This document shows, piece after piece, positions 1-64,000 of a stretch of DNA of 64,000 nt. Under the pieces are notes generated by a model. That model was not told where the DNA came from. It made no database searches and worked only from the letters and a program-made list of their open reading frames with translations. The stretch is from NCBI GenBank assembly GCA_005502445.1, contig SCPB01000006.1, positions 1-64,000 on the forward strand. The letters are read 5' to 3'. The translations under genes were made by a program, and so were the position numbers. Source of the DNA: Microbacteriaceae bacterium X2B (GTDB lineage Bacteria; Actinomycetota; Actinomycetes; Actinomycetales; Microbacteriaceae). Positions within the stretch are counted from its first letter, which is position 1. Every line of letters starts with the position of its first letter.

Positions 1-98
1 ACAAGCAGATGCGCGAACTCGAATCCACCGGCAGCCTCGCACGCCACGACTGGCACGGCGAATGGAACTACACCCTCAACCCGACACGCAGTGAGTAA
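1..98 (+). CDS. C-terminal end of an ISAzo13-family transposase (cut by window edge)
   Basis: The frame beginning at base 3 reads through 31 codons to TAA at 96-98. The segment HDWHGEWNYTLNP resembles the conserved C-terminal signature of ISAzo13 / Rhodopirellula-type DDE transposases, which end in a HG(D/E)WNYT motif, and the preceding MRELESTGSLARH also fits. The call rests on remembered family sequence over a short stretch, so it is moderate. Alternative: another transposase family with a similar tail. Confidence 0.55.
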   Translation, partial: KQMRELESTGSLARHDWHGEWNYTLNPTRSE

Positions 99-113
99 TT
101 GACTCGTGGCCCC
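1..113 (+). mobile_element. Right end of an ISAzo13-like insertion sequence (partial)
   Basis: The left edge holds the last codons of a transposase followed by about 15 bases and then the interrupted reading frame of another gene on the minus strand. The boundary near 113 is inferred: upstream of it the minus-strand kinase frame stops making sense, and the short stretch ATTGACTCGTGGCCCC would be the IS terminus. The other end, the inverted repeat partner and any target duplication are outside the window. Confidence 0.55.
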
Positions 114-239
114 ATAGGCCTCGCGCAGCAGGCGTTCCTGCAAGGCGCCGACGAGGATGCCGGTTCCGGCGACGGTCGCCACCACGATGAGCGCCTGCAG
201 CAGCAGGAGCTGGACGCGCAGCGACATCGATCGGCCCAC
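114..239 (-). pseudogene. N-terminal fragment of a TctE/CitA-like sensor histidine kinase, truncated by the IS
   Basis: Reading the minus strand from GTG at 239 (or ATG at 227) gives MSLRVQLLLLQALIVVATV followed by AGTGILVGALQERLLREAY, the typical N-terminal signal anchor and start of the periplasmic PAS region of citrate/dicarboxylate sensor kinases. The frame then runs into IS sequence at about 113, so the periplasmic loop, second membrane segment and kinase core are missing here. It is divergent from tctCBA, the usual position of the two-component system that controls tripartite tricarboxylate transporters. The remainder of the kinase and its response regulator may lie beyond the left edge. 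Confidence 0.6.
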
Positions 240-397
240 GGACCCAGTCTGCCCGGTCGACCAGAAGTTCCAGAGCGACCAATAGTTACGCAAGCCCGGT
301 GCGGCTCGCTTGCGCGCCGCACCGCGCCTACCGTCGACCACCACGCAGCACGTTCACCGCCCGCGATGATGCGGGCTCTCAATGAGGAGACAGATCA
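240..397. promoter_or_regulatory. Divergent intergenic region between the truncated kinase and tctC
   Basis: This 158-base stretch holds no gene. It should contain the tctCBA promoter and the response-regulator site, but I could not recognise a clear -35/-10 pair. The only firm element is a ribosome binding site GAGGAG at 384-389, eight bases before the tctC ATG. Confidence 0.4.
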
Positions 398-1408
398 ATG
401 CGTTCGTTCACCACCGTCGTCGTCGCCGCGACCGTCCTGGCGCTCGGGGCGTGCGCCTCGCCGACCGCCGGCCCCGCCCCCGATGCGACCGCCGACGAGG
501 TCGCCGCACCCGATGCCGTGCAGATCATCGTTCCGGCCGATCCGGGCGGCGGGTGGGATCAGACCGGTCGCGCCGTGAGCGAGGCTCTCACCTCCGACGG
601 CATCGTCGGATCGGCCCCCGTCACCAACATCGGCGGCGCGGGCGGCACGGTCGGCCTGGCATCCCTCGCCAACGAGACCGACCCGTACACGCTCATGGTC
701 ACGGGCCTCGTCATGGTCGGGGCCGTCGAGACCAACGCCTCGGAACAGCGGATCGAGGACACGACGCCGATCGCGCGACTCACGGAGGAGGCGCTCGTGG
801 TCGTCGTACCGGCCGAGTCTCCGTACGAATCGCTCGAGGATCTCGTCGACGACATCGTCGCCAACGGCCAGGATGTCACGGTGACGGGCGGTTCCGCCGG
901 CGGCGCCGACCACATCCTCGCCGGCCTCCTGCTCGAGTCGGCGGGACTGGACCCCGCCGAGATCCCGGCCCAGCTGAACTACATCCCCAACTCGGGAGGC
1001 GGCGAGGCGGTCTCGCTCATCCTCGGCAACAACGTGAGCGCGGGCATCTCGGGCGTGGGCGAGTTCGTCGAGCACATCGAGGCGGGCACCATGCGCGCGC
1101 TCGCCGTGTCGTCGGCCGAACCCGTTGACAACCTGCCCGACACCCCGACGATCACCGAGGCCGGCTACGACGTCGTCCTGACCAACTGGCGCGGCCTCCT
1201 CGCGCCCGGTGGCATCAGCGACGACGAGCGCGCGGCGCTCGTGTCGATCGCCGAGCAGCTGCAGGAGTCGGAGACCTGGAACGAGAGCCGCGAGACCCGT
1301 GGCTGGGCCGACGCCTTCCTCGTCGGCGACGAGTTCGCCGAGTTCGTCGACGGGAACATCGCCGAGGTCGGGCAGACCCTGCGCACGATCGGCCTTCTGG
1401 CCGGCTGA
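398..1408 (+). CDS. tctC: Tripartite tricarboxylate transporter solute-binding lipoprotein TctC
   Basis: Extracytoplasmic solute receptor of a tripartite tricarboxylate transporter, which delivers citrate-like or related carboxylates to the TctAB membrane complex. The 336-residue product starts with a lipoprotein signal peptide with lipobox LGAC (Cys19), followed by the family opening IIVPADPGGGWDQTGRAV that forms the carboxylate-binding loop. The ATG has a good GAGGAG site and the gene overlaps tctB by one base (TGATG), so the operon is translationally coupled. The length is normal for the family (about 320 residues). Substrate cannot be read from sequence. The regulator next to it is broken by an IS, so expression may be uninducible or constitutive in this strain. 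Confidence 0.9.
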   Translation: MRSFTTVVVAATVLALGACASPTAGPAPDATADEVAAPDAVQIIVPADPGGGWDQTGRAVSEALTSDGIVGSAPVTNIGGAGGTVGLASLANETDPYTLMVTGLVMVGAVETNASEQRIEDTTPIARLTEEALVVVVPAESPYESLEDLVDDIVANGQDVTVTGGSAGGADHILAGLLLESAGLDPAEIPAQLNYIPNSGGGEAVSLILGNNVSAGISGVGEFVEHIEAGTMRALAVSSAEPVDNLPDTPTITEAGYDVVLTNWRGLLAPGGISDDERAALVSIAEQLQESETWNESRETRGWADAFLVGDEFAEFVDGNIAEVGQTLRTIGLLAG

Positions 1409-2016
1409 TGACCTCCTCATCGAACCCCGGAGGGGTCGGGCCTGCGCGGCCCGGCCTCTCCGGGGCGAGCGCGCTCGCCGTCAGCGACGACCGTCCGATA
1501 CCCGCCTTCGCGCCGCAGCGGCGCGGCCGTGTCGGCGAGCTCGTCTTCGCCGCGCTCGCGCTCGCACTCGGCATCCTCGCCGTCATCGGCGCGACCGGCA
1601 TCCGCGTGCCTCCGTCGGCCAACGCCGTCGGGCCGACCGCCTTCCCCTACCTCGTGAGCGCGATCCTGATCGTCTCCTCCCTCGGTGTGGTCGTCGACAT
1701 CGTGCGGGGCCGGCTCGGACCGCAGGAGGAGGGGGAGGACATCGACTCCGCTGCCGCGACCGACTGGCGCACCCTCGCGACCATCGTCATCGCCGTCGTC
1801 GTCCACATCGTGCTCGCACCGCTCATCGGCTGGGCGTTCGCGGCGGCGGTGCTGTTCGGCATCGTGGCCTGGTCGCTCGGAGCGAAGCGGTGGTGGCTCG
1901 CCGGCCTCGTCGGGCTCGCGCTCGGCCTCGCGATCCAGCTCGGCTTCGGTCTCGGTCTCGGTCTCTCGCTGCCGCTCGGGCCCGTCCTCGGCCCTCTGCT
2001 CGGCCAGCTCGCCTGA
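1408..2016 (+). CDS. tctB: Tripartite tricarboxylate transporter small membrane subunit TctB
   Basis: Small integral membrane subunit that pairs with TctA to form the proton- or sodium-coupled carboxylate permease. The 202-residue protein has a polar 45-residue N-terminus followed by about four or five hydrophobic segments (roughly residues 50-70, 80-100, 125-145, 150-190), which fits the TctB/DUF1468 fold. The ATG overlaps the tctC stop and the gene ends 18 bases before tctA. TctB sequences are weakly conserved, so the call depends partly on position between tctC and tctA. Confidence 0.85.
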   Translation: MTSSSNPGGVGPARPGLSGASALAVSDDRPIPAFAPQRRGRVGELVFAALALALGILAVIGATGIRVPPSANAVGPTAFPYLVSAILIVSSLGVVVDIVRGRLGPQEEGEDIDSAAATDWRTLATIVIAVVVHIVLAPLIGWAFAAAVLFGIVAWSLGAKRWWLAGLVGLALGLAIQLGFGLGLGLSLPLGPVLGPLLGQLA

Positions 2017-2034
2017 GCCGGGAAAGGGCCTCTC

Positions 2035-3606
2035 ATGGACAACGTCACCGCACTGCTCGAGGGCTTCCAGGTCGCGCTGAACCCGGAGTTCCTCCTCTAC
2101 GCCTTCCTGGGCGTGCTCATCGGCACCGCCGTCGGGGTGCTGCCCGGCATCGGCCCCGCCATGACGGTCGCACTCCTGCTGCCGCTCACGTACACGCTCG
2201 AACCCACGGCGGCGCTCATCACCTTCGCCGGCATCTACTACGGCGGCATGTACGGCGGGTCGACCACGAGCATCCTGCTCAACACCCCCGGCGAGTCCGC
2301 CTCGATCGTGACGGCTCTCGAGGGCAACAAGATGGCCAAGCTCGGGCGCGGCGCTGCGGCCCTCGCGACCGCCGCGATCGGCTCGTTCGTCGCCGGCACG
2401 ATCGCGACGGTCGGGCTGACCCTTCTGGCTCCGATGCTCGCGGCGTTCGCCGTCATGCTCGCGCCCGCCGACTACGTGGCTCTCATCGTCGTCGCCTTTG
2501 TGACGGTGGGCGCCCTGCTCGGCTCGTCCGTGTGGCGCGGGCTCGTCTCGCTCGGCATCGGCCTGTTCATCGGGCTCATCGGCACCGAGGTGCTCACGGG
2601 TCAAGCGCGCTACACCCTCGGTCTGCTGCCACTCGCCGACGGCATCGACGTGGTGCTCGTCGCGGTGGGCGTCTTCGCCGTCGGCGAGACCCTCTACGTC
2701 GCCTCGCGACTGCGGCGCGGCCCCGTCGCGCTGATCCCGGTGACGCGCGGCTGGCGCAGCTGGATGACGCGCGACGACTGGCGCCGCTCGTGGCGGCCGT
2801 GGCTGCGCGGCACGGCGATCGGCTTCCCGATCGGCACCATCCCGGCGGGCGGGGCGGATGTCGCGACCTTCTTGTCGTACGCGACCGAGAAGAAGCTCAG
2901 CCGGCACCGGCACGAGTTCGGCCGCGGGGCGATCGAGGGTGTCGCCGGTCCGGAGGCGGCCAACAACGCGGCGGCGGCGGGCGTGCTCGTTCCGCTGCTG
3001 ACGCTCGGCCTGCCGACGACGGCGACGGCGGCGATCATCCTCTCCGCGTTCCAGTCGTACGGCATCCAACCCGGACCTCAGCTGTTTCAGAACCAACCGG
3101 GTCTCGTGTGGGCGCTCATCGCGAGCCTCTACATCGGCAACGTGCTGCTGCTCGTTCTGAATCTCCCGCTCGTCGGCATCTGGGTGAAGCTCCTGCAGAT
3201 CCCGCGCCCGTACCTCTACGCGGGCATCCTCACCTTCGCCGTCCTGGGCGCGTACGCGGTCAACTTCTCGACGACCGACGTCGTGATCCTCCTGCTCATC
3301 GGGGTGCTCGGCTTCTTCCTGCGCCGATACGGCTATCCGATCGCGCCCCTTGTCGTCGGGCTCATCCTCGGCCCTATGGGCGAGGCGCAGTTGCGTCGCT
3401 CGCTGCAGCTCAACCAGGGCGACCTCACGACGCTGTTCACACGACCGTTCGCGGCCAGCTGCTACGTCGCCCTCATCCTGTTGATTGCCGGCGGTCTCTG
3501 GCTGCGCCGGCGTCAGAGCCGCATGGAGCGGTTGCTCATGTCGGCCCTCGACGCCGAGGTTTCGATGACCGCAGCCGCACCGTCGTCGGGCGGGCGGCGC
3601 GACTGA
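2035..3606 (+). CDS. tctA: Tripartite tricarboxylate transporter large permease TctA
   Basis: Large membrane subunit (523 residues, about 11-12 hydrophobic segments) of the TctCBA transporter. It carries the family hallmarks [19 protein letters not shown] near residue 40, [16 protein letters not shown] near residue 70, and the matching second-half repeat with [12 protein letters not shown] and [13 protein letters not shown] near residue 310. A GGAAAGGG site precedes the ATG. It is the last gene of the operon and ends 7 bases before the convergent pncB. The gene appears intact. Confidence 0.95.
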
Positions 3607-3612
3607 GCATGA

Positions 3613-4971
3613 TCACACGAAAACGGTCGGCAGCACGGGCTCGCCGCGGCCGAGGCGGAACGCCTCGAGCGGCAGCTCGGCGACGGCGGACGCGCGGTGC
3701 CCTCGAGCGGCGTGCGTGCCCTCGACGCCGAGCCACCGGGGGTCGGCCTCGCCGTCGCGCACGAGTGGCACCGTGAGCGGGCGCATCATCGCGACCGCCC
3801 CATCGACGACGCCGAGCGCCGCCTCGTCGGGCGCGCCCTCGGGGAGCCCGTCGCGGTCGTCGTCGACGAGAACGTGCTCGGCGACGGCCACGCCGTCGAC
3901 GATGAGGCGCGATGCCCGCTTGGCGCCGCCTTTCGAGACCTTGTCGACGCTCCTCTTGGCCACGGGCATCCATTCGCCGGCGGAGCCGGAGGTGCCCGCA
4001 TCGCGGTGCGCGACGAGCTTGTAGACGAAGCCCGCCGAGGGTGAGCCCGAGCCCGTCACGACGGCGGTTCCGACACCGAAGGAGTCGACCGGGGCGCCGC
4101 GCAAAGCGGCGATGGTGTGCTCGTCGAGGTCGTTCGTGACGGTGATGCGGGTGCCGGTCGCGCCGAGCGCGTCGAGTTGCGCGCGCACCTCGCGCACGAG
4201 GGCGGGCAGGTCGCCCGAGTCGAGGCGCACCGCCCCGAGAGCCGGCCCGGCGACGCGCACGGCCGTCTCGATCGCGCGAGCCACGTCGTAGGTGTCGACG
4301 AGCAGCGTCGTGCCGACTCCGAGCGACTCGACCTGGGCGCGGAAGGCCTCCTCCTCGCTGTCGTGGAGGAGCGTGAAGGAGTGCGCGGCGGTGCCCATCG
4401 TCGGGATGCCCCATCGCCGCCCGGCTTCGAGGTTCGAGGTCGCGCTGAACCCGGCGATGAACGCGGCCCGCGCCGCTGCGACGGCCGACTCCTCACCCGT
4501 GCGCCGCGAGCCCATCTCGGCGATGGGCCGCTCGCCGGCGGCGGCGACCATGCGGGCGGCGGCCGTCGCGACCGCCGAGTCGTGGTTGAGGATGCTCAGC
4601 ACGAGCGTCTCGAGCACGATGGCCTCGGCGAAGACGCCCGTGACGGTCAGCAGCGGCGAGTTCGGGAAGTACAGCTCGCCCTCGCGGTACCCGTCGATCG
4701 AGCCCGTGAACCGGTAGCCGGCGAGATAGTCGAGCGTCGCGTCGTCGACGACGCGCTCGTCGCTCAGCCAGTCGAGCTCAGCGCGGCCGAAGCGGAACTC
4801 CGCGATCGCCTCGAGCAGTCGGCCGGTACCGGCGACGACGCCGAACCGTCGGCCGCCCGGCAGCCGACGGCCGAAGACCTCGAAGACGCAGTCGCGGTGA
4901 GCCCGGCCCGACCGCAGCGCGGCCTCGATCATCGTGAGCTCGTACCGGTCGGTCAGCAGCGCTGTCGTCAC
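3613..4971 (-). CDS. pncB: Nicotinate phosphoribosyltransferase
   Basis: Converts nicotinate and PRPP (with ATP) to nicotinate mononucleotide in the NAD salvage (Preiss-Handler) pathway, in the cytoplasm. The 452-residue product opens with LLTDRYELTMIEAALRSG, contains the region GIPTMGTAAHSFTLLHDSEEE whose His is the residue phosphorylated in the family, and RLDSGDL plus TNDLDEHTI in the phosphate-binding part of the barrel. The start is GTG at 4971; a -10-like TAGGCT sits six bases upstream and there is no ribosome binding site, so the mRNA is probably leaderless. It is divergent from the photolyase with only 30 bases between start codons. Confidence 0.93.
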   Translation of the reverse strand: MTTALLTDRYELTMIEAALRSGRAHRDCVFEVFGRRLPGGRRFGVVAGTGRLLEAIAEFRFGRAELDWLSDERVVDDATLDYLAGYRFTGSIDGYREGELYFPNSPLLTVTGVFAEAIVLETLVLSILNHDSAVATAAARMVAAAGERPIAEMGSRRTGEESAVAAARAAFIAGFSATSNLEAGRRWGIPTMGTAAHSFTLLHDSEEEAFRAQVESLGVGTTLLVDTYDVARAIETAVRVAGPALGAVRLDSGDLPALVREVRAQLDALGATGTRITVTNDLDEHTIAALRGAPVDSFGVGTAVVTGSGSPSAGFVYKLVAHRDAGTSGSAGEWMPVAKRSVDKVSKGGAKRASRLIVDGVAVAEHVLVDDDRDGLPEGAPDEAALGVVDGAVAMMRPLTVPLVRDGEADPRWLGVEGTHAARGHRASAVAELPLEAFRLGRGEPVLPTVFV

Positions 4972-5001
4972 GCGCTCAGCCTACGGCTCTACTCTCACGA
5001 C
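4972..5001. promoter_or_regulatory. Very short divergent promoter region for pncB and the photolyase
   Basis: On the minus strand TAGGCT (4983-4978) lies six bases before the pncB GTG. On the plus strand TACTCT (4990-4995) lies six bases before the photolyase GTG. Each -35 region would have to lie at or inside the opposite gene's start. Both transcripts would be leaderless. The hexamers are inferred -10 elements from consensus, not mapped starts. Confidence 0.6.
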
Positions 5002-6519
5002 GTGACCGACGCCGCTGCCGCCTCCCCGCCCGCGGTGCCACGGGCGACGCCGACGCGCTGGCTCACCGCCGAGCAGCTCGGCCCGCACTTCGACGACGGC
5101 GGCAGCATCATCCTCATCGAGAACCACCGCGTGTTCCGTCGCCGCGCGACGCACCGGCAGAAGGCGCACCTCTATCTGGCGGCGCTGCGGCATCGCGCGC
5201 GCGAGCTCGGACATCGCGGCGAGCTCGTCACCGCCGAATCGTACGAGGATGCGCTGCGCGAGCGCGGCCTGATCGGCGGCGCTCTCGAGATGGTCGGGGC
5301 GACGTCCTGGGCGGTCCGCGCGCTCGCCGAGCAGCTCGAGGCGAGCATCCTGCCCGATCGCGGCTTCGTGACCGCGCGCGAAGAGTTCGCCTCCTGGGCC
5401 GCGGAGAAGAAACCGTCGCAGCTTGTCATGGACCGCTACTACCGCGAGGTCCGCCAGCGCACCGGCATCCTGATGGAGGGCGACCGGCCGCTCGGCGGGC
5501 AGTTCAGCTTCGACCACGACAACCGCGAGCGCCCGCCGAAGGGCGCCGTGACTCTGGGCCTGCCCGCGCCGTGGGCGCCGCTCGAGGACGACATCGACGT
5601 CGAGGTGCGCGAGACGCTCGACCGGCTCGAGCGCGAGGGGATGGCCTTCCTCGGCACCGATGGTCCCCGCCGTTTCGCCGCGACCCGGGCCGAGGCGCTC
5701 GCCGCCCTCGACGACTTCATCGAGACCCGGCTCGGCGACTTCGGGCCGTACGAAGACGCGATGCTCGCGGGCGACGGCGTCATGGCGCACTCGCGCCTCA
5801 GCGTGCCCATGAACCTCGGCCTGCTGCACCCGCTCGAGATCGTTGAGCGCGTCGTCGCCGAGCACGCGGCGGGCCGGGCGCCCCTCAACAGCGTCGAGGG
5901 GCTGGTGCGGCAGCTCATCGGCTGGCGCGACTGGGTGTGGCACCTCTACTGGCATCTCGGCCCCGAGTACACGACGAGCAGCAACGCCCTGGATGCGCGC
6001 TCGCGCCTCCCCGAGGAATGGTGGGCCCTCGACGGCGCGGCCATCGACGCAGCGTGCCTCAGCCACGTCATGGCGCAGGTCCGCAGCGAGGGCTGGGCTC
6101 ACCACATCCAGCGCCTCATGGTGCTCGGCAACCACGCGCTGCAGCGCGGCTACGACCCGGAAGAGCTCACCCGCTGGTTCCAGGGCGCCTTCGTCGACGG
6201 CACGCCGTGGGTCATGCCCGCGAACGTCGTCGGCATGAGTCAGTGGGCCGACGGGGGAGTGGTCGCGACGAAGCCCTACGCCTCGGGCGGGGCGTACATC
6301 GATCGCATGAGCGACTTCTGCGGCTCGTGCCGCTTCGACCCGACGAAGCGACTCGGGCCGGACGCGTGCCCGTTCACCGCCGGGTACTGGGCCTTCCTCG
6401 ACCGGGTCGAGCCGCGCATCCGGGGCAATCACCGCATGGCGCAGCCGCTCGCGGGCCTGCGGCGGCTCGCCGACCGCGAGCAGATCGTCGCGCAGGAGGC
6501 CGCCCGCAGCCGATACTGA
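5002..6519 (+). CDS. Iron-sulfur cryptochrome/photolyase (FeS-BCP, PhrB-like (6-4) photolyase)
   Basis: A 505-residue member of the bacterial cryptochrome/photolyase group with a 4Fe-4S cluster, typified by Agrobacterium PhrB, which repairs (6-4) photoproducts with FAD and blue light. The four cluster cysteines are visible at residues 352 (DAACLSHVM), 440 and 443 (FCGSCRF) and 456 (DACPF), with spacing equal to PhrB. Other family blocks are HHIQRLMVLGNHAL, GMSQWADGG and TKPYASGG. I chose GTG at 5002 rather than any further-upstream start because -10 TACTCT sits six bases before it and anything earlier would run through pncB. Substrate specificity is inferred from family membership. Confidence 0.9.
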   Translation: MTDAAAASPPAVPRATPTRWLTAEQLGPHFDDGGSIILIENHRVFRRRATHRQKAHLYLAALRHRARELGHRGELVTAESYEDALRERGLIGGALEMVGATSWAVRALAEQLEASILPDRGFVTAREEFASWAAEKKPSQLVMDRYYREVRQRTGILMEGDRPLGGQFSFDHDNRERPPKGAVTLGLPAPWAPLEDDIDVEVRETLDRLEREGMAFLGTDGPRRFAATRAEALAALDDFIETRLGDFGPYEDAMLAGDGVMAHSRLSVPMNLGLLHPLEIVERVVAEHAAGRAPLNSVEGLVRQLIGWRDWVWHLYWHLGPEYTTSSNALDARSRLPEEWWALDGAAIDAACLSHVMAQVRSEGWAHHIQRLMVLGNHALQRGYDPEELTRWFQGAFVDGTPWVMPANVVGMSQWADGGVVATKPYASGGAYIDRMSDFCGSCRFDPTKRLGPDACPFTAGYWAFLDRVEPRIRGNHRMAQPLAGLRRLADREQIVAQEAARSRY

Positions 6520-6548
6520 GCCACGGGCCCTCGCCTGCCTGCGCGGCT

Positions 6549-6606
6549 CAGATCCGGCGTTCGTCGTCGCCCCTGGGCGGCCGATGCGCAACGAGCGCCC
6601 GATCTG
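6549..6606. repeat. Imperfect inverted repeat, CAGATC-family palindrome (copy 1)
   Basis: The left arm starting CAGATCCGGCGTTCGT (6549-6564) pairs, with two mismatches in 16, with GCAACGAGCGCCCGATCTG (6588-6606). It lies between the photolyase and murI, directly upstream of the murI -10 (TAGACT, 6624-6629). It shares its right arm with elements at 18499-18556 and 36478-36496. It may act as a bidirectional terminator or be a small dispersed palindromic repeat. Confidence 0.5.
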
Positions 6607-6635
6607 CCGGGCCGGTCGCGCCGTAGACTGCCGGG

Positions 6636-7475
6636 GTGAACAACGCGCCGATCGGAGTCTTCGATTCCGGCGTCGGCGGCCTCACCGTCGCCCGCGCGAT
6701 CATCGACCAGCTTCCGCGCGAGCAGATCCTCTACCTCGGTGACACCGCGAACGGTCCATACGGCCCCCGGCCGATCGCGCAGGTGCGCGAGCACGCCCTC
6801 GCCGTGCTCGACGAGCTCGTCGACCAGGGCGTGAAGATGCTCGTCATCGCCTGCAACACCGCGAGCGCGGCGATGTTCCGCGACGCCCGCGAGCGCTTCG
6901 AGCAGGGCCACGGCATCCCCGTCGTCGAGGTGATCCAGCCGGCCGTGCGCCAGGCGGTGCGCCGCACGCGCAGCAAGCGCATCGGCGTCATCGGCACCGA
7001 GGGAACGATCCGCTCGGGCGCCTACGCCGACGCCTTCGTCGCCGACCCCGAGATCCGACTGACGATGGCCGCGGCTCCGCGCTTCGTCGAGTTCGTCGAG
7101 GCCGGCATCACGACGGGGCCCGAGGTGCTCGCCCTCGCGGAGCAGTACCTCGCGCCCCTCATCGCCGCCGACATCGACACCCTCGTGCTCGGCTGCACGC
7201 ACTACCCGCTGCTCGCGGGCGCCATCCAGTTCGTGATGGGCGGGGATGTCTCGCTCGTCTCGAGCGCGGAGGAGACCGCCTACGACGTCTACCGCCGTCT
7301 CGTCGAGCACGACCTGCTCGCAGACCGACAGGATGCCCCCCGGCACGTGTTCGAGGCGACGGGCTCCGATACCGCCCGGTTCCGGCAGCTCGCCGCGCGG
7401 TTCCTCGGCCCCGAGGTCGCGCGCGTCGAGGAGTTCGCGACCGGCACCATCCCCCTCCCGAAAGGCACCTCATGA
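6636..7475 (+). CDS. murI: Glutamate racemase
   Basis: Interconverts L- and D-glutamate, supplying D-Glu for peptidoglycan. The 279-residue product begins with the classical [19 protein letters not shown] and has both catalytic cysteines: Cys73 in [11 protein letters not shown] and Cys187 in LGCTHYPLL. Start GTG at 6636 is six bases after TAGACT and lacks a ribosome binding site, suggesting a leaderless mRNA. The stop overlaps the rph start by four bases (ATGA), so murI-rph-rdgB form a coupled operon, an order common in actinobacteria. Confidence 0.95.
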
Positions 7476-8233
7476 CCACGATCGCCGACTCCACCGGCCT
7501 CGGCTCGACCCTGCGCGCCGACGGCCGCGCCGCCGACGAGCTGCGACCCGTCACGATCGAGCGCGGGTGGAGCGCCCAGGCCGAGGGCAGCGCCCTCATC
7601 TCGTCCGGCGGCACGAAGGTGCTGTGCACGGCGAGCTTCACCAACGGCGTGCCGCGCTGGCTGACGGGAAAGGGCAAGGGCTGGGTGACCGCCGAGTACG
7701 GCATGCTGCCACGCTCGACCAACAGCCGCATGGACCGCGAGAGCGTCAAGGGCCGCGTCGGCGGGCGCACGCACGAGATCTCGCGGCTCATCGGCCGCAG
7801 CCTGCGTGCCGTCATCGACACGAAGGCGCTCGGCGAGAACACCATCGTCATCGACTGCGACGTGCTGCAGGCCGATGGCGGAACCCGCACCGCCGCGATC
7901 ACGGGAGCGTACGTCGCACTCGCCGACGCCGTCGAGTGGGGCCGCGCGCAGGGCTTCATCGCGAAGAAGGCGACGGCCCTCACCGACACGCTGAGCGCCG
8001 TGAGCGTCGGAATCATCGACGGCGTGCCGCTGCTCGACCTCGCCTACGTCGAAGACGTGCGCGCCGAGACCGACATGAACGTCGTCGTCACCGGCTCGGG
8101 CCACTTCGTCGAGGTGCAGGGCACGGCCGAGGGCGCCCCCTTCGACCGCACCGAGCTCGACGCCCTGCTCGATCTCGCCGTCGGCGGCTGCCGCTCGCTC
8201 GCCGAGCTGCAGCGCGAAGCCCTGGGCCGATGA
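7472..8233 (+). CDS. rph: Ribonuclease PH
   Basis: Phosphorolytic 3'-5' exoribonuclease that trims tRNA precursors down to the CCA end. The 253-residue protein has an 18-20 residue N-terminal extension, then the family blocks [36 protein letters not shown] and [17 protein letters not shown] content and codon usage match its neighbours. It is translationally coupled on both sides (4-base overlaps with murI and rdgB). Confidence 0.95.
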
Positions 8234-8838
8234 GGGTCGTCGTCGCGACGCACAACGCCCACAAGGTCGCCGAGCTGCAGCGCATCCTCGGCGCGCACGT
8301 GCCCGACCTCGAGCTGCTGCCCTACGACGGGCCGGCGCCGGTCGAAGACGGCGACAGCTTCGCCGCCAACGCCCTCATCAAGGCGCGCGCGGCTGCGGCG
8401 CACACGGGGCTGGCCGCGATCGCCGACGACTCCGGGATCTCGGCGGATGCGCTGGGTGGCGCCCCCGGCATCCATTCGGCCTATTTCTCGGGTGAGCGCG
8501 ACGATGCAGCCAACGTGCGCCACCTGCTGAGCCGGCTCGCGGCCCTCGGCGCCGACGTCGATCGCACGGCGCGGTTCACGTGCGCCGCCGCGCTCGTCGA
8601 CCCCGCCGAGACGGTCGACGGCGCGGCCTTCGAGACGGTCGAGGTGGGGGTGTGGCCGGGCCGTGTCGCACTCGAGCCTGCCGGCGGGGGAGGGTTCGGC
8701 TACGACCCCGTCTTCGTGCCCGAGGGGCTCGCGATCACGAGCGCCGAGATCAGCGCCGAGCACAAGAACGCGATCAGCCACCGGGCGCTCGCGTTCGCGG
8801 CGCTCGCCGAGGTGTTGCGGGCCCGCGCGGCCCGCTGA
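8230..8838 (+). CDS. rdgB: Non-canonical purine NTP pyrophosphatase (RdgB/HAM1)
   Basis: Hydrolyses dITP, ITP and XTP to monophosphates, keeping deaminated purines out of nucleic acids. The 202-residue product has the N-terminal [17 protein letters not shown], the phosphate/metal region [21 protein letters not shown], and the C-terminal GGFGYDPVF and [10 protein letters not shown] motifs. I chose the ATG at 8230 that overlaps the rph stop, because earlier starts would duplicate rph sequence and the family begins with this beta strand. Confidence 0.95.
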
Positions 8839-8910
8839 CGTGCGCCCCCGCGCCTGCCGCGCCTGCGCCCGCCTGCCTGCCGCGCCTGCCCGCGCCGCAT
8901 GGCGCCCTGC
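8839..8910. repeat. Short direct CGCCTGC-type repeats downstream of rdgB
   Basis: This stretch consists largely of irregular repeats of CGCCTGC / CGCGCCTGC (about five units) with no coding frame that resembles a protein. It may be slippage-prone noncoding DNA. No further function is visible. Confidence 0.5.
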
Positions 8911-8913
8911 TCG

Positions 8914-8981
8914 CGAGTGCACGCGTTTTTCCCGTCCTCACGGGGAAGTTCACGCTCGAACGTGAGAAACGCGTGCACTCG
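8914..8981. repeat. 68-base palindromic element with two internal hairpins
   Basis: A perfect 15-base inverted repeat closes the element: CGAGTGCACGCGTTT at 8914-8928 and its complement at 8967-8981. Inside are two smaller hairpins, CCCGT/ACGGG (8931-8944) and TCACG/CGTGA (8950-8965). The predicted fold is a three-way junction on either strand. It lies between rdgB and mntR and could be a terminator, but it lacks a U-run. Confidence 0.65.
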
Positions 8982-9031
8982 GAACCGGCGTACGCCCGCT
9001 GCACCGGCTCCGCGCGCTTACGCTGAGTGCC

Positions 9032-9736
9032 ATGGTCGAGTCGGGCGTGCGCGCAACCCTCAGTGGCGCCGCGTCGACGGCGGCCGACGACTACCTCAAG
9101 GTCATCTACTCGCACACCGAGTGGCAGCCCGACCCGATCACGCCGAGCCAGCTCGCCGCGCGGCTCGGGCTCGCGCCGTCGAGCGTCACCGAGATGGTCA
9201 AGAAGCTCGCCGCTGCCGGACTCGTCGACCACCGGCCGTATTCGGCGATCACGCTGACGGCCGAGGGCGAGGCCCGCGCGCTCGCCATGCTGCGCCGCCA
9301 CCGGCTGATCGAGACCTGGCTCGTGCGCGTGCACGACTACGGCTGGGACGAGGTCGACGCCGAGGCCGAGGTGCTCGAGCACGCGATCAGCGATCGACTG
9401 CTCGACGCGATCGACGCGCAGCTCGGGCGACCCGTTCGCGACCCGCACGGCGACCTCATCCCGACGGCGGCGGGCGCGATCGCGCGCCCGGAGGCCGTGC
9501 GCCTCGACGCCGCGCCGTTCGGGTTCGCCGGCCGGGTGGTGCGCATCAGCGACCGCGACCCCGACAGCCTGCGGGTGCTCGACCGCCTCGGCATCGCGCT
9601 CGACGCGCCGCTGTGGGTCGCCGAGGAGCACGCCGAGACCGCGGGCGTCGCGATCGTGCGCGGCGAGGGCGGCCCCGTGGTGATCTCGCCGAGCGTCGCC
9701 GCGGCGGTGTGGCTTCAGGCGGGCATCCACCCCTAA
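9032..9736 (+). CDS. DtxR-family metal-dependent repressor, probably manganese-responsive MntR
   Basis: Metal-activated repressor with an N-terminal winged helix (SQLAARLGLAPSSVTEMVKKL, helix-turn-helix near residues 37-60), a DtxR dimerisation/metal domain (roughly 75-150, with RRHRLIETWL and EAEVLEHAISDRLLD) and a C-terminal FeoA/SH3-like domain (about 165-234). The 234-residue length fits the full three-domain DtxR type. It directly precedes mntH, whose start overlaps a DtxR-like palindrome, so manganese is the likely co-repressor. TACGCT seven bases before the ATG and no ribosome binding site suggest a leaderless mRNA. Iron specificity (IdeR/DtxR) cannot be excluded. Confidence 0.85.
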   Translation: MVESGVRATLSGAASTAADDYLKVIYSHTEWQPDPITPSQLAARLGLAPSSVTEMVKKLAAAGLVDHRPYSAITLTAEGEARALAMLRRHRLIETWLVRVHDYGWDEVDAEAEVLEHAISDRLLDAIDAQLGRPVRDPHGDLIPTAAGAIARPEAVRLDAAPFGFAGRVVRISDRDPDSLRVLDRLGIALDAPLWVAEEHAETAGVAIVRGEGGPVVISPSVAAAVWLQAGIHP

Positions 9737-9754
9737 GATTTCGGTGTGCCGAAA
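9734..9754 (+). promoter_or_regulatory. mntH promoter -10 with overlapping DtxR/MntR-like operator
   Basis: TAAGAT (9734-9739) sits six bases before the mntH GTG and contains the stop codon of the upstream regulator. TTTCGG-TGTG-CCGAAA (9739-9754) is a perfect 6+6 palindrome covering the -10, the presumed transcription start and the first codons. DtxR-type repressors bind palindromes of this size. The assignment to MntR is inferred from position. Confidence 0.6.
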
Positions 9755-11017
9755 AATCTGCCGGATGCCGTGATCGCCCCCGATCGGACGCCCGCCGTCG
9801 TGCGCGGCGGCCTCGCCGTCGCCCCTCTGCTCGGCCCCGCCATGGTCGCGGGCGTCGCCTACCTCGACCCGGGCAACGTCGCCGCCAACATGACGGCGGG
9901 GGCCGCATTCGGCTATCTGCTCGTGTGGGTCGTCGTGACGGGCAACGTCATGGCCTGGCTGATCCAGTTCCTCTCGGCCAAGCTCGGCATCGTCACGGGG
10001 CTGAGCCTGCCCGAGGCGCTCGGGCGGCGCTTCCGCAGCCGCACCGCGCGCTACGGCTACTGGGTGCAGGCCGAGGCCGTCGCGATGGCGACCGACATCG
10101 CCGAGGTGCTCGGCGGCGCGATCGCCCTCTATCTGCTGTTCGACCTGCCGCTCATCGTCGGCGGCATCATCACGGGCGTCGTGTCGATGCTGCTGCTCGT
10201 CGTGCAGTCGAGGCGCGGTGCGAAGCCCTTCGAGCGCATCATCACGGGCCTCATGCTCATCATCGCCATCGGCTTCTGCGCCGGGCTCGTCATCGGGCCG
10301 CCGGACGCCGGGCAGTCGCTCCGTGGCCTGGTTCCGGCGTTCGACGGCACCGAATCCGTGCTGCTCGCGGCGAGCATCCTCGGGGCCACGGTCATGCCGC
10401 ACGCGATCTACGCGCACTCGGCTCTCACGCGCGATCGCTTCGGGCTCGTCGCCGCCGGGGTCGAGCGGCGACTGGTGCTGCGCGCCACCAAGGTCGACGT
10501 GACCGTCGCGCTCGCGATCGCGGGAACGGTCAACGTCGTGATCCTGCTGCTCGCCGCCGCGAACCTCCAGGGGGTCGAGGGTACCGAGTCGCTCGAGGGC
10601 GCCCACGCGGCGCTCGGCGTCGCGCTCGGCGAGCCCGTCGCGCTGCTCTTCGCCATCGGCCTGCTCGCTTCCGGCCTCGCGTCGACATCGGTCGGCGCAT
10701 ACGCCGGCGCCGAGATCATGCGCGGTCTGCTCCGCGTCGACATCCCGCTCGTCGTGCGACGCTCCGTCACGCTCGTGCCCGCGCTGCTGCTGCTCGTCAT
10801 CGGCGTCGATCCGACGCTCGCCCTCGTGCTCAGCCAGGTCGTGCTGAGCTTCGGCATCCCCTTCGCGCTCATCCCGCTCGTGCGGCTGACCGCAGACCGC
10901 GCGCTCATGGGAACAGCCGTCAACGCGCGCATCACGACCGTGCTCGCGATCGTCGCCGCCGGGCTGCTCATCGTGCTCAACGTCGCACTGCTCGTGCTCA
11001 TCGCGACGGGGATGTAG
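9746..11017 (+). CDS. mntH: Nramp-family divalent metal (Mn2+) transporter
   Basis: Proton-coupled importer of Mn2+ (and Fe2+) in the cytoplasmic membrane. The 423-residue protein has 11 hydrophobic segments and the two metal-site motifs of the Nramp family: YLDPGNVAAN in TM1 (about residue 42) and TVMPHAIYAHS in TM6 (about residue 220). Start GTG at 9746 lies within the operator palindrome and has no ribosome binding site, consistent with a leaderless transcript repressed by the upstream DtxR-type protein. A GC-rich palindrome (GCCCGCGCGGGC) just after the stop may terminate transcription towards the convergent DedA gene. Confidence 0.93.
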   Translation: MPKNLPDAVIAPDRTPAVVRGGLAVAPLLGPAMVAGVAYLDPGNVAANMTAGAAFGYLLVWVVVTGNVMAWLIQFLSAKLGIVTGLSLPEALGRRFRSRTARYGYWVQAEAVAMATDIAEVLGGAIALYLLFDLPLIVGGIITGVVSMLLLVVQSRRGAKPFERIITGLMLIIAIGFCAGLVIGPPDAGQSLRGLVPAFDGTESVLLAASILGATVMPHAIYAHSALTRDRFGLVAAGVERRLVLRATKVDVTVALAIAGTVNVVILLLAAANLQGVEGTESLEGAHAALGVALGEPVALLFAIGLLASGLASTSVGAYAGAEIMRGLLRVDIPLVVRRSVTLVPALLLLVIGVDPTLALVLSQVVLSFGIPFALIPLVRLTADRALMGTAVNARITTVLAIVAAGLLIVLNVALLVLIATGM

Positions 11018-11040
11018 CCCGCGCGGGCCGGGCCAGCTTC

Positions 11041-11850
11041 TCAGAGCAGCTGGTCGGGCTTCTCGTGCGCGCCGTCGGGCTTGCCGACGAGCTTGCGGGT
11101 GTCTCGGCCGCTCGCAGCCGCAGTCGCTTCGTGTTGGCCGTCGTGCCCGGGCACGTCGAGTCGGACGATGTCGACCTCGATCGGCGTGCCCGCCCTTTCG
11201 AGCGCCTCCTCCTTCCGGCGCTCCCAGCGCTCGTGCAGGGCGTGGTACCCGATGCCGGCGAGGGCCATGCCGATGACGACGAGCAGTACGACGTCGATGT
11301 ACTCGGTCACGATCCCGGCGACGCCCGGGATGTGCGCCACCCCCCAGCCCAGCACCGTGAGCCCGACGGCCCAGAGGAAGGCGCCGATGGTGTCGAAGAT
11401 CACGAACGTGCGGTAGTTCATGCGCCCCACACCAGCGGCGACCGGGGCGATCGTGCGCACGACGCCGATGAAGCGGGCGATCGTGATCGCGAAGCCGCCG
11501 TACTTGGCGAAGAACGCCTCAGTGCGGGCGACGCTGCGCTTGGAGAAGAATCCGGCCGACTTCTTCTCGAAGATCGCCGGACCGGCACGACGGCCGATCC
11601 AGTAGCCGAGATTGTCGCCCCCCATCGTCGCGACCATGATCGCGAGGGCGACGACCCAGATCGGCTGGGGGATCACTCCCGTGTAGGTGAGCACGCCCGT
11701 GATGACGAGCAGGGTGTCGCCCGGCAGCAGGAACCCGACCAGCAGACCCGTCTCGACGAAGACGATGGCGCACACCACGAGGAGCGCCCATGGCCCTGCT
11801 CCCGTGATGATCCCTTCCACGTCGAAGAGACCGAGGTCGGTGGCGAGCAT
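11041..11850 (-). CDS. DedA-family membrane protein
   Basis: Member of the DedA/VTT superfamily, implicated in flipping undecaprenyl-phosphate or phosphatidylethanolamine-type lipids and in membrane homeostasis. The 269-residue protein has the re-entrant motifs FVETGLLVGFLLPGDTLL (about 30-47) and GGDNLGYWIGRRAG, the family Arg/Pro region ARFIGVVRTIAPVAAGVGRM (about 135), several TM segments, and a 60-residue charged cytoplasmic tail. Its start is an ATG with upstream CGGAG. It is convergent with mntH. Exact lipid substrate unknown. Confidence 0.9.
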   Translation of the reverse strand: MLATDLGLFDVEGIITGAGPWALLVVCAIVFVETGLLVGFLLPGDTLLVITGVLTYTGVIPQPIWVVALAIMVATMGGDNLGYWIGRRAGPAIFEKKSAGFFSKRSVARTEAFFAKYGGFAITIARFIGVVRTIAPVAAGVGRMNYRTFVIFDTIGAFLWAVGLTVLGWGVAHIPGVAGIVTEYIDVVLLVVIGMALAGIGYHALHERWERRKEEALERAGTPIEVDIVRLDVPGHDGQHEATAAASGRDTRKLVGKPDGAHEKPDQLL

Positions 11851-12114
11851 GGCGGCTCCGGGGTGTCGGGCGGTGACGATGTGGGCTCAGGCTACCGTGC
11901 CGGCGTTCGCGCTCAGCCCGCGAGATGCCGATCGACGGCGACGAGAAGATCGGGAACATGCCGTGAGGGGACGCGCCACGCCACGGTGTCATCGACCAGC
12001 GGGTGGACTCACGGCGCTGCAGGCTGTGCGGCTCTTGTGAGCATTCCCGGCGAGGCCCCTGGTTGTGATGTATACACCTGCCAACCTCGAAGGGAAGGGC
12101 GATAAGGTTGGCAC
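11851..12114. other. Intergenic region at the left edge of the decayed accessory patch
   Basis: No convincing gene. TATACA at 12071-12076 could be a -10 for the following small ORF. GCCAACCT (12080-12087) and AGGTTGGC (12105-12112) form a perfect 8-base inverted repeat whose loop contains the purine-rich GGGAAGGG, so the hairpin could hide a ribosome binding site. The rest shows nothing recognisable. Confidence 0.4.
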
Positions 12115-12288
12115 ATGAACGCGATGGGGAAGGTCACGTTGCGGGGGATCTCGCACGGAGCGATCGTGGGAGTAACGGGCGATCGGATCCGCGCGGCGAC
12201 GATGCGTCGAGCCCTGCAGAATCAGCCAGTGGGCTCGAAGCATTCGGAGGCGATCCGACAGGCGAAATCAGCGAAGTCTTCCAAATAG
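12115..12288 (+). CDS. Small hypothetical protein (57 residues)
   Basis: ATG at 12115 to TAG at 12286-12288. The product MNAMGKVTLRGISHGAIVGV continues with a basic helix-rich second half (TGDRIRAATMRRALQNQ) and a Ser/Lys-rich tail. About three quarters of third codon positions are G or C, better than the other frames here but lower than the core genes. I recognise no family. It sits 3 bases after a hairpin and runs into a DUF2335-like fragment in another frame. It could be a real accessory gene or chance. Confidence 0.4.
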   Translation: MNAMGKVTLRGISHGAIVGVTGDRIRAATMRRALQNQPVGSKHSEAIRQAKSAKSSK

Positions 12289-12376
12289 CACAGACGTTCA
12301 GCGGTCCGCTCCCGCCAGCCAACGTTCTGCAGGGGTACGAAGACGTTGTACCGGGAAGTGCGACTCGAATCATTGA
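12246..12376 (+). pseudogene. Fragment of a DUF2335-family protein
   Basis: In the frame at 12246 the translation includes GEISEVFQIAQTFSGPLPP and continues NVLQGYEDVVPGSATRIID, which matches the conserved N-terminal part of DUF2335 membrane proteins (SGPLPPPxxLxxYExxxPGxAxRI). The family then expects a coiled segment and two TM helices, but homology stops near 12376 and a frame stop follows at 12417. No good start codon precedes it. I read it as a remnant joined to an integrase tail. Confidence 0.5.
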
Positions 12377-12612
12377 CGCCCATGTTCGAGGCGAACTCGT
12401 TCGCGGACACGTTGCATGACTTTCGGAACACGGCGGCGAGTCTCGTGATCAGCGCTGGCGCGAACGTGCAGGCGATGCTCGGGCGCGCCTCCGCGACCAT
12501 CACACTCGACACGTACGCGGACCTATTCGACGACGCTCTCGAGGCCGTCGCGCACGCTCTCAACAGCTTGCGGTCAGCGAAACTTGCTCGCGTCGCTCAG
12601 CTGGAGGGCTAG
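12376..12612 (+). pseudogene. C-terminal remnant of a phage-type tyrosine recombinase (integrase)
   Basis: The frame encodes LHDFRNTAASLVISAGANV, then QAMLGRASATITLDTYADLF, the end of an XerC/phage integrase. Only the last 70 or so residues remain: box II is altered (HDFRNT instead of HDLRHT, so the second His is lost), two to three residues are missing after AGANV, and LGHAS has become LGRAS. The nucleophile Tyr context TLDTYADLF survives. Everything upstream of the catalytic half is replaced by the DUF2335 fragment. Its position 0.75 kb from tRNA-Leu suggests an old tRNA-targeted island. Confidence 0.75.
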
Positions 12613-12944
12613 GCAGGAACGAGTTCCGACGCTCGCCTGTGCGCCTCGTAGCCTGCGCCCGTCCCGGAGGTGGACGTCGGCCGCTTTGTCTGACCGCCAG
12701 AGGCCGTGATTGCCTCATTGATGACCCGCACGCCGATCTGCTCGGCCTCATCTAGGCTGTCGGCGTCGACTGTGAGGGTGACTGTTACGGTTGCCGTGGC
12801 AAGCGTCGCCGTCACGTCGACGTCGGAAACCACACCGCCAGAGGCCTCTTCCAGCTCGAGGAGGGCGTCCATGAGTGCGTCGGTCTCCGCGTCGAGATCC
12901 AGCGAACCGTGGACGTGGAACTCACCGCTAACGACTGCGTGCAT
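12609..12944 (-). CDS. Hypothetical protein, candidate antitoxin partner of the HicA-like gene
   Basis: A 111-residue acidic protein rich in beta-prone Thr/Val repeats (ATLATATVTVTLTVDADSL), with an acidic helical segment near residues 18-33 and a polar tail ending in RRASELVPA. ATG at 12944 has an excellent GAGGAGGGG site. It follows the HicA-like gene by 11 bases, so the two are co-transcribed. I do not recognise the family; the antitoxin role is inferred only from pairing, small size and acidic charge. Its stop overlaps the stop region of the integrase remnant on the other strand. Confidence 0.6.
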   Translation of the reverse strand: MHAVVSGEFHVHGSLDLDAETDALMDALLELEEASGGVVSDVDVTATLATATVTVTLTVDADSLDEAEQIGVRVINEAITASGGQTKRPTSTSGTGAGYEAHRRASELVPA

Positions 12945-12955
12945 GATCCCCTCCT

Positions 12956-13228
12956 CTACTCATTGCCTTTGTAGCAGGTTTGGTTATACAGCCACTGAAG
13001 CTTGTGGTTGGCGTAGTAGCCGCCCGACGGCGTGAGATGGACGGTCGTCTTGTGCTTCTGCTCGCAGGGGCAGTAGAGCTTGTAATACTTCTTCGTGCTC
13101 TCGATTCGCCACCCTGCCTCGTGAAACTCGCCGAGCACAGACTGGAGAGTCTTGTCAGGGTGTTTTCTCCAGTATCCGCCCACGAGTGCCCTTCGTCTAG
13201 ACGAGTCAGGGACAGCATAGGTGAGCAT
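12956..13228 (-). CDS. HicA-like small RNA-binding-fold protein, candidate toxin
   Basis: A 90-residue basic protein. Residues about 37-60 read GWRIESTKKYYKLYCPCEQK and continue HKTTVHLTPSGG, then an end with KLQWLYNQTC. The order of a strand after GW, a Cys-x-Cys hairpin, a TPS segment and a final helix resembles HicA-type dsRNA-binding-fold toxins of actinobacteria. The catalytic His of classical HicA is not in its usual place; the Cys and His residues may bind metal. It is the first gene of a two-gene unit, as in hicAB. GC content is lower than in neighbouring core genes, suggesting acquisition. Confidence 0.55.
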   Translation of the reverse strand: MLTYAVPDSSRRRALVGGYWRKHPDKTLQSVLGEFHEAGWRIESTKKYYKLYCPCEQKHKTTVHLTPSGGYYANHKLQWLYNQTCYKGNE

Positions 13229-13366
13229 CTACGTCATTTTTCAACGCGTCGGACGTGTCGGTTGTTCCCCAGAGTGTGGGCAAATCGTGCGCAAGACCGG
13301 CCTAGAGCGGGCCCATCGATCGCTCGGAGCCGCGGAATTCCGGGCTTTTCGAGGGCGCCGAGGCGG
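13229..13366. other. Intergenic region between the toxin-like gene and tRNA-Leu
   Basis: The first 30 bases (minus-strand sense GTTGAAAAATGACGTAG) are the most AT-rich here and probably hold the promoter of the HicA-like pair. No gene and no obvious att-site copy of the tRNA 3' end was found between the tRNA and the integrase remnant. Confidence 0.35.
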
Positions 13367-13448
13367 TGCGGAAGGAGGGACTTGAACCCTCACGCCCGAA
13401 GGCACAGGAACCTAAATCCTGCGTGTCTGCCGGTTTCACCACTTCCGC
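13367..13448 (-). tRNA. tRNA-Leu (anticodon UAG)
   Basis: The minus strand folds as a class II tRNA: acceptor GCGGAAG/CTTCCGC, D-arm region GTGGTGAAACCGGCAGAC, anticodon stem CAGGA/TCCTG with loop TTTAGGT giving anticodon TAG, a long variable arm (TGCCTTCGGGCG) and T-arm GAGGGTTCAAGTCCCTC. The long variable arm confirms leucine. CCA is not encoded. The tRNA flanks a patch with an integrase remnant. Confidence 0.95.
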
Positions 13449-13519
13449 GGGCAGCGCCAGTCTAGCGACGGCCGATTCCGCCCAATCGAGGCGACGGAGG
13501 CTCGACTAGCGTCTCGGGC

Positions 13520-13783
13520 ATGATTGCGCGCATCATCCTCCTGCTATTCGGCTTGCTCCTCCTCGGCGCGGGCTCCTGGCTACTCCTGGAGTATCCGATC
13601 GGTATCGGATGGTTCGGCTGGGGAGAACCGGACGGTGGCGAGGTTCCCGACTTCTCCGCACAGTTGTCGGCGATCACGCAGGTGGGTCTGGCGTCGCTCG
13701 TCATCGGCGGTTCGCTCGTGGGCGCCGCCGTCGGTTTCGCTCTCGGCCGACGCCAGCTGCCGCTGTCGCGACCTGAGTCCTGA
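13520..13783 (+). CDS. Small two-helix membrane protein of unknown function
   Basis: An 87-residue protein with two predicted TM segments (about residues 3-23 and 52-75), separated by a Gly/Trp-rich extracellular loop (GIGWFGWGEPDGGE). TAGCGT lies seven bases before the ATG with no ribosome binding site, matching the leaderless pattern of other genes here, which supports it being real. I do not recognise a family. It is convergent with pucR, 8 bases apart. Confidence 0.6.
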   Translation: MIARIILLLFGLLLLGAGSWLLLEYPIGIGWFGWGEPDGGEVPDFSAQLSAITQVGLASLVIGGSLVGAAVGFALGRRQLPLSRPES

Positions 13784-13791
13784 GGCGAGGC

Positions 13792-15270
13792 TCACGCCCG
13801 ACCGGCGGCGACGAGCGCCGCCCACAGCTCGGCGCGCGCCGGGAACGACCCGAGGTCGCGCCCGAGCAGCTGCTCGGCCCGCTTGACGCGGGCACGCAGA
13901 GTGTGGCGGTGGATTCCGAGGCGCGACGCCGCCGCCTCGGCGACGGCGTCGGCGGCGAGCCATTCGCTGAGCGTGCGCACGAGCTCGTCGCGCGAGCGCG
14001 CGTCGTGCTCGTCGAGCGGTGCGAGCACCGAGGCGGCGATCCGCCGGGTGTCGTCGCCGGCGAGGGAGGCGAGCACGCCATCGTCGCGCAGCGTCGCGTA
14101 GTCGACGAGGCGCTGGTCGGCACTCGCGCGGTCGGCTGCGCGCCCGGCCTCGTCGACGGCCGTCGCGATGCTCGCGTAGCGCGTTCCGCGCACGAATCCG
14201 CCGGTGAGGCGCACGCGGTCGGCGAGGTAGTCGAGCACGGGGGTTTCGGTCTCGGGCACGATCACGACGACCCGCTGCCCGTCGCGCGCGTGGAACACGG
14301 CCCCCCGCGCCCGCTCGGCGCGCGACTCGAGCAGGTGGAGCAGCGCCGCACGCCGGGCTCCGCGCGCGTCGAGCACGGCGACGGTGACGGGTTCCGCCGG
14401 CAGGGCCCCCCACAGCGCCCGCGAGGTCGAGGCGACGAGGTCGCGCTCGCCGCGCAGCAGCGCCGCGAGCAGCCCGGTGCGCAAGTGGTCGAGCGTGCGC
14501 GCGAGAGTGCGATCCTGCTCGAGGGCGAGCCCCGCCATCGCGACGACGCTCGTGACGACGGCGCGCACGGCGTCGTCGTGCCGGGCGGCGGCTCCGACGA
14601 CGAGCACCCCGCGCAGGGCCTCGGCACGCCCGAGAGTCTGCAGAGCGACGCCGTCGGCGGTCGTCGCGGCTCGGCGACCATCGGCGAGCATGCGGCGCGC
14701 CTCGTCCCGCGCTTCCGCGGCGACGGGGCCGCCATGCACGATCTCGGCATCGGCTCCGAGCAGGGCGACGGGGGCGTCGACGCGGCGCGCGAGCTCGGCG
14801 ATGACGGCGGCGAGCCCCTCGGTGCGCAGCGCGGCCACGGCGATCGCGCGCTGCGTCTCGAGGGTCCAGCGCACGCGGGCGTAGCGGTCGCTCGCCTCGA
14901 CGTCGGCGACGGCGCGGGCGACGGCGATGAACGGCGTGCGGTATGGCACCTCGAAGAGCGCGACGCCGTATCGGGCGCAGGCGGCCGCGAGCGGCTCGGG
15001 GGTGCCGGCGCGCACGACCTCGGTGCCGAACCCGATCGCGGGCACTCCGCGCGCGGCGAGCCGGGCGACCCAGGGTTCGATCGCGTCGTCGTCGGCCCAC
15101 TGCGTGCCGGTCGTGAGCAGGGCGTCGCCGGGGGAGAGGAAGGGCGTCGGGTCGTCGAGATCGCTCGAGTGCACCCAGCTCCACGGGCGGCCGAGGGTTT
15201 CGTCGTCCGCCCAGACCGCGCGCAGAGCGAGCGCGGGGTCGGCGAGCAGGCTGCGGAGCGAGACGGGCAT
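13792..15270 (-). CDS. PucR-family transcriptional regulator, probable regulator of gabTD
   Basis: A 492-residue regulator. The N-terminal PucR domain (about 1-125; WSWVHSSDLDDPTPFLSPGD, then ALLTTG) senses a small ligand, a GGDEF-like middle region follows, and the C-terminal PucR-type helix-turn-helix (about 430-490; LGIHRHTLRARVKRAEQLLG) binds DNA. Members activate purine, amino-acid or GABA catabolic genes. It is divergent from gabT, so GABA or succinate semialdehyde is the likely signal (inference). Its ATG has AAAGGGG upstream, and a perfect TATAAT lies on its strand at 15348-15343. Confidence 0.88.
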   Translation of the reverse strand: MPVSLRSLLADPALALRAVWADDETLGRPWSWVHSSDLDDPTPFLSPGDALLTTGTQWADDDAIEPWVARLAARGVPAIGFGTEVVRAGTPEPLAAACARYGVALFEVPYRTPFIAVARAVADVEASDRYARVRWTLETQRAIAVAALRTEGLAAVIAELARRVDAPVALLGADAEIVHGGPVAAEARDEARRMLADGRRAATTADGVALQTLGRAEALRGVLVVGAAARHDDAVRAVVTSVVAMAGLALEQDRTLARTLDHLRTGLLAALLRGERDLVASTSRALWGALPAEPVTVAVLDARGARRAALLHLLESRAERARGAVFHARDGQRVVVIVPETETPVLDYLADRVRLTGGFVRGTRYASIATAVDEAGRAADRASADQRLVDYATLRDDGVLASLAGDDTRRIAASVLAPLDEHDARSRDELVRTLSEWLAADAVAEAAASRLGIHRHTLRARVKRAEQLLGRDLGSFPARAELWAALVAAGRA

Positions 15271-15395
15271 CGCGGCCCCTTTCGTGAGCGGCGCCCCCGG
15301 TGCGCGAGCGGGATGTCCATGCTGTACACGAGGCGCACCCGCATTATACGAGATGGATATATTCGATCGCGCGCCGGCGCCCTACGCTGGCCGAC
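15271..15395. promoter_or_regulatory. Divergent control region of pucR and gabT
   Basis: For pucR the minus strand has a perfect -10 TATAAT (15348-15343). For gabT the plus strand has TACGCT (15383-15388) seven bases before the ATG. The AT-rich central part with TGTCCATGCTGTACACGAGG and the oppositely oriented TATCCATCTCGTATAATG shares a TCCATnnnnTA pattern that could be the regulator binding sites. This is a visual match only. Confidence 0.5.
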
Positions 15396-16751
15396 ATGAC
15401 CCTGACCGCTGCCGCGCCCGCCGCGCTCCTCGGCGGCCCCGCCCTGCCGCAGGAGCGCCGCCTCGTCACCGCGATCCCCGGCCCCGAGTCGCAGTCGCGT
15501 ATGGCCCGCAAGGACGCGGCCGTCGCCTCGGGCGTCGGCACCATGATGCCCGTCTTCGCGGTCGCCGCGGGTGGCGGTGTCATCGTCGACGCCGACGGCA
15601 ACAGCCTTATCGACCTGGGCTCGGGCATCGCCGTGACGACCGTGGGCAACTCCGATCCGCTCGTCGTCGACGCGGTCATCGAGCAGGTGCGCCGCTTCAC
15701 CCACACGTGCTTCACGATCACGCCGTACGACGGCTACGTCGAGGTCGCCGAGGCGCTCAACCGGCTGACCCCGGGCGACCACGACAAGCGCACGGCGCTG
15801 TTCAACTCCGGCGCCGAGGCGGTCGAGAACGCGATCAAGATCGCGCGCCACTCCACGGGCAAGAGCGCGGTCGTCGCGTTCGACCACGGCTACCACGGCC
15901 GCACCAACCTCACGATGGCGCTGACCGCGAAGGCGATGCCGTACAAGGCCGGCTTCGGCCCCTTCGCCCCCGACGTGTACCGCGCGCCCATGTCGTACCC
16001 GTTCCGCGACGGGCTGAGCGGGGCCGCGGCGGCCGAGCGCGCGATCCACACGATGGAGCGCCAGATCGGCGCCGACCGCCTCGCGGCGATCATCATCGAG
16101 CCCATCCAGGGCGAGGGCGGCTTCATCGTGCCCGCCGAAGGCTTCCTTCCCGCGCTGCAGGCCTGGGCGAACGAGAACGACGTCGTGTTCATCGCCGACG
16201 AGGTGCAGTCGGGCTTCGCCCGTACCGGCGCGATGTTCGCGAGCGAGCACGAGGGGCTCGTGCCCGACCTCGTCGTCATGGCGAAGGGCATCGCGGGCGG
16301 CCTGCCGCTCTCGGCCGTCACCGGGCGCGCCGAGATCATGGATGCTCCCCACGCGGGCGGCCTCGGCGGCACCTACGGCGGCAACCCCATCGCGACGGCC
16401 GCGGCGCTTGCGACCCTGCGCTCCTACGACGAGAACGACCTCGTCGCGCGCGCGACCGCGCTCGGCGCGATCATCCGCGACGAGCTCACCCTCCTCCAGG
16501 CGCGCGATGCGCGCATCGGCGATGTCCGCGGCCGCGGCGCCATGATGGCGATCGAGCTCGTCGACGCCGAGGGCCGCCCCGACGCCGCGCTCACCGGTCG
16601 CGTCGCGAAGCACTGCCACACTGCCGGCGTCGTGGTGCTCACGTGCGGCACCGACGGCAACGTCATCCGACTGCTGCCGCCGCTGTCGATCGGCGACGAG
16701 CTGCTGCGGGAGGGCATCGGCGTCATCGCCGAGGCTCTCGCCGCGAACTGA
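15396..16751 (+). CDS. gabT: 4-aminobutyrate aminotransferase
   Basis: PLP-dependent class III aminotransferase that transfers the amino group of GABA to 2-oxoglutarate, giving succinate semialdehyde and glutamate. The 451-residue product shows TALFNSGAEAVENAIKIAR, FDHGYHGRTNLTMALTAK, the PLP Asp in FIADEVQSGFARTG and the Schiff-base Lys in VVMAKGIAGGLPLSA. I chose ATG 15396 over earlier in-frame starts because TACGCT lies seven bases before it and the family begins here. gabD follows after 87 bases. Confidence 0.93.
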   Translation: MTLTAAAPAALLGGPALPQERRLVTAIPGPESQSRMARKDAAVASGVGTMMPVFAVAAGGGVIVDADGNSLIDLGSGIAVTTVGNSDPLVVDAVIEQVRRFTHTCFTITPYDGYVEVAEALNRLTPGDHDKRTALFNSGAEAVENAIKIARHSTGKSAVVAFDHGYHGRTNLTMALTAKAMPYKAGFGPFAPDVYRAPMSYPFRDGLSGAAAAERAIHTMERQIGADRLAAIIIEPIQGEGGFIVPAEGFLPALQAWANENDVVFIADEVQSGFARTGAMFASEHEGLVPDLVVMAKGIAGGLPLSAVTGRAEIMDAPHAGGLGGTYGGNPIATAAALATLRSYDENDLVARATALGAIIRDELTLLQARDARIGDVRGRGAMMAIELVDAEGRPDAALTGRVAKHCHTAGVVVLTCGTDGNVIRLLPPLSIGDELLREGIGVIAEALAAN

Positions 16752-16838
16752 CGCGGCGCCCGGACGCCGACGACCCCGACCACCGACCATCCCGCGGATC
16801 CGTCACCACCGCATCCACCCAGCGAAGAGGGAACCGAC

Positions 16839-18299
16839 ATGATCACCGAAGCCGAACTGCTCGCGAAGCTGCCGCGCGGCCTGTACATCGGCGGCGAGTG
16901 GGTCGACGCCGAGGGCGGCGCGACCATGGCCGTCACCGACCCGAGCACGGGCGAGGTGCTCGTCGAGATCGCGAGCGCCTCGGTCGCCGACGGCAGGCGC
17001 GCGATGGACGCCGCCGCCGCCGCGCAGGCGAGCTGGGCCGCGACGGCACCGCGCGTGCGCGGCGAGCTGCTGCGCCGCGCCTTCGAGCTCGTCACCGAGC
17101 GCGCCGACGAGTTCGCCCTGCTCATGACGCTGGAGATGGGCAAGCCGCTCGCCGAGTCGCGCGGCGAGGTCGCGTACGGCGCCGAGTTCCTGCGCTGGTT
17201 CGGCGAGGAGGCGGTGCGCATCACGGGCCGCTTCGGCCAGAACCCGGAGGGCACCGGCCAGATCGTCGTGTCGCACGCGCCCGTCGGCCCCTCGTTCCTC
17301 ATCACGCCGTGGAACTTCCCGCTCGCGATGGCGACGCGCAAGATCGCGCCCGCGCTCGCCGCCGGCTGCACCTCGATCATCAAGCCCGCCGCACTCACGC
17401 CGCTCACGACGATGTACTTCGTGAAGACGCTCGAGGACGCGGGGCTGCCGAAGGGCGTCGTCAACGTCGTCACGACGGCGAAGTCGGGCGCGCTTTCGGC
17501 CGAGATCATCGCCGACCCGCGCCTGCGCAAGCTGAGCTTCACGGGCTCGACGGAGGTCGGGCGCCTGCTCATGAAGCAGGCCGCCGACGGCATCCTGCGC
17601 ACCTCGATGGAACTCGGCGGCAACGCCCCCTTCGTGGTGTTCGAGGATGCCGATCTCGACAAGGCGATTGACGGCGTCCTGCTCGCCAAATTCCGCAACA
17701 TCGGCCAGGCCTGCACGGCGGCCAACCGCATCCTCGTCCAGGCCTCGATCGCGGAGGAGTTCGGCCGGCGCGTCACCGAGCGCGTCGCCGCCATGAAGAT
17801 GGGCCGCGGCACCGAGGAAGGCGTGCAGATCGGCCCGCTCGTCGACGACAACGCGGTGCAGGGCTCGCACGAGCTCGTCGAGGACGCCGTCGCGAAGGGC
17901 GCCACGGTCACGACCGGCGGCGCCATCCCCGACCGCGCCGGCACGTTCTACCCGGCGACCGTGCTCACGGGAGTTCAGCCCGGCACGCGCCTGCTGAGCG
18001 AGGAGATCTTCGGGCCCGTGCTCGCGATCGTCCCGTTCGACACGGAGGACGAGGCCGTCGAGCTCGCCAACGCGACCGAGTACGGCCTCATCAGCTACGT
18101 CTACACGCAGGATCTGAACCGCGGCATGCGCATGATCTCGGCGCTCGAGACGGGGATGATGGGCCTCAACGCCGGCGTCATCTCCAACGCCGCGGCGCCG
18201 TTCGGCGGCGTCAAGCAGTCGGGCATCGGCCGCGAGGGCTCGTTCGAGGGCATCGACGAGTACCTCACCACGAAGTACACCTTCGTGCCGAAGGCGTAG
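16839..18299 (+). CDS. gabD: NAD(P)-dependent succinate-semialdehyde dehydrogenase
   Basis: Oxidises succinate semialdehyde to succinate, the second step of GABA degradation. The 486-residue aldehyde dehydrogenase has the N-terminal YIGGEWVDAEGGATMAVTDP, cofactor-site ITPWNFPLAMATRKIAPAL, catalytic Glu in MELGGNAPF and catalytic Cys in FRNIGQACTAANRI. A GAAGAGGGAA site precedes the ATG. With gabT and the divergent PucR regulator it makes a complete GABA-to-succinate module. Related aldehydes could also be used. Confidence 0.92.
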   Translation: MITEAELLAKLPRGLYIGGEWVDAEGGATMAVTDPSTGEVLVEIASASVADGRRAMDAAAAAQASWAATAPRVRGELLRRAFELVTERADEFALLMTLEMGKPLAESRGEVAYGAEFLRWFGEEAVRITGRFGQNPEGTGQIVVSHAPVGPSFLITPWNFPLAMATRKIAPALAAGCTSIIKPAALTPLTTMYFVKTLEDAGLPKGVVNVVTTAKSGALSAEIIADPRLRKLSFTGSTEVGRLLMKQAADGILRTSMELGGNAPFVVFEDADLDKAIDGVLLAKFRNIGQACTAANRILVQASIAEEFGRRVTERVAAMKMGRGTEEGVQIGPLVDDNAVQGSHELVEDAVAKGATVTTGGAIPDRAGTFYPATVLTGVQPGTRLLSEEIFGPVLAIVPFDTEDEAVELANATEYGLISYVYTQDLNRGMRMISALETGMMGLNAGVISNAAAPFGGVKQSGIGREGSFEGIDEYLTTKYTFVPKA

Positions 18300-18319
18300 T
18301 CCTCCTCGCGGAACCCAGG

Positions 18320-18357
18320 TTTCCGCCGCCGGGCGCTGTGGTGGCCGCCCGGCGGCG
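18320..18357 (+). terminator. Hairpin terminator after gabTD
   Basis: TCCGCCGCCGGGCG (18320-18333) pairs perfectly with CGCCCGGCGGCGGA (18344-18357) across a 10-base loop, 20 bases after the gabD stop. There is no U-run, as is common for actinobacterial terminators. Confidence 0.7.
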
Positions 18358-18498
18358 GATCTCGTCGCCCGTGCGCCCCGCGCGCCCTTCCGCGAGGAGC
18401 GCGACCGTGCCGGACCCGTCGCCCTCGGTGCTCGGTGCTCGGTGCCCGGTGCGTCGTCGCGTGTGCTGACGCGTCGTGCGCGCGTGCTGACACGTCGT

Positions 18499-18556
18499 CA
18501 GATCGGTCGCTCGTTGCGCGCGTCACGCCGACCCTCAGCAACGAGCGACCGATCTG
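18499..18556. repeat. Perfect 19-base inverted repeat, CAGATC-family palindrome (copy 2)
   Basis: CAGATCGGTCGCTCGTTGC (18499-18517) and its exact complement GCAACGAGCGACCGATCTG (18538-18556) are separated by 20 bases. The element lies between the convergent gabD and ZIP genes, next to short direct repeats (CTCGGTG three times at about 18425; GTGCTGACRCGTCGT twice). It can serve as a bidirectional terminator. Its arm recurs at 6588 and 36478. Confidence 0.75.
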
Positions 18557-18580
18557 CGGCGCTGCGCGCCCGAGCCGCGT

Positions 18581-19357
18581 TCAGCCGAGCTGCGTGAGCG
18601 CGAACGACAGCGCGAACCCGAGAGCCGCCCACAGCCCCGTGAACGAGCGGTCGGCCGCGAACGCCTCGGGGATCATCGTGTTGGCGACCATCGCGAGGAT
18701 GCCGCCGGCGGCGATCGTCTGCACGCCCGCGATGACGGCGGTGGGCGCGTCGGCGAGCAGTGCGAAGCCGAGCGCGGCGGCGACCCCGGAGGCGAGGGCG
18801 ATGCCGCCCCACACGCCGAACACGTAGCGCACGCCGCGGCCCTCGTGCTTCATGCCCGCGGCGCTGCCGAGCCCCTCTGGCAGGTTCGACACGGCGACCG
18901 CGACGAGAATGGGCAGGCTCACAGCGCCGCCGTCGGCGAGCGAGAGCCCGAGCACGAGGCTCTCGGGAACGCCGTCGAGCAGCGCGCCGACCGCGACTGC
19001 GAGACCGATGGTCGTGCTCGCGGCGGGCGCGGGGTGCGCGTGGATGCCGGGCGAGCTCTGCAGGGCGATCGATCGTTTCCGCGCGCGGGCGCCCCGGCGC
19101 GCGAGCGCGAGGTCGGCGGCGACGAAGATCGCCGCCCCGAGCAGGAACCCGCCCAGCGTGGGAACGAGCCCGCCCGTCTCGTGCGCCTCGATGACGAGCT
19201 CGAACGCGAGCGTCGAGATGAGCGCGCCCGCGCCGAACGCCATGGTGCCCGCGACGACGCTGTGCGGCACGCCCACGAACCAGCCGACCGCGGCGCCGAG
19301 CACGAGGAAGCTCGCGGCGCCGAGCCCGGCACCGCCCGCGATGAGCACGTCGAGCAT
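18581..19357 (-). CDS. ZIP-family metal transporter
   Basis: A 258-residue integral membrane protein of the ZIP (zinc/iron permease) family with about eight hydrophobic segments and a cytoplasmic loop containing His-Ala-His (GIHAHPAP, about residue 105). The two signature helices read GALLDGVPESLVLGLSL and AVSNLPEGLGSAAG; the His expected before N-x-P-E-G in each is replaced (LDG and VSN), so the metal site differs from well-studied ZIPs. Start ATG has GAGGGAGG. It could import a divalent cation; substrate unknown. Confidence 0.75.
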   Translation of the reverse strand: MLDVLIAGGAGLGAASFLVLGAAVGWFVGVPHSVVAGTMAFGAGALISTLAFELVIEAHETGGLVPTLGGFLLGAAIFVAADLALARRGARARKRSIALQSSPGIHAHPAPAASTTIGLAVAVGALLDGVPESLVLGLSLADGGAVSLPILVAVAVSNLPEGLGSAAGMKHEGRGVRYVFGVWGGIALASGVAAALGFALLADAPTAVIAGVQTIAAGGILAMVANTMIPEAFAADRSFTGLWAALGFALSFALTQLG

Positions 19358-19469
19358 GCGCCTCCCTCGATCGCCGGGTCGCGGCCGACGGCGGGGTGTC
19401 CGCTCGTCGCACTCAGCCTAGGGCGGGCGCCGCTCGCCCGCCGCGCGCCGGTGCTCTGTGCTCGGCGCC

Positions 19470-19700
19470 TCAGTCGTCGATGCTCAACCCTTGCCGCCCC
19501 ACGCCGGCGCGCTCGCGTCCGCGTCGCTCGTCGTCGCTCGCGAAGATGTGCGGATCCGAGCTCGACGCCGCCCGCCACAGCAGGATCACGAACACGATGA
19601 CGCCGATCGCGAGCACGATCGTGAGGCCGATCGCGAGCCCGCTCAGGTCGAGTTCGATGGCCTGCGTGGTGGTCGCGAGAGGGGAGGGGATCATGGGCAC
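19470..19700 (-). CDS. Small single-pass membrane protein of unknown function
   Basis: A 76-residue protein with one TM segment (about residues 22-43, GLAIGLTIVLAIGVIVFVIL) followed by a charged cytoplasmic tail (ASDDERRGRERAGVG). A CCGAGGT sequence precedes the ATG weakly. It resembles small membrane proteins often found beside transport or pilus genes but I do not recognise a family. The 112 bases between it and the ZIP gene show nothing notable. Confidence 0.5.
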   Translation of the reverse strand: MPMIPSPLATTTQAIELDLSGLAIGLTIVLAIGVIVFVILLWRAASSSDPHIFASDDERRGRERAGVGRQGLSIDD

Positions 19701-19882
19701 CTCGGGTCAGTGCGGGGCTGTCGGGGGGATGCGGGATTTCGTCAATAAGAGCACATTTCCGGGTGGAACGCACGGGTTTTCTTGAAACGGATTCGTGACA
19801 CCGAGTGCCCCTGATCGGCACCGTGCGCCTGCTGTGGATGAATGCCCGGATGCCCGTCGCGATTCGGGCGACCATGTCGCGC
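19701..19882. other. Upstream region of the tad pilus operon
   Basis: Probably holds the tad operon promoter. An AT-richer stretch around 19736-19795 (TTTCGTCAATAAGAGCACA, then TTTTCTTGAAACGG) stands out, with TTGAAA as a possible -35, but I see no convincing -10 at the right distance. Confidence 0.35.
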
Positions 19883-21109
19883 ATGTCGACCGCCGTCTCC
19901 ACCATCACCGACCGGGTCCGCGAGCGCGTGCGCAGCGAGCGACTCGATCTGCACCGCGACCCCGAGGCCGCCGAGCGACTCGTGCGGGAAGAGCTGCGGT
20001 CGTACGCCGAGCGGTCGCTCGCCGGCTCGCTACCGCGCATCGCGGACGAGTCGCACGCCTTCGGTCAGGTGCTCGCCGGGCTCACCGGCTACGGCCCGCT
20101 GCAGCCCTTCTTCGACGATCCGGGTGTCGAGGAGATCTGGATCAACCGCCCGGACGCGGTCTTCATCGCGCGCGCCGGCGTGAGCGAGCGCACCGAGGTC
20201 CGCCTGACCGACGAGCAGGTGCGCACGCTCGTCGAGCGCATGCTGCAGGCCACGGGCCGCCGGGTCGACCTCAGCTCGCCCTTCGTCGACGCCTCGCTGC
20301 CCGACGGCTCGCGCCTGCACGTCGTCATCCCCGATGTGACCCGCTCGCACTGGGCCGTCAACGTGCGCAAGTTCTCGCAGCGCATCCGTGACCTCTCCCG
20401 CCTCGTCGAACTCGGCTCGCTGACGCCGCAGGCCGCCGAGTTCCTGCGCATGAGCGTGCTCGCGGGCTGCAACATCCTCGTCTCGGGTGCGACGCAGTCG
20501 GGCAAGACGACGTTGCTCGGAGCGCTCCTCGCGGGCGCCCGCCCGAGCGAGCGCATCGTCACGGTCGAAGAGACCTTCGAGCTCGACCTGCACGCTCCCG
20601 ACTGCGTCGCCCTGCAGTGCCGCAGCCCGAATCTCGAGGGCACGGGCGAGATCTCCCTCCGGCGCCTCATCAAAGAAGCGCTGCGGATGCGCCCCGACCG
20701 TCTCGTGGTCGGCGAAGTGCGCGAGGCCGAGTCGCTCGATCTCCTCATCGCGCTCAACAGCGGCCTGCCCGGGGCGTGCAGCCTGCACGCCAACAGCGCG
20801 CGCGACGCTCTCGTGAAGCTCTCGACGCTGCCTCTCCTCGCCGGGCGCAACATCGATTCCTCGTTCGTCGTCCCGACCGTCGCGAGCGCGATCGATCTCG
20901 TCGTGCACTGTGAACTCGTCCCGGGCGGCCAGCGCCGGGTCGCCGAGATCGTCGCACCGACCGGGAGCCTCGTCGGCGGCGGCATCGAGGTCGACACCAT
21001 CTTCCACTGCCGGGCCGAGCGACTCGTGGCCACGGGAGCACTGCCGGTTCGAGGCGAGAAGTTCGCGACCGCCGGTCTCGACCCTCGACTCGTGGTGGCC
21101 TCGTCGTGA
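19883..21109 (+). CDS. tadA: Type II/IV secretion ATPase TadA (CpaF family)
   Basis: Hexameric ATPase powering assembly of a Tad/Flp pilus. The product (408 residues from this start) has the CpaF N-terminal segment ITDRVRERVRSERLDL, the region LTGYGPLQPFFDDPGVEEIW, a Walker A variant GATQSGKTT near residue 200, Asp box VEETFELDL and Walker B-like VVGEVREAESLDLL, then the His box ACSLHANSARDAL. Start is uncertain: in-frame starts exist at 19805, 19838, 19850, 19874 and 19883; I chose 19883 because the residues before it are unlike the family. The stop overlaps tadB (GTGA). Confidence 0.9.
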   Translation: MSTAVSTITDRVRERVRSERLDLHRDPEAAERLVREELRSYAERSLAGSLPRIADESHAFGQVLAGLTGYGPLQPFFDDPGVEEIWINRPDAVFIARAGVSERTEVRLTDEQVRTLVERMLQATGRRVDLSSPFVDASLPDGSRLHVVIPDVTRSHWAVNVRKFSQRIRDLSRLVELGSLTPQAAEFLRMSVLAGCNILVSGATQSGKTTLLGALLAGARPSERIVTVEETFELDLHAPDCVALQCRSPNLEGTGEISLRRLIKEALRMRPDRLVVGEVREAESLDLLIALNSGLPGACSLHANSARDALVKLSTLPLLAGRNIDSSFVVPTVASAIDLVVHCELVPGGQRRVAEIVAPTGSLVGGGIEVDTIFHCRAERLVATGALPVRGEKFATAGLDPRLVVASS

Positions 21110-21969
21110 CCTGGCTGGTCGCGCTCCTGCTCGCGGCGGGGGTGCTGCTGGTCGCCTCTCCGTGGCTCTGGCCGCACACCGACCGGCCTCGGTCGGGCCG
21201 CCGATCGCCGCTGGACCCCCTCGGCGAACTGCTCGCCCGCGCCGGGCTCTCGACGGTGAACCCGATCGTGCTCCTCGCGGTCATGCTGCTGCTCGCCGTG
21301 GTCGGCGCGGCGATCACGATCGTCCTCGTTCCGGTCGTCGCCCTCGCACCGGTCGCCGCCGCGGGCGCGGCGGCCCTGCCCATCACCGCTCTTCGCACCC
21401 GATCGGCCGCGCGACGACGAGCACTCCGGCAGGTCTGGCCCGATGTCGTCGACCATCTCGTCTCCGGCATCCGCGCCGGGCTCGGCCTCCCGGAGGCGAT
21501 CGGCGCCCTCACCGAAGCCGCCCCCGACGAGGTGCGCGGCGCCTTCCGCGAGTTCCGGCGCGAGTTCGCGCGAACAGCGCGCTTCGGGGAGTCCCTCGAC
21601 GGGCTGAAGTCCTCGCTCGCTGACCCGATCGCCGACCGCATCATCGAGACCGTCCGCATGGCGCGCGAGGTCGGCGGCACCGAGCTGCCGTCGGTGCTCC
21701 GAGCGCTCGCGCAGTACCTGCGCTCCGACGCCGCCGTGCGGGCCGAGGTCGATGCCCGGCAGTCGTGGGTGCGCAACGCGGCGCGGCTCGGCGTCGCGGC
21801 GCCCTGGCTCGTGCTCCTCCTGCTCGGCACGCGGCCCGAGGCCTCCGCCGCCTACAACTCGACGGGCGGCGCCGTGCTCGTCCTTGTCGGCCTCGGCGTC
21901 ACTCTCGTCGCCTATCGGCTGATGATCGCGCTCGGGCGGCTGCCCGAAGAGGGTCGGTGGTTCCGATGA
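21106..21969 (+). CDS. tadB: Tad pilus inner-membrane platform protein TadB
   Basis: One of the two GspF-like platform proteins onto which the TadA ATPase docks. The 287-residue protein has two N-terminal TM segments (about 1-17 and 47-85), a cytoplasmic helical GspF domain (roughly 115-225; DHLVSGIRAGLGLPEAIGAL, MAREVGGTELPSVL) and two C-terminal TM segments. The GTG start overlaps tadA by four bases and its stop overlaps tadC by four. Confidence 0.88.
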   Translation: MTWLVALLLAAGVLLVASPWLWPHTDRPRSGRRSPLDPLGELLARAGLSTVNPIVLLAVMLLLAVVGAAITIVLVPVVALAPVAAAGAAALPITALRTRSAARRRALRQVWPDVVDHLVSGIRAGLGLPEAIGALTEAAPDEVRGAFREFRREFARTARFGESLDGLKSSLADPIADRIIETVRMAREVGGTELPSVLRALAQYLRSDAAVRAEVDARQSWVRNAARLGVAAPWLVLLLLGTRPEASAAYNSTGGAVLVLVGLGVTLVAYRLMIALGRLPEEGRWFR

Positions 21970-22904
21970 CGCCGACGCTCGCGCTCGCCGTCCTCGCCGG
22001 CGCCGGCCTCGGTGCCGGGCTCTGGTTGCTCGTGAGCCTCGCGCCGAGAATCGGACGCCCGCGCCTGACCACGCGGCTGGCTCCGTATCTGGTCGACGTC
22101 TCGAGTGAGGCACGGGCGATGGCCCGTCCGCGCAGCGCCGATCCCCTCCCCGTCATCGGCGTGATGCTCGCTCCGGCCGCCGAGTCGTTCGGCCGTACGC
22201 TCGAGTCGGTGCTCGGCGGGGCGCCCGTGATCCGCACCCGACTCCGCCAAGCGGGCTCGAGCACCACCGTCGCAGGCCACCGCACGCGACAGCTGCTCGG
22301 AGCCTCGCTCGGTGCGGCGGCCGGCATCGCGATCGGCCTGGGCGCCGGTCGCGACGGCGTGACGCTCCTTCCGGCGGGGATCGCCGGACTGATCGCGGGC
22401 GGCATCGCCGGGATCGCGGCGACGGACGCCCTTCTCGCGCGCGCCGCGAAGCGACGGGTGACACGCATGAGCCAGGAGTTCCCGACCGTCGTCGAGTTCC
22501 TGGCGCTGAGCGTCTCGGCGGGCGAGTCGACCCTCGAGGCGCTGCGGCGCATCGCTGCCACCGGCTCGGGTGAGCTCGCGGGCGAGATCGATCGCGTCGT
22601 GCGCCGCACCGCCGCCGGGCAACCGCTCGCCCGCGCGCTCGCCGAGATGCGCGACGATCTCGCGATGCCCGCGGTCTCACGCCTCGTCGACCAGGTGCTC
22701 GCCGCGCTCGAGCGCGGCACGCCGCTCGCCGAGGTGCTGCGGGCACAGGCTCTCGACGCGCGGGAGGAGTCCAAGCGCGGGCTGCTCGAGGCCGCCGGAA
22801 CGCGCGAGGTCGCGATGCTCGTGCCGCTCGTCTTCCTCATCCTGCCCGTGACCGTGCTCTTCGCCGTCTGGCCGGGGCTCATGGTGCTCCAGCTCGGGTT
22901 CTGA
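21966..22904 (+). CDS. tadC: Tad pilus inner-membrane platform protein TadC
   Basis: Second GspF-like platform protein, 312 residues from the ATG that overlaps the tadB stop. TM segments flank a GspF domain with VVEFLALSVSAGESTLEALR (about residue 178) and the C-terminal EVAMLVPLVFLILPVTVLFA typical of TadC. Earlier in-frame starts lie deep inside tadB and were rejected. Ninety-four bases separate it from the pilin-like gene. Confidence 0.88.
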   Translation: MTPTLALAVLAGAGLGAGLWLLVSLAPRIGRPRLTTRLAPYLVDVSSEARAMARPRSADPLPVIGVMLAPAAESFGRTLESVLGGAPVIRTRLRQAGSSTTVAGHRTRQLLGASLGAAAGIAIGLGAGRDGVTLLPAGIAGLIAGGIAGIAATDALLARAAKRRVTRMSQEFPTVVEFLALSVSAGESTLEALRRIAATGSGELAGEIDRVVRRTAAGQPLARALAEMRDDLAMPAVSRLVDQVLAALERGTPLAEVLRAQALDAREESKRGLLEAAGTREVAMLVPLVFLILPVTVLFAVWPGLMVLQLGF

Positions 22905-22998
22905 GCCTCGACGGACTGGCGAACGCTGTGGACAGCCTCGGTAGCGGAACAGTGCTTATGAGCATCATGTCCGCGACTTCTGAACGAAAGGATGCGTC

Positions 22999-23175
22999 AT
23001 GTCACGTTGGAAGCACTCCCTCGATCGACTCTCGCACGACGAGCGCGGAGACGTTCCCGGCTGGGTTCTCATCACGCTCATGACCGCGGGCCTCGTGATC
23101 GTCATCTGGGCGATCGCCGGCCCCGCCCTCAGCGGGGTGTTCCAGCAGGCCATCGATCGGGTCACCGGCTTCTGA
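22999..23175 (+). CDS. Small Flp-like pilin candidate (58 residues)
   Basis: ATG at 22999, with GAAAGGA upstream, encodes MSRWKHSLDRLSHDERGDVP followed by a hydrophobic helix (GWVLITLMTAGLVIVIWAIA) and GPALSGVFQQAIDRVTGF. The layout (basic leader, Gly, hydrophobic N-terminal helix, tiny size) is that of Flp-type prepilins, with likely cleavage after DERG. Unlike classical Flp there is no Glu at mature position 5. Position between tadC and tadE supports a structural pilin. It overlaps tadE by one base. Confidence 0.75.
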   Translation: MSRWKHSLDRLSHDERGDVPGWVLITLMTAGLVIVIWAIAGPALSGVFQQAIDRVTGF

Positions 23176-23561
23176 TGCGCCGCGCGATCGACGATCACGG
23201 ATCGGCTCCGGTCGAGTTCGTGCTCGTCGGCACGCTCGTGACGCTCGTCGCGCTCTCCGTGCTGCAGGTAGCGCTCGCCCTGCACGTGCGGTCGACGCTC
23301 ATCGATGCCGCCGCCGAGGGCGCGCGTCACGCGGCACTCGCCGACAGCTCGCTCGCCGCCGGGGTCGAGCGCAGTCGCGATCTGATCACCACCGCCCTCG
23401 GCCCGGCATATGCCCGCATGGTCGCGGCGACCACGAGCGAGTACGGGGGCGCGCCCGTCGTCGTGGTGACCGTGCGCGCGCCCCTGCCGCTCATCGGGAT
23501 GGCCGGCCTCGACGAGACGCTGGAGGTGTCGGGCCGTGCGGCGATCGAACCGCGCGGCTGA
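23175..23561 (+). CDS. TadE-like pseudopilin
   Basis: A 128-residue minor pilin. After a short leader DDHG the mature N-terminus is SAPVEFVLVGTLVTLVALSV, with Glu at +5 as in type IV prepilins, followed by a globular part with an extracellular domain ending in VSGRAAIEPRG. The ATG overlaps the stop of the Flp-like gene. Longer in-frame extensions upstream overlap that gene and were rejected. Confidence 0.85.
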   Translation: MRRAIDDHGSAPVEFVLVGTLVTLVALSVLQVALALHVRSTLIDAAAEGARHAALADSSLAAGVERSRDLITTALGPAYARMVAATTSEYGGAPVVVVTVRAPLPLIGMAGLDETLEVSGRAAIEPRG

Positions 23562-24033
23562 GGCGGGCACGGCAGGCGGCCGCTGCGGCCGCCTGCCGTG
23601 CCCGAGGGGCGACGCCGGTTCGGCATCCCTGGAGTTCCTGACCGCCGGCATGCTCCTGCTCGTGCCGATCGTCTACCTCGTGATCCTGGTGTCGACGGTG
23701 CAGGCGGCGGCGCTCGCCACGGAGGGAGCCGCGCGTCAAGCGGCTCGCGTCGTCGTGCAGGCGCCCTCGATGGAGGCCGGGCGGGCCGCGGCCGCTCGCG
23801 CTCTCGAGCTCGCGCTCGCCGACCACGGGGTCGAGGCCGAGTCGCGCATCGCCGTCACCTGCTCGCCCGAGCCCGCGGACTGCCTCGCTCGCCGCAACTG
23901 GGTCACCGTGCGCATCGACGCACGGGTTCCGCTGCCGCTCGTGCCGCCGCTTCTCGATCTGCGCGTTCCCCTCGCCGTTCCCATCGAGGCGAGCGCGACG
24001 CAGCAGGTCTCGCGATTCCGCGGGTCGCCATGA
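23536..24033 (+). CDS. Second TadE/TadF-like pseudopilin, with a palindrome inside its leader
   Basis: A 165-residue minor pilin starting at GTG 23536, overlapping the upstream gene by 26 bases. The prepilin segment is DAG followed by SASLEFLTAGMLLLVPIVYL, again with Glu at +5. The leader is unusually long (about 28 residues) because a 41-base perfect palindrome at 23564-23604 is read in frame as EAGTAGGRCGRLPCPRG. The rest is a globular domain with a Cys pair (TCSPEPADCL) that may be disulfide bonded. The next gene overlaps by four bases. Confidence 0.82.
   Translation: MRRSNRAAEAGTAGGRCGRLPCPRGDAGSASLEFLTAGMLLLVPIVYLVILVSTVQAAALATEGAARQAARVVVQAPSMEAGRAAAARALELALADHGVEAESRIAVTCSPEPADCLARRNWVTVRIDARVPLPLVPPLLDLRVPLAVPIEASATQQVSRFRGSP
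23564..23604. repeat. 41-base perfect GC-rich palindrome inside the pilus operon
   Basis: CGGGCACGGCAGGCGGCCG (23564-23582), a three-base loop CTG, and the exact complement CGGCCGCCTGCCGTGCCCG (23586-23604). It starts three bases after the upstream TadE stop and is translated in frame in the next gene. As RNA it would form a very stable 19-bp hairpin inside the polycistronic message. Confidence 0.85.
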
Positions 24034-24488
24034 GCGGCGCCGCGCGGATGCACGCCGCGAGCCGCGCCGACGACGGCTCGATCCTGCCCCTCATCGCGGG
24101 CTTCGCGGCGCTCTCCCTCGTCGTCGTGCTGCTCGTCACGGCGGCCACCTCGCTCTACCTCGAACGCAAGCGCCTGTTCACGCTCGCCGACGGAGCCGCC
24201 CTCGTCGGCGCCGAGTCGTTCACGCTCGCCGATGTCGAACTCGTCGGTGGTGACGTGCGCCCGCGGCTGACGTCCGCCGCCGTTGCGCGAGACGTCGTGG
24301 CCTACCTGCGCGAGGCCCCCGTCGACGGCCTCGACGAGTTGACGCTCGTGCGGGCGACGACCGACGACGGCTCGACCGCGATCGTGAGCCTCGCCTCGTA
24401 CTGGCGCCCTCCGGTCGTCACGCTGTTCGTGCCGGAGGGCGTGCGGGTCGAGGTGACCGCGCAGGCACGCAGTGCCATACGGGACTGA
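24030..24488 (+). CDS. TadG-like/Rv3654c-like pilus-associated membrane protein
   Basis: A 152-residue protein with a short leader ending in DDG, one N-terminal TM helix (SILPLIAGFAALSLVVVLLV) and an extracytoplasmic Tad-like domain beginning LYLERKRLFTLADGAALVGA, which is the conserved start of the putative Flp pilus-assembly TadG N-terminal family. Mature position 5 is Leu rather than Glu. The ATG overlaps the previous stop. It is the last gene of the tad operon. Confidence 0.8.
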   Translation: MSGAARMHAASRADDGSILPLIAGFAALSLVVVLLVTAATSLYLERKRLFTLADGAALVGAESFTLADVELVGGDVRPRLTSAAVARDVVAYLREAPVDGLDELTLVRATTDDGSTAIVSLASYWRPPVVTLFVPEGVRVEVTAQARSAIRD

Positions 24489-24507
24489 GAGCCGCTGTCA
24501 AGCCCGT

Positions 24508-24523
24508 ATGCCGGCTTCGGCAT
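24508..24523 (+). terminator. Possible weak terminator after the tad operon
   Basis: ATGCCG-GCTT-CGGCAT forms a six-base-pair hairpin 20 bases after the tad stop, followed by a modest pyrimidine run (CTTCTC). The stem is short, so this is a weak call. Confidence 0.35.
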
Positions 24524-24553
24524 CTTCTCAGAGGGTGTGGTTAGGTTGCTCTC

Positions 24554-25441
24554 ATGGTGCAACTCGCTGGCTCATCGATCCTCCTCCTCGGTGCGACCGG
24601 GGGCCTGGGGCGGCACCTCGCACGGCACCTCGCCGAGGCGGGCGCGAAGCTCACCCTCACCGCCCGTTCGCAGCAGTCGCTCGACGGCCTCGACGTGGCC
24701 GGCATCGCCCTCGCGGGCGACCTGCGCGACCCCGAGCTGCCGCGCACGCTCGTCGCGACGGCGGTCATGGCGTACGGTCGGCTCGACGGCGTCGTCAACG
24801 CCTCCGGCGTGGTCGCCTTCGGCCCCATCGCCGAGATGAGCGACGAGATCCTCGACGAGCTGTGGCAGGTCGACGCCCTCGCCCCCATGCGCGTCATCCG
24901 CGCGGCCGCTCCCGCGCTCGAGCAGTCGAAGGCCGACGGCGGCGAGCCCTTCATCGTCCACCTCAGCGGCGTCGTGAGCGAGAGCCCCGCCTCCGGCCTC
25001 GGCGCCTACTCGGCCGTGAAATCGGCGCTCGCCGTCTACCAGCAGGTCGCGTCGCGCGAACTGCGCCGGCAGGGCATCCGGGTGCTGGATGCCCGCCCCG
25101 GCCACACCGAGACCGAGCTGTCGCGGCATCCCATCGCCGGTGAAGCGCCCAAGCTGCCCGCCGGCTACGAGCCCGAGGGCGTCGCGCGCCGCATCGTCGC
25201 GGCGATCATCGCCGACGAGAAGGATCTTCCCTCGAGCGCCTTCACCGACGTTCCCGCCGCCGAGTCGCAGATGGTGCCCGTCGAGCCGGCCGACATCGAC
25301 ACCGGCGCCCACCCCGCCGTGCGCATGGCGGCGGAGATGCCGCTCGAGGCGTCCGCCCCCGTCGGCAGCGGCTCGGAGCCCGGGGCCTCGGTGCCCGCCG
25401 AGCACGAGCCCGCCGAGCACGAGCACCGCGAGTCGGCCTGA
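24554..25441 (+). CDS. Short-chain dehydrogenase/reductase (SDR)
   Basis: A classical SDR: cofactor motif GATGGLGRHL at about residue 12, NASG at about 81, catalytic Ser in VHLSGVVSE, and the Tyr/Lys pair YSAVKSALAVY. The 295-residue length includes an acidic, His/Glu-rich C-terminal tail (EHEPAEHEHRESA) absent from most relatives. TAGGTT lies six bases before the ATG, suggesting a leaderless mRNA and a single-gene unit. Substrate unknown. Confidence 0.88.
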   Translation: MVQLAGSSILLLGATGGLGRHLARHLAEAGAKLTLTARSQQSLDGLDVAGIALAGDLRDPELPRTLVATAVMAYGRLDGVVNASGVVAFGPIAEMSDEILDELWQVDALAPMRVIRAAAPALEQSKADGGEPFIVHLSGVVSESPASGLGAYSAVKSALAVYQQVASRELRRQGIRVLDARPGHTETELSRHPIAGEAPKLPAGYEPEGVARRIVAAIIADEKDLPSSAFTDVPAAESQMVPVEPADIDTGAHPAVRMAAEMPLEASAPVGSGSEPGASVPAEHEPAEHEHRESA

Positions 25442-25469
25442 TCCGAGGCGCGGCCGCGGTCTCGGCTGC

Positions 25470-26693
25470 TCAGGAATCGTCGCGGGGCAACTGCCGCGGG
25501 ATGTGGTAGGCGAGCAGCCCGGCTCCGAGCAGCCCGACGACGCCGAGCGCGGCCGAGGCGATGGCGAGGCTCGCGAAGGCGGTGATCGCTGACAGCAGCA
25601 GGGGGGCGCCGGCCGAGCCGACATCCATCGTGAACCGCCACGCCCCGAGGAACGGCGCGGGATTCTCGCGGCCGGCGAGGTCGGAGCCCATCGTCATGAG
25701 CACGCCCGCCCCGATGCCGTTCGCGAGGGCGAGCCACAGCGCGACCGCGACGAACCACAGCACCGGCTGGTCTGAGCCGGCGGAGAGTGCGAGGCCGATG
25801 AGCCCCAGCCCGAGCCCGATCATCGCGGGCACGGCCGTGTAGAGACGGCCGAAGCGGTCCATGATCCAGCCGCCGAGGTAGAACAGAGCGAAGTCGACGC
25901 CGCCCGCGACGCCGATGACGAGCGCGGTCTCGGCCGCGCCGAGCCCCAGGCTCACGGCCCACAGGGGCAGGATCACCTGCCGCACCGATCGGATCGCCGC
26001 GATGGTGAGCGCTCCCAAGCCGAGGCGCGCGAGCACCGACCGACGCGCGGAGACCGTGCGGAAGAGCGCCCCGACGCCGACTTCGGCGCCCGCCGGTGTC
26101 GATCGGTGGTGCAGCAGGCGCTCCGGGTCGGGCAGCAGCAGGATGCTCGCCGCGACCACTGCGCACATGGCGAGCGAGAACAGCAGCACCGAATGGATGT
26201 CGCCGGTGAGGGCGACGAGCGCCGCCGCCGCGAAGGGGCCGATGAGCAGGCCGAGCCGGAAGGTTCCGCCGAGCGTCGAGAGCGCGCGGGCCCGGTAGAC
26301 GGCGGGCACGACGCTCGTGAGCAGGGCGTGACGCGCGAGGCCGAACACGGCCGCGGCGAAACCGATGACGGCCATGCCGAGGCCGAGCAGCGCCGGGCTC
26401 GGCGCGACCAGGGCGAGCGAGATGCCGAGTCCCGCAAGCGCCGAGGCGCCGAGCATCGTCGCGCGCTCGCCGACGCGACCGACGATCCACCCGGCGGGAA
26501 CGTCGCCGAGCAGCACGCCGACGACGAGCATCGCCGCGACGAGCCCCGCGACGGCGAGGTCGGCCCCGACGCGCGCCGCGAGGGTGGGGATGATCGGCAT
26601 GATCGCGCCCTCGCCGATGGTGAACAGCACGGTGGGCACGAAAGCGGGGGCGACGATCGACCTCCACGCGAAGGGGCGGTCGTCGTCGGTCAT
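25470..26693 (-). CDS. Major facilitator superfamily transporter
   Basis: A 407-residue MFS protein with 12 hydrophobic segments. Family signs are the loop-2-like PAGWIVGRVGERATML (about 65-80) and the equivalent second-half LGGWIMDRFGRLYT. It looks like a drug/metabolite efflux type (DHA1-like). It is divergent from prfB across 59 bases. Substrate unknown. Confidence 0.85.
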   Translation of the reverse strand: MTDDDRPFAWRSIVAPAFVPTVLFTIGEGAIMPIIPTLAARVGADLAVAGLVAAMLVVGVLLGDVPAGWIVGRVGERATMLGASALAGLGISLALVAPSPALLGLGMAVIGFAAAVFGLARHALLTSVVPAVYRARALSTLGGTFRLGLLIGPFAAAALVALTGDIHSVLLFSLAMCAVVAASILLLPDPERLLHHRSTPAGAEVGVGALFRTVSARRSVLARLGLGALTIAAIRSVRQVILPLWAVSLGLGAAETALVIGVAGGVDFALFYLGGWIMDRFGRLYTAVPAMIGLGLGLIGLALSAGSDQPVLWFVAVALWLALANGIGAGVLMTMGSDLAGRENPAPFLGAWRFTMDVGSAGAPLLLSAITAFASLAIASAALGVVGLLGAGLLAYHIPRQLPRDDS

Positions 26694-26752
26694 CTCCCTG
26701 CCGATGCTACGCCCGGCTCGCGCCCGCGGGCCGCGGGTAGGCTGGAGGGGAC

Positions 26753-27859
26753 ATGATCGAACTCGACATCGCCGAGCGCATCGCCGCCGCCCGCTCCACC
26801 TTCCGCGACATCCGGTCCGTCATCGACGTCGAGCGCCTCACGGCGGCCGTCGCCGAGCTCAGCGAGCAGGCGAGCGCCCCGGACCTCTGGGACGACACCG
26901 AGAAGGCGCAGAAGATCACGAGCGCGCTCAGCCACCGGCAGGCCGAGCTGCGGCGCGTCACCGAGCTGGAGCAGCGCCTCGACGACCTCGACGTGCTGCT
27001 CGAGATGGCTCGCGAGGCCGAAGACGAGGATGCGGCGGCCGAGGCGGCCGCCGAGCTCGAGGGCATCGAGAAGACCCTCGGCGAGATGGAGGTGCAGACC
27101 CTCCTCGACGGCGAGTACGACGACCGGCCCGCGGTCGTCACCATCCGCGCCGGCGCGGGCGGCGTCGACGCGGCCGACTTCGCCGAGATGCTCATGCGCA
27201 TGTACCTGCGCTGGGCCGAGAAGCACGGCTACGCCGCGACCGTCATGGACACCTCCTACGCCGAGGAGGCCGGCATCAAGAGCGCGACCTTCCAGATCGA
27301 CGCGCCATACGCCTTCGGCACGCTGAGCGTCGAGGCCGGCACGCACCGCCTCGTGCGCATGAGCCCCTTCGGCGCGGCGGGCAAGCGCCAGACGAGCTTC
27401 GCGGCCGTCGAGGTGATCCCGCTCATGGAGGAGACCGCCGAGATCGACATCCCCGAGAACGACATCCGGGTCGACGTCTTCCGGTCCTCGGGCCCCGGCG
27501 GTCAGAGCGTCAACACGACCGACTCCGCCGTGCGCATCACCCACCTGCCGACCGGCACGGTCGTGTCGATGCAGAACGAGAAGAGCCAGATCCAGAACCG
27601 CGCCGCGGCGATGCGCGTGCTGCAGTCGCGCCTGCTGCTCATCCAGAAAGAGCAGGAGGCGGCGACGAAGAAGGAGCTCGCGGGCACGATCACCGCGAGC
27701 TGGGGCGACCAGATGCGCTCGTACGTGCTCGCGCCCTACCAGATGGTGAAAGACCTCCGCACCGAGCACGAGGTCAACAACCCGAGCGCCGTGTTCGACG
27801 GCGACCTCGACGGCTTCATCGCCGCGGGCATCAAGTGGCGCAAGCGGCCGGTCGACTGA
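26753..27859 (+). CDS. prfB: Peptide chain release factor 2
   Basis: Releases peptides at UGA and UAA stop codons. The 368-residue protein contains the RF2 codon-recognition tripeptide SPF ([15 protein letters not shown]) and the peptidyl-transferase motif GGQ in [16 protein letters not shown]. The gene is a single frame: the programmed +1 frameshift found in many bacteria is absent, as is usual in actinobacteria. GGAGGGG precedes the ATG and TAGGCT is nine bases upstream. It begins the conserved prfB-ftsE-ftsX block. Confidence 0.95.
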
Positions 27860-27957
27860 CGGCGCTGCGCGCGTCCGGGATGCCCGGGCCGGCCGAGGCG
27901 GGCGCTTTCGGGTGTCGCTGCCCCGGCCTCGCGACCTCCGGCCTAGGCTGACCGGCG

Positions 27958-28698
27958 ATGATTCGATTCGATGAGGTCACCAAGGTCTACCGCGGAACGG
28001 CGAAGCCGGCGCTGAACAACGTCAGCCTCGAAGTGCTCAGCGGCGAGTTCGTCTTCATGGTCGGAGCCTCCGGCTCGGGCAAGTCGAGCATGCTGCGGCT
28101 CGTCCTCAAGGAGGACAGGCCCTCCTCGGGCTCGATCCACGTGCTCGGGCAGGATCTGAACCGCATCTCCAGCCGCAAGGTGCCGTACTTCCGGCGCAAT
28201 CTCGGCGTCGTCTTCCAGGACTTCCGGTTGCTGCCCAACAAGACCGTGTTCGCCAACGTCGCCTTCACCCTGCAGGTCATCGGCAAGAGCAAGGGCTTCA
28301 TCCACGAGGCGGTGCCGGACGTGCTCGCGATGGTCGGGCTCGACGGCAAGGCCGAGCGGTTCCCCCACGAGCTCTCCGGCGGCGAGCAGCAGCGCGTCGC
28401 GATCGCTCGCGCCGTCGTCAACAAGCCCTCGATCCTGCTCGCGGACGAGCCGACCGGCAACCTCGACCCCACGACGAGCATGGGAATCATGACCCTGCTC
28501 GAGCGCATCAACGCCAACGGCACGACCGTCATCATGGCCACGCACGACGCGGGCATCGTCGACCGGCTGCAGCGCCGCGTCGTCGAGCTCGTCGGCGGCC
28601 GCGTGGTCCGCGACGAGCGCGGAGGCGGCTACGTGACGCAGGCCGTGCCGCAGGTGCGACCCGACATCGTCATCCCGGCGGCGGAGATTCCGCGATGA
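27958..28698 (+). CDS. ftsE: Cell division ATP-binding protein FtsE
   Basis: ATPase of the FtsEX complex, which activates peptidoglycan hydrolases (in mycobacteria RipC) at the septum. The 246-residue protein has Walker [10 protein letters not shown], signature LSGGEQQR, Walker [14 protein letters not shown] and switch His in MATHD. It is followed by a 20-residue tail rich in Val/Pro beyond the ABC domain. TAGGCT lies eight bases before the ATG with no ribosome binding site. The stop overlaps ftsX. Confidence 0.95.
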
Positions 28699-29609
28699 GG
28701 CTCGCGCTCGTCCTGAGCGAGGTCGGCCAGGGGCTTCGCCGCAACCTCTCGATGGTCGTCTCGGTCGTGCTCGTGACCTTCATCTCGCTCACCTTCGTCG
28801 GCACGGCGATCCTGCTGCAGGCGCAGATCACCCAGATGAAGTCGTACTGGTACGACCGCGCGCAGGTCGCCGTCTACTTCTGCACCGACTTCTCGACCGT
28901 CGGCACGTGCGACCAGCAGGCGGCGACGCCCGAGCAGATCGCCGCGGTCGAGGCTCAGCTCGAGTCGCCGACCCTCGCGCCGTTCATCGACGCCTACTAC
29001 TTCGAAGACAAGCAGCAGGCCTTCGAGAACTTCCAGGCGCAGTTCGAGGGCAACGCGATCGCCTCTCTGGTGACGCCCGAGCTCATGACCGAGGCGTACT
29101 GGGTCAACCTCGTCGATCCGACGCAGAGCCAGATCCTCGCCGACGCGCTGCGCGGCCTCGCGGGCGTCGAGAGCGTCGTGGACCAGCGCAGCTACCTCGA
29201 CCAGATCTTCGACATCCTCAACGCCTCGAGCTTCACGGCGATCGGCATCGCCGCCCTCATGCTCGTCGCGGCCGCCCTGCTCATCGCCACGACCATCCGC
29301 CTCTCGGCGTTCTCGCGCCGGCGCGAGCTCGGCATCATGCGGCTCGTCGGCGCCTCGAACCGGTTCATCCAGACGCCGTTCGTGATCGAGGGCGTCGTCG
29401 CGGCGCTGCTCGGCTCGATCCTCGCCGCGGGCGCGGTCGTGGCGATCGTGCAGTTCTTCGTCCAGGGCTACCTCTCCGAGACCCTGCCCCAGACCTCGTT
29501 CGTCGGGCTCGACGACGCCCTGCTCGTCGTGCCCGTGCTGCTCGGCGTCGGCGCTCTGCTCGCGGCGGTGTCGGCGAACGTCGCCATCACGCGCTACTTG
29601 CGAGTCTGA
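28695..29609 (+). CDS. ftsX: Cell division permease-like protein FtsX
   Basis: Membrane partner of FtsE (304 residues, four TM segments). TM1 (about 20-42) is followed by a 130-residue extracellular domain with a Cys pair (YFCTDFSTVGTCDQQ), the domain that contacts cell-wall hydrolases, and then TM2-TM4 with the FtsX signature RRELGIMRLVGASNRFI. The ATG overlaps ftsE by four bases. In most actinobacteria smpB comes next; here about 4.9 kb of other genes intervene. Confidence 0.95.
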   Translation: MRLALVLSEVGQGLRRNLSMVVSVVLVTFISLTFVGTAILLQAQITQMKSYWYDRAQVAVYFCTDFSTVGTCDQQAATPEQIAAVEAQLESPTLAPFIDAYYFEDKQQAFENFQAQFEGNAIASLVTPELMTEAYWVNLVDPTQSQILADALRGLAGVESVVDQRSYLDQIFDILNASSFTAIGIAALMLVAAALLIATTIRLSAFSRRRELGIMRLVGASNRFIQTPFVIEGVVAALLGSILAAGAVVAIVQFFVQGYLSETLPQTSFVGLDDALLVVPVLLGVGALLAAVSANVAITRYLRV

Positions 29610-29612
29610 GCC

Positions 29613-29927
29613 TCAGACCTCGAAGTACAAGTGAGCGTGCAGCCGGCATCTCTCGTTGAAGGGGTGCTCGCACGCGGGGCATGCGTCGACGACGGCGTAG
29701 CGCTCGATCGTGAGCTCCTGACGGCAGACACCGCAGACCACGGCGCGACGATCCCACTCGTCGCGCGGCCAGCGCCGGGCTTCGTGGTCTTCGCACTCCT
29801 CATGGCACGAGAAGCAGGGGTAGTACCGGTCGCAGCAGCGGAACCGGATGGCGATGACGTCCTTCTCGGTGCGGTAGTGCACGCACCGGGTCTCGTCGTC
29901 GACCGTCCGACCGAATACGACCACCAT
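29613..29927 (-). CDS. CHY-type zinc-finger protein
   Basis: A 104-residue cytoplasmic protein of the CHY zinc-finger family. It begins with a Cys-His-Tyr (TRCVHYRTEKDVI), followed by CCDRYYPCFSCHEECEDHEA, CGVCRQEL and CPACEHPFNERCRLH, so about nine Cys and four or five His could bind two or three zinc ions. Role in bacteria is unknown; metal handling or a small RNA/protein adaptor function is possible. It faces ftsX with a 3-base gap and is divergent from bioY. GGGGAG precedes its ATG. Confidence 0.85.
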   Translation of the reverse strand: MVVVFGRTVDDETRCVHYRTEKDVIAIRFRCCDRYYPCFSCHEECEDHEARRWPRDEWDRRAVVCGVCRQELTIERYAVVDACPACEHPFNERCRLHAHLYFEV

Positions 29928-30062
29928 GCGGCACTCCCCTTCATCGTCTGCGCCCCTTCGCGATCACCCCTCAGTGACGGTGGACGATCGACATCATTCT
30001 CGGCGAAACTGCGTCGACCCCCTCCAAGCGTCACCGCGCCCGATACTGCCAAGGTGGTTCTC

Positions 30063-30689
30063 ATGAGCGAATCCCGACCCTTCAGCCTCTCACTCTCCGA
30101 CCTGACGCGCATCGCCGTATTCGCGGCGCTCGTCGCCGCGCTCGGCCTCGCCGGCGCCATTTCCCTGTTCGGCAACGCGGTTCCGATCACCCTGCAGACG
30201 CTCGGTGTCATGCTCGCCGGCACGATCCTCGGCGCCTGGCGCGGAGCGATCTCCATGACCGTGCTCCTCGTGCTCGTCGCCGTGGGCCTCCCGCTGCTCT
30301 CCGGGGGGCGCGGCGGCTTCGGCGTGTTCCTCGGCCCCTCGGCGGGATACCTGCTGGGCTGGGTCGCGGGCGCTGCGGTCATCGGGTTGCTCGCCGCACC
30401 GCGGCGCGGCGCGCGCCCGCGCCCGTGGCGAGTCCTCGTCGCCTGCCTCGTCGGCGGCATCGGCGTCGTCTACCTCATCGGCGTTCCGGTGCAGTCGCTC
30501 GTGACGGGCGTTCCGCTCGGCGAGACCGCCCTGCTCAGTCTCGTGTTCGTTCCGGGAGACATCGTCAAGGCCGTGCTCGCGACACTCATCACGGTCGCCG
30601 TCGCCAAGGCATATCCGGCGGCATTCGGGGGCCGTCGCGCGGCGACGACCCCGAGCGAGCCCACGACCGCGAGTAAGACGACCGCCTAG
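30063..30689 (+). CDS. bioY: Biotin ECF transporter substrate-binding subunit BioY
   Basis: S component of the energy-coupling-factor biotin transporter, or a stand-alone biotin importer. The 208-residue membrane protein has six hydrophobic segments and the family motifs FGNAVPITLQTLGVMLAG (about 35) and GPSAGYLLGWVAGA (about 99), the biotin-binding region of the fold. I chose ATG 30063 because upstream in-frame sequence runs antisense through the CHY gene. GGTGG is a possible ribosome site. bioM and bioN, the ATPase and T components, are encoded 3 kb downstream in the same operon. Confidence 0.92.
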   Translation: MSESRPFSLSLSDLTRIAVFAALVAALGLAGAISLFGNAVPITLQTLGVMLAGTILGAWRGAISMTVLLVLVAVGLPLLSGGRGGFGVFLGPSAGYLLGWVAGAAVIGLLAAPRRGARPRPWRVLVACLVGGIGVVYLIGVPVQSLVTGVPLGETALLSLVFVPGDIVKAVLATLITVAVAKAYPAAFGGRRAATTPSEPTTASKTTA

Positions 30690-30695
30690 TCGCCC

Positions 30696-31988
30696 GTGCC
30701 CATCGTCGACGCTGTTCTCGACCGCGCTATCGCGCGGCCCGATTCCGTGGCCCTCGCCACGGAATCGGGCCGCGTGCGCTGGGCGGACCTCGTCGTGGGT
30801 GACGAGATCGATCACGGTGCCGGCGTCGTTCCGCTGCACGACGGCGACCCTCTCGTGCTCCTGCCGCGGCTCGTCAGTGCGTTGCGCGGCGGCGGCGTTC
30901 CGCTCGTGCTCGACCATCGCTGGACCGCCGAGCACGTCGCCGCCGTCCTGGCCGGCCTCGGCCCGCCACCCCCGATGCGAGCCGCGTGGGCGGCGGTGAG
31001 CTCCGGAAGCACCGGTCGCCCGCGCGTCGTGCTGCGCGAGGAGCGCTCGTGGAGCGCGAGCTTCGCCGCCGTCGACGAGCTTCTCGAGCTGCGATCCGAC
31101 GATCGCGTGCTGCTGCCGACGCCGCTGTCGAGCTCGATCGCGCTCTTCGGGCTCGCGCACGCGCTGAGCCGCGGCATCACGGTGCTCGCACCCGCGCGCG
31201 CGGGCGATGCGGCGCTCCGCGCACTGCTGCTCGAGGCGACGATCGTGCACACCACGCCGATCGTGCTCCGGCGCGTGCTCGACCTGCTCGACGCGGGTGC
31301 GGCGCACCGGCTGCGTCTCGCGTTCGTGGGTGGAGCCGAGCTCGACGACGCGCAACGCGCTCGCGCGATCGGGCACGGCCTCCGCGTCGTCGGCTATTAC
31401 GGTGCGGCCGAGCTCTCGTTCGTCGCCGTCGACCGCGATGGCCGCGGGCTGCGCGCCTTCCCCGGCGTGGAGTTCCGGCGTGAGCAGTCGCCGGGCGGCG
31501 ACATCGCCCGGTTGTGGGTCAGATCGCCGTACCTGGCGAGCGGGTACCTGGGCGCAGGCGGGGCGCTCGAGCGCTCGCCAGGGCGGTGGGCGACCGTGGG
31601 CGATCTCGTCGACCCGGTCGACGCGTCCGATCCGGGTCGAATCGTCGTGCGGGGCCGCGGTGACGCGGCGATCCTCACCGCCGCGGCCACGGTGATTCCC
31701 GACGACGTCGAACGCGTCCTGCGCTCGCTGCCCGGCGTGCGCGACGCCGCCGTGTTCGGCGAGCCGGCAGCACGCGTGGGGGCGCTCGTGAGCGCCCTCA
31801 TCGAAGCCGATCCCGCAGTGGTCGATCTCGTCGCCTGGCGGGCGGAGTGCCGCCGGCTGCTGGCCCCGGCGCAGCGGCCCCGCCACTGGTACCTCACGGC
31901 CGCGCTGCCCCGCACCGCCGCGGGCAAAGTCGCGCGGGCCGAGCTCGAGCGCCTCCGCGCCGAGACGGCGATGGAGCGCCTTGGCTGA
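30696..31988 (+). CDS. AMP-forming acyl-CoA synthetase (YhfT-like)
   Basis: A 430-residue ANL-superfamily ligase, short for the family. The P-loop reads VSSGSTGRPRVVL (about residue 103), the A5 motif GYYGAAELSFVA, the hinge/A8 region VRGRGDAAILTAAATVIPDD and the C-terminal catalytic Lys in PRTAAGKVARAEL. The starting GTG follows bioY by 6 bases. Bacillus has the same trio of BioY, acyl-CoA ligase and thiolase homologues (yhfU-yhfT-yhfS), a BirA-controlled operon. It may activate a pimelate-like biotin precursor, but this is inference. Confidence 0.85.
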   Translation: MPIVDAVLDRAIARPDSVALATESGRVRWADLVVGDEIDHGAGVVPLHDGDPLVLLPRLVSALRGGGVPLVLDHRWTAEHVAAVLAGLGPPPPMRAAWAAVSSGSTGRPRVVLREERSWSASFAAVDELLELRSDDRVLLPTPLSSSIALFGLAHALSRGITVLAPARAGDAALRALLLEATIVHTTPIVLRRVLDLLDAGAAHRLRLAFVGGAELDDAQRARAIGHGLRVVGYYGAAELSFVAVDRDGRGLRAFPGVEFRREQSPGGDIARLWVRSPYLASGYLGAGGALERSPGRWATVGDLVDPVDASDPGRIVVRGRGDAAILTAAATVIPDDVERVLRSLPGVRDAAVFGEPAARVGALVSALIEADPAVVDLVAWRAECRRLLAPAQRPRHWYLTAALPRTAAGKVARAELERLRAETAMERLG

Positions 31989-33126
31989 GCGGCCCGTCAT
32001 CGTCGCCGCGCGCCGCACTCCGATCGGAACAACGGGGCAGCGGCTGCACGCGGTGCCCGTCGACGAACTCGCGGCGCGCGCCCTGCGCGCGGCGCACGAC
32101 GACGCGGAGGCGGCCGTCGGGGCGCTCGCGCTCGCCGATGTCGTGCTCGGCAACTGCATGGGACCGGGCGGCAACACCGCTCGCGTCGCCTCGCTCGCCG
32201 CCGGATTGGGCGAGCGCGCGCCCGGCATGACGATCGACCGGCAGTGCGGCAGCGGACTCGCCGCGATACTGACCGCGGCCCAGTCGCTCGTCGCCGACGC
32301 CGCCGAGCCGGCGATGCGACTCGCGGGCGGCGCCGAGAGTCCCTCGACGGCACCGAGCCGCGTGCTCGACGGGCGGCCCTATGAGCGCGCCCCGTTCGCT
32401 CCCGCGGGATTCCCCGACCCCGGGATGGGCGTCGCGGCCGAGGACCTCGCCACGCGGCGCGGCATCAGCCGACGCCGACAGGACGCCTACGCCCTCCGCA
32501 GCCACGACCGCGCCTTCGCGACGCGAGAGGCCGGAGGGTTCGACGCCGAACTGGTCTCCGGCGCTGAACTGCAGCGCGACGACGGGCCGCGGAGGATGAC
32601 CGCGGCCGTGCTCGATCGCTTCGGCCCGGCATTCGCCCCGCACGGCACGGTGACCGCCGGCAACTCGTGCCGCGTCTCCGACGGCGCCGCCGTCGTCGCC
32701 CTCGTTCCCGAGAATTGTCGCGGCGCATCCCCGGGGCTCGCGATCGTTGCCGGCGCGGTCGTCGGCTGCGACCCGGCCCTGCCCGGCTGGGGGCCGGTTC
32801 CCGCCGTCGAGGAGGTGCTGCGCCGTGCCGGGGTGGGCCTCGACCACATCGCCGCGATCGAGATCGTCGAGGCCTTCGCCGCTCAGGTGCTCGCCGTCGG
32901 CGATGCGCTCGGCCTGTGCGAGGGCGAGTACGTCGACGAGCGGCTGTGCGCCGAGGGCGGTGCGCTCGCTCTCGGGCACCCCTGGGGGGCGAGCGGCGCC
33001 GTGCTCATGGTGCGCCTGTTCTCGCGGCTCGTCCGCGGTGGGGCGCCCGCCGGTGCGCTCGGCCTCGCGACGGCGGCCATCGGCGGCGGGATGGGCGTCG
33101 CCGTTCTCGTCGAGGTCGTCCGGTGA
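31981..33126 (+). CDS. Thiolase-like protein (YhfS-like) lacking two catalytic residues
   Basis: A 381-residue thiolase-fold protein starting at TTG, overlapping the ligase by 8 bases. The nucleophile Cys89 is present (DRQCGSGLAAI) and the active-site His is in LGHPWGASGAVL. The Asn of the NEAFA motif is replaced (EIVEAFAAQV) and the second catalytic Cys of the C-terminal CxGGGxG motif is Ala (ATAAIGGGMG). A normal Claisen condensation or thiolysis is therefore doubtful, but acyl transfer from Cys89 remains possible. It is co-transcribed with biotin transport genes. Confidence 0.85.
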   Translation: MAERPVIVAARRTPIGTTGQRLHAVPVDELAARALRAAHDDAEAAVGALALADVVLGNCMGPGGNTARVASLAAGLGERAPGMTIDRQCGSGLAAILTAAQSLVADAAEPAMRLAGGAESPSTAPSRVLDGRPYERAPFAPAGFPDPGMGVAAEDLATRRGISRRRQDAYALRSHDRAFATREAGGFDAELVSGAELQRDDGPRRMTAAVLDRFGPAFAPHGTVTAGNSCRVSDGAAVVALVPENCRGASPGLAIVAGAVVGCDPALPGWGPVPAVEEVLRRAGVGLDHIAAIEIVEAFAAQVLAVGDALGLCEGEYVDERLCAEGGALALGHPWGASGAVLMVRLFSRLVRGGAPAGALGLATAAIGGGMGVAVLVEVVR

Positions 33127-33821
33127 CGCCCGCCGCGACGCCGAGCGCGATCGTCGTCGACGCTGTGAGCGTCGAGCGCAACGGGGTGCGCGTGCTCGAG
33201 AGCGTCACCACGACGATCGACGCCCATCGGGTCGCCGTCATCGGGGCGAACGGCTCGGGCAAGTCCACCTTCGCGCGGCTGCTCAACGGCCTCATCGTCC
33301 CCTCGAGCGGCTCGGTGCGCGTCGCCGGACTCGACCCCGTGCGTCAGGCGCGGAAGGTGCGCGAGCTCGTCGCCTTCCTGTTCACCAATCCGGAGTCGCA
33401 GATCATCATGCCCACGGTCGCGGAGGACGTGGCATTCTCGCTCCGGGCGAGCGGGCTGCCGCGCGAAGAGGTCTCGCGGCGAGTGATCGGCATCCTGCGC
33501 CACTACGGACTCGACGATCTCGCCGACCGGCCGGCGCACGAGCTGTCGGGCGGGCAGAAGCAGCTGCTCGCGCTGTGCTCGGGGCTCGTGCGCGAACCGG
33601 GAATCCTCGTTGCGGACGAGCCGACCACGCTGCTCGACGCGGCGAACACCAGGCGAGTCTCCGATGCGCTCATCGCGCTGCCGCAGCGGCTCATCGTCGT
33701 TACGCACGATCTCGCGCTCGCGGCCCGGTGCGACACCGCTCTCCTGTTCGATCGCGGCCGTCTCATCGCCCAGGGCGACCCCGGCGAGCTCATCGCTCGC
33801 TACGAGCGGGAACTCTGCTGA
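33123..33821 (+). CDS. bioM: ECF transporter ATPase subunit BioM
   Basis: ABC ATPase (A component) of the biotin ECF transporter, 232 residues. Walker A GANGSGKST (about 39), Q-loop FTNPESQIIMPTVAEDVAF, which is the ECF-type Q-helix region, signature ELSGGQKQL, Walker B ILVADEPTTLLD and switch THD. The GTG overlaps the thiolase stop by 4 bases; longer in-frame extensions lie inside the thiolase gene and were rejected. The stop shares a base with the bioN ATG. Confidence 0.92.
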   Translation: MTPAATPSAIVVDAVSVERNGVRVLESVTTTIDAHRVAVIGANGSGKSTFARLLNGLIVPSSGSVRVAGLDPVRQARKVRELVAFLFTNPESQIIMPTVAEDVAFSLRASGLPREEVSRRVIGILRHYGLDDLADRPAHELSGGQKQLLALCSGLVREPGILVADEPTTLLDAANTRRVSDALIALPQRLIVVTHDLALAARCDTALLFDRGRLIAQGDPGELIARYERELC

Positions 33822-34498
33822 TGGCCGGCCCGCTGAGCCTCTACGTGCCGGGAACGAGCCCCCTGCATCGCCTCCCGGCCTCGGTGAAGCTGCTCGGTCT
33901 GCTGATCGGCGGACTCGTCATCACCGTGCCGCGACCGGAGCCCCTGCTGCTGGGCGTCGCGGCCGCCGTGCTGGTCGCGCTCTACCTCGTCGCCGGGCTC
34001 GGTCTCACCGAACTCGCGCGCCAGGTCTGGGCTGTCCGCTGGATCATCGTGGTCGTCCTCGTGGGCCAGCTCCTCTTCCTGCCCTGGCACGTCGCCGCCC
34101 TCACGAGCATTCGCATGCTCCTCGCCATCCTCCTCGCGGCGCTCGTCACGCTGACGACGCGGGCGAGCGACATCCTCGAGGCGATCGAGCGCGGGCTCGG
34201 GCCGCTGCGCCGGCTCGGCGTCAGGACCGAGAGGATCGCGCTCGTGCTGGGCATGGCGATCCGCGCCGTGCCCATCGTCATCGATCTCGCCTCGGAGGCG
34301 CGGGATTCCCAGCGCGCCCGCGGCGTCGGCGGCGGCCCCACGGCGATGGTCGTGCCGCTGCTCGTGGGAGCCCTGCGCCACGCCGACGATGTGGCCGATG
34401 CTCTGGCCGCCCGGGGGATGGACGACGATGAGGAGCCGGTTATGCTGGAGGGCTCCGAGCGCTTGCGCGGAGCATCCCGACGCCCGCCACGGAGGTGA
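33821..34498 (+). CDS. bioN: ECF transporter transmembrane subunit BioN
   Basis: T component of the biotin ECF transporter, 225 residues from ATG 33821. It has four or five TM segments (about 20-60, 65-110) and the two cytoplasmic Ala-Arg-Gly-type coupling motifs, SQRARGV and DALAARGMDD, that contact the ATPase. With bioY and bioM this completes a BioMNY system. It ends 3 bases before the smpB start. Confidence 0.9.
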   Translation: MAGPLSLYVPGTSPLHRLPASVKLLGLLIGGLVITVPRPEPLLLGVAAAVLVALYLVAGLGLTELARQVWAVRWIIVVVLVGQLLFLPWHVAALTSIRMLLAILLAALVTLTTRASDILEAIERGLGPLRRLGVRTERIALVLGMAIRAVPIVIDLASEARDSQRARGVGGGPTAMVVPLLVGALRHADDVADALAARGMDDDEEPVMLEGSERLRGASRRPPRR

Positions 34499-34501
34499 AT
34501 C

Positions 34502-34978
34502 GTGCCCAAGGAGCAGGGACGCAAGGTCGTCGCGACCAACCGCAAGGCCCGGCACGACTACACCATCGAGGACACCGTCGAGGCGGGCCTCGTGCTCAGC
34601 GGCACCGAGGTGAAGTCGCTGCGCATGGGCCGGGCGAGCCTCGTCGACGGCTACGGCTACATCGACGGCGGCGAGGCCTGGCTCGACGCCGTGCACATCC
34701 CCGAATACTCGCAGGGCACGTGGACGAACCACCCGCCCCGCCGCAAGCGCAAGCTGCTGCTGCACAAGCAGCAGATCATCAAGATCAGCCAGAAGACCAA
34801 AGAGGGCGGCTACACGCTCATCCCGCTGAGCATCTACTTCAGCGACGGGCGGGCCAAGGTCGAGCTCGCCATCGCCAAAGGCAAGCGCGAGTACGACAAG
34901 CGTCACGCGCTGCGCGAGCGGCAGGACCGCCGTGAGGCCGATCGCGCGATGGCGAGCCGCCGGAATCTCGGTGACTGA
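34502..34978 (+). CDS. smpB: SsrA-binding protein SmpB
   Basis: Binds tmRNA and brings it to stalled ribosomes for trans-translation. The 158-residue protein has [38 protein letters not shown] and the C-terminal basic tail ([19 protein letters not shown]) that enters the mRNA channel. GGAGG lies upstream of the GTG. The ssrA gene itself is 2.4 kb downstream. Confidence 0.95.
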
Positions 34979-36488
34979 GCCGGTCGCGCGCGCGACCGAC
35001 GGGTACAGCGATCGCACGCGCTGGCAGGCCTTCGCCGTCGCGGTGGCGGTCGCCTCGCTGACGATCCTCGATCTGTCGAAGGTCAACGTCGGCATCCCGG
35101 CGATCGAACGGGCCTTCGGCGCGAGCCCGACGCAGATTCAGCTCATCGTCGCCGGCTACGTGCTCGCCTTCGGCATCGTGCTCGTGCCCGCGGGCCGGTA
35201 CGGCGACCTGCACTCGCGGCGCCGCATGTTCCTGATCGGTCTCGTGGTCTTCCTCGTCGCGAGCCTGCTGTGCGCGATCGCGCCGACCGTCGAGCTCCTC
35301 GCCGCCTCGCGCATCCTGCAAGGCGTCTCGGGGGGTCTGCTCATGCCCCAGGCGCTCGGGCTCACCCAGCAGCTCTTCGCGGGGGCCGCGCGCGGGAGGG
35401 CATTCGGCGTATTCGGCGCCGTGATCGGCCTGTCGACGGCTTTCGGGCCGACCCTCGGGGGCCTGCTCATCGGGGTCGGCGGTTCAGAGCTCGGCTGGCG
35501 GCTCATCTTCTGGATGAACGTTCCCCTCGTCATCTGCCTTTTCCCCTTCGCCTACCGGCTTCTGCCGCGCACGCAGCCGGACGCGCACGGTCCGCGCGAT
35601 CTCGACCTGGTCGGCACGGCGCTGCTCGGCGCCGCGGTGCTGAGTCTCATGCTGCCGTTCGTGCTCACGACGGGGTCGCCGGCCGACGACCCCGCGCGCT
35701 GGTGGTGGCTCGCAGCCTTCGCCGGCCTCGCGACCGTCTTCGTGCGGTGGGAGCGCCGCTACACCGCGGGCGGCCGCGCGGCGATCGTCGATTTCTCGCT
35801 CTTCCGCATCGGCGGCTACCGCAACGGCACGCTCATCGCCGCCTTCTACTTCGCGGCCATGCCGGCGACCTTCCTCACCCTCTCGCTCTTCCTGCAGTTC
35901 GGGCTCGGGCTCGAGCCCGTCTTCGCGGGCATGGTCACGATCCCCTTCGCCCTCGCTTCAGCGGTGACCTCGTGGTACAGCGGTCGCGTCGTCACGACCA
36001 TCGGGCGCCCCATCGTCGTCGGGGGGCTCGTGGCCGTCGTGCTCGGCTTCGGCGGAGTGCTCGCATCAGCGTTCCTCCTACCGGCCGAGCTGGCGCCGTG
36101 GGCGGTCGCAGGCTTCATGACGCTCGCCGGCGCGGGCGGCGGCGCCGTCATCGCCCCCAACCAGACGCTGACCCTCGCGGAGGTCCCCGTGACCTCGGCG
36201 GGCGTCGCCGGCTCGATCGGGCAGGTGGGCCAGCGCGTCGGCACGGCCGTCGGCATCGCCGCCGCGACCGCCGCCTTCTACGCCACGATCTACGCCGAGG
36301 CGGGGGATGCCGGCCGCCTCATGGTCTACCAGGACGCCTTCCGCAACGCTGCCCTGGTCATCCTCGCGTTCGTGGGGATGGCGCTCCTGCTCGCCGTTCT
36401 CGACCTCCGCGCGCGCCGAGCCGGCGCCCGTGCCCGCCCAGTTCCGACGCGTGTTGTCACGCTTCTCCGGTCTGCACGCGACGAGTGA
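34971..36488 (+). CDS. MFS multidrug exporter (DHA2/EmrB-like, 14 TM)
   Basis: A 505-residue exporter starting at GTG 34971, overlapping smpB by 8 bases. DHA2 marks include [16 protein letters not shown] in TM1, [17 protein letters not shown] (motif A), [18 protein letters not shown] (motif C region) and about 14 hydrophobic segments. The last residues ([13 protein letters not shown]) are encoded by a dispersed palindromic motif at 36478-36496, so the C-terminus may have been remodelled. Substrate unknown. Confidence 0.88.
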
Positions 36489-36496
36489 CCGATCTG
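36478..36496 (+). repeat. CAGATC-family motif (copy 3), at the end of the exporter gene
   Basis: GCGACGAGTGACCGATCTG matches GCAACGAGCGACCGATCTG of copy 2 at 17 of 19 positions. It covers the last codons and the stop of the exporter. A clear opposite arm is not visible nearby, so this may be a half element. Confidence 0.5.
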
Positions 36497-36522
36497 GGGA
36501 GGAAGCGGAGCCTGCCGCGCGC

Positions 36523-37194
36523 TCAGCGGGCGACGAACCTCGCGTCGACGGCGCTCTCGACCACGATCGGTTCCGGGCGCAGCGAGAACCCGCCGCTGCG
36601 GGCCTCCATCGCCATCATCGCGACCTTCTCCAGTCGCGGCTGCGGGCCGACAATGGCACCGGGGTCACCGAGCATGCCGGGGTCGGCGAGGGCGATGGCG
36701 CTCACGCTGCCGAGCCCGATGCTCTGCGCGTACACGGTGGCCTTCGTCACGGCGTCCTTGACCGCGCGTGAGCGCACCTCGGTGAGTGCGGAGGTGCGGC
36801 GGCCCTCGGTGAGCGACCATTCGAGCCCGTCGATCGTGACGAGATCCTCGGCGGCGAGCGCCTCGACGAGCTCGGGCAGCGTGTCGAGCCCGGTGACGGT
36901 CGCGCGACCCGTGACGGCGGCGCGGTGCACGATCGCCGCCGGGGTGCCGTCGTTCGTCCACGGTCGCTGCGCGGTGACCGAGACCCGGTCGGCCGACCAT
37001 GCCGTGATGGAACCCGCCTGCGCGTCGTAGCGCTCGGTCATGACCGCGCTGATGCGGTCGAGGGCCGCCGTGGCACGGTCGACCGCGTCGGCGCGGTCGG
37101 GGCCGTCGGCGGCGATCGTGAACGTCAGGATGCTGCGCTCGGGCGCGTACTCGGCGCGAGCGGTTCCCTGCACGGTGATGATGGTCTCGGTCAC
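36523..37194 (-). CDS. SIMPL-domain (DUF541) protein
   Basis: A 223-residue protein with the DUF541/SIMPL fold (VQGTARAEYAPERSILTFTI at the start, SIGLGSVSAIALAD near residue 160). Related proteins are periplasmic or cytoplasmic oligomers of unclear function, linked to oxidative stress and signalling. No signal peptide is seen, so a cytoplasmic location is likely. GTG at 37194 has GAGGAGG upstream. It is convergent with the exporter and divergent from ssrA. Confidence 0.85.
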   Translation of the reverse strand: MTETIITVQGTARAEYAPERSILTFTIAADGPDRADAVDRATAALDRISAVMTERYDAQAGSITAWSADRVSVTAQRPWTNDGTPAAIVHRAAVTGRATVTGLDTLPELVEALAAEDLVTIDGLEWSLTEGRRTSALTEVRSRAVKDAVTKATVYAQSIGLGSVSAIALADPGMLGDPGAIVGPQPRLEKVAMMAMEARSGGFSLRPEPIVVESAVDARFVAR

Positions 37195-37226
37195 GGGCTC
37201 CTCCTCGGGGGTGTCCGCACGCGCCC

Positions 37227-37256
37227 TTGGACGGATCGTCGGCGGTGACGTATACT
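37227..37256 (+). promoter_or_regulatory. Sigma-70-type promoter upstream of ssrA
   Basis: TTGGAC (37227-37232), an 18-base spacer and TATACT (37251-37256) make the second-best housekeeping promoter in the window. Start of transcription would be near 37263, about 143 bases before mature tmRNA. It points at ssrA. Confidence 0.65.
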
Positions 37257-37262
37257 GTAGGG

Positions 37263-37405
37263 CTGCGCCGGAATCGGCGATTCGAACGGCTCCCGGGGAG
37301 ACCCGGGTGCCGCTTCACAACTCCACAGCGCGTGATGACGACCCACCTCAGTGCCCATTCACCGCCTCGTGCCCTGCACGACGTGAGGGGGGCGAGGTGA
37401 CGCAC
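37263..37405 (+). other. Structured leader between the promoter and tmRNA
   Basis: Two hairpins are visible: CGCCG-GAAT-CGGCG (37266-37279 region) and GGCTCCCGGG-GAGA-CCCGGGTGCC (37288-37311), a nine-pair stem with one T-T mismatch and a GNRA-type tetraloop. No gene is recognisable. It may be the 5' leader of pre-tmRNA removed by RNase P/E-type processing, or a separate small RNA. Confidence 0.4.
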
Positions 37406-37773
37406 GGGGATGATCGGTTTCGACATTGCCTGCGAAACGATGAGAAGCGGGTCGAGGATGCAGGGTTATCTCGTTAACGATCTCTGCACACAACAGGTGC
37501 CAATGCTAAGCGCACCGACTTCGCTCTCGCCGCCTAAGGCAGAGTAGAAAGTCCGTCAGTCCGGGTTCGTCTCCGCCCCGGTCACTGGCGTCATCAAGGG
37601 GACTCGCTGCGTGCTCGCGTCTCAGGTGCACGCGGGACTTCAACTGAGGCTGGGCTCGTCGACCTAGGGGTCTGCAACAAAGGTCGGAGCCGAGCAGAAC
37701 GTCTCAGCAGACTACGCCCGTAGAAGGCATCGGCTCACAGCAGTGGACGGGGGTTCGATTCCCCCCATCTCCA
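37406..37773 (+). ncRNA. ssrA: Transfer-messenger RNA (tmRNA)
   Basis: The 5' end GGGGATGATCGGTTTCGACA and the 3' end (GTTCGATTCCCCCCATCTCCACC) form the tRNA-Ala-like acceptor: GGGGATG pairs with CATCTCC, discriminator A; CCA is completed post-transcriptionally (genomic ACCT). The tag reading frame ends AAT GCT AAG CGC ACC GAC, then TTC GCT CTC GCC GCC TAA, giving NAKRTDFALAA at the C-terminus, close to actinobacterial tags. The resume codon is probably the AAT or the preceding GCC. Together with smpB this rescues stalled ribosomes. Confidence 0.95.
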
Positions 37774-37833
37774 CCTCTGGTCGTCATCACGCGCTGCCGG
37801 TTCGCTCGTGCCCGCGCGCAGAGGGTGCCGCTC

Positions 37834-39809
<1,976 letters not shown>

Positions 39810-40049
39810 TCAGCCTCCCTGCGCGGCGCCGAGGATCTCCAGGGAGTCGCCCTCGGCGACGGCCGTGTCGACCCATCGGCTTCTCGGGACGACCTCGGCG
39901 TTCCTCGCCACGGCGATGCCGAGCCCGCCTCCGTCCACCGCGCGTCCGTCGGCGCGCAGCGGTCTGCCGGTGACCTCGGCGACCAGCTCGGCGACCGTGC
40001 AGGTCTCGGGCAGGCCGTGCGGTCGGCCGTTGAGGGTGATGTCGATCAT
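39810..40049 (-). CDS. thiS: Sulfur carrier protein ThiS
   Basis: Small ubiquitin-like sulfur carrier, 79 residues (a little longer than the usual 66). It starts MIDITLNGRPHGLPETCTVA and ends in the diagnostic GAAQGG, whose terminal Gly is thiocarboxylated. ATG 40049 has GAGAGGAG; a further upstream in-frame ATG at 40064 would add MRGEP and lacks a site. An insertion around residues 32-45 (RADGRAVDGGG) accounts for the extra length. Confidence 0.92.
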   Translation of the reverse strand: MIDITLNGRPHGLPETCTVAELVAEVTGRPLRADGRAVDGGGLGIAVARNAEVVPRSRWVDTAVAEGDSLEILGAAQGG

Positions 40050-40060
40050 GGGTTCTCCTC

Positions 40061-41278
40061 TCACGAGTCGGGGAAGCGGTCGGGCCGGTAGGCATCCCAG
40101 CGCGCGTCGTGCGCGCCCTCGACGAGGCCGCAGCAGATCTCGGCGGCGATCGGGGCGAGGAGCACGCCGTGGCGGAAGAATCCGGTCGCGATGATGAGAC
40201 CGGCGACCGGCGCCCCTCCCGACGCGGCGACGCGGCCGAGCAGGGGTGCGTTGTCCGGGGTTCCCGGCCGTGCCCGGGCCGTCATCTCGATGAGGTCGAG
40301 CTCGGCCACGGCGGGCACGATCTCCTGCGCATCGCGCAGCAGCTGGTAGACGCCACCGGCGGAGACGACTGCGGAGTCGTTCTCGCGCTGGGTCGCGCCG
40401 ATGACGATCGTGCCGTCGTCGCGCGGCACGAGGTATACCGGCTCGCCGCGCACGAGCCCCCGCACCGTCGAGGTGAGCAGGGGGCGGAGCCGCTCGGCAA
40501 CGCGCAACCGCAGGATGTCGCCGTGCACGGGGCGCACCGGCAGACTCAGCGAGGGGGGCAGGCCGGCGAGGCCCGGGGCGCTCAGCCCGTTGGCGACCAC
40601 CACCTCGGTCGCCATGATGCGCGTTCCGTCGACGAGCTCCACGCCCACGATCGCCGAGTCGTCATCCTCCGTGTCCGCACGGATGAGGCCGGCTGCCCTC
40701 TGCGTCACGACGCTGCCCGGCCGCCCGGCTCGCTCGGCGAGGGCCTCGAGAGCCTGCAGCAGCCCCGTGGCGAGCACGCGCGGATCGAGTTGGTGGTCAT
40801 CGCGCACGCGATAGGCGCACGACACTCGAGGGCTGAGCATCGGCTCCCGCGATCGGGCCTCGCGCAGGGTGATCGCTTCGACGAGAAGCCCGTTCCGTCG
40901 CTGCGCGTCGTGCAGATCCGCGAGCGCCTGGCGGTCAGCGGAGTCGACCCCCACCACGAGCGTCTCGCTCGCGCGATACCCGGTGCTGCCGCCGGCCTCG
41001 GCGAGCGCGCGCAGGAACGCGGGATACAGCGCCGCCGAGGCGAGCATCAGCTCGAGGAGATTCTCCTCCCGGTAGTGGAACTCGCTCACGGGGGCGAGCA
41101 TGCCCGCCGCCGCGAACGTCGCACCGCCGGCCGGATCGGGGTCGATCACGCAGACGGTGCGCCCCGAGCGAGCGAGCGACCAGGCGATCGCCAGGCCGAC
41201 GACGCCGGCGCCGACGACCGCGACGTCGACGGTGCGCGTCAGAGTGTCGCGCGATCGCGACGAATCGGATTCAGGCAC
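40061..41278 (-). CDS. thiO: Glycine oxidase ThiO
   Basis: FAD-dependent oxidase of the DAO family that converts glycine to the iminoglycine (dehydroglycine) used by ThiG. The 405-residue product has an N-terminal Rossmann motif VAVVGAGVVGLAIAWSLAR (about 18), GGATFAAAGMLAPVSE, GDILRLR and the C-terminal IATGFFRHGVLLAPI. It is the first gene after the TPP riboswitch. GTG start with the riboswitch 18 bases upstream. Confidence 0.9.
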   Translation of the reverse strand: MPESDSSRSRDTLTRTVDVAVVGAGVVGLAIAWSLARSGRTVCVIDPDPAGGATFAAAGMLAPVSEFHYREENLLELMLASAALYPAFLRALAEAGGSTGYRASETLVVGVDSADRQALADLHDAQRRNGLLVEAITLREARSREPMLSPRVSCAYRVRDDHQLDPRVLATGLLQALEALAERAGRPGSVVTQRAAGLIRADTEDDDSAIVGVELVDGTRIMATEVVVANGLSAPGLAGLPPSLSLPVRPVHGDILRLRVAERLRPLLTSTVRGLVRGEPVYLVPRDDGTIVIGATQRENDSAVVSAGGVYQLLRDAQEIVPAVAELDLIEMTARARPGTPDNAPLLGRVAASGGAPVAGLIIATGFFRHGVLLAPIAAEICCGLVEGAHDARWDAYRPDRFPDS

Positions 41279-41296
41279 GGGTACCGTCTGGTCCTT

Positions 41297-41392
41297 CCCT
41301 ACGCCGGTACTAACCGGATCAGGTCAAGCGGTCGGCGCCGAACGCCCTCTCAGCCCGGCTCGGAATCGAACGGCGGGCTCCCGCAGTGCTTC
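41297..41392 (-). promoter_or_regulatory. TPP riboswitch (THI element) controlling thiO-thiS-thiG-thiF
   Basis: Read on the minus strand, the region contains GCGGGAGCCCGC, then the conserved CCGGGCTGAGAGGG and CTTGACCTGATCCGGTTA followed by GTACCGGCGTAGGG: the TPP aptamer with its CTGAGA and CTGAT bulges. TACAGT (41399-41394) is a possible -10. High thiamine pyrophosphate should switch off the four downstream genes, most likely by hiding the ribosome site or terminating near 41281-41296. Confidence 0.92.
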
Positions 41393-41452
41393 CACTGTAA
41401 GGGGTGGTGCCGGCTGAGGATCGCACGTTCCGCCCGGGGATAGGGTTGTGGC

Positions 41453-42097
41453 ATGGCGATCGGCGCATCTCGGCTGTACCTCTGCACCGACGCACGAACC
41501 CGCCAGGCCGACTTCTCGCAGTTCGTCGACGCCGCCTTCGCGGGCGGCGTCGACATCATCCAATTGCGCGACGCCAGCCTCGAGGCCGCCGACGAACTCG
41601 AGGCACTGGTCGTCCTCGCGGAGGCGGCCGAACGACACGGCAAGCTCTGGGCGGTCAACAACCGGGCCGACATCGCTGCGGCCTCGCGCGCGCCCGTCCT
41701 GCACCTCGGGCAGAGGGATCTGCCGCGCGCCGCCGCCCGGTCGATCATCCATCCGACCACGGCCATGGGGCTCTCCACCCACACTCGGGCGCAGGTGGAT
41801 GCCGCGCTCGCGGACGACCTGCTCGACTACTACTGCGTGGGTCCGGTGTGGGCCACCCCGACGAAGCCCGGCCGGGATGCCGTCGGGGTCGAGCTCGTCG
41901 AGTACGCCGCGTCGCGCGCGTCGTCTCCCGAGCGGGATCGTCCGTGGTTCGCCATCGGCGCCATCGATCTTTCCACGGTGTCGCAGGTCGTCGATTCCGG
42001 GGCGCGCCGCATCGTCGTCGTGCGGGCGATCACTGAGGCGAGCGACCCCGCCGAGGCTGCCCGGCGGCTCTGCGCGGCCCTTCCGGACCTCTACTAG
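41453..42097 (+). CDS. thiE: Thiamine-phosphate synthase ThiE
   Basis: Couples the pyrimidine pyrophosphate and thiazole phosphate to thiamine phosphate. The 214-residue barrel has [63 protein letters not shown] and [16 protein letters not shown], all family marks. TAGGGT lies six bases before the ATG, so the mRNA is probably leaderless and, unlike the divergent thiO operon, has no riboswitch. Confidence 0.93.
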
Positions 42098-42158
42098 TCC
42101 GTGGTGCCGGGGCCTTTTCCGCCGATCGCTCGCACGAGCATCCGCCCGCCCGGAACGC

Positions 42159-43640
42159 TCACCCGCCCGTCGTGAGCTCGCCGCGCGACCGCTCGGGCGA
42201 GTGCAGGCGGCTCAGGATGCGATCGGCGCTGACGGGCGTGCGGCGGTCGACGAGCGAGACGATGACGCTCGTGAGGGTCGCGAACGAGATCGTCCAGAGG
42301 CCGGGCTGCGCGAGCAGAGTCGGCAGCGGGCCCGTGCCCGGGCCGAGCGCAGCCGACCCGATGAGGGCCGCGGTGCACAGACCAGCGCCCACGATCATGC
42401 CCGCGATCGCGCCGCGTGCGGTGAGGCGGCGCCACCAGATGCCGAGCAGGATGACCGGCGAGAGCGCGGAGGCCGCGAACACGAAGACCGTGCCGACCGA
42501 GGCCACGAGGCCCTGCGGTGCCGTCGCGAGGGCCACGACGAGCGGCACGAGCGTGCAGAACACGGCCGCCCACCGGAAGGAGGTGACCGTGCCGTGGAAG
42601 AGATCCTGGCTGACGGCGCTCGAGAGCGAGACGACCAGCCCGGAGGACGTGCCGAGGAAGGCGGCGAGGGCGCCCGCGACGACGAGCGCCGTGAGCAGGT
42701 CGCCGGGCGGCCCGGGGATGAGTCGCGACGGCAGCTGGAGCGCCACCGTATCGGCGACACCAGGGGCCGCGAGATCGGGCGCTGCGATGCGCGCGATGAG
42801 CCCAATCGTGCTCGAGGCGATGTAGAAGGCGCTGATGAGCACGATCACGCCGACGGTCGTCCAGCGCGCCGAGCCGCCCGTCGGGCTCGTGTAGAACCGC
42901 ACGAGCACGTGGGGCAGCCCCGCCGTGCCCATCAGCAGCGCGATGAGCAGCGAGGTCGTCGCGTAGGTGTCGAGGCCGGCCGGACCGAGATCCTGCGGGA
43001 AGACGAGCGCCGGATCGATCTCGGGCTCGCTGCCGCGGAGCGTGATCGTGAAGAAGATCGCGGGCACGGCGAGCGCGGCGAGCTTCAGCCAGAACAGGAA
43101 GGCCTGCACGAAGGTGATCGAGCGCATTCCGCCGGCGGCGACGGATCCGCCGACGACGAGCGCGACCGTCGTCGCGCCGACCCAGGGCGGGATGTCCGCG
43201 ATGACGGTGAGCGCGAGCGACGCCCCGTGCAGCTGGGGCACGATGTACAGCCAGCCGATGATGAGCACGAGCGCGCTCGTCAGGCGCCGCGCGGTGAGCG
43301 AGTCGAGTCGGGCGTGGATGAAGTCGGGGATCGTGTACGCGCCGCTGCGTCGGAGCGGCGCGGCGACGAGCATCAGCACGAGCAGGTATCCCGCGGCGTA
43401 GCCGATCGGGAACCAGAACGCGTCGGAGCCGGACAGCAGGACGAGCCCCGAGAGCCCGAGGAAGGTCCCGGCGGAGAGGTACTCGCCGCTGATCGCGGAG
43501 GCGTTCCAGACCGGCCGCACGGTGCGGGAGGCGACGAAGAAGTCTCCGGTGGTGCGCGAGATGCGAAGACCCCAGATGCCGATGATGGCGGTCACGACGA
43601 CGACCGCGACGATCGCCCCGATCGAGAGCGCCGCGCTCAC
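42159..43640 (-). CDS. Sodium:solute symporter (SSF family, acetate/monocarboxylate type)
   Basis: A 493-residue, roughly 13-TM symporter of the SSF family, nearest in layout to cation/acetate symporter ActP. Segments NASAISGEYLSAGTFLGLSG (TM2), YTIPDFIHARLDSLTARRL and GTAGLPHVLVRFYT (the sodium/substrate region) are recognisable. It starts at GTG 43640 and lies 13 bases behind a small DUF485-like subunit gene, the usual partner of ActP. It is the last gene of the cstA operon. Acetate, pyruvate or a similar acid is the likely substrate. Confidence 0.88.
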   Translation of the reverse strand: MSAALSIGAIVAVVVVTAIIGIWGLRISRTTGDFFVASRTVRPVWNASAISGEYLSAGTFLGLSGLVLLSGSDAFWFPIGYAAGYLLVLMLVAAPLRRSGAYTIPDFIHARLDSLTARRLTSALVLIIGWLYIVPQLHGASLALTVIADIPPWVGATTVALVVGGSVAAGGMRSITFVQAFLFWLKLAALAVPAIFFTITLRGSEPEIDPALVFPQDLGPAGLDTYATTSLLIALLMGTAGLPHVLVRFYTSPTGGSARWTTVGVIVLISAFYIASSTIGLIARIAAPDLAAPGVADTVALQLPSRLIPGPPGDLLTALVVAGALAAFLGTSSGLVVSLSSAVSQDLFHGTVTSFRWAAVFCTLVPLVVALATAPQGLVASVGTVFVFAASALSPVILLGIWWRRLTARGAIAGMIVGAGLCTAALIGSAALGPGTGPLPTLLAQPGLWTISFATLTSVIVSLVDRRTPVSADRILSRLHSPERSRGELTTGG

Positions 43641-43653
43641 CGGCCCGCCCCGC

Positions 43654-44067
43654 TCACTCGTGCTCCACGAGCTGGGTGAACCGGCCCTCGAGGCGCTGGG
43701 AGGCGAGGGTGTAGCCGATCGCCCAGACGATCATGAGCGGGTAGAAGCCGTAGGCGTGGATGAGCCATGAGAGCGGCACGCCGCCGATCGCGATCGCATC
43801 CAGCAGCGGTAGGCGGCTCATCACCACCGCCACGAGCACCAGGGCGACGGCGAACGACACGAGGCACATGATTGCGAGCCGGCCGTGGGCCCGCATGAGG
43901 GTGCGGGTGAAGAGCGTCTCGGCCTCGCCGACGGCCCAGCGGCCCGCGCGCGCCGGGGGCTCGGTTCGCGCGCTCACCGCGTCGACCGAGGTCACGCGCT
44001 CACGCTGCGGGCGCGCGGCTCCGCGGCGGCGATCGGCGGCGGGGCCCGCCGCGCCGTGCTCGGTCAC
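43654..44067 (-). CDS. Small two-TM accessory membrane protein (DUF485/YjcH-like)
   Basis: A 137-residue protein with a 55-residue polar N-terminus and two TM segments (about 65-83 and 101-122; LAIMCLVSFAVALVLVAVV and PLMIVWAIGYTLAS). Position directly before an SSF symporter and topology match YjcH/DUF485 proteins that accompany ActP. Similarity is weak, so the family call is positional. GTG overlaps the response-regulator stop by four bases. Confidence 0.7.
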   Translation of the reverse strand: MTEHGAAGPAADRRRGAARPQRERVTSVDAVSARTEPPARAGRWAVGEAETLFTRTLMRAHGRLAIMCLVSFAVALVLVAVVMSRLPLLDAIAIGGVPLSWLIHAYGFYPLMIVWAIGYTLASQRLEGRFTQLVEHE

Positions 44068-44828
44068 CGCCCGCCCTCGCGCGGCCGGAGCATAGCCTCG
44101 CGCACGATCGGGATCGACCGGCGGCTCACGGGAACCTCCTCGCCCGCGACCGTGAGCGTCGGATGCGCGCCCACGAGCTTCACGGCCGTGATCGCGTCCC
44201 GCAGGACGAGGTACGAGCGGTGCACGCGGATGAACCCCACGCCCTGCCAGCGCTGCTCGAGCTCGGAGATCGGCTCTCGGACGAGGTGGCTCTCGGTCGC
44301 GGTGACCAGTCGCGAGTAGTCGCCCTGCGCCTGCACCCAGTGCACCTCGCTGCGGTGCACGACGCGCAGGGTGTTGCCCACCCGGACGGGGATGCTCTCG
44401 TCCGGCGGCTCCTCCGTGTCGACGGGGCCGTCGCGCAGCGCGAGGATGCGGCCGACCGCGCGTCGCAACCGTTCGCGCCGGATGGGCTTGAGGATGAAGT
44501 CGACGGCCTGCACGTCGAAGGCCTCGATCGCGCCGGCCTCGTCGGCCGTCACGAAGACGATCGCGGGCGGCTCGGCGAAGCGGGAGACCGCGCGCGCCAG
44601 ATCGAAGCCCGAGAGCCCCGGCATGTGGATGTCGAGGAAGGCCGCATCGACCTCGTGCTCGGCGAGCAGCCGCAGGGCTTCCGAGCCCGTCGCCGCGCGC
44701 AGGATCTCGCGCACCCGCGGATCGCCGCGCAGCAGCGATTCGAGCTCGTCGAGCACGCGCCGCTCGTCGTCCGCGATGAGCACGTCGATCGCGCGCGTCG
44801 ACTCGCCGGCCTCCACGCGCGCGGTCAC
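44064..44828 (-). CDS. LytR/AlgR-type response regulator (LytTR DNA-binding domain)
   Basis: A 254-residue response regulator. Residues about 12-125 form the receiver (VLIADDERRVLDELESLL, phosphoacceptor Asp in DAAFLDIHMPGLSG, Lys in FILKPIRRERL) and about 145-250 the LytTR domain (VHWVQAQGDYSRLVTATESH, RVHRSYLVLRDAI). In E. coli the homologous BtsR/YpdB regulators respond to external pyruvate. GTG 44828 overlaps the kinase stop (GTGA). Confidence 0.92.
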   Translation of the reverse strand: MTARVEAGESTRAIDVLIADDERRVLDELESLLRGDPRVREILRAATGSEALRLLAEHEVDAAFLDIHMPGLSGFDLARAVSRFAEPPAIVFVTADEAGAIEAFDVQAVDFILKPIRRERLRRAVGRILALRDGPVDTEEPPDESIPVRVGNTLRVVHRSEVHWVQAQGDYSRLVTATESHLVREPISELEQRWQGVGFIRVHRSYLVLRDAITAVKLVGAHPTLTVAGEEVPVSRRSIPIVREAMLRPREGGR

Positions 44829-46051
44829 GAGCCCGACGCCCGCTCGGTCTCGTTGAACGGCTGCGATTTGGGGATGCGCATCCTCACCATCGTCCCGGCT
44901 CCCTCGTTCGTCTCGATGACGAGCGCGTGGTCGTCGCCGTAGATGCTCCGCACCCGGGCGTCGACGTTCCGCAGCCCGATGTGGTCGGTGCGCTCGGACT
45001 CCGTGAGCAGCTCGCGCAGCGCCGACGGCAGCATGCCGACGCCGTCGTCGTCGACCGTGATCTCGGTGTGGGTGCCGTCGTCGCGCGCGGCGATGACGAC
45101 GGTGCCGCCCGTCTCGCGGGGCTCGAGCCCGTGCCGGATGGCGTTCTCGACGAGCGGCTGCAGACTCAGGAACGGGATGACCGTCGCCAGGGTCTCGGGC
45201 TCGATCCGAAGGGTGACGCTCAGGCGCTCCTCGAAACGGGCGCGCTCGAGCTCGACGTACGAGTGGACGCTCGTCAGCTCGTCGGCGAGCGTCGTGAACT
45301 CGCCCTGCGAGCGCAGGGTGTACCGGATGAAGTCGGCGAAGTCGAGCAGGAGGTCGCGCGCCCGCTCGGCGTCGGTGCTCGTGTAGGAGGCGATGACGCT
45401 CAGGGCGTTGTAGATGAAGTGGGGGCTGATCTGGGCGCGCAGCGCCCGCAGCTCGGCCTCGGCGAGGGCTGCGCGCGAGGTCTCGAGCTCGCCGAGCTCG
45501 ATCTGGGCCCCGCACCACGCGGCGACCTCGGTCGTCGCGCGCACGAGCGGCGCCTGCACCCGGGTCGCGAACGTGACGATCGCGCCGACCACGCGTCCGT
45601 TGGCGACCACGGGAGCCCCCACGGCCTGGGGGGCGTCGCCCTCGTCGCCTCCGACCGGCCCGCGCGGAGCATCCGCCCCCGCCGACCGCGTCGTCAGCAG
45701 CTGACGCTGGCCCGTCTCGATGACGCGCGCCGCGACGCGCGCCGCGACCGGGGCGAGGTCGCCGCGCCCGTCGAGGGCGACGACGCCGCCGCGGTCGGCG
45801 ACGGCGATGGCCTCGCTTCCGAGGAGGGTGCGCAGGTACCGGCTCGCCCGGTGCGCGCCCTCGCCTTCGAGTCCGCCGCGCAGGTGCACGGCTGCGCGCG
45901 AGGCGAGTGAGAGGGTGCGGAAGGTTGCGCGCTCGGCATCGCTCCCGAGGTCGCCGCTGCCGCGCGCCTGCCGCCGGATCAGCTGCGCGAGCAGGGTGAC
46001 GGCGATGCCGAGCGCGAAGGCGGCGACGGCGACGAGCGCGGCGTCAAGCAT
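44825..46051 (-). CDS. LytS-type sensor histidine kinase
   Basis: A 408-residue kinase with one N-terminal TM (about 4-25), a GAF-like sensor region (about 45-195) and a PF06580-type kinase domain beginning RAQISPHFIYNALSVIASYT, whose His is phosphorylated, followed by a HATPase domain (NAIRHGLEP, VDDDGVGM, GIGL variant HIGLRNV). The long TM bundle of LytS/BtsS is absent, so ligand sensing is probably by the GAF-like part. It follows ybdD by 23 bases. Confidence 0.9.
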   Translation of the reverse strand: MLDAALVAVAAFALGIAVTLLAQLIRRQARGSGDLGSDAERATFRTLSLASRAAVHLRGGLEGEGAHRASRYLRTLLGSEAIAVADRGGVVALDGRGDLAPVAARVAARVIETGQRQLLTTRSAGADAPRGPVGGDEGDAPQAVGAPVVANGRVVGAIVTFATRVQAPLVRATTEVAAWCGAQIELGELETSRAALAEAELRALRAQISPHFIYNALSVIASYTSTDAERARDLLLDFADFIRYTLRSQGEFTTLADELTSVHSYVELERARFEERLSVTLRIEPETLATVIPFLSLQPLVENAIRHGLEPRETGGTVVIAARDDGTHTEITVDDDGVGMLPSALRELLTESERTDHIGLRNVDARVRSIYGDDHALVIETNEGAGTMVRMRIPKSQPFNETERASGS

Positions 46052-46074
46052 GGGCGCTCCTCGTCAGGTCGTCG

Positions 46075-46322
46075 TCAGCAGCACCGGGCCCCGGGGTTCT
46101 GGTCCTGCTCGTTCATTCTGCACCGCCAGAACTCCCGCTCGGACATGGGCTCCACCTCTGCGCCGTGCGTGGCGGCGTGGTGGTCGAGGTAGACGCGGTA
46201 GGCGGTGTCGCCCATGAGCTCGTGCAGGTACCAGGCGACGGCGCGGCCCGCCCTCCCGAGCGCGGCGGCGCCCGCCCGGACCGAGCTGGTCCGGGCGGGT
46301 CGCCGTGCTGCGCTGGCCGTCA

Positions 46323-46323
<1 letters not shown>
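46075..46323 (-). CDS. YbdD/YjiX family small protein (DUF466)
   Basis: An 82-residue protein, homologous to YbdD, the constant partner of CstA. Diagnostic residues are YRVYLDHHAATHG, the central SEREFWRCRM and the C-terminal Cys-Cys (GARCC). The first 25 residues are a Ser/Arg/Ala-rich extension. ATG overlaps the cstA stop (ATGA). It probably assists the CstA transporter. Confidence 0.88.
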
Positions 46324-48608
<2,285 letters not shown>

Positions 48609-48843
48609 CGTTCTCCTCCAGGGGGTCGCGTCATTGCGTGAGGTCACCCTAGGAACCGGCGCGTGCTCGCGGAGGGCGCAGCCGACGGGCGGCTGTTCGG
48701 TGCGACGAACGGCGGATCGGTGCGACGAACTGCGAGGCGAGCTGCGCCGCGAGCTGCACCGCCGACGCGGGGCGGACGAGGGCGTCGCGGAGCCGGCGAC
48801 CGGCGGGGCGCCGACCGCCGCATCCCGGTTATGTAAAAAATCA
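48609..48843. other. Intergenic region between cstA and the XRE module
   Basis: Contains the cstA promoter near 48650 on the minus strand and a GC-rich part with a direct repeat CGGTGCGACGAAC (starting at about 48699 and 48718). Nothing else recognisable as a gene. Confidence 0.4.
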
Positions 48844-48898
48844 TTGACAAGATGTCCGCTGCGCTTTACTTTAGACATGTCAGCAATTCTTGACATCC
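48844..48898 (+). promoter_or_regulatory. Canonical promoter with repeated GACA/TGTC operators for the XRE module
   Basis: TTGACA (48844-48849), 17 bases, TACTTT (48867-48872): the best sigma-70 promoter in the window. Over it lie GACA-AGA-TGTC (48846-48856), GACATGTC (48874-48881) and a third TTGACATCC (48890-48898). The two palindromes overlap the -35 and the expected start site and are good candidate operators for the XRE protein encoded downstream. Confidence 0.7.
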
Positions 48899-48925
48899 GC
48901 ATCGATCGAGCAGAGGGAGTCCGCC

Positions 48926-49366
48926 GTGGCCCACGAGGAGAAGGGGGCGTGGATCGGCCTCATCGTCGGCGTCATCACCGCGGCCGTGTACGGCATCGTG
49001 CTCATCGGCCGCGCGGCCGGCGGGCCCCTCGTCGACGCGCCGTACGTCGACGCGATGCTGTGGAGTATCGGCGCCGGCGTCGGCGCCGGCGTCGTCGTCA
49101 CGATCGTCGTCACGATCGCGGTCGGCATCCTGACCCGCCGCGACGGGCACGGCAGCGACGTCCGCGACCGGCAGATCAGCGCCCGGGCCGAGCACGCCGC
49201 GCGCTCCGTCTTCGTGATCGGCGCCCTCGCCGCCCTCGTGCTCGCGCTCGTGGAGGCCGATCACTTCTGGATCGCCAACGCGCTCTTCCTCGGCTTCTTC
49301 GCCTCCTCGGTGCTCGAGGGCGTGACGAAGATCGCTTCCTACCGCGGGGGAGTTCCCTCGTGGTGA
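48926..49366 (+). CDS. Four-TM membrane protein (DUF2178-like) paired with an XRE regulator
   Basis: A 146-residue protein with four TM segments (about 10-28, 44-68, 92-112, 118-134) and a charged loop DRRDGHGSDVRDRQISARAEH before TM3, a layout seen in DUF2178-type proteins that sit directly before XRE regulators. GTG 48926 has GAGGGAG; an upstream in-frame TTG at 48890 overlaps the operator and was not chosen. Role unknown; possibly a stress or toxin-like membrane partner. Confidence 0.75.
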   Translation: MAHEEKGAWIGLIVGVITAAVYGIVLIGRAAGGPLVDAPYVDAMLWSIGAGVGAGVVVTIVVTIAVGILTRRDGHGSDVRDRQISARAEHAARSVFVIGALAALVLALVEADHFWIANALFLGFFASSVLEGVTKIASYRGGVPSW

Positions 49367-49608
49367 AGCCCACGCGCGTCCAGAACCGGATCCGCGCCCT
49401 GCGCTTCGCTCACGGCGAGCTGACTCAGGCCGAGCTCGCCGAGCGCATCGGCGTCACCCGCCAGACCGTCAACGCGATCGAGCAGGGCAAGTACTCGCCC
49501 TCGCTCGAGGTCGCTTTCCAGATCGCGCGCGTCTTCGGGGTTCCGCTCGACGACGTGTTCCACTACCCGGCCGGCGCGTCAGCGCCGCATCCCGAACGGA
49601 GGCACTGA
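49363..49608 (+). CDS. XRE-family helix-turn-helix regulator
   Basis: An 81-residue single-domain Cro/CI-type protein: helix-turn-helix LTQAELAERIGVTRQTVNAI, then EQGKYSPSLEVAFQIARVFG, with a short tail FHYPAGASAPHPERRH. The GTG overlaps the membrane-protein stop (GTGA). It probably represses the operon through the GACA/TGTC sites at 48846-48898. YgzD/YozG-type homologues are common next to such membrane proteins. Confidence 0.92.
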   Translation: MKPTRVQNRIRALRFAHGELTQAELAERIGVTRQTVNAIEQGKYSPSLEVAFQIARVFGVPLDDVFHYPAGASAPHPERRH

Positions 49609-50636
49609 TGTCGAGAGACACGACCGAGGTGCGGGGCTCGGTTCCCGCCCTGCCGACGACGATGCGCGCGCTCGTGCAGTCGGCCTACGGCGGCACCGAG
49701 GCGCTGCGCCTCACGACGGCACCGGTGCCGCGACCCGGCCCGAAGCAGGTGCTCGTGCGAGTCGAGGCGGCGAGCCCCGACTCGGGAACCGTGCACCTCA
49801 TGACCGGGCGGCCTCGACTGCTGCGGCTGTTCCTCGGGCTGACGCGCCCCCGACAGCCGATCCCGGGCCTGGCTTTCGCCGGCCGGGTCGTCGCGGTCGG
49901 CGCGGCCGTCGAGAGCTGCGCCGTCGGCGATGCGGTCGCCGGCTCGGCGCCCGGCGCCTTCGCCGAGTACGTCGTCGCGAGCCCGGCCAAGCTCGCGCGC
50001 ATCCCCGACGGGGTCTCGATGACGGATGCCTCGGCTCTGCCGATCTCGGCCGTGACCGCCCTGCAGGCCCTCCGCGACGCAGCCCGGGTGCGGGACGGGC
50101 AGCGCGTACTGGTCATCGGCGCCGGGGGCGGTGTCGGGTCGTACCTCGTGCAGCTCGCCGTCGCGATGGGCGCGCGCGTCACGGGCGTCGCGAGTACCGC
50201 GAAGGCCGCCCACGTGCGCGCCCTCGGCGCCGAGAGGGTCATCGACTACCGAGTACAACCGGGGCCGGAGGGCTGGGGGCGCTTCGACATCGTCGTCGAC
50301 ACCGCCGACGGCCGAGGACTCTCCGTGCTGCGCCGACTGCTCGAGCCGACCGGCGCGCTCGTCATCGTCGGTGCCGACCACGTCGGTGGCCCGCTGCTCG
50401 ACGGCGTCGACCGCCAGCTGCGCGCGCTGCTGCTGAATCCCTGGGTGCGGCACCGGCTCGCGGCCTCGGTGCAGCGCGAGACGGGTGCCGATGTCGACGT
50501 GGTGCTCGAGCACCTCGCGGAGGGGCGCATCACGGCGGCCGTCGAGCAGGTCGTGCCCCTCGACGGCGCGATCGAGGCGATCGGGCGACTGCAGCGCCGC
50601 GAGGTGAGCGGCAAGATCGTCATCGGGCTGGGGTGA
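49608..50636 (+). CDS. Zinc-independent NAD(P)-dependent oxidoreductase (MDR/quinone reductase type)
   Basis: A 342-residue medium-chain dehydrogenase. Residues 20-145 form the GroES-like part, about 150-290 the Rossmann part with VLVIGAGGGVGSYLVQLAVA. The catalytic-zinc cysteine and structural-zinc loop of alcohol dehydrogenases are missing, so it is a quinone-oxidoreductase-like member. ATG overlaps the XRE stop by one base, so it is the third gene of that unit. Substrate unknown. Confidence 0.88.
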   Translation: MSRDTTEVRGSVPALPTTMRALVQSAYGGTEALRLTTAPVPRPGPKQVLVRVEAASPDSGTVHLMTGRPRLLRLFLGLTRPRQPIPGLAFAGRVVAVGAAVESCAVGDAVAGSAPGAFAEYVVASPAKLARIPDGVSMTDASALPISAVTALQALRDAARVRDGQRVLVIGAGGGVGSYLVQLAVAMGARVTGVASTAKAAHVRALGAERVIDYRVQPGPEGWGRFDIVVDTADGRGLSVLRRLLEPTGALVIVGADHVGGPLLDGVDRQLRALLLNPWVRHRLAASVQRETGADVDVVLEHLAEGRITAAVEQVVPLDGAIEAIGRLQRREVSGKIVIGLG

Positions 50637-50669
50637 TCGCGCTGCGGAACGCGGACGCCGGGTGCGGGC

Positions 50670-51179
50670 TCAGCCGCCGACGCCCTCGAGGCTTCCGGTG
50701 ACCTTCCCGGAGGGGTCGTAGATCACGCACAGGATCTCGCGGTCGCCGCCGGACCAGCTGCCCTCGGTCGGGAAGTAGTAGCTGAAGTCGTAGATCGACT
50801 GCTCGTAGGCGGTGCCCACGAAGGTCTCGAACCCGGCCAAGCACTCCTCGTCGGCGCGAGAGAGGATATCCTCGTCGCCGGGGTACTCGGTCTCGGTGAG
50901 GATAACCGAGGCGTACACCTCGCTGTCGTGCGGGCCCTCGCACGGCGTCGTCGGCACCGTCTCGACCTCCTCGGCCGCCTCGGCATCGTTCAGGCAGTCG
51001 CCCACGCGCACGGTGAACACATCGGTCGAATCGTTGCCCTCGACGACCGCACCGCCCTCGTCGCGGATCGCCTGCCCGCCGCCTGCGAGCTGGTTCAGGA
51101 GGCTGCAGCCGCTCAGTGCGACGGTGGTCGCGGCGATCGCCAGCACGGCGACGGCGCGGCCGAGAGGGGCGCGGGCCAT
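50670..51179 (-). CDS. Lipoprotein with a septum-formation-type domain
   Basis: A 169-residue secreted lipoprotein: signal peptide with lipobox LSGC (about residues 21-24), then an acidic linker and a domain with VRVGDCLNDAE, CEGPHDSEVYASVIL, CLAGFETFVG and ILCVIYDPSG, the spacing of Cys residues of the Septum_form (PF13845) family, known from actinobacteria. I chose ATG 51179 because a purine-rich GAGAAGGCGAGAG site lies before it; a longer in-frame ORF begins at 51221. Function in cell envelope biology is inferred. Confidence 0.8.
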   Translation of the reverse strand: MARAPLGRAVAVLAIAATTVALSGCSLLNQLAGGGQAIRDEGGAVVEGNDSTDVFTVRVGDCLNDAEAAEEVETVPTTPCEGPHDSEVYASVILTETEYPGDEDILSRADEECLAGFETFVGTAYEQSIYDFSYYFPTEGSWSGGDREILCVIYDPSGKVTGSLEGVGG

Positions 51180-51217
51180 GTCTCTCGCCTTCTCGATCAG
51201 TGGTCGTGGATCATGCC

Positions 51218-52054
51218 TCACGGCTCATCGTGCCTGTTCCGCGCGACGATCGCCAGAACCGCGTCGTGCAGCAGGCCGTTCGTCGCGAGCGCGCTGCCGT
51301 GCCACGGCCCCGGCTCGCCGTCGACCGAGCTGAAGCGACCGCCCGCCTCCTCGACGATCGGCTGCAGCGCCGCCATGTCGTATGGCTGCAGATCGAACTC
51401 GCCCGCGACGTCGATGACGCCCTCCGCGACGAGCATGTACGACCACATGTCGCCGATCGCGCGCGACCGCCACGCGGCGCGCGTGAGCGACACGAGCTCG
51501 TCGAGGCGACCCGCGTCGTGCCATCCGGGCAGGCTGTTGTACGAGATCGAGGCGTCGGCGAGATCGCGCACGCCGCTGACCTGCAGGCGGCGGGCATCCT
51601 GATCGGGGTGGCCGCCCGTGCGCCGCGTGAACGCGCCGAGCCCGCGCGCGCCCCACCAGCGCTGCTGCAGGGCGGGAGCGCTGACGACGCCCACGACCGG
51701 CTCGCCGTCGATCGCGAGCGCGATGAGCGTGCCCCAGACCGGCATGCCGCGCAAGAAGTTGGCGGTGCCGTCGATCGGGTCGATGATCCATTGGCGGCGG
51801 GTGCCCGCGCCCGAGCCGGCAGCGGTGCCGAACTCCTCGCCCAGGATTCCGTCGTCCGCCCGCGCGGCCGCGAGCCCCTCCCGGATCACCCGCTCGACCG
51901 CCTGATCTGCGTCGGTCACCGGCGTGCGGTCGGGCTTCGTCGACACCTCGAGGTCGACGGCACGGAAGCGGTCGAGCGAGACGGCATCGGCTCGGCGGGC
52001 GAGATCGAGCGCGAGCTCGAGGTCGGCGGCGAGGTCGGCGGCGAGATCGGTCAC
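51218..52054 (-). CDS. Inositol monophosphatase-family phosphatase (HisN-like histidinol phosphatase)
   Basis: A 278-residue Mg-dependent phosphatase: LGEEFG and WIIDPIDGTANFLRGMPVWG (metal site), GDMWSYMLVAEG and QPYDMAALQPIVEEAGG are the family marks. Actinobacterial members of this group often dephosphorylate histidinol phosphate, but inositol-1-phosphate or others are possible. TAGCCT lies six bases before the GTG with no ribosome site, suggesting a leaderless mRNA. Confidence 0.88.
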   Translation of the reverse strand: MTDLAADLAADLELALDLARRADAVSLDRFRAVDLEVSTKPDRTPVTDADQAVERVIREGLAAARADDGILGEEFGTAAGSGAGTRRQWIIDPIDGTANFLRGMPVWGTLIALAIDGEPVVGVVSAPALQQRWWGARGLGAFTRRTGGHPDQDARRLQVSGVRDLADASISYNSLPGWHDAGRLDELVSLTRAAWRSRAIGDMWSYMLVAEGVIDVAGEFDLQPYDMAALQPIVEEAGGRFSSVDGEPGPWHGSALATNGLLHDAVLAIVARNRHDEP

Positions 52055-52106
52055 GAGCCCAGGCTAGTGCGGGCCGCGACGCGTCGCTCTCGGCGCCGAC
52101 GGCCCG

Positions 52107-53150
52107 TCAGTACGCCGACTTCGTGAGCGTCGACAGCAGCCGCTGCAGCGAGTCGAGGCGCTGCGGCCCGAGCTCGCCGAGCTCCCCGCGGGCGGCGCGG
52201 TCGACGAGCTCGCAGTCGGGCGAGTCGGGAAGGTGGGTGCAGCCGCGCGGGCACTCGGCGGCCACGTCGGCGAGGTCGCCGAAGGCCGTCACGATGTTGT
52301 CGGGGTTGACGTGGCCGAGGCCGAAGGAGCGCACGCCGGGGGTGTCGATGATCCAGCCGCCGTCGGGCAGCCGCAGCGAGATCGTCGAGCTCGAGGTGTG
52401 CCGCCCGCGGCCGGTGACGGCGTTGACGTGCCCGATGGCGCGGTGGGCGCTCGGCACGAGGGCGTTGACGAGCGTCGACTTGCCGACGCCCGAGTGGCCG
52501 ACGGCGACGGTCGTGCGATCGCGCAGCAGGGCGCGCAGCGATTCGAGCGGCGGATGCTGCGCCGAGCTCTCGACGACCCTCACGTCGAGCCCCGCGAAGT
52601 GGGCGAGGAAGGCCGCGGGGTCGGCGAGGTCGGTCTTCGTGACGACGAGCAGCGGAGCGATGCCGGCGTCGAACGCCGCCACGAGGTAGCGATCCACGAG
52701 CCTCGGCCGCGGTTCGGGGTTGACCGCGGCGACCACGATCATGAGCTGGTCGGCGTTGGCGACGACGATGCGCTCGACGGCGTCGGTGTCGTCGGCGCTG
52801 CGCCGCAGCAGGGTGCGGCGCTCGTGCACGCGCACGATCCGGCCGAGCGCACCCTCCTCGCCGCTCACGTCGCCGACGACGTCGACGCGATCGCCCGTGA
52901 CGATCGCGACCTTCCTCAGCTCGCGTGCGCGCGTGCAGAGCACCTCGCGCTCGTCGGGGCCGCCCTCGTCGACGAGACTCAGGTAGCGCCCGCGATCGAC
53001 GGTGACGACACGGCCGACCACGGCGTCATCGTGCGCGGGGCGCTGCTTCGAGCGCGGACGGTTCGCCTTCGGGTTGGGCCGCGAGCGCACCGCCGACTCG
53101 TCGTAGGAGCCGTAGGGCTCCTCGTCGTCGTCGGGCGGCAGCCAGCTCAC
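52107..53150 (-). CDS. rsgA: Ribosome small-subunit-dependent GTPase RsgA
   Basis: Circularly permuted GTPase that checks late 30S subunit assembly. The 347-residue protein has an N-terminal OB-fold (about 45-115), G4 VVTKTDLAD, then G1 [15 protein letters not shown]2/switch RGRHTSS, G3 DTPGVRSFG, and a C-terminal zinc-binding part with [17 protein letters not shown]. The gene is 10 bases behind aroA and likely co-transcribed; the aroA-rsgA order beside sigR is conserved in actinobacteria. Confidence 0.95.
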
Positions 53151-53160
53151 GGGCGCGCGC

Positions 53161-54558
53161 TCAGACCGGCCGGGCGCCGAGCATGCGCGCCCACAGCTCG
53201 GGGAACTGCGGCAGCGTCTTGGCCGTCGCGCCGATGTCGTCGATGTCGATGCCGTCGACCGCGAGGCCGATGATCGCGCCCGCGTGGGCCATGCGGTGGT
53301 CGTCGTAGGCCCGCCACCCGCCGCCGTGCAGCGCGCGCGGCTCGAGCGCGAGACCCTCGTCGAGCTCGGTGACCGCTCCGCCGACGCCGTTGAGGTCGGC
53401 GGCGAGCGCCGCGAGCCGGTCGGTCTCGTGGCCGCGCAGGTGCTCGATGCCCGTGATGCGGCTCGGCGAGTCGGCGAGGGCGGCCAGGGCGACGATCGCG
53501 GGGGCGAGCTCGCCGCCGCGCGAGAGGTCGAGGTCGGCGCCCGGCATCGCCCGGCCGCCGAGGAGCCCGGCCCCGCCGTCGACGACGAGCGCGTCGCCGT
53601 CGCGGCGCACGGTCGCGCCGAACCGGGGCAGGATGCTCGCGAGATCCGCCCCGACCTGCGTCGTCTCGAGGGGCCACCCCTCGATCGCGACGGCGCCTCC
53701 GGCGACGACGGCCGCGATGAGGAAGGGCGCCGCGTTCGACAGGTCGGGCTCGATGTCGACCTCGATGCCGCCGATCGGCCCGGGCGGCACCACCCACACC
53801 CCCTCGCCGGGGCTCGACACGGTCACGCCGCGGGCGGCGAGGGTCGCGATCGTCATCTCGATGTGCGGCATGGAGGGCAGGCGCTCGCCCGTGTGGCGCA
53901 GCGTGAGGCCCTCGGTGAAGCGCGGGGCGGCGAGCAGCAGCCCCGAGACGAACTGGCTCGAGGCGCTCGCGTCGATCGACACCTCGCCGCCGCGCACCGC
54001 CCCGGTGCCCCACAGGCTGAACGGGAGAGCGCCCCGGCCGTCGTCGTTGACGTCGATGCCGAGCGCGCGCAGCGAGTCGATCGTCGTGCGCATCGGCCGA
54101 CGGCGGGCGGCCTCGTCGCCGTCGAAGGCGACGGGCCCCAGTGCGAGGGCGGCGACGGGCGGCAGGAAGCGCATGACGGTGCCGGCGAGGCCGCAGTCGA
54201 TGCTCGTCGAACCCGTGAGCTCGGCCGGGGGAGTGATGCGCAGGTCGGGGCCGTACTCCCCGTCGCCCTCGACCTCCTCGATGAGCACGCCGAGCGACCG
54301 CAGCGCCTCGATCATGAGCGCCGAGTCGCGCGAGTGCAGCGGCCGGCGCAGCAGCGAGGGTCCCTCCGCGAGGGCCGAGAGCACGAGCTCACGGTTGGTG
54401 AGGCTCTTCGATCCGGGCAGCGCGAGGCGGGCATCCAGGGGGCCGCTCGCGCGGGGCGCGCGCCACGAGCCGCCGTCGTCGACCGTCTCGGTCGCCCCGG
54501 GGCGATCCTCGTCGCCGTAGGGGCTGAACCGGGGCCCGGAATACGTGAATACCTGCAT
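53161..54558 (-). CDS. aroA: 3-phosphoshikimate 1-carboxyvinyltransferase (EPSP synthase)
   Basis: Sixth step of the shikimate pathway. The 465-residue protein has a 40-residue N-terminal extension ([20 protein letters not shown]), then [49 protein letters not shown], and the C-terminal [13 protein letters not shown] and [17 protein letters not shown]. The sequence near Ala in the LAGTVMRF motif matches actinobacterial class I types. TACTCT lies eight bases before the ATG. It is divergent from sigR. Confidence 0.95.
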
Positions 54559-54563
54559 CGGTT
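54538..54563 (+). promoter_or_regulatory. SigR-type (GGAAT-N18-GTT) promoter of the sigR-rsrA operon
   Basis: GGAAT (54538-54542), exactly 18 bases, and GTT (54561-54563) match the consensus recognised by SigR/SigH of Streptomyces and Mycobacterium (GGAAT-N18/19-GTT). It lies 38 bases before the long-form ATG of the sigma factor, so the operon is expected to be autoregulated. It overlaps the aroA start and -10 on the other strand. Confidence 0.85.
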
Positions 54564-54600
54564 ATCAGAGTATCGGCAGCACGAGCGGAGGGAGCGCGGC

Positions 54601-55308
54601 ATGACGATCGCCGTCCTCGAGCGGGCAGGCACCGCATCCGCCGCCGGCGTCGACGACGCGATCGCCGACGGGCTCGCCGAGACGCCGGTCGTAGACTCGC
54701 TCACGATGACTGACGAGCTCGCCGAACGCCGCCGGCTGTTCCAGGAGCAGGCGCTCCCGTACATGGACCAGCTCTACGGCGCCGCCATGCGCATGACCAA
54801 GAACCCCGCCGACGCCGCCGACCTCGTGCAGGAGACCTTCGTGAAGGCCTTCGCCGCCTTCGCCCAGTTCGAGCAGGGCACGAACCTCAAGGCGTGGCTG
54901 TACCGCATCCTGACGAACACGTTCATCAACGTGTACCGCAAGAAGCAGCGCGACCCGTACCAGGGCTCCACCGACGAGCTCGAGGAGTGGCAGCTCGGCA
55001 ACGCCGAGTCGGCCACGTCGAGCTCGAGCCGCTCGGCCGAGGCCGAGGCGATCGATCGGATGCCCGCGAGCGCCGTGAAGGACGCGCTCCAGTCGATCCC
55101 GGAGGACTTCCGTCTCGCCGTCTACTTCGCCGACGTCGAAGGGTTCTCGTACCAGGAGATCGCCGACATCATGAAGACACCCGTCGGCACCGTCATGAGC
55201 CGACTCCACCGCGGCAGACGTCTGCTGCGCGACCTGCTCGCCGACTACGCCCGCGAGCGCGGGATCACGCTGAAAGAGACCACCACCACCTCGAGGAGAA
55301 CGACATGA
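54601..55308 (+). CDS. sigR: ECF sigma factor of the SigR/SigH (redox stress) type
   Basis: Alternative sigma factor for thiol-oxidative and heat stress. The 235-residue form has region 2 ([40 protein letters not shown]) and region 4 ([34 protein letters not shown]). ATG 54601 has GGAGGG; an internal ATG at 54706 would give a 200-residue form closer to the usual family start, and TAGACT lies eight bases before it. Streptomyces makes long and short SigR in a similar way. rsrA overlaps by four bases. Confidence 0.92.
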
Positions 55309-55547
55309 CCGACTGCGGCTGCGACACGGCCAAGGCGGAGCTCGAGGAGTTCCTGCACAACGAGCTCAGCGCCGAGCAGTGTGAGGACATCCGCGAGCAC
55401 ATGGCCAACTGCGACGACTGCTCGGCCGAGCACCTCGTCGGCCTCACGCTGACCACGAAGGTCAAGGAGGCCTGCCAGGAGAAGGCGCCCGACGAGCTGC
55501 GGGCGATGATCCTCGGCACGATCGAGAAGCTCGACGCGGTCCGCTGA
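55305..55547 (+). CDS. rsrA: Zinc-binding anti-sigma factor, RsrA-like (ZAS family)
   Basis: An 80-residue redox-sensitive anti-sigma factor. The ZAS motif is H32-x3-C36-x2-C39 ([14 protein letters not shown]), with Cys4 and Cys6 near the N-terminus ([10 protein letters not shown]) giving the remaining zinc/disulfide cysteine. Oxidation to a disulfide should release SigR. The ATG overlaps the sigma stop; GAGGAG is upstream. Confidence 0.92.
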
Positions 55548-55603
55548 TCCGACCGTCGCCCTGGACCGGGGCGGGTGGTCCCCGGGCGCGAATTTGCTCC
55601 GAC

Positions 55604-55634
55604 CCGTACCCCCGGAGCGACCTCGGGCGATAGC
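55604..55634 (+). promoter_or_regulatory. Conserved promoter-like block A upstream of the first acidic-tail protein
   Basis: CCGTACC (55604-55610), exactly 15 bases, GGCGATAGC (55626-55634). An identical pair with the same 15-base spacing precedes the second paralogue (56610-56640), and the sequences after both are also alike (GGCAAGTGAGGTGA here; AGTGAGTGAGATGA there). A shared alternative sigma factor or activator is the simplest explanation. Confidence 0.6.
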
Positions 55635-55813
55635 GGCAAGTGAGGTGAGTGAACACACTCACGAGACGGTGGGGCGACCTCTTGGTCGCGCCGTCTGCTC
55701 GACCGAGTCCTTCCGAGGATCCGGAACCTCGACGGCAGCCGGGGGGCCGCCGAATCACACAGCCGATGGGGATCTGCACCAGCAGCCCGTCGCCGAGCAA
55801 TGGGGAGTATCGA

Positions 55814-56365
55814 ATGTTTGCATGGATCGCAGGACTGGGACTGCTCACGAAGCTGTCTCTGGGTGCCGGTGTCGTCGCGGTGGGAATCACGGGCGTCGGT
55901 GTGGCCGGCGCAGCCCAGGTGCTGCCGGGCGAGGCGCAGGTCGTCTTCGACGACATCGTCGCGAGCGTGGTTCCGGCCGCCGATAGCGACGAGGAGGCGG
56001 AGGACGCCCTCATCGACGACGAGGAGTCGGGCCGCGCTGAGGAGGACGCCAACCGCGAGGCCGACGAGGAGTCGGGCCGCGCTGAGGAGGACGCCAACCG
56101 CGAGGCCGACGAGGAGTCGGGTCGCGCTCAGGAGGACGCCAACCGCGAGGACGGCGACGCTGAGCAGGGGACCGAGGGCGAGCAGCAGGTAGGCGAGCAG
56201 CAGGTAGGCGAGCAGCAGAGCGAGAGCGTCCAGGGCGAGCAGAACGTCGGTTCCGAGACCGACGGCGCTGCCGAGACGGGTTCTGGATCGGGCTCGGGTT
56301 CGGGATCGGGCGCGGGCGGTTCCGAGACCGCCGAGCAGACCGACACGACCTCCGGCGGTCGCTGA
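55814..56365 (+). CDS. Membrane-anchored protein with long acidic repeat tail (paralogue 1)
   Basis: A 183-residue protein: one TM segment (about 5-35, GLGLLTKLSLGAGVVAVGIT), then FDDIVASVVP and a low-complexity acidic tail of Glu/Asp/Gln/Gly/Ser, including three copies of a 15-residue repeat DEESGRAEEDANREA and a run of GSGS. The start ATG 55814 has GGGGAG eight bases upstream; an in-frame GTG at 55649 is possible but the sequence between has low GC3. The TM core (GLGLLxxxxxGxGxxAxGIT) resembles the second paralogue. Family unknown; likely cell-surface or cytoplasmic adaptor depending on topology. Confidence 0.7.
   Translation: MFAWIAGLGLLTKLSLGAGVVAVGITGVGVAGAAQVLPGEAQVVFDDIVASVVPAADSDEEAEDALIDDEESGRAEEDANREADEESGRAEEDANREADEESGRAQEDANREDGDAEQGTEGEQQVGEQQVGEQQSESVQGEQNVGSETDGAAETGSGSGSGSGSGAGGSETAEQTDTTSGGR
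56018..56152 (+). repeat. 45-base tandem repeat (three copies) in the first acidic-tail gene
   Basis: Three near-identical 45-base units start at GACGAGGAGTCGGG (56018) and encode DEESGRAEEDANREA. The third unit diverges (GCTCAG, then GAGGAC). A short 15-base repeat (GAGCAGCAGGTAGGC) follows. Unit number may vary between strains. Confidence 0.85.
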
Positions 56366-56416
56366 GGCGCGGTCCAATCTCTGAGCTCGAACAACGGCGT
56401 TCATTCAGCGCCGTCG

Positions 56417-56455
56417 GACGGCCCCTCTCGAACACCGAGTTCGAGAGGGGCCGTC
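56417..56455 (+). terminator. Strong hairpin terminator after the first acidic-tail gene
   Basis: GACGGCCCCTCTCGAA (56417-56432), a 7-base loop, and the exact complement TTCGAGAGGGGCCGTC (56440-56455). Sixteen perfect base pairs, 52 bases after the stop. No U-run. Confidence 0.8.
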
Positions 56456-56609
56456 TGCTGTGCGCGGTGGAACCTCCCCGTCGCCGACTCCGCACTGTGG
56501 AGCCCGGGAACCGACCATCCAGTGCCGAGGTGCTGTCTCAGCGACCGGACGCCGTTGAAGCGCTGCAGCGTCGCGCGCTCGAGAATTCCAGAAGGAGGAT
56601 CGCCCCCGC

Positions 56610-56640
56610 CCGTACCTCTGCGCACGCGGCTGGCGATAGC
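56610..56640 (+). promoter_or_regulatory. Conserved promoter-like block B upstream of the second acidic-tail protein
   Basis: CCGTACC (56610-56616), 15 bases, GGCGATAGC (56632-56640), followed by AGTGAGTGAG and the ATG at 56651. Same spacing as block A. Transcription would start at or just before the ATG. Confidence 0.6.
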
Positions 56641-56650
56641 AGTGAGTGAG

Positions 56651-57439
56651 ATGAAGAACCGGATCACCGATCATGAGGCCGAGCTGTTGCTGGCCGGGAG
56701 GACCCCCGCGGGTCGCCCGGACTTCGGCGAGCTCGCAGCGTCGGTGGCGTCCTTCCGGTCCGCCGCTCTCGAGGCGGCTCCCCGGCCCTCGGCGGCGTTG
56801 ACCGCGCGGCTCGGATTGCCGCCGCAGGAGGTGCTCTCGGCGTTGGCGACGTCAAGCGACGCGTCGTCGGGACGTCTGGGAGCGGGGCCGCCTGCCGATG
56901 TCATCGCTGCCCGTGGGTCGCGAAGCGGAGTTGTGCGGCGGGCGGTCGAACGGGTCTCAGGTCTCGGCTTGACCGCCAGGATCGCGGCTGGGGTGGGCGC
57001 TCTCGCACTTGGAATCACGGTCACCGGTGTGGCGGGCGCTCTGCCCGGTGGCATGCAGGACGCGTTCGACGAACTCGTGTCGACCGTGATCTGGATCCGT
57101 GGCGATGTCGACGCGGTGGTCGTCGACGAGCCGCCGCTTGAGGAGCCCGCCGACGACGAGCGGGGACCCGCTGGCCCCACTCCGGCTGGCGAGGGGCGCG
57201 ATGCCGGATCCTCTTCCACGGACGATTCGGTCCCTGACGAGGCGGATACCGCGTCAGAGATCGAGAACCCCGTCGAGGCGCCGGGGTCGGGCGCGGGAGC
57301 GGGCGCCACCGATTCGGGCACGGAGTCGGGATCCGGTTCGGGGACGACGCGCTCCGGGGCGGAGAAGCCCAGCTCGGGCACGCAGCCGCAGCCCCACGTC
57401 GGGGCCGATGATTCGTCCGGCGACTACGGCGGTCGGTGA
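56651..57439 (+). CDS. Membrane-anchored protein with anti-sigma-like N-terminus and acidic tail (paralogue 2)
   Basis: A 262-residue protein starting MKNRITDHEAELLLAGRTP, a cytoplasmic region of about 110 residues (FGELAASVASFRSAALEAAP, PRPSAALTARLGL), one TM segment (about 112-136, GLTARIAAGVGALALGITVTG) and a long Pro/Glu/Ser/Gly-rich tail. The cytoplasmic-TM-extracellular order is like membrane anti-sigma factors, but no zinc motif is visible. It shares the TM core and the promoter block with paralogue 1. Function unknown. Confidence 0.7.
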   Translation: MKNRITDHEAELLLAGRTPAGRPDFGELAASVASFRSAALEAAPRPSAALTARLGLPPQEVLSALATSSDASSGRLGAGPPADVIAARGSRSGVVRRAVERVSGLGLTARIAAGVGALALGITVTGVAGALPGGMQDAFDELVSTVIWIRGDVDAVVVDEPPLEEPADDERGPAGPTPAGEGRDAGSSSTDDSVPDEADTASEIENPVEAPGSGAGAGATDSGTESGSGSGTTRSGAEKPSSGTQPQPHVGADDSSGDYGGR

Positions 57440-57461
57440 GCCCAGCGCCGCTGGATCGCGC

Positions 57462-60400
57462 TCAGTCTGCGAGCGCCGCGTCCATGATGGCCGCGTGCTC
57501 CTGCGCGCTGCGTTTCGTCGACCCGGTCGCGGGCGAGGCGGATGCGGGCCGTGAGATCACGCGCACGCCGCGGCCCGGCTTCTTGGCGCTCTCGAGCGCG
57601 AAGAAGGGCCAGGCGCCCTGGTTCTCGGGCTCGTCCTGCACCCACACGAGCTCGGCGTTCGGGTAGCGGTCGAACACGGCCTGCAGTTCGGCCTCGGGCA
57701 GCGGGAAGAACTGCTCGAGCCGCACGAGTGCGACGCCCTGCGTGCCGCGCTTCTCGATCTCGCTCGTGAGGTCGTAGTGGATCTTGCCCGCGTGCACGAG
57801 AACGCGCCGCACCGACTGCGGGTCGGTGATGGTGGGGTCGTCGAGCACGGGCTCGAAGCGGCCCTGCGTGAAGTCGACGACCTCGCTCGTCGCGCCGCGC
57901 AGTCGCAGCATCGCCTTCGGGGTGAAGACGACGAGCGGCCGGCGCGGGCGCATGTACGCCTGCCGGCGCAGCAGGTGGAAGTACGAGGCGGGCGTCGACG
58001 GCCGGGCGATCGTCATGTTCTCTTCGGCCGCGAGCTGAAGGTAGCGCTCGATGCGCGCCGACGAGTGGTCGGGTCCCTGGCCCTCGTAGCCGTGCGGCAG
58101 CAGCAGCACGACGCTCGAGCGCTGGTTCCATTTCTGCTCGGCGGAGGAGATGAACTCGTCGATGATCGTCTGGGCGCCGTTGGCGAAGTCGCCGAACTGC
58201 GCCTCCCACAGCACGAGCGCGTCGGGCCGCTCGACCGAGTAGCCGTACTCGAAGCCCATCGTCGCGTACTCGCTCAGCAGCGAGTCGTAGATCCAGAACT
58301 TCGCCTGGTTCTCGGCGAGGTTCGCGAGCGGCAGCCACTCCTGCCCGTTGGCGCGGTCGTGCAGCACGGCGTGGCGCTGCACGAAGGTGCCGCGGCGCGA
58401 GTCCTGCCCGGCCAGGCGCACGGGCGTGCCCTCCATGAGCAGCGAGCCGAGCGCGAGCAGCTCGCCGAAGCCCCAGTCGATGCCGCCGTTGCGGCTCATC
58501 TCGACGCGCTTCTTGAGCATCGCCTGCAGCTTGGCGTGGATCGTGAAGCCCGCGGGCGGGTTGTCGTGCGCGTCGCCGATGTGCTGGATGACCCCCACCG
58601 GCACGCCCGTCGTCTCCGGTTCCGCCGCGTGGGTCTCCATCGCGGGCGAGGCCACCACGCCGGCTCCGACGACGGGGATCGACCCCGTCTGCACGGCGTG
58701 GGTCTCGGCGAAAGCGATCTCGAGGCGCTCCTGGAAGTCGCGGTGGGCGGCCTCGAACTCGTCGGGCGTGATGTCGCCGCGGCCGACGAGCGACTCGGTG
58801 TACAGCGTGCGCACCGAGCGCTTGGCCTCGATGAGGTTGTACATGAGCGGCTGCGTCATCGAGGGGTCGTCGCCCTCGTTGTGGCCGCGGCGGCGGTAGC
58901 AGACGAGGTCGATGACGACGTCGCGCTTGAACTCCTGCCGGTAGGCGAAGGCGAGTTCGGCCACCCGGACGACGGCTTCGGGGTCGTCGCCGTTGACGTG
59001 GAGGATGGGCGCCTGGATCGTCTTGGCGACGTCGGTCGAGTAGTTCGACGATCGCGCCTCGCCGGGCGGCGTCGTGAAGCCGACCTGGTTGTTGACGACG
59101 ACGTGGATCGTGCCGCCCGTGCGGTAGCCGCGCAGCTGCGACAACTGCAGCGTCTCGAGCACGACGCCCTGGCCGGCCATCGCCGCGTCGCCGTGAACGA
59201 GCACGGGCAGCACGCCGAACCGGCCGTCGGCCTTGCGATCCTGCTTGGCACGGACGATGCCCTCGAGCACGCCGTTGACGGCCTCGAGGTGCGAGGGGTT
59301 CGCAGCGAGGTAGACGGGGATCTGCTTGCCGTTCATGGCGGTGAAGACGCCCTCGGTGCCGAGGTGGTACTTCACGTCGCCCGAGCCCTGCACGCTGCGC
59401 GGATCCTGCGTGCCCTCGAACTCGCGGAAGATCTGGCCGTAGGTCTTGCCGGCGATGTTCGCGAGCACGTTGAGCCGGCCGCGGTGAGCCATGCCGATCG
59501 CGACCTCGTCCATGCCGACCTCGGCGGCGCCCTGCAGCACCTCGTCGAGGAGGGCGATGACGGACTCGCCGCCCTCGAGGCTGAAGCGCTTCTGCCCGAC
59601 GTACTTCGTCTGCAGGAAGGTCTCGAACGCCTCGGCCTGATTGAGCTTGCCGAGGATCCTCATCTGCTCGTCGTGCGTCGGTTTCTGGTAGGGCCGCTCG
59701 AGCCGGTTCTGGAACCAGCGTCGCTGCTGGGGGTCGGCGATGTGCATGTACTCGATGCCGACCGTGCGGCAGTACGAGTCGCGCAGCACGCCGAGGATCT
59801 CGCGCAGCAGCATCGTGCGCCGACCGCCGAAGCCGCCCGTGACGAACTCGCGGTCGAGGTCCCAGAACGTCAGGCCGTGGCTGCCGATGTCGAGGTCGGG
59901 GTGCGAGCGCTGGCGGTATTCGAGCGGGTCGACGTCGGCCATGAGGTGGCCGCGCACCCGGTACGAGTTGATGAGCTCCTGCACGCGGCCCGTCTTCGAG
60001 ACGGCGTCGGAGAGGTCGACGTGGATGTCCTGCGCCCAGTGGATGGGGTCGTAGGGGATCCGCAGGTCGGCGAAGATGTCCTCGTAGAAGCCGCGCTGCC
60101 CGATGAGCAGCTCGTGCACCTTCTTCAGGAACTCGCCCGAGCCCGCCCCCTGGATGACCCGGTGGTCGTAGGTGCTCGTGAGCGTGATGGTCTTGCCGAT
60201 GCCGAGCTCGGCGAGGGTCGCGGGGGATGAGCCCTGGAACTCGGCCGGGTACTCGAGAGCACCGGCGCCGATGATGGCGCCCTGGCCGCGCATGAGGCGC
60301 GGCACCGAGTGCACGGTGCCGATTCCGCCGGGGTTGGTGAGCGAGATCGTGTTGCCCTGGAAGTCGCCGGCCGCGAGCTTGCCGTCGCGGGCGCGCTTGA

Positions 60401-61238
60401 CGACATCCTCGTACGCGGAGAGGAAGTCGCCGAAGCCCATCGTGTCGCACTTCTTGATGCCCGGTACGAGCAGGGCGCGTGTGCCGTCGGGCTTCGGCAG
60501 GTCGATGGCGATGCCGAGGTTGATGTGGGCGGGGGTGACGACGACGGGCTTGCCGTCGACCTCGTCGTAGTAGACGTTCTGGCTCGGGAACTCGCGCAGC
60601 GCCCGCACCATCGCCCAGGCGATGAGGTGCGTGAACGACACCTTGCCGCCGCGGGCGCGCCCGAGGTGGTTGTTGATGACGATGCGGTTGTCGATCATGA
60701 GCTTCGCCGGGATGGTGCGCACGCTCGTCGCGGTGGGCACCGTGAGGCTCGCGTCCATGTTCGAGGCGAGGGTCTTGGCCATGCCCTTGAGCGGGGTGAC
60801 GAGATCCTGTGCGGGCTCGTCGTGCGCACCGTCGGTCGCGACGGGTGCCGAGCCGGAGGAGGGTGCCTGCGCGGGGATCGGCTGGCGCTGGGGGGCGACC
60901 GATGTCGTGCGGGCGACGGGCTGGCTGCCCGTGATCGGCACCGAGGCGGGCGGCACGGAGGAGTTCGCGGGAGCGGAGACGGGGGCCGCCTCAGGGGCGT
61001 CGATCGGGATGGCCGCCGGGGCGGCGGCCTCGGCCGCCGGGCTCTCGCTCCCGCCGGGCGGCGGGGCGTCTGCGAGCGCCGACTGGTGGTACTTCTCGAG
61101 GATCGGCCACCAGGAGGGGTCGACTGCCTCCCGGTTCGTCTTGTACTGCTCGTACATCTCGTCGACGAGCCATTCGTTGGCGCCGAACTCGCCCGCGGCG
61201 CCGCCGTCGGGGCTCACTCCGGTCACTTGGCTTGACAC
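57462..61238 (-). CDS. odhA: Multifunctional 2-oxoglutarate dehydrogenase E2/E1 (OdhA/Kgd)
   Basis: A 1258-residue fusion found only in actinobacteria: N-terminal peripheral helix ([20 protein letters not shown]), a linker, an E2 acyltransferase-like domain (about 125-350; HVIDHRV-type motif as [16 protein letters not shown]) and the E1 TPP-dependent dehydrogenase (about 400-1258; [42 protein letters not shown]). It feeds 2-oxoglutarate into succinyl-CoA in the TCA cycle. GTG start. FHA-domain proteins such as GarA usually regulate it. Confidence 0.95.
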
Positions 61239-61367
61239 AGCCGACCGCCCACTTCCGTTTCGCTAGTTGTCGGTTCGCGCGGAACCCTCGCTGGATCCGC
61301 CCGGTCAAGCCTAACCACTCGTGCCCGGTCCCCGTGCGCGACGCACAGCCGCCGTACTGTTGATCTC
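61239..61367. promoter_or_regulatory. Divergent promoter region of odhA and guaB1
   Basis: For guaB1, TACTGT (61355-61360) lies seven bases before the GTG. For odhA, a -10-like TAGCGA and a TTGACC on the minus strand near 61306 are possible, but no clear pair is visible. Confidence 0.4.
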
Positions 61368-62807
61368 GTGCGATTCCTCGGCGAACGACCCGCTCACGAC
61401 CTGACCTACTCCGACGTCTTCCTCGTGCCGCGCCACTCGGATGTCGGCAGCCGACTCGGCGTCGACCTCGCGGTGGACGACGCGAGCGCCCTGGGCATCC
61501 CGATCGTCGCCGCCAACATGACCTCGGTCACGGGTCCGCGACTGGCGGCGGCGCTCGCCCGCCGCGGAGGGCTCGGCGTGCTGCCGCAGGACCTCCCGCT
61601 GCAGGAGCTCGACGCGGCGATCCACGCCGTCAAGGACGCCCCCGTCATGCTCGACCCTCTCGTGCGCGTCACGGCATCGACGACGGTGGCCGAGGCGCTG
61701 CGGCTCGCCCCCGACACGACGGGCGCTCTGCTGACGATCGTCGACGCCGACGGGCGACCGGAGCGGTGCATCCCCGTCGGCCGACTGCGCCACGCTCTCG
61801 CAGATGCCGCGATCGGCGACCTCGTCGGCGATCCCGTGCCCGCGCTCGACGACGAGGACGTCACCGATCCGCGTCGGGCGTTCGAGCTCATCGACGCCGC
61901 GGGAGTCGAGGCGGTCGCGGTCGTGCACCACGGCCGCATCATCGGCTCGCTCAGCGCTCGGAGCGCCGTGCGCGCGACCCTCTACGCTCCGGCGACGGAT
62001 GCGCACGGGCGCCTGCGCGTGGCGGCCGCCATCGGCGCGGGTGGCGATCCGGGCGAACGGGCCGCTGCTCTCGTGCAGGCGGGCGTCGACGTCGTCGTGC
62101 TCGACACCGCGCACGGCCATCAGGCGCAGATGCTCGAGGCCGTGCGCGCGGTCGCCGCGCGCGGGCTCGGGGTGCCGATCGTCGCGGGGAACGTCGTGAC
62201 GGCGGAGGCCGTCCGCGACCTCGTGGCCGCGGGAGCGGACATCCTCAAGGTCGGGGTCGGACCGGGTGCGATGTGCACGACGCGCATGATGACGGCGGTC
62301 GGCCGCCCGCAGTTCTCGGCCGTGCTCGACACGGCCGAGACGGCGCGCGAGCTCGGTGCCCGAGTGTGGGCAGACGGCGGCGTGCGCTACCCCCGCGATG
62401 TCGCGCTCGCGCTCGCCGCGGGCGCCTCGGCCGTCATGATCGGCTCGTGGTTCGCCGGCACGCTCGAGGCGCCGGGCGAGATCGAGGTCGACGAGGCGGG
62501 CCGGTGGTTCAAGAGCTCGTGGGGCATGGCCTCGACGAAGGCGGTCGAGCAGCGCTTCCGCCGGCTCGACGCCTTCGAGCGGGCGCGCAAGACGCTCTTC
62601 GCCGAGGGCATCTCGAGCTCGCGCATCCTCCTCGACCCGCAGCGCCCCTCGATCGACGACCTCCTCGACATGATCACCTCGGGCCTTCGCTCGTCGATGA
62701 CCTACGCGGGTGCGTCGACGCTCGCCCAGTTCCACGAGCGAGCGGTCGTCGGCGTGCAGTCCGCGGCCGGCTACGACGAGGGCAAGGCACTGCCGGTCTC
62801 ATGGTGA
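61368..62807 (+). CDS. guaB1: GuaB1-type IMP dehydrogenase-related protein (GMP reductase)
   Basis: A 479-residue member of the IMPDH/GMPR family with two CBS domains (about 95-210) inside a TIM barrel. Catalytic loop [13 protein letters not shown] carries the Cys that forms the covalent nucleotide intermediate; [10 protein letters not shown] and [20 protein letters not shown] are barrel phosphate-site motifs. Mycobacterial GuaB1 has been shown to be a GMP reductase. Leaderless GTG start. Confidence 0.9.
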
Positions 62808-62857
62808 GCGTTCGCCCAGCGTGAGGGCGCGGGCCGATCGATATACTTCCTCGCATC

Positions 62858-62935
62858 ATGGATGACCCGCCGTCTTCGCCGTCCGACCCCAGCCATAGTC
62901 CCTCGCCGATGATCGGGGGCCGCCGTGGGCGCTGA
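62858..62935 (+). CDS. Possible 25-residue upstream leader peptide
   Basis: ATG 62858 is preceded by TATACT (62842-62847) at 10 bases and encodes MDDPPSSPSDPSHSPSPMIG followed by GRRGR and TGA, which overlaps the GTG start region of the CNNM gene (62925) by eleven bases. The peptide is Ser/Pro-rich with a basic end. It may be a translated leader peptide or simply an unused frame in the 5' UTR. Confidence 0.35.
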   Translation: MDDPPSSPSDPSHSPSPMIGGRRGR

Positions 62936-64000
62936 GTGGATCCTCCTCGGCGCGGGCGTGCTTCTGACCATCGGCACCGGCTTCTTCGTCGCGAGCGAGT
63001 TCGCGCTCGTCAATCTCGATCGTTCCGATCTCGAGGCTCGGCAGGCGCGCGGCGAGAAGCGGCTCGGCCCCACGATCGCCGCCCTCAAGATCACCTCGAC
63101 GCACCTGTCGAGCGCGCAGCTCGGCATCACGCTCACGACGCTGCTCACCGGCTACACGATGGAGCCCGCGATCTCGGTGCTGCTCGCGGGGCCGCTCGCG
63201 GCGATCGGGCTGCCGGGCGCCGCGGTGCCGGTCATCGGCACCGTCACCGCCATCGTCGTCGCGACGCTGCTCTCGATGATCGTCGGTGAGCTCGTGCCGA
63301 AGAACTTCGCCCTCGCCCTGCCCCGGCAGACGGCGAAGTTCGTCATCCCGTTCCAGTCGCTGTTCACGACCGTGTTCCGGCCCGCCGTCTCGCTGCTCAA
63401 CAACACCGCGAACGCCCTGCTGCGCACGGTCGGCATCGAGCCGAAGGAGGAGCTCAGCGGCGCCCGCACCGCCGAGGAGCTCGCCTCGCTCGTGCGGCGC
63501 TCGGCCAAACAGGGCTCGCTGGAGGCCGACACGGCGACGCTCCTGTCGCGCACGCTCGCCTTCGCGCAGCACACGGCCGCCGACGTCATGACCCCGCGCC
63601 CCCGGGTCGCGAGCGTCGAGCGCGGCGGATCGGCGCTCGACGTCATCGCGCTCGCCCGGCGAACGGGCTTCTCGCGATTCCCCGTCATCGACGACTCGAT
63701 CGACGACATCGTCGGCATCGTGCACGTCAAGCAGGCGGTCGCCGTGCCGCACGACCGCCGGCCCGACGTGCCCGTCTCGGCCCTGCAGAGCGAGGCGCTG
63801 CGCGTGCCCGAGACGATGATGCTCGACACGCTGCTCGCCGAGTTGCGCGGCCGCGGCTACCAGATGGCCGTCGTGGTCGACGAGTACGGCGGAACCGCGG
63901 GCGTGGCGACGCTCGAAGACCTCGTCGAGGAGCTCGTCGGCGAGGTCTCCGACGAGCACGATCGGGTTCTCGTCGGGGTCGTGCGCTCGCGCGACTGGCT
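62925..64000 (+). CDS. CNNM/CorC-type transporter (hemolysin-family, partial at window edge)
   Basis: The first 358 residues of a DUF21-CBS-CorC protein. DUF21 (about 1-180) with ASEFALVNLDRSDLEARQAR and IVGELVPKNFALALPRQ, two CBS domains (about 205-325; MTPRPRVASVE and DDIVGIVHVK, then VDEYGGTAGVATLEDLVEEL) follow; the CorC/HlyC end lies beyond base 64000. Such proteins transport Mg2+ or Co2+ or export Na+. GTG 62925 with GGGGG upstream was chosen as start because the DUF21 domain begins immediately after it. Confidence 0.85.
   Translation, partial: MGAEWILLGAGVLLTIGTGFFVASEFALVNLDRSDLEARQARGEKRLGPTIAALKITSTHLSSAQLGITLTTLLTGYTMEPAISVLLAGPLAAIGLPGAAVPVIGTVTAIVVATLLSMIVGELVPKNFALALPRQTAKFVIPFQSLFTTVFRPAVSLLNNTANALLRTVGIEPKEELSGARTAEELASLVRRSAKQGSLEADTATLLSRTLAFAQHTAADVMTPRPRVASVERGGSALDVIALARRTGFSRFPVIDDSIDDIVGIVHVKQAVAVPHDRRPDVPVSALQSEALRVPETMMLDTLLAELRGRGYQMAVVVDEYGGTAGVATLEDLVEELVGEVSDEHDRVLVGVVRSRDW

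Follow-up and report, generated by a model that had tools for sequence, protein, structure and literature searches.

Background

Among described systems, those closest to the locus studied here are the SigD-RsdA pair of Corynebacterium and Mycobacteriales and the sigma factor ShbA of Streptomyces. In the sections of the C. glutamicum report drawn on here (PMC6338062), SigD promoters consist of GTAAC(A/G) and GAT elements, the rsdA promoter GTAAC-15nt-CTCGAT recurs in 37 of 38 species, 11 genes, several of them of the envelope, are confirmed as SigD-dependent, and bases are recognized by Ala60, Ala166 and Val169 in SigD as against Lys53, Thr168 and Ser171 in SigH. RsdA of C. glutamicum binds its sigma factor and is cleaved by MarP and then by Rip1, as stated in an excerpt of PMC11175481. 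For ShbA only two targets, hrdB and shbA, are described in vitro, and the SigR consensus is GGAAT-N18-19-GTT, both according to part of PMC9205884.

Here we analyse a window of 64,000 nucleotides (64 kb) from a member of the Microbacteriaceae, in which two adjacent genes, hereafter type 1 and type 2, are each preceded by the bipartite block CCGTACC-N15-GGCGATAGC. We propose, with a probability of about 0.8, that the block serves as promoter for a dedicated ECF sigma factor encoded on another contig (C16) of the same assembly, and that the window holds two targets of that sigma factor in a duplicated type 1 - sigma - type 2 cassette, the sigma gene of which would have been deleted down to its last 126 bases.

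The window cassette and its paralogues

In the type-1 protein a single hydrophobic segment starts near residue 14 and the tail of 149 residues carries a net charge of -38; the type-2 protein has some 110 residues ahead of its hydrophobic segment, and a 131-residue tail with a net charge of -22, which agrees with their original description as two paralogous TM proteins with acidic tails. The start of type 1 (Table 1) was inferred from paralogues on C16, on contig C90 of the same assembly and in Pseudolysinimonas; a longer frame from a GTG at 55649 is open as well. Its tail carries EESGRA(Q/E)EDANR repeats at 56021-56146, of which SGRAQE(D/E)xYR is kept in the C90 and C16 paralogues, and DEESGRA(Q/E)ED repeats are found in the sister proteins that lack the anti-sigma domain. 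A fourth type-1-like gene of the genome (L238, G000:C34:107262-107489; MFSWFVGLG..., acidic AEDEAERLAD repeats) has no promoter block. The leader of type 1 (55635-55813) gave no convincing match to an Rfam family, and the fold of its stretch 55720-55783 is no more stable than that of shuffled sequences (z 0.25). The hairpin 3' of type 1 is possibly a terminator, though it is without a T run.

Table 1. Features of the window cassette and of related loci (window coordinates unless a contig or locus is given)
Feature	Position	Strand	Remarks
SigR/SigH-type ECF sigma gene	54601..55308	+	TIGR02947 308 bits (cut-off 251.55); start not fixed
RsrA-like zinc-finger anti-sigma gene (zf-HC2)	55305..55547	+	PF13490 30.3 bits (cut-off 22.2)
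Putative promoter 1, CCGTACC-N15-GGCGATAGC, core GTACC-N17-CGAT	55604..55634	+	before type-1 gene; exact match
Type-1 leader	55635..55813	+	promoter 1 and first leader bases (~46) align with C90 type-2 promoter/start region
Type-1 gene, 183 aa	55814..56365	+	TM segment and acidic repetitive tail, without anti-sigma domain
Hairpin GACGGCCCCTCTCGAA...TTCGAGAGGGGCCGTC	56417..56455	+	3' of type 1; also in C16 and C90 copies
Relic of ECF sigma gene, last 126 bases including stop codon	56524..56649	+	77% identity to C16, blastn E 3.6e-22
Putative promoter 2	56610..56640	+	within sigma-gene relic; type-2 ATG 10 bases further on
Type-2 gene, 262 aa	56651..57439	+	anti-sigma-like N-terminus ~residues 1-60, TM ~111-130, acidic tail
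C16 ECF sigma gene	C16:~42221-42880	-	motif at own 3' end, directly before anti-sigma-like gene
c-di-GMP-I-GGC-like RNAs (predicted)	L105:1847-1921; L096:4222-4296; L091:4249-4333; L086:4241-4326		
Fifth such RNA (predicted)	L094:5781-5866		inside the type-2 frame, after the N-terminal domain and ahead of the TM; then GGAGG and internal ATG

The two copies of the block are exact, with the 7- and 9-base parts and the N15 spacing identical as first noticed, and lie 1006 bases apart. When two mismatches or fewer are allowed, the 64 kb hold these 2 matches against 0.03 expected, a number reached by 0 of 100 shuffles, and no third copy was found in the window at that threshold. Throughout the 2.57-Mb assembly five sites have 0-1 mismatch (C16:42227, C90:1119, C90:218 and both window copies), and all five stand ahead of a type-1 or type-2 paralogue; the motif is thus not spread over unrelated sites. 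At up to three mismatches 49 sites were found and 120 for the reversed control, so these looser matches are considered background.

On C16, type 1 (TM and acidic tail) is followed by the ECF sigma gene, whose end overlaps the motif, and then by type 2, the promoter of type 1 falling beyond the contig end. On C90 it is that of the window (motif, type 1, motif, type 2), with type 2 cut by the contig end. Since block 2 of the window lies in a relic of the sigma gene, the window cassette must formerly have held that gene. The window and C16 type-2 proteins are 57% identical, their first 40 residues being nearly alike, with Ka 0.086 and Ks 0.469 for codons 1-60 and Ka 0.16 and Ks 0.458 for 50 codons around the TM segment. 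The orphan type-2 gene of the window is not decaying and its N-terminus is under purifying selection. Type 1 resembles type 2 minus its N-terminal domain, since type 1 starts with MFAWIAGLG and a type-2 protein of Yonghaparkia has an internal MFEWIAGLG, and since the type-1 promoter and leader start on C90 closely match the type-2 start region over 57 columns. Among 26 genomes of the genus no other genome has more than one CGATAGC-ending site, so within this sample the satellite cassettes are peculiar to the genome studied.

The DNA around the two blocks had been said to differ. This holds in general, except that block 2 lies in the sigma-gene relic and the first bases of the type-1 leader align with the type-2 start region, from which we conclude that blocks 1 and 2 are of common ancestry. 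Such ancestry could also mean that the identity of the blocks reflects nothing but a recent duplication without function, an explanation that would account for the position of block 2 in duplicated sigma-gene sequence, for a short stretch at block 1 in which 19 of 21 bases agree with the end of the sigma gene, and for the ~57 bases that the C90 promoters have in common. We find it hardly credible, as core and spacing are kept across families while the spacer has diverged, and sites with 0-1 mismatch are restricted to the type-1/type-2 gene family.

The sigma factor and its putative junction promoter

The C16 sigma gene product scores 35.1 bits with PF04542 and 44.5 bits with PF04545, both above the cut-offs, and thus has sigma-70 regions 2 and 4 of an ECF sigma factor. 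Seven sigma genes of the genome exceed the TIGR02937 cut-off, and only the one on C16 has the motif at its own 3' end, in support of the single dedicated ECF sigma factor that had been suspected.

A profile made from six sigma proteins led to 59 named loci, of which 54 were counted and the distant L108-L112 were left out; in a tree this wide sigma group is not a single clade (4 changes). Junctions were screened from -60 to +90 bases relative to where the sigma match ends. GTA(A/C)C-N17-CGAT, mostly with GTACC, is present at the sigma/anti-sigma junction in 45 of the 54 related actinobacterial loci; one further locus has a spacing of 18, other spacings from 12 to 22 do not occur and eight loci lack the core. 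Neither the reversed pattern nor three control intervals, which some short loci do not contain in full, yielded any core.

Depending on the locus, the core falls within the sigma gene, over its stop codon or beyond it, and each of the three frames is represented (for instance NPYLF in Pseudolysinimonas, SPVPS in Kineosporia and TRTP or similar in most others), so that the DNA and not only the protein is conserved. Least probable of all explanations is therefore that the block is conserved coding sequence for the sigma C-terminus ('TRT...GDS') and not regulatory: many loci do encode TRTP...GDS or similar there, whereas the block DNA appears in all three frames, straddling or past the stop, and precedes type-1 genes that have no sigma read-through (window 55604, C90:1119 and L054). 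Conservation in three frames led us to reject both coding-only conservation and a pure duplication artefact.

The type-2 ATG is found 9-11 bases after CGATAG (L055 has an earlier in-frame ATG), so type-2 transcripts would be leaderless or nearly so, given the presumed start site. A strict pattern derived from the module sites themselves, CGTACCY-N16-CGATWRC, occurs 34 times in 45 genomes selected for having the sigma gene, 32 times at the module and twice elsewhere by coordinates (reversed control 0). With a looser pattern, 16 genomes (the genome studied and 15 of the 45) gave 26 sites against 1 for the reversed control; 19 of the 26 belong to the module and 7 do not. Within the genus sample of 26 genomes, which includes incomplete ones, 16 have the sigma gene and exactly these 16 have a CGATAGC-ending site, against 0 of the 10 others, three of which are 71-82% complete; two of the 10 each contain a single loose match that ends differently. 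The site thus tracks the sigma gene, and the co-occurrence with an ECF sigma factor in related genomes is borne out.

The block might instead be the operator of an activator, the other regulator initially envisaged. This has a very slim chance, given that the block has the -35/-10 core and spacing published for the rsdA promoter (in the part of PMC6338062 cited above), shows no palindrome on visual inspection, is followed at ~9-11 bases by the anti-sigma ATG and is present where the sigma gene is.

Relation to SigD, RsdA and SigR

At the base-contacting positions the C16 sigma factor has Ala, Ala and Ala, and the SigR of the window Lys, Thr and Ser. The alignment of these positions is fixed by the residue interval, 106 in four SigD-type proteins checked and 115 in the window SigR, both of which match the published intervals. 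Among the 53 sigma-group rows caught by the pattern, Ala is found in 52 at the position of SigD Ala166/SigH Thr168 and in 49 at that of SigD Val/SigH Ser. The residue for the -10 element varies within the group, with Ala in 28 of 49 rows, Gly in 9, Thr in 5, Val in 4 and others in the rest; the C16 sigma factor has Ala there and the window SigR Lys.

These residues also bear on the neighbouring SigR, whose gene lies upstream of block 1 with rsrA between them. SigR and RsrA have a redox role. If SigR and not the C16 sigma factor read the block, both genes would belong to the SigR regulon, as their adjacency to its gene might suggest. We give this a slim chance: the CCGTACC-N15-GGCGATAGC blocks do not match the SigR consensus GGAAT-N18-19-GTT (part of PMC9205884), the contact residues of SigR are Lys and Thr/Ser, CGATAGC-ending sites track the C16-type sigma gene (16/16 vs 0/10), and the core stands at the end of that gene in 45 of the 54 loci. 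SigR as regulator was thus rejected on motif, contact residues and co-occurrence. The position next to the SigR operon is as originally reported, and SigR seems to be a neighbour only, probably not a partner.

With the dedicated C16 sigma factor as the preferred reader of the block, we asked how it relates to known families. It scores 91 bits with the SigD/ShbA model NF007230, below the cut-off of 209. At 1e-40 this model has no match in the genome studied; it does find one in 57 of 148 class genomes and in C. glutamicum, which served as control. A tree places the 30 SigD/ShbA rows in one clade on a branch of 4.81 with no row of the C16 group inside, the long branches leaving a sister relation unsure. 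The profile of the C16 group scores 67.9-88.4 bits with the 30 SigD/ShbA proteins and 34.1-38.5 bits with four of the six other sigma factors of the genome, the rest giving no match, so SigD/ShbA is the nearest kind among those compared.

Type-2 proteins match no Pfam or NCBIfam model at cut-off. The sigma-D-binding domain PF16751 was not found at E 10 in the window or C16 type 2, nor in the genome as a whole; it is present in 28 of 246 class genomes, this one not among them. In 39 type-2 proteins (L062, L080, L085 and L088 being left out) hydropathy and composition predict an N-terminal domain, one TM helix and a low-complexity outer tail. Comparison by hhalign of type 2 (34 sequences) with RsdA (15 of 17 loci, without L114 and L120) gave probabilities of 0.8% and 3.2%, with a register that is suggestive and not significant; relative to 40 column-shuffled controls the score was above all in one comparison and below one of the 40 in the other. 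An AF2 model of window type-2 residues 1-155 has helices at 7-14, 23-40, 48-54 and 58-73, with block means of 87-97 over residues 1-40. No PDB structure matched this model, and the type-2 profile had 0 matches at E 10 among PDB sequences. Membership in the SigD/ShbA and RsdA families was accordingly rejected by model (NF007230, PF16751), and since sigma and anti-sigma both fall outside, we regard the module as a new variant of the sigD-rsdA-like system. The open-licence literature has no paper on the C16-type sigma/anti-sigma family among the matches listed. The large ECF classification papers may, we presume, cover the sigma group under a number.

Two observations concern type-2 proteins and modules elsewhere. 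An outer motif, EFSxWV..A.DPxKVGxEFGxxVSEQAR, occurs in 13 of the 39 type-2 tails (between L055 and L099) and is possibly a ligand or protease site; EFSxWV..DPxKVGxEFG is absent from the window and C16 type-2 copies. Another genome of the family, G765, contains a more distant module (L233:1358 onward) with a GTAACC...CGATTAC promoter, a type-1-like gene, an ECF sigma gene and, following it, a TM protein; the locus also has a frame for a sedolisin-like peptidase, the peptidase and anti-sigma assignments there being made by eye.

Type-1 leaders in other actinobacteria

In five loci (L054, L086, L091, L096 and L105) the core precedes a type-1-like gene, ~1.32-1.35 kb upstream of where the sigma match ends; in a sixth, L090, it is at 1.63 kb, before a different, secreted-type protein. 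Between this promoter and the type-1 ATG a c-di-GMP-I-GGC-like RNA is predicted in four Frankiales/Blastococcus loci (Table 1). RF03167 (c-di-GMP-I-GGC) stayed below its Rfam gathering cut-off of 59 with 44.7 bits in L105 (E 2.6e-7) and, in a search of that locus by itself, 31.8 bits in L096 (E 4e-6), and had no match in L086, L091 or L094. A model built from the four RNAs identified a fifth in L094 (58.2 bits, E 5.3e-13); the next best match (E 0.026) was the best of the window, at 33898 and away from the type-1 leader, and 30 further loci gave nothing below E 0.04. In the five sequences 7 of 21 pairs are changed on both sides, a count reached by 2 of 500 shuffles with an alignment that was fitted to the structure and favours it. 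The arrangement in L094 could yield a full-length product and one lacking the anti-sigma domain from a single frame.

No such RNA was found in the window type-1 leader by Rfam, the four-RNA model or folding. RF03167 is present in 48 of 394 class genomes, this one not among them. A general link of RF03167 with the promoter was rejected, the core being placed where expected in only 7 of 30 loci, 0/7 with the promoter. We thus consider the leader RNAs candidate c-di-GMP-I-like riboswitches of some distant actinobacteria and not of the window.

Proposed circuit

That the sigma factor recognizes the block, is bound by type 2, and is freed by proteolysis from a protein with the predicted membrane topology is what we infer from sequence comparison. 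Type 2 has the anti-sigma-like N-terminus that was first noticed, and its position, architecture and presumed autoregulation suggest a putative anti-sigma role. At the parent locus the final codons of the sigma gene would contain a promoter from which the sigma factor transcribes the gene of its own anti-sigma factor, type 2. By analogy with RsdA, type 2 would keep sigma bound at the membrane and release it once the outer part of type 2 is cleaved; sigma thus freed would make more anti-sigma, closing a homeostatic loop. The satellites would supply additional anti-sigma copies with different tails, plus sisters without the anti-sigma domain. The orphan type 2 of the window, as an anti-sigma paralogue, could add negative feedback or a second input, and type 1 could be a surface output, or a competitor for the outer signal or the protease.

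Tentatively, and at slightly less than even chances, we see here an ECF circuit with hardly any high-confidence targets beyond its own membrane anti-sigma and the paralogues of that protein, where one sigma held by several anti-sigmas would form a multi-input sensor array, and where in some other actinobacteria the leader of the sisters without the anti-sigma domain would carry a c-di-GMP-I-like riboswitch. For proteins of Microbacteriaceae and others that escape Pfam and NCBIfam, the analysis would supply a sigma factor, a promoter and an anti-sigma family, and the promoter would be one that is coding sequence at the same time. The genome further provides a natural case of anti-sigma duplication without sigma, by which it becomes testable whether extra copies act as added sensors or as a brake.

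Comparison with known systems

SigR-RsrA resembles the module in pairing an ECF sigma factor with an anti-sigma factor, and differs in its zinc-finger anti-sigma, its GGAAT-N18-19-GTT promoter and its contact residues. With ShbA the C16-type sigma factor shares the small number of targets, and its nearest NCBIfam model (NF007230) bears the ShbA name; ShbA drives the gene of the principal sigma factor, whereas the C16-type sigma would target an anti-sigma gene.

The module can also be set beside SigD-RsdA. The block had been taken to resemble no standard promoter, a view that is not supported, since its core and spacing resemble the Corynebacterium rsdA/SigD promoter: in the relevant part of PMC6338062 the rsdA promoter reads GTAAC-15-CTCGAT, compared with GTACC-15-GGCGAT here at the equivalent position. 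Both systems have an ECF sigma gene followed by the gene of a TM anti-sigma factor (putative here) with an N-terminal domain, a TM segment and a low-complexity tail, and in the alignment the C16 sigma factor has Ala, like SigD, at two of the three base-contacting positions and Ala instead of Val at the third. The idea of a novel surface signalling unit can be narrowed down: the cassette would be a duplicated satellite, and the system to which it belongs is sigD-rsdA-like. This system is set apart from SigD-RsdA by satellite copies without sigma in its own genome and by strict-motif targets that are almost only the anti-sigma gene and its paralogues.
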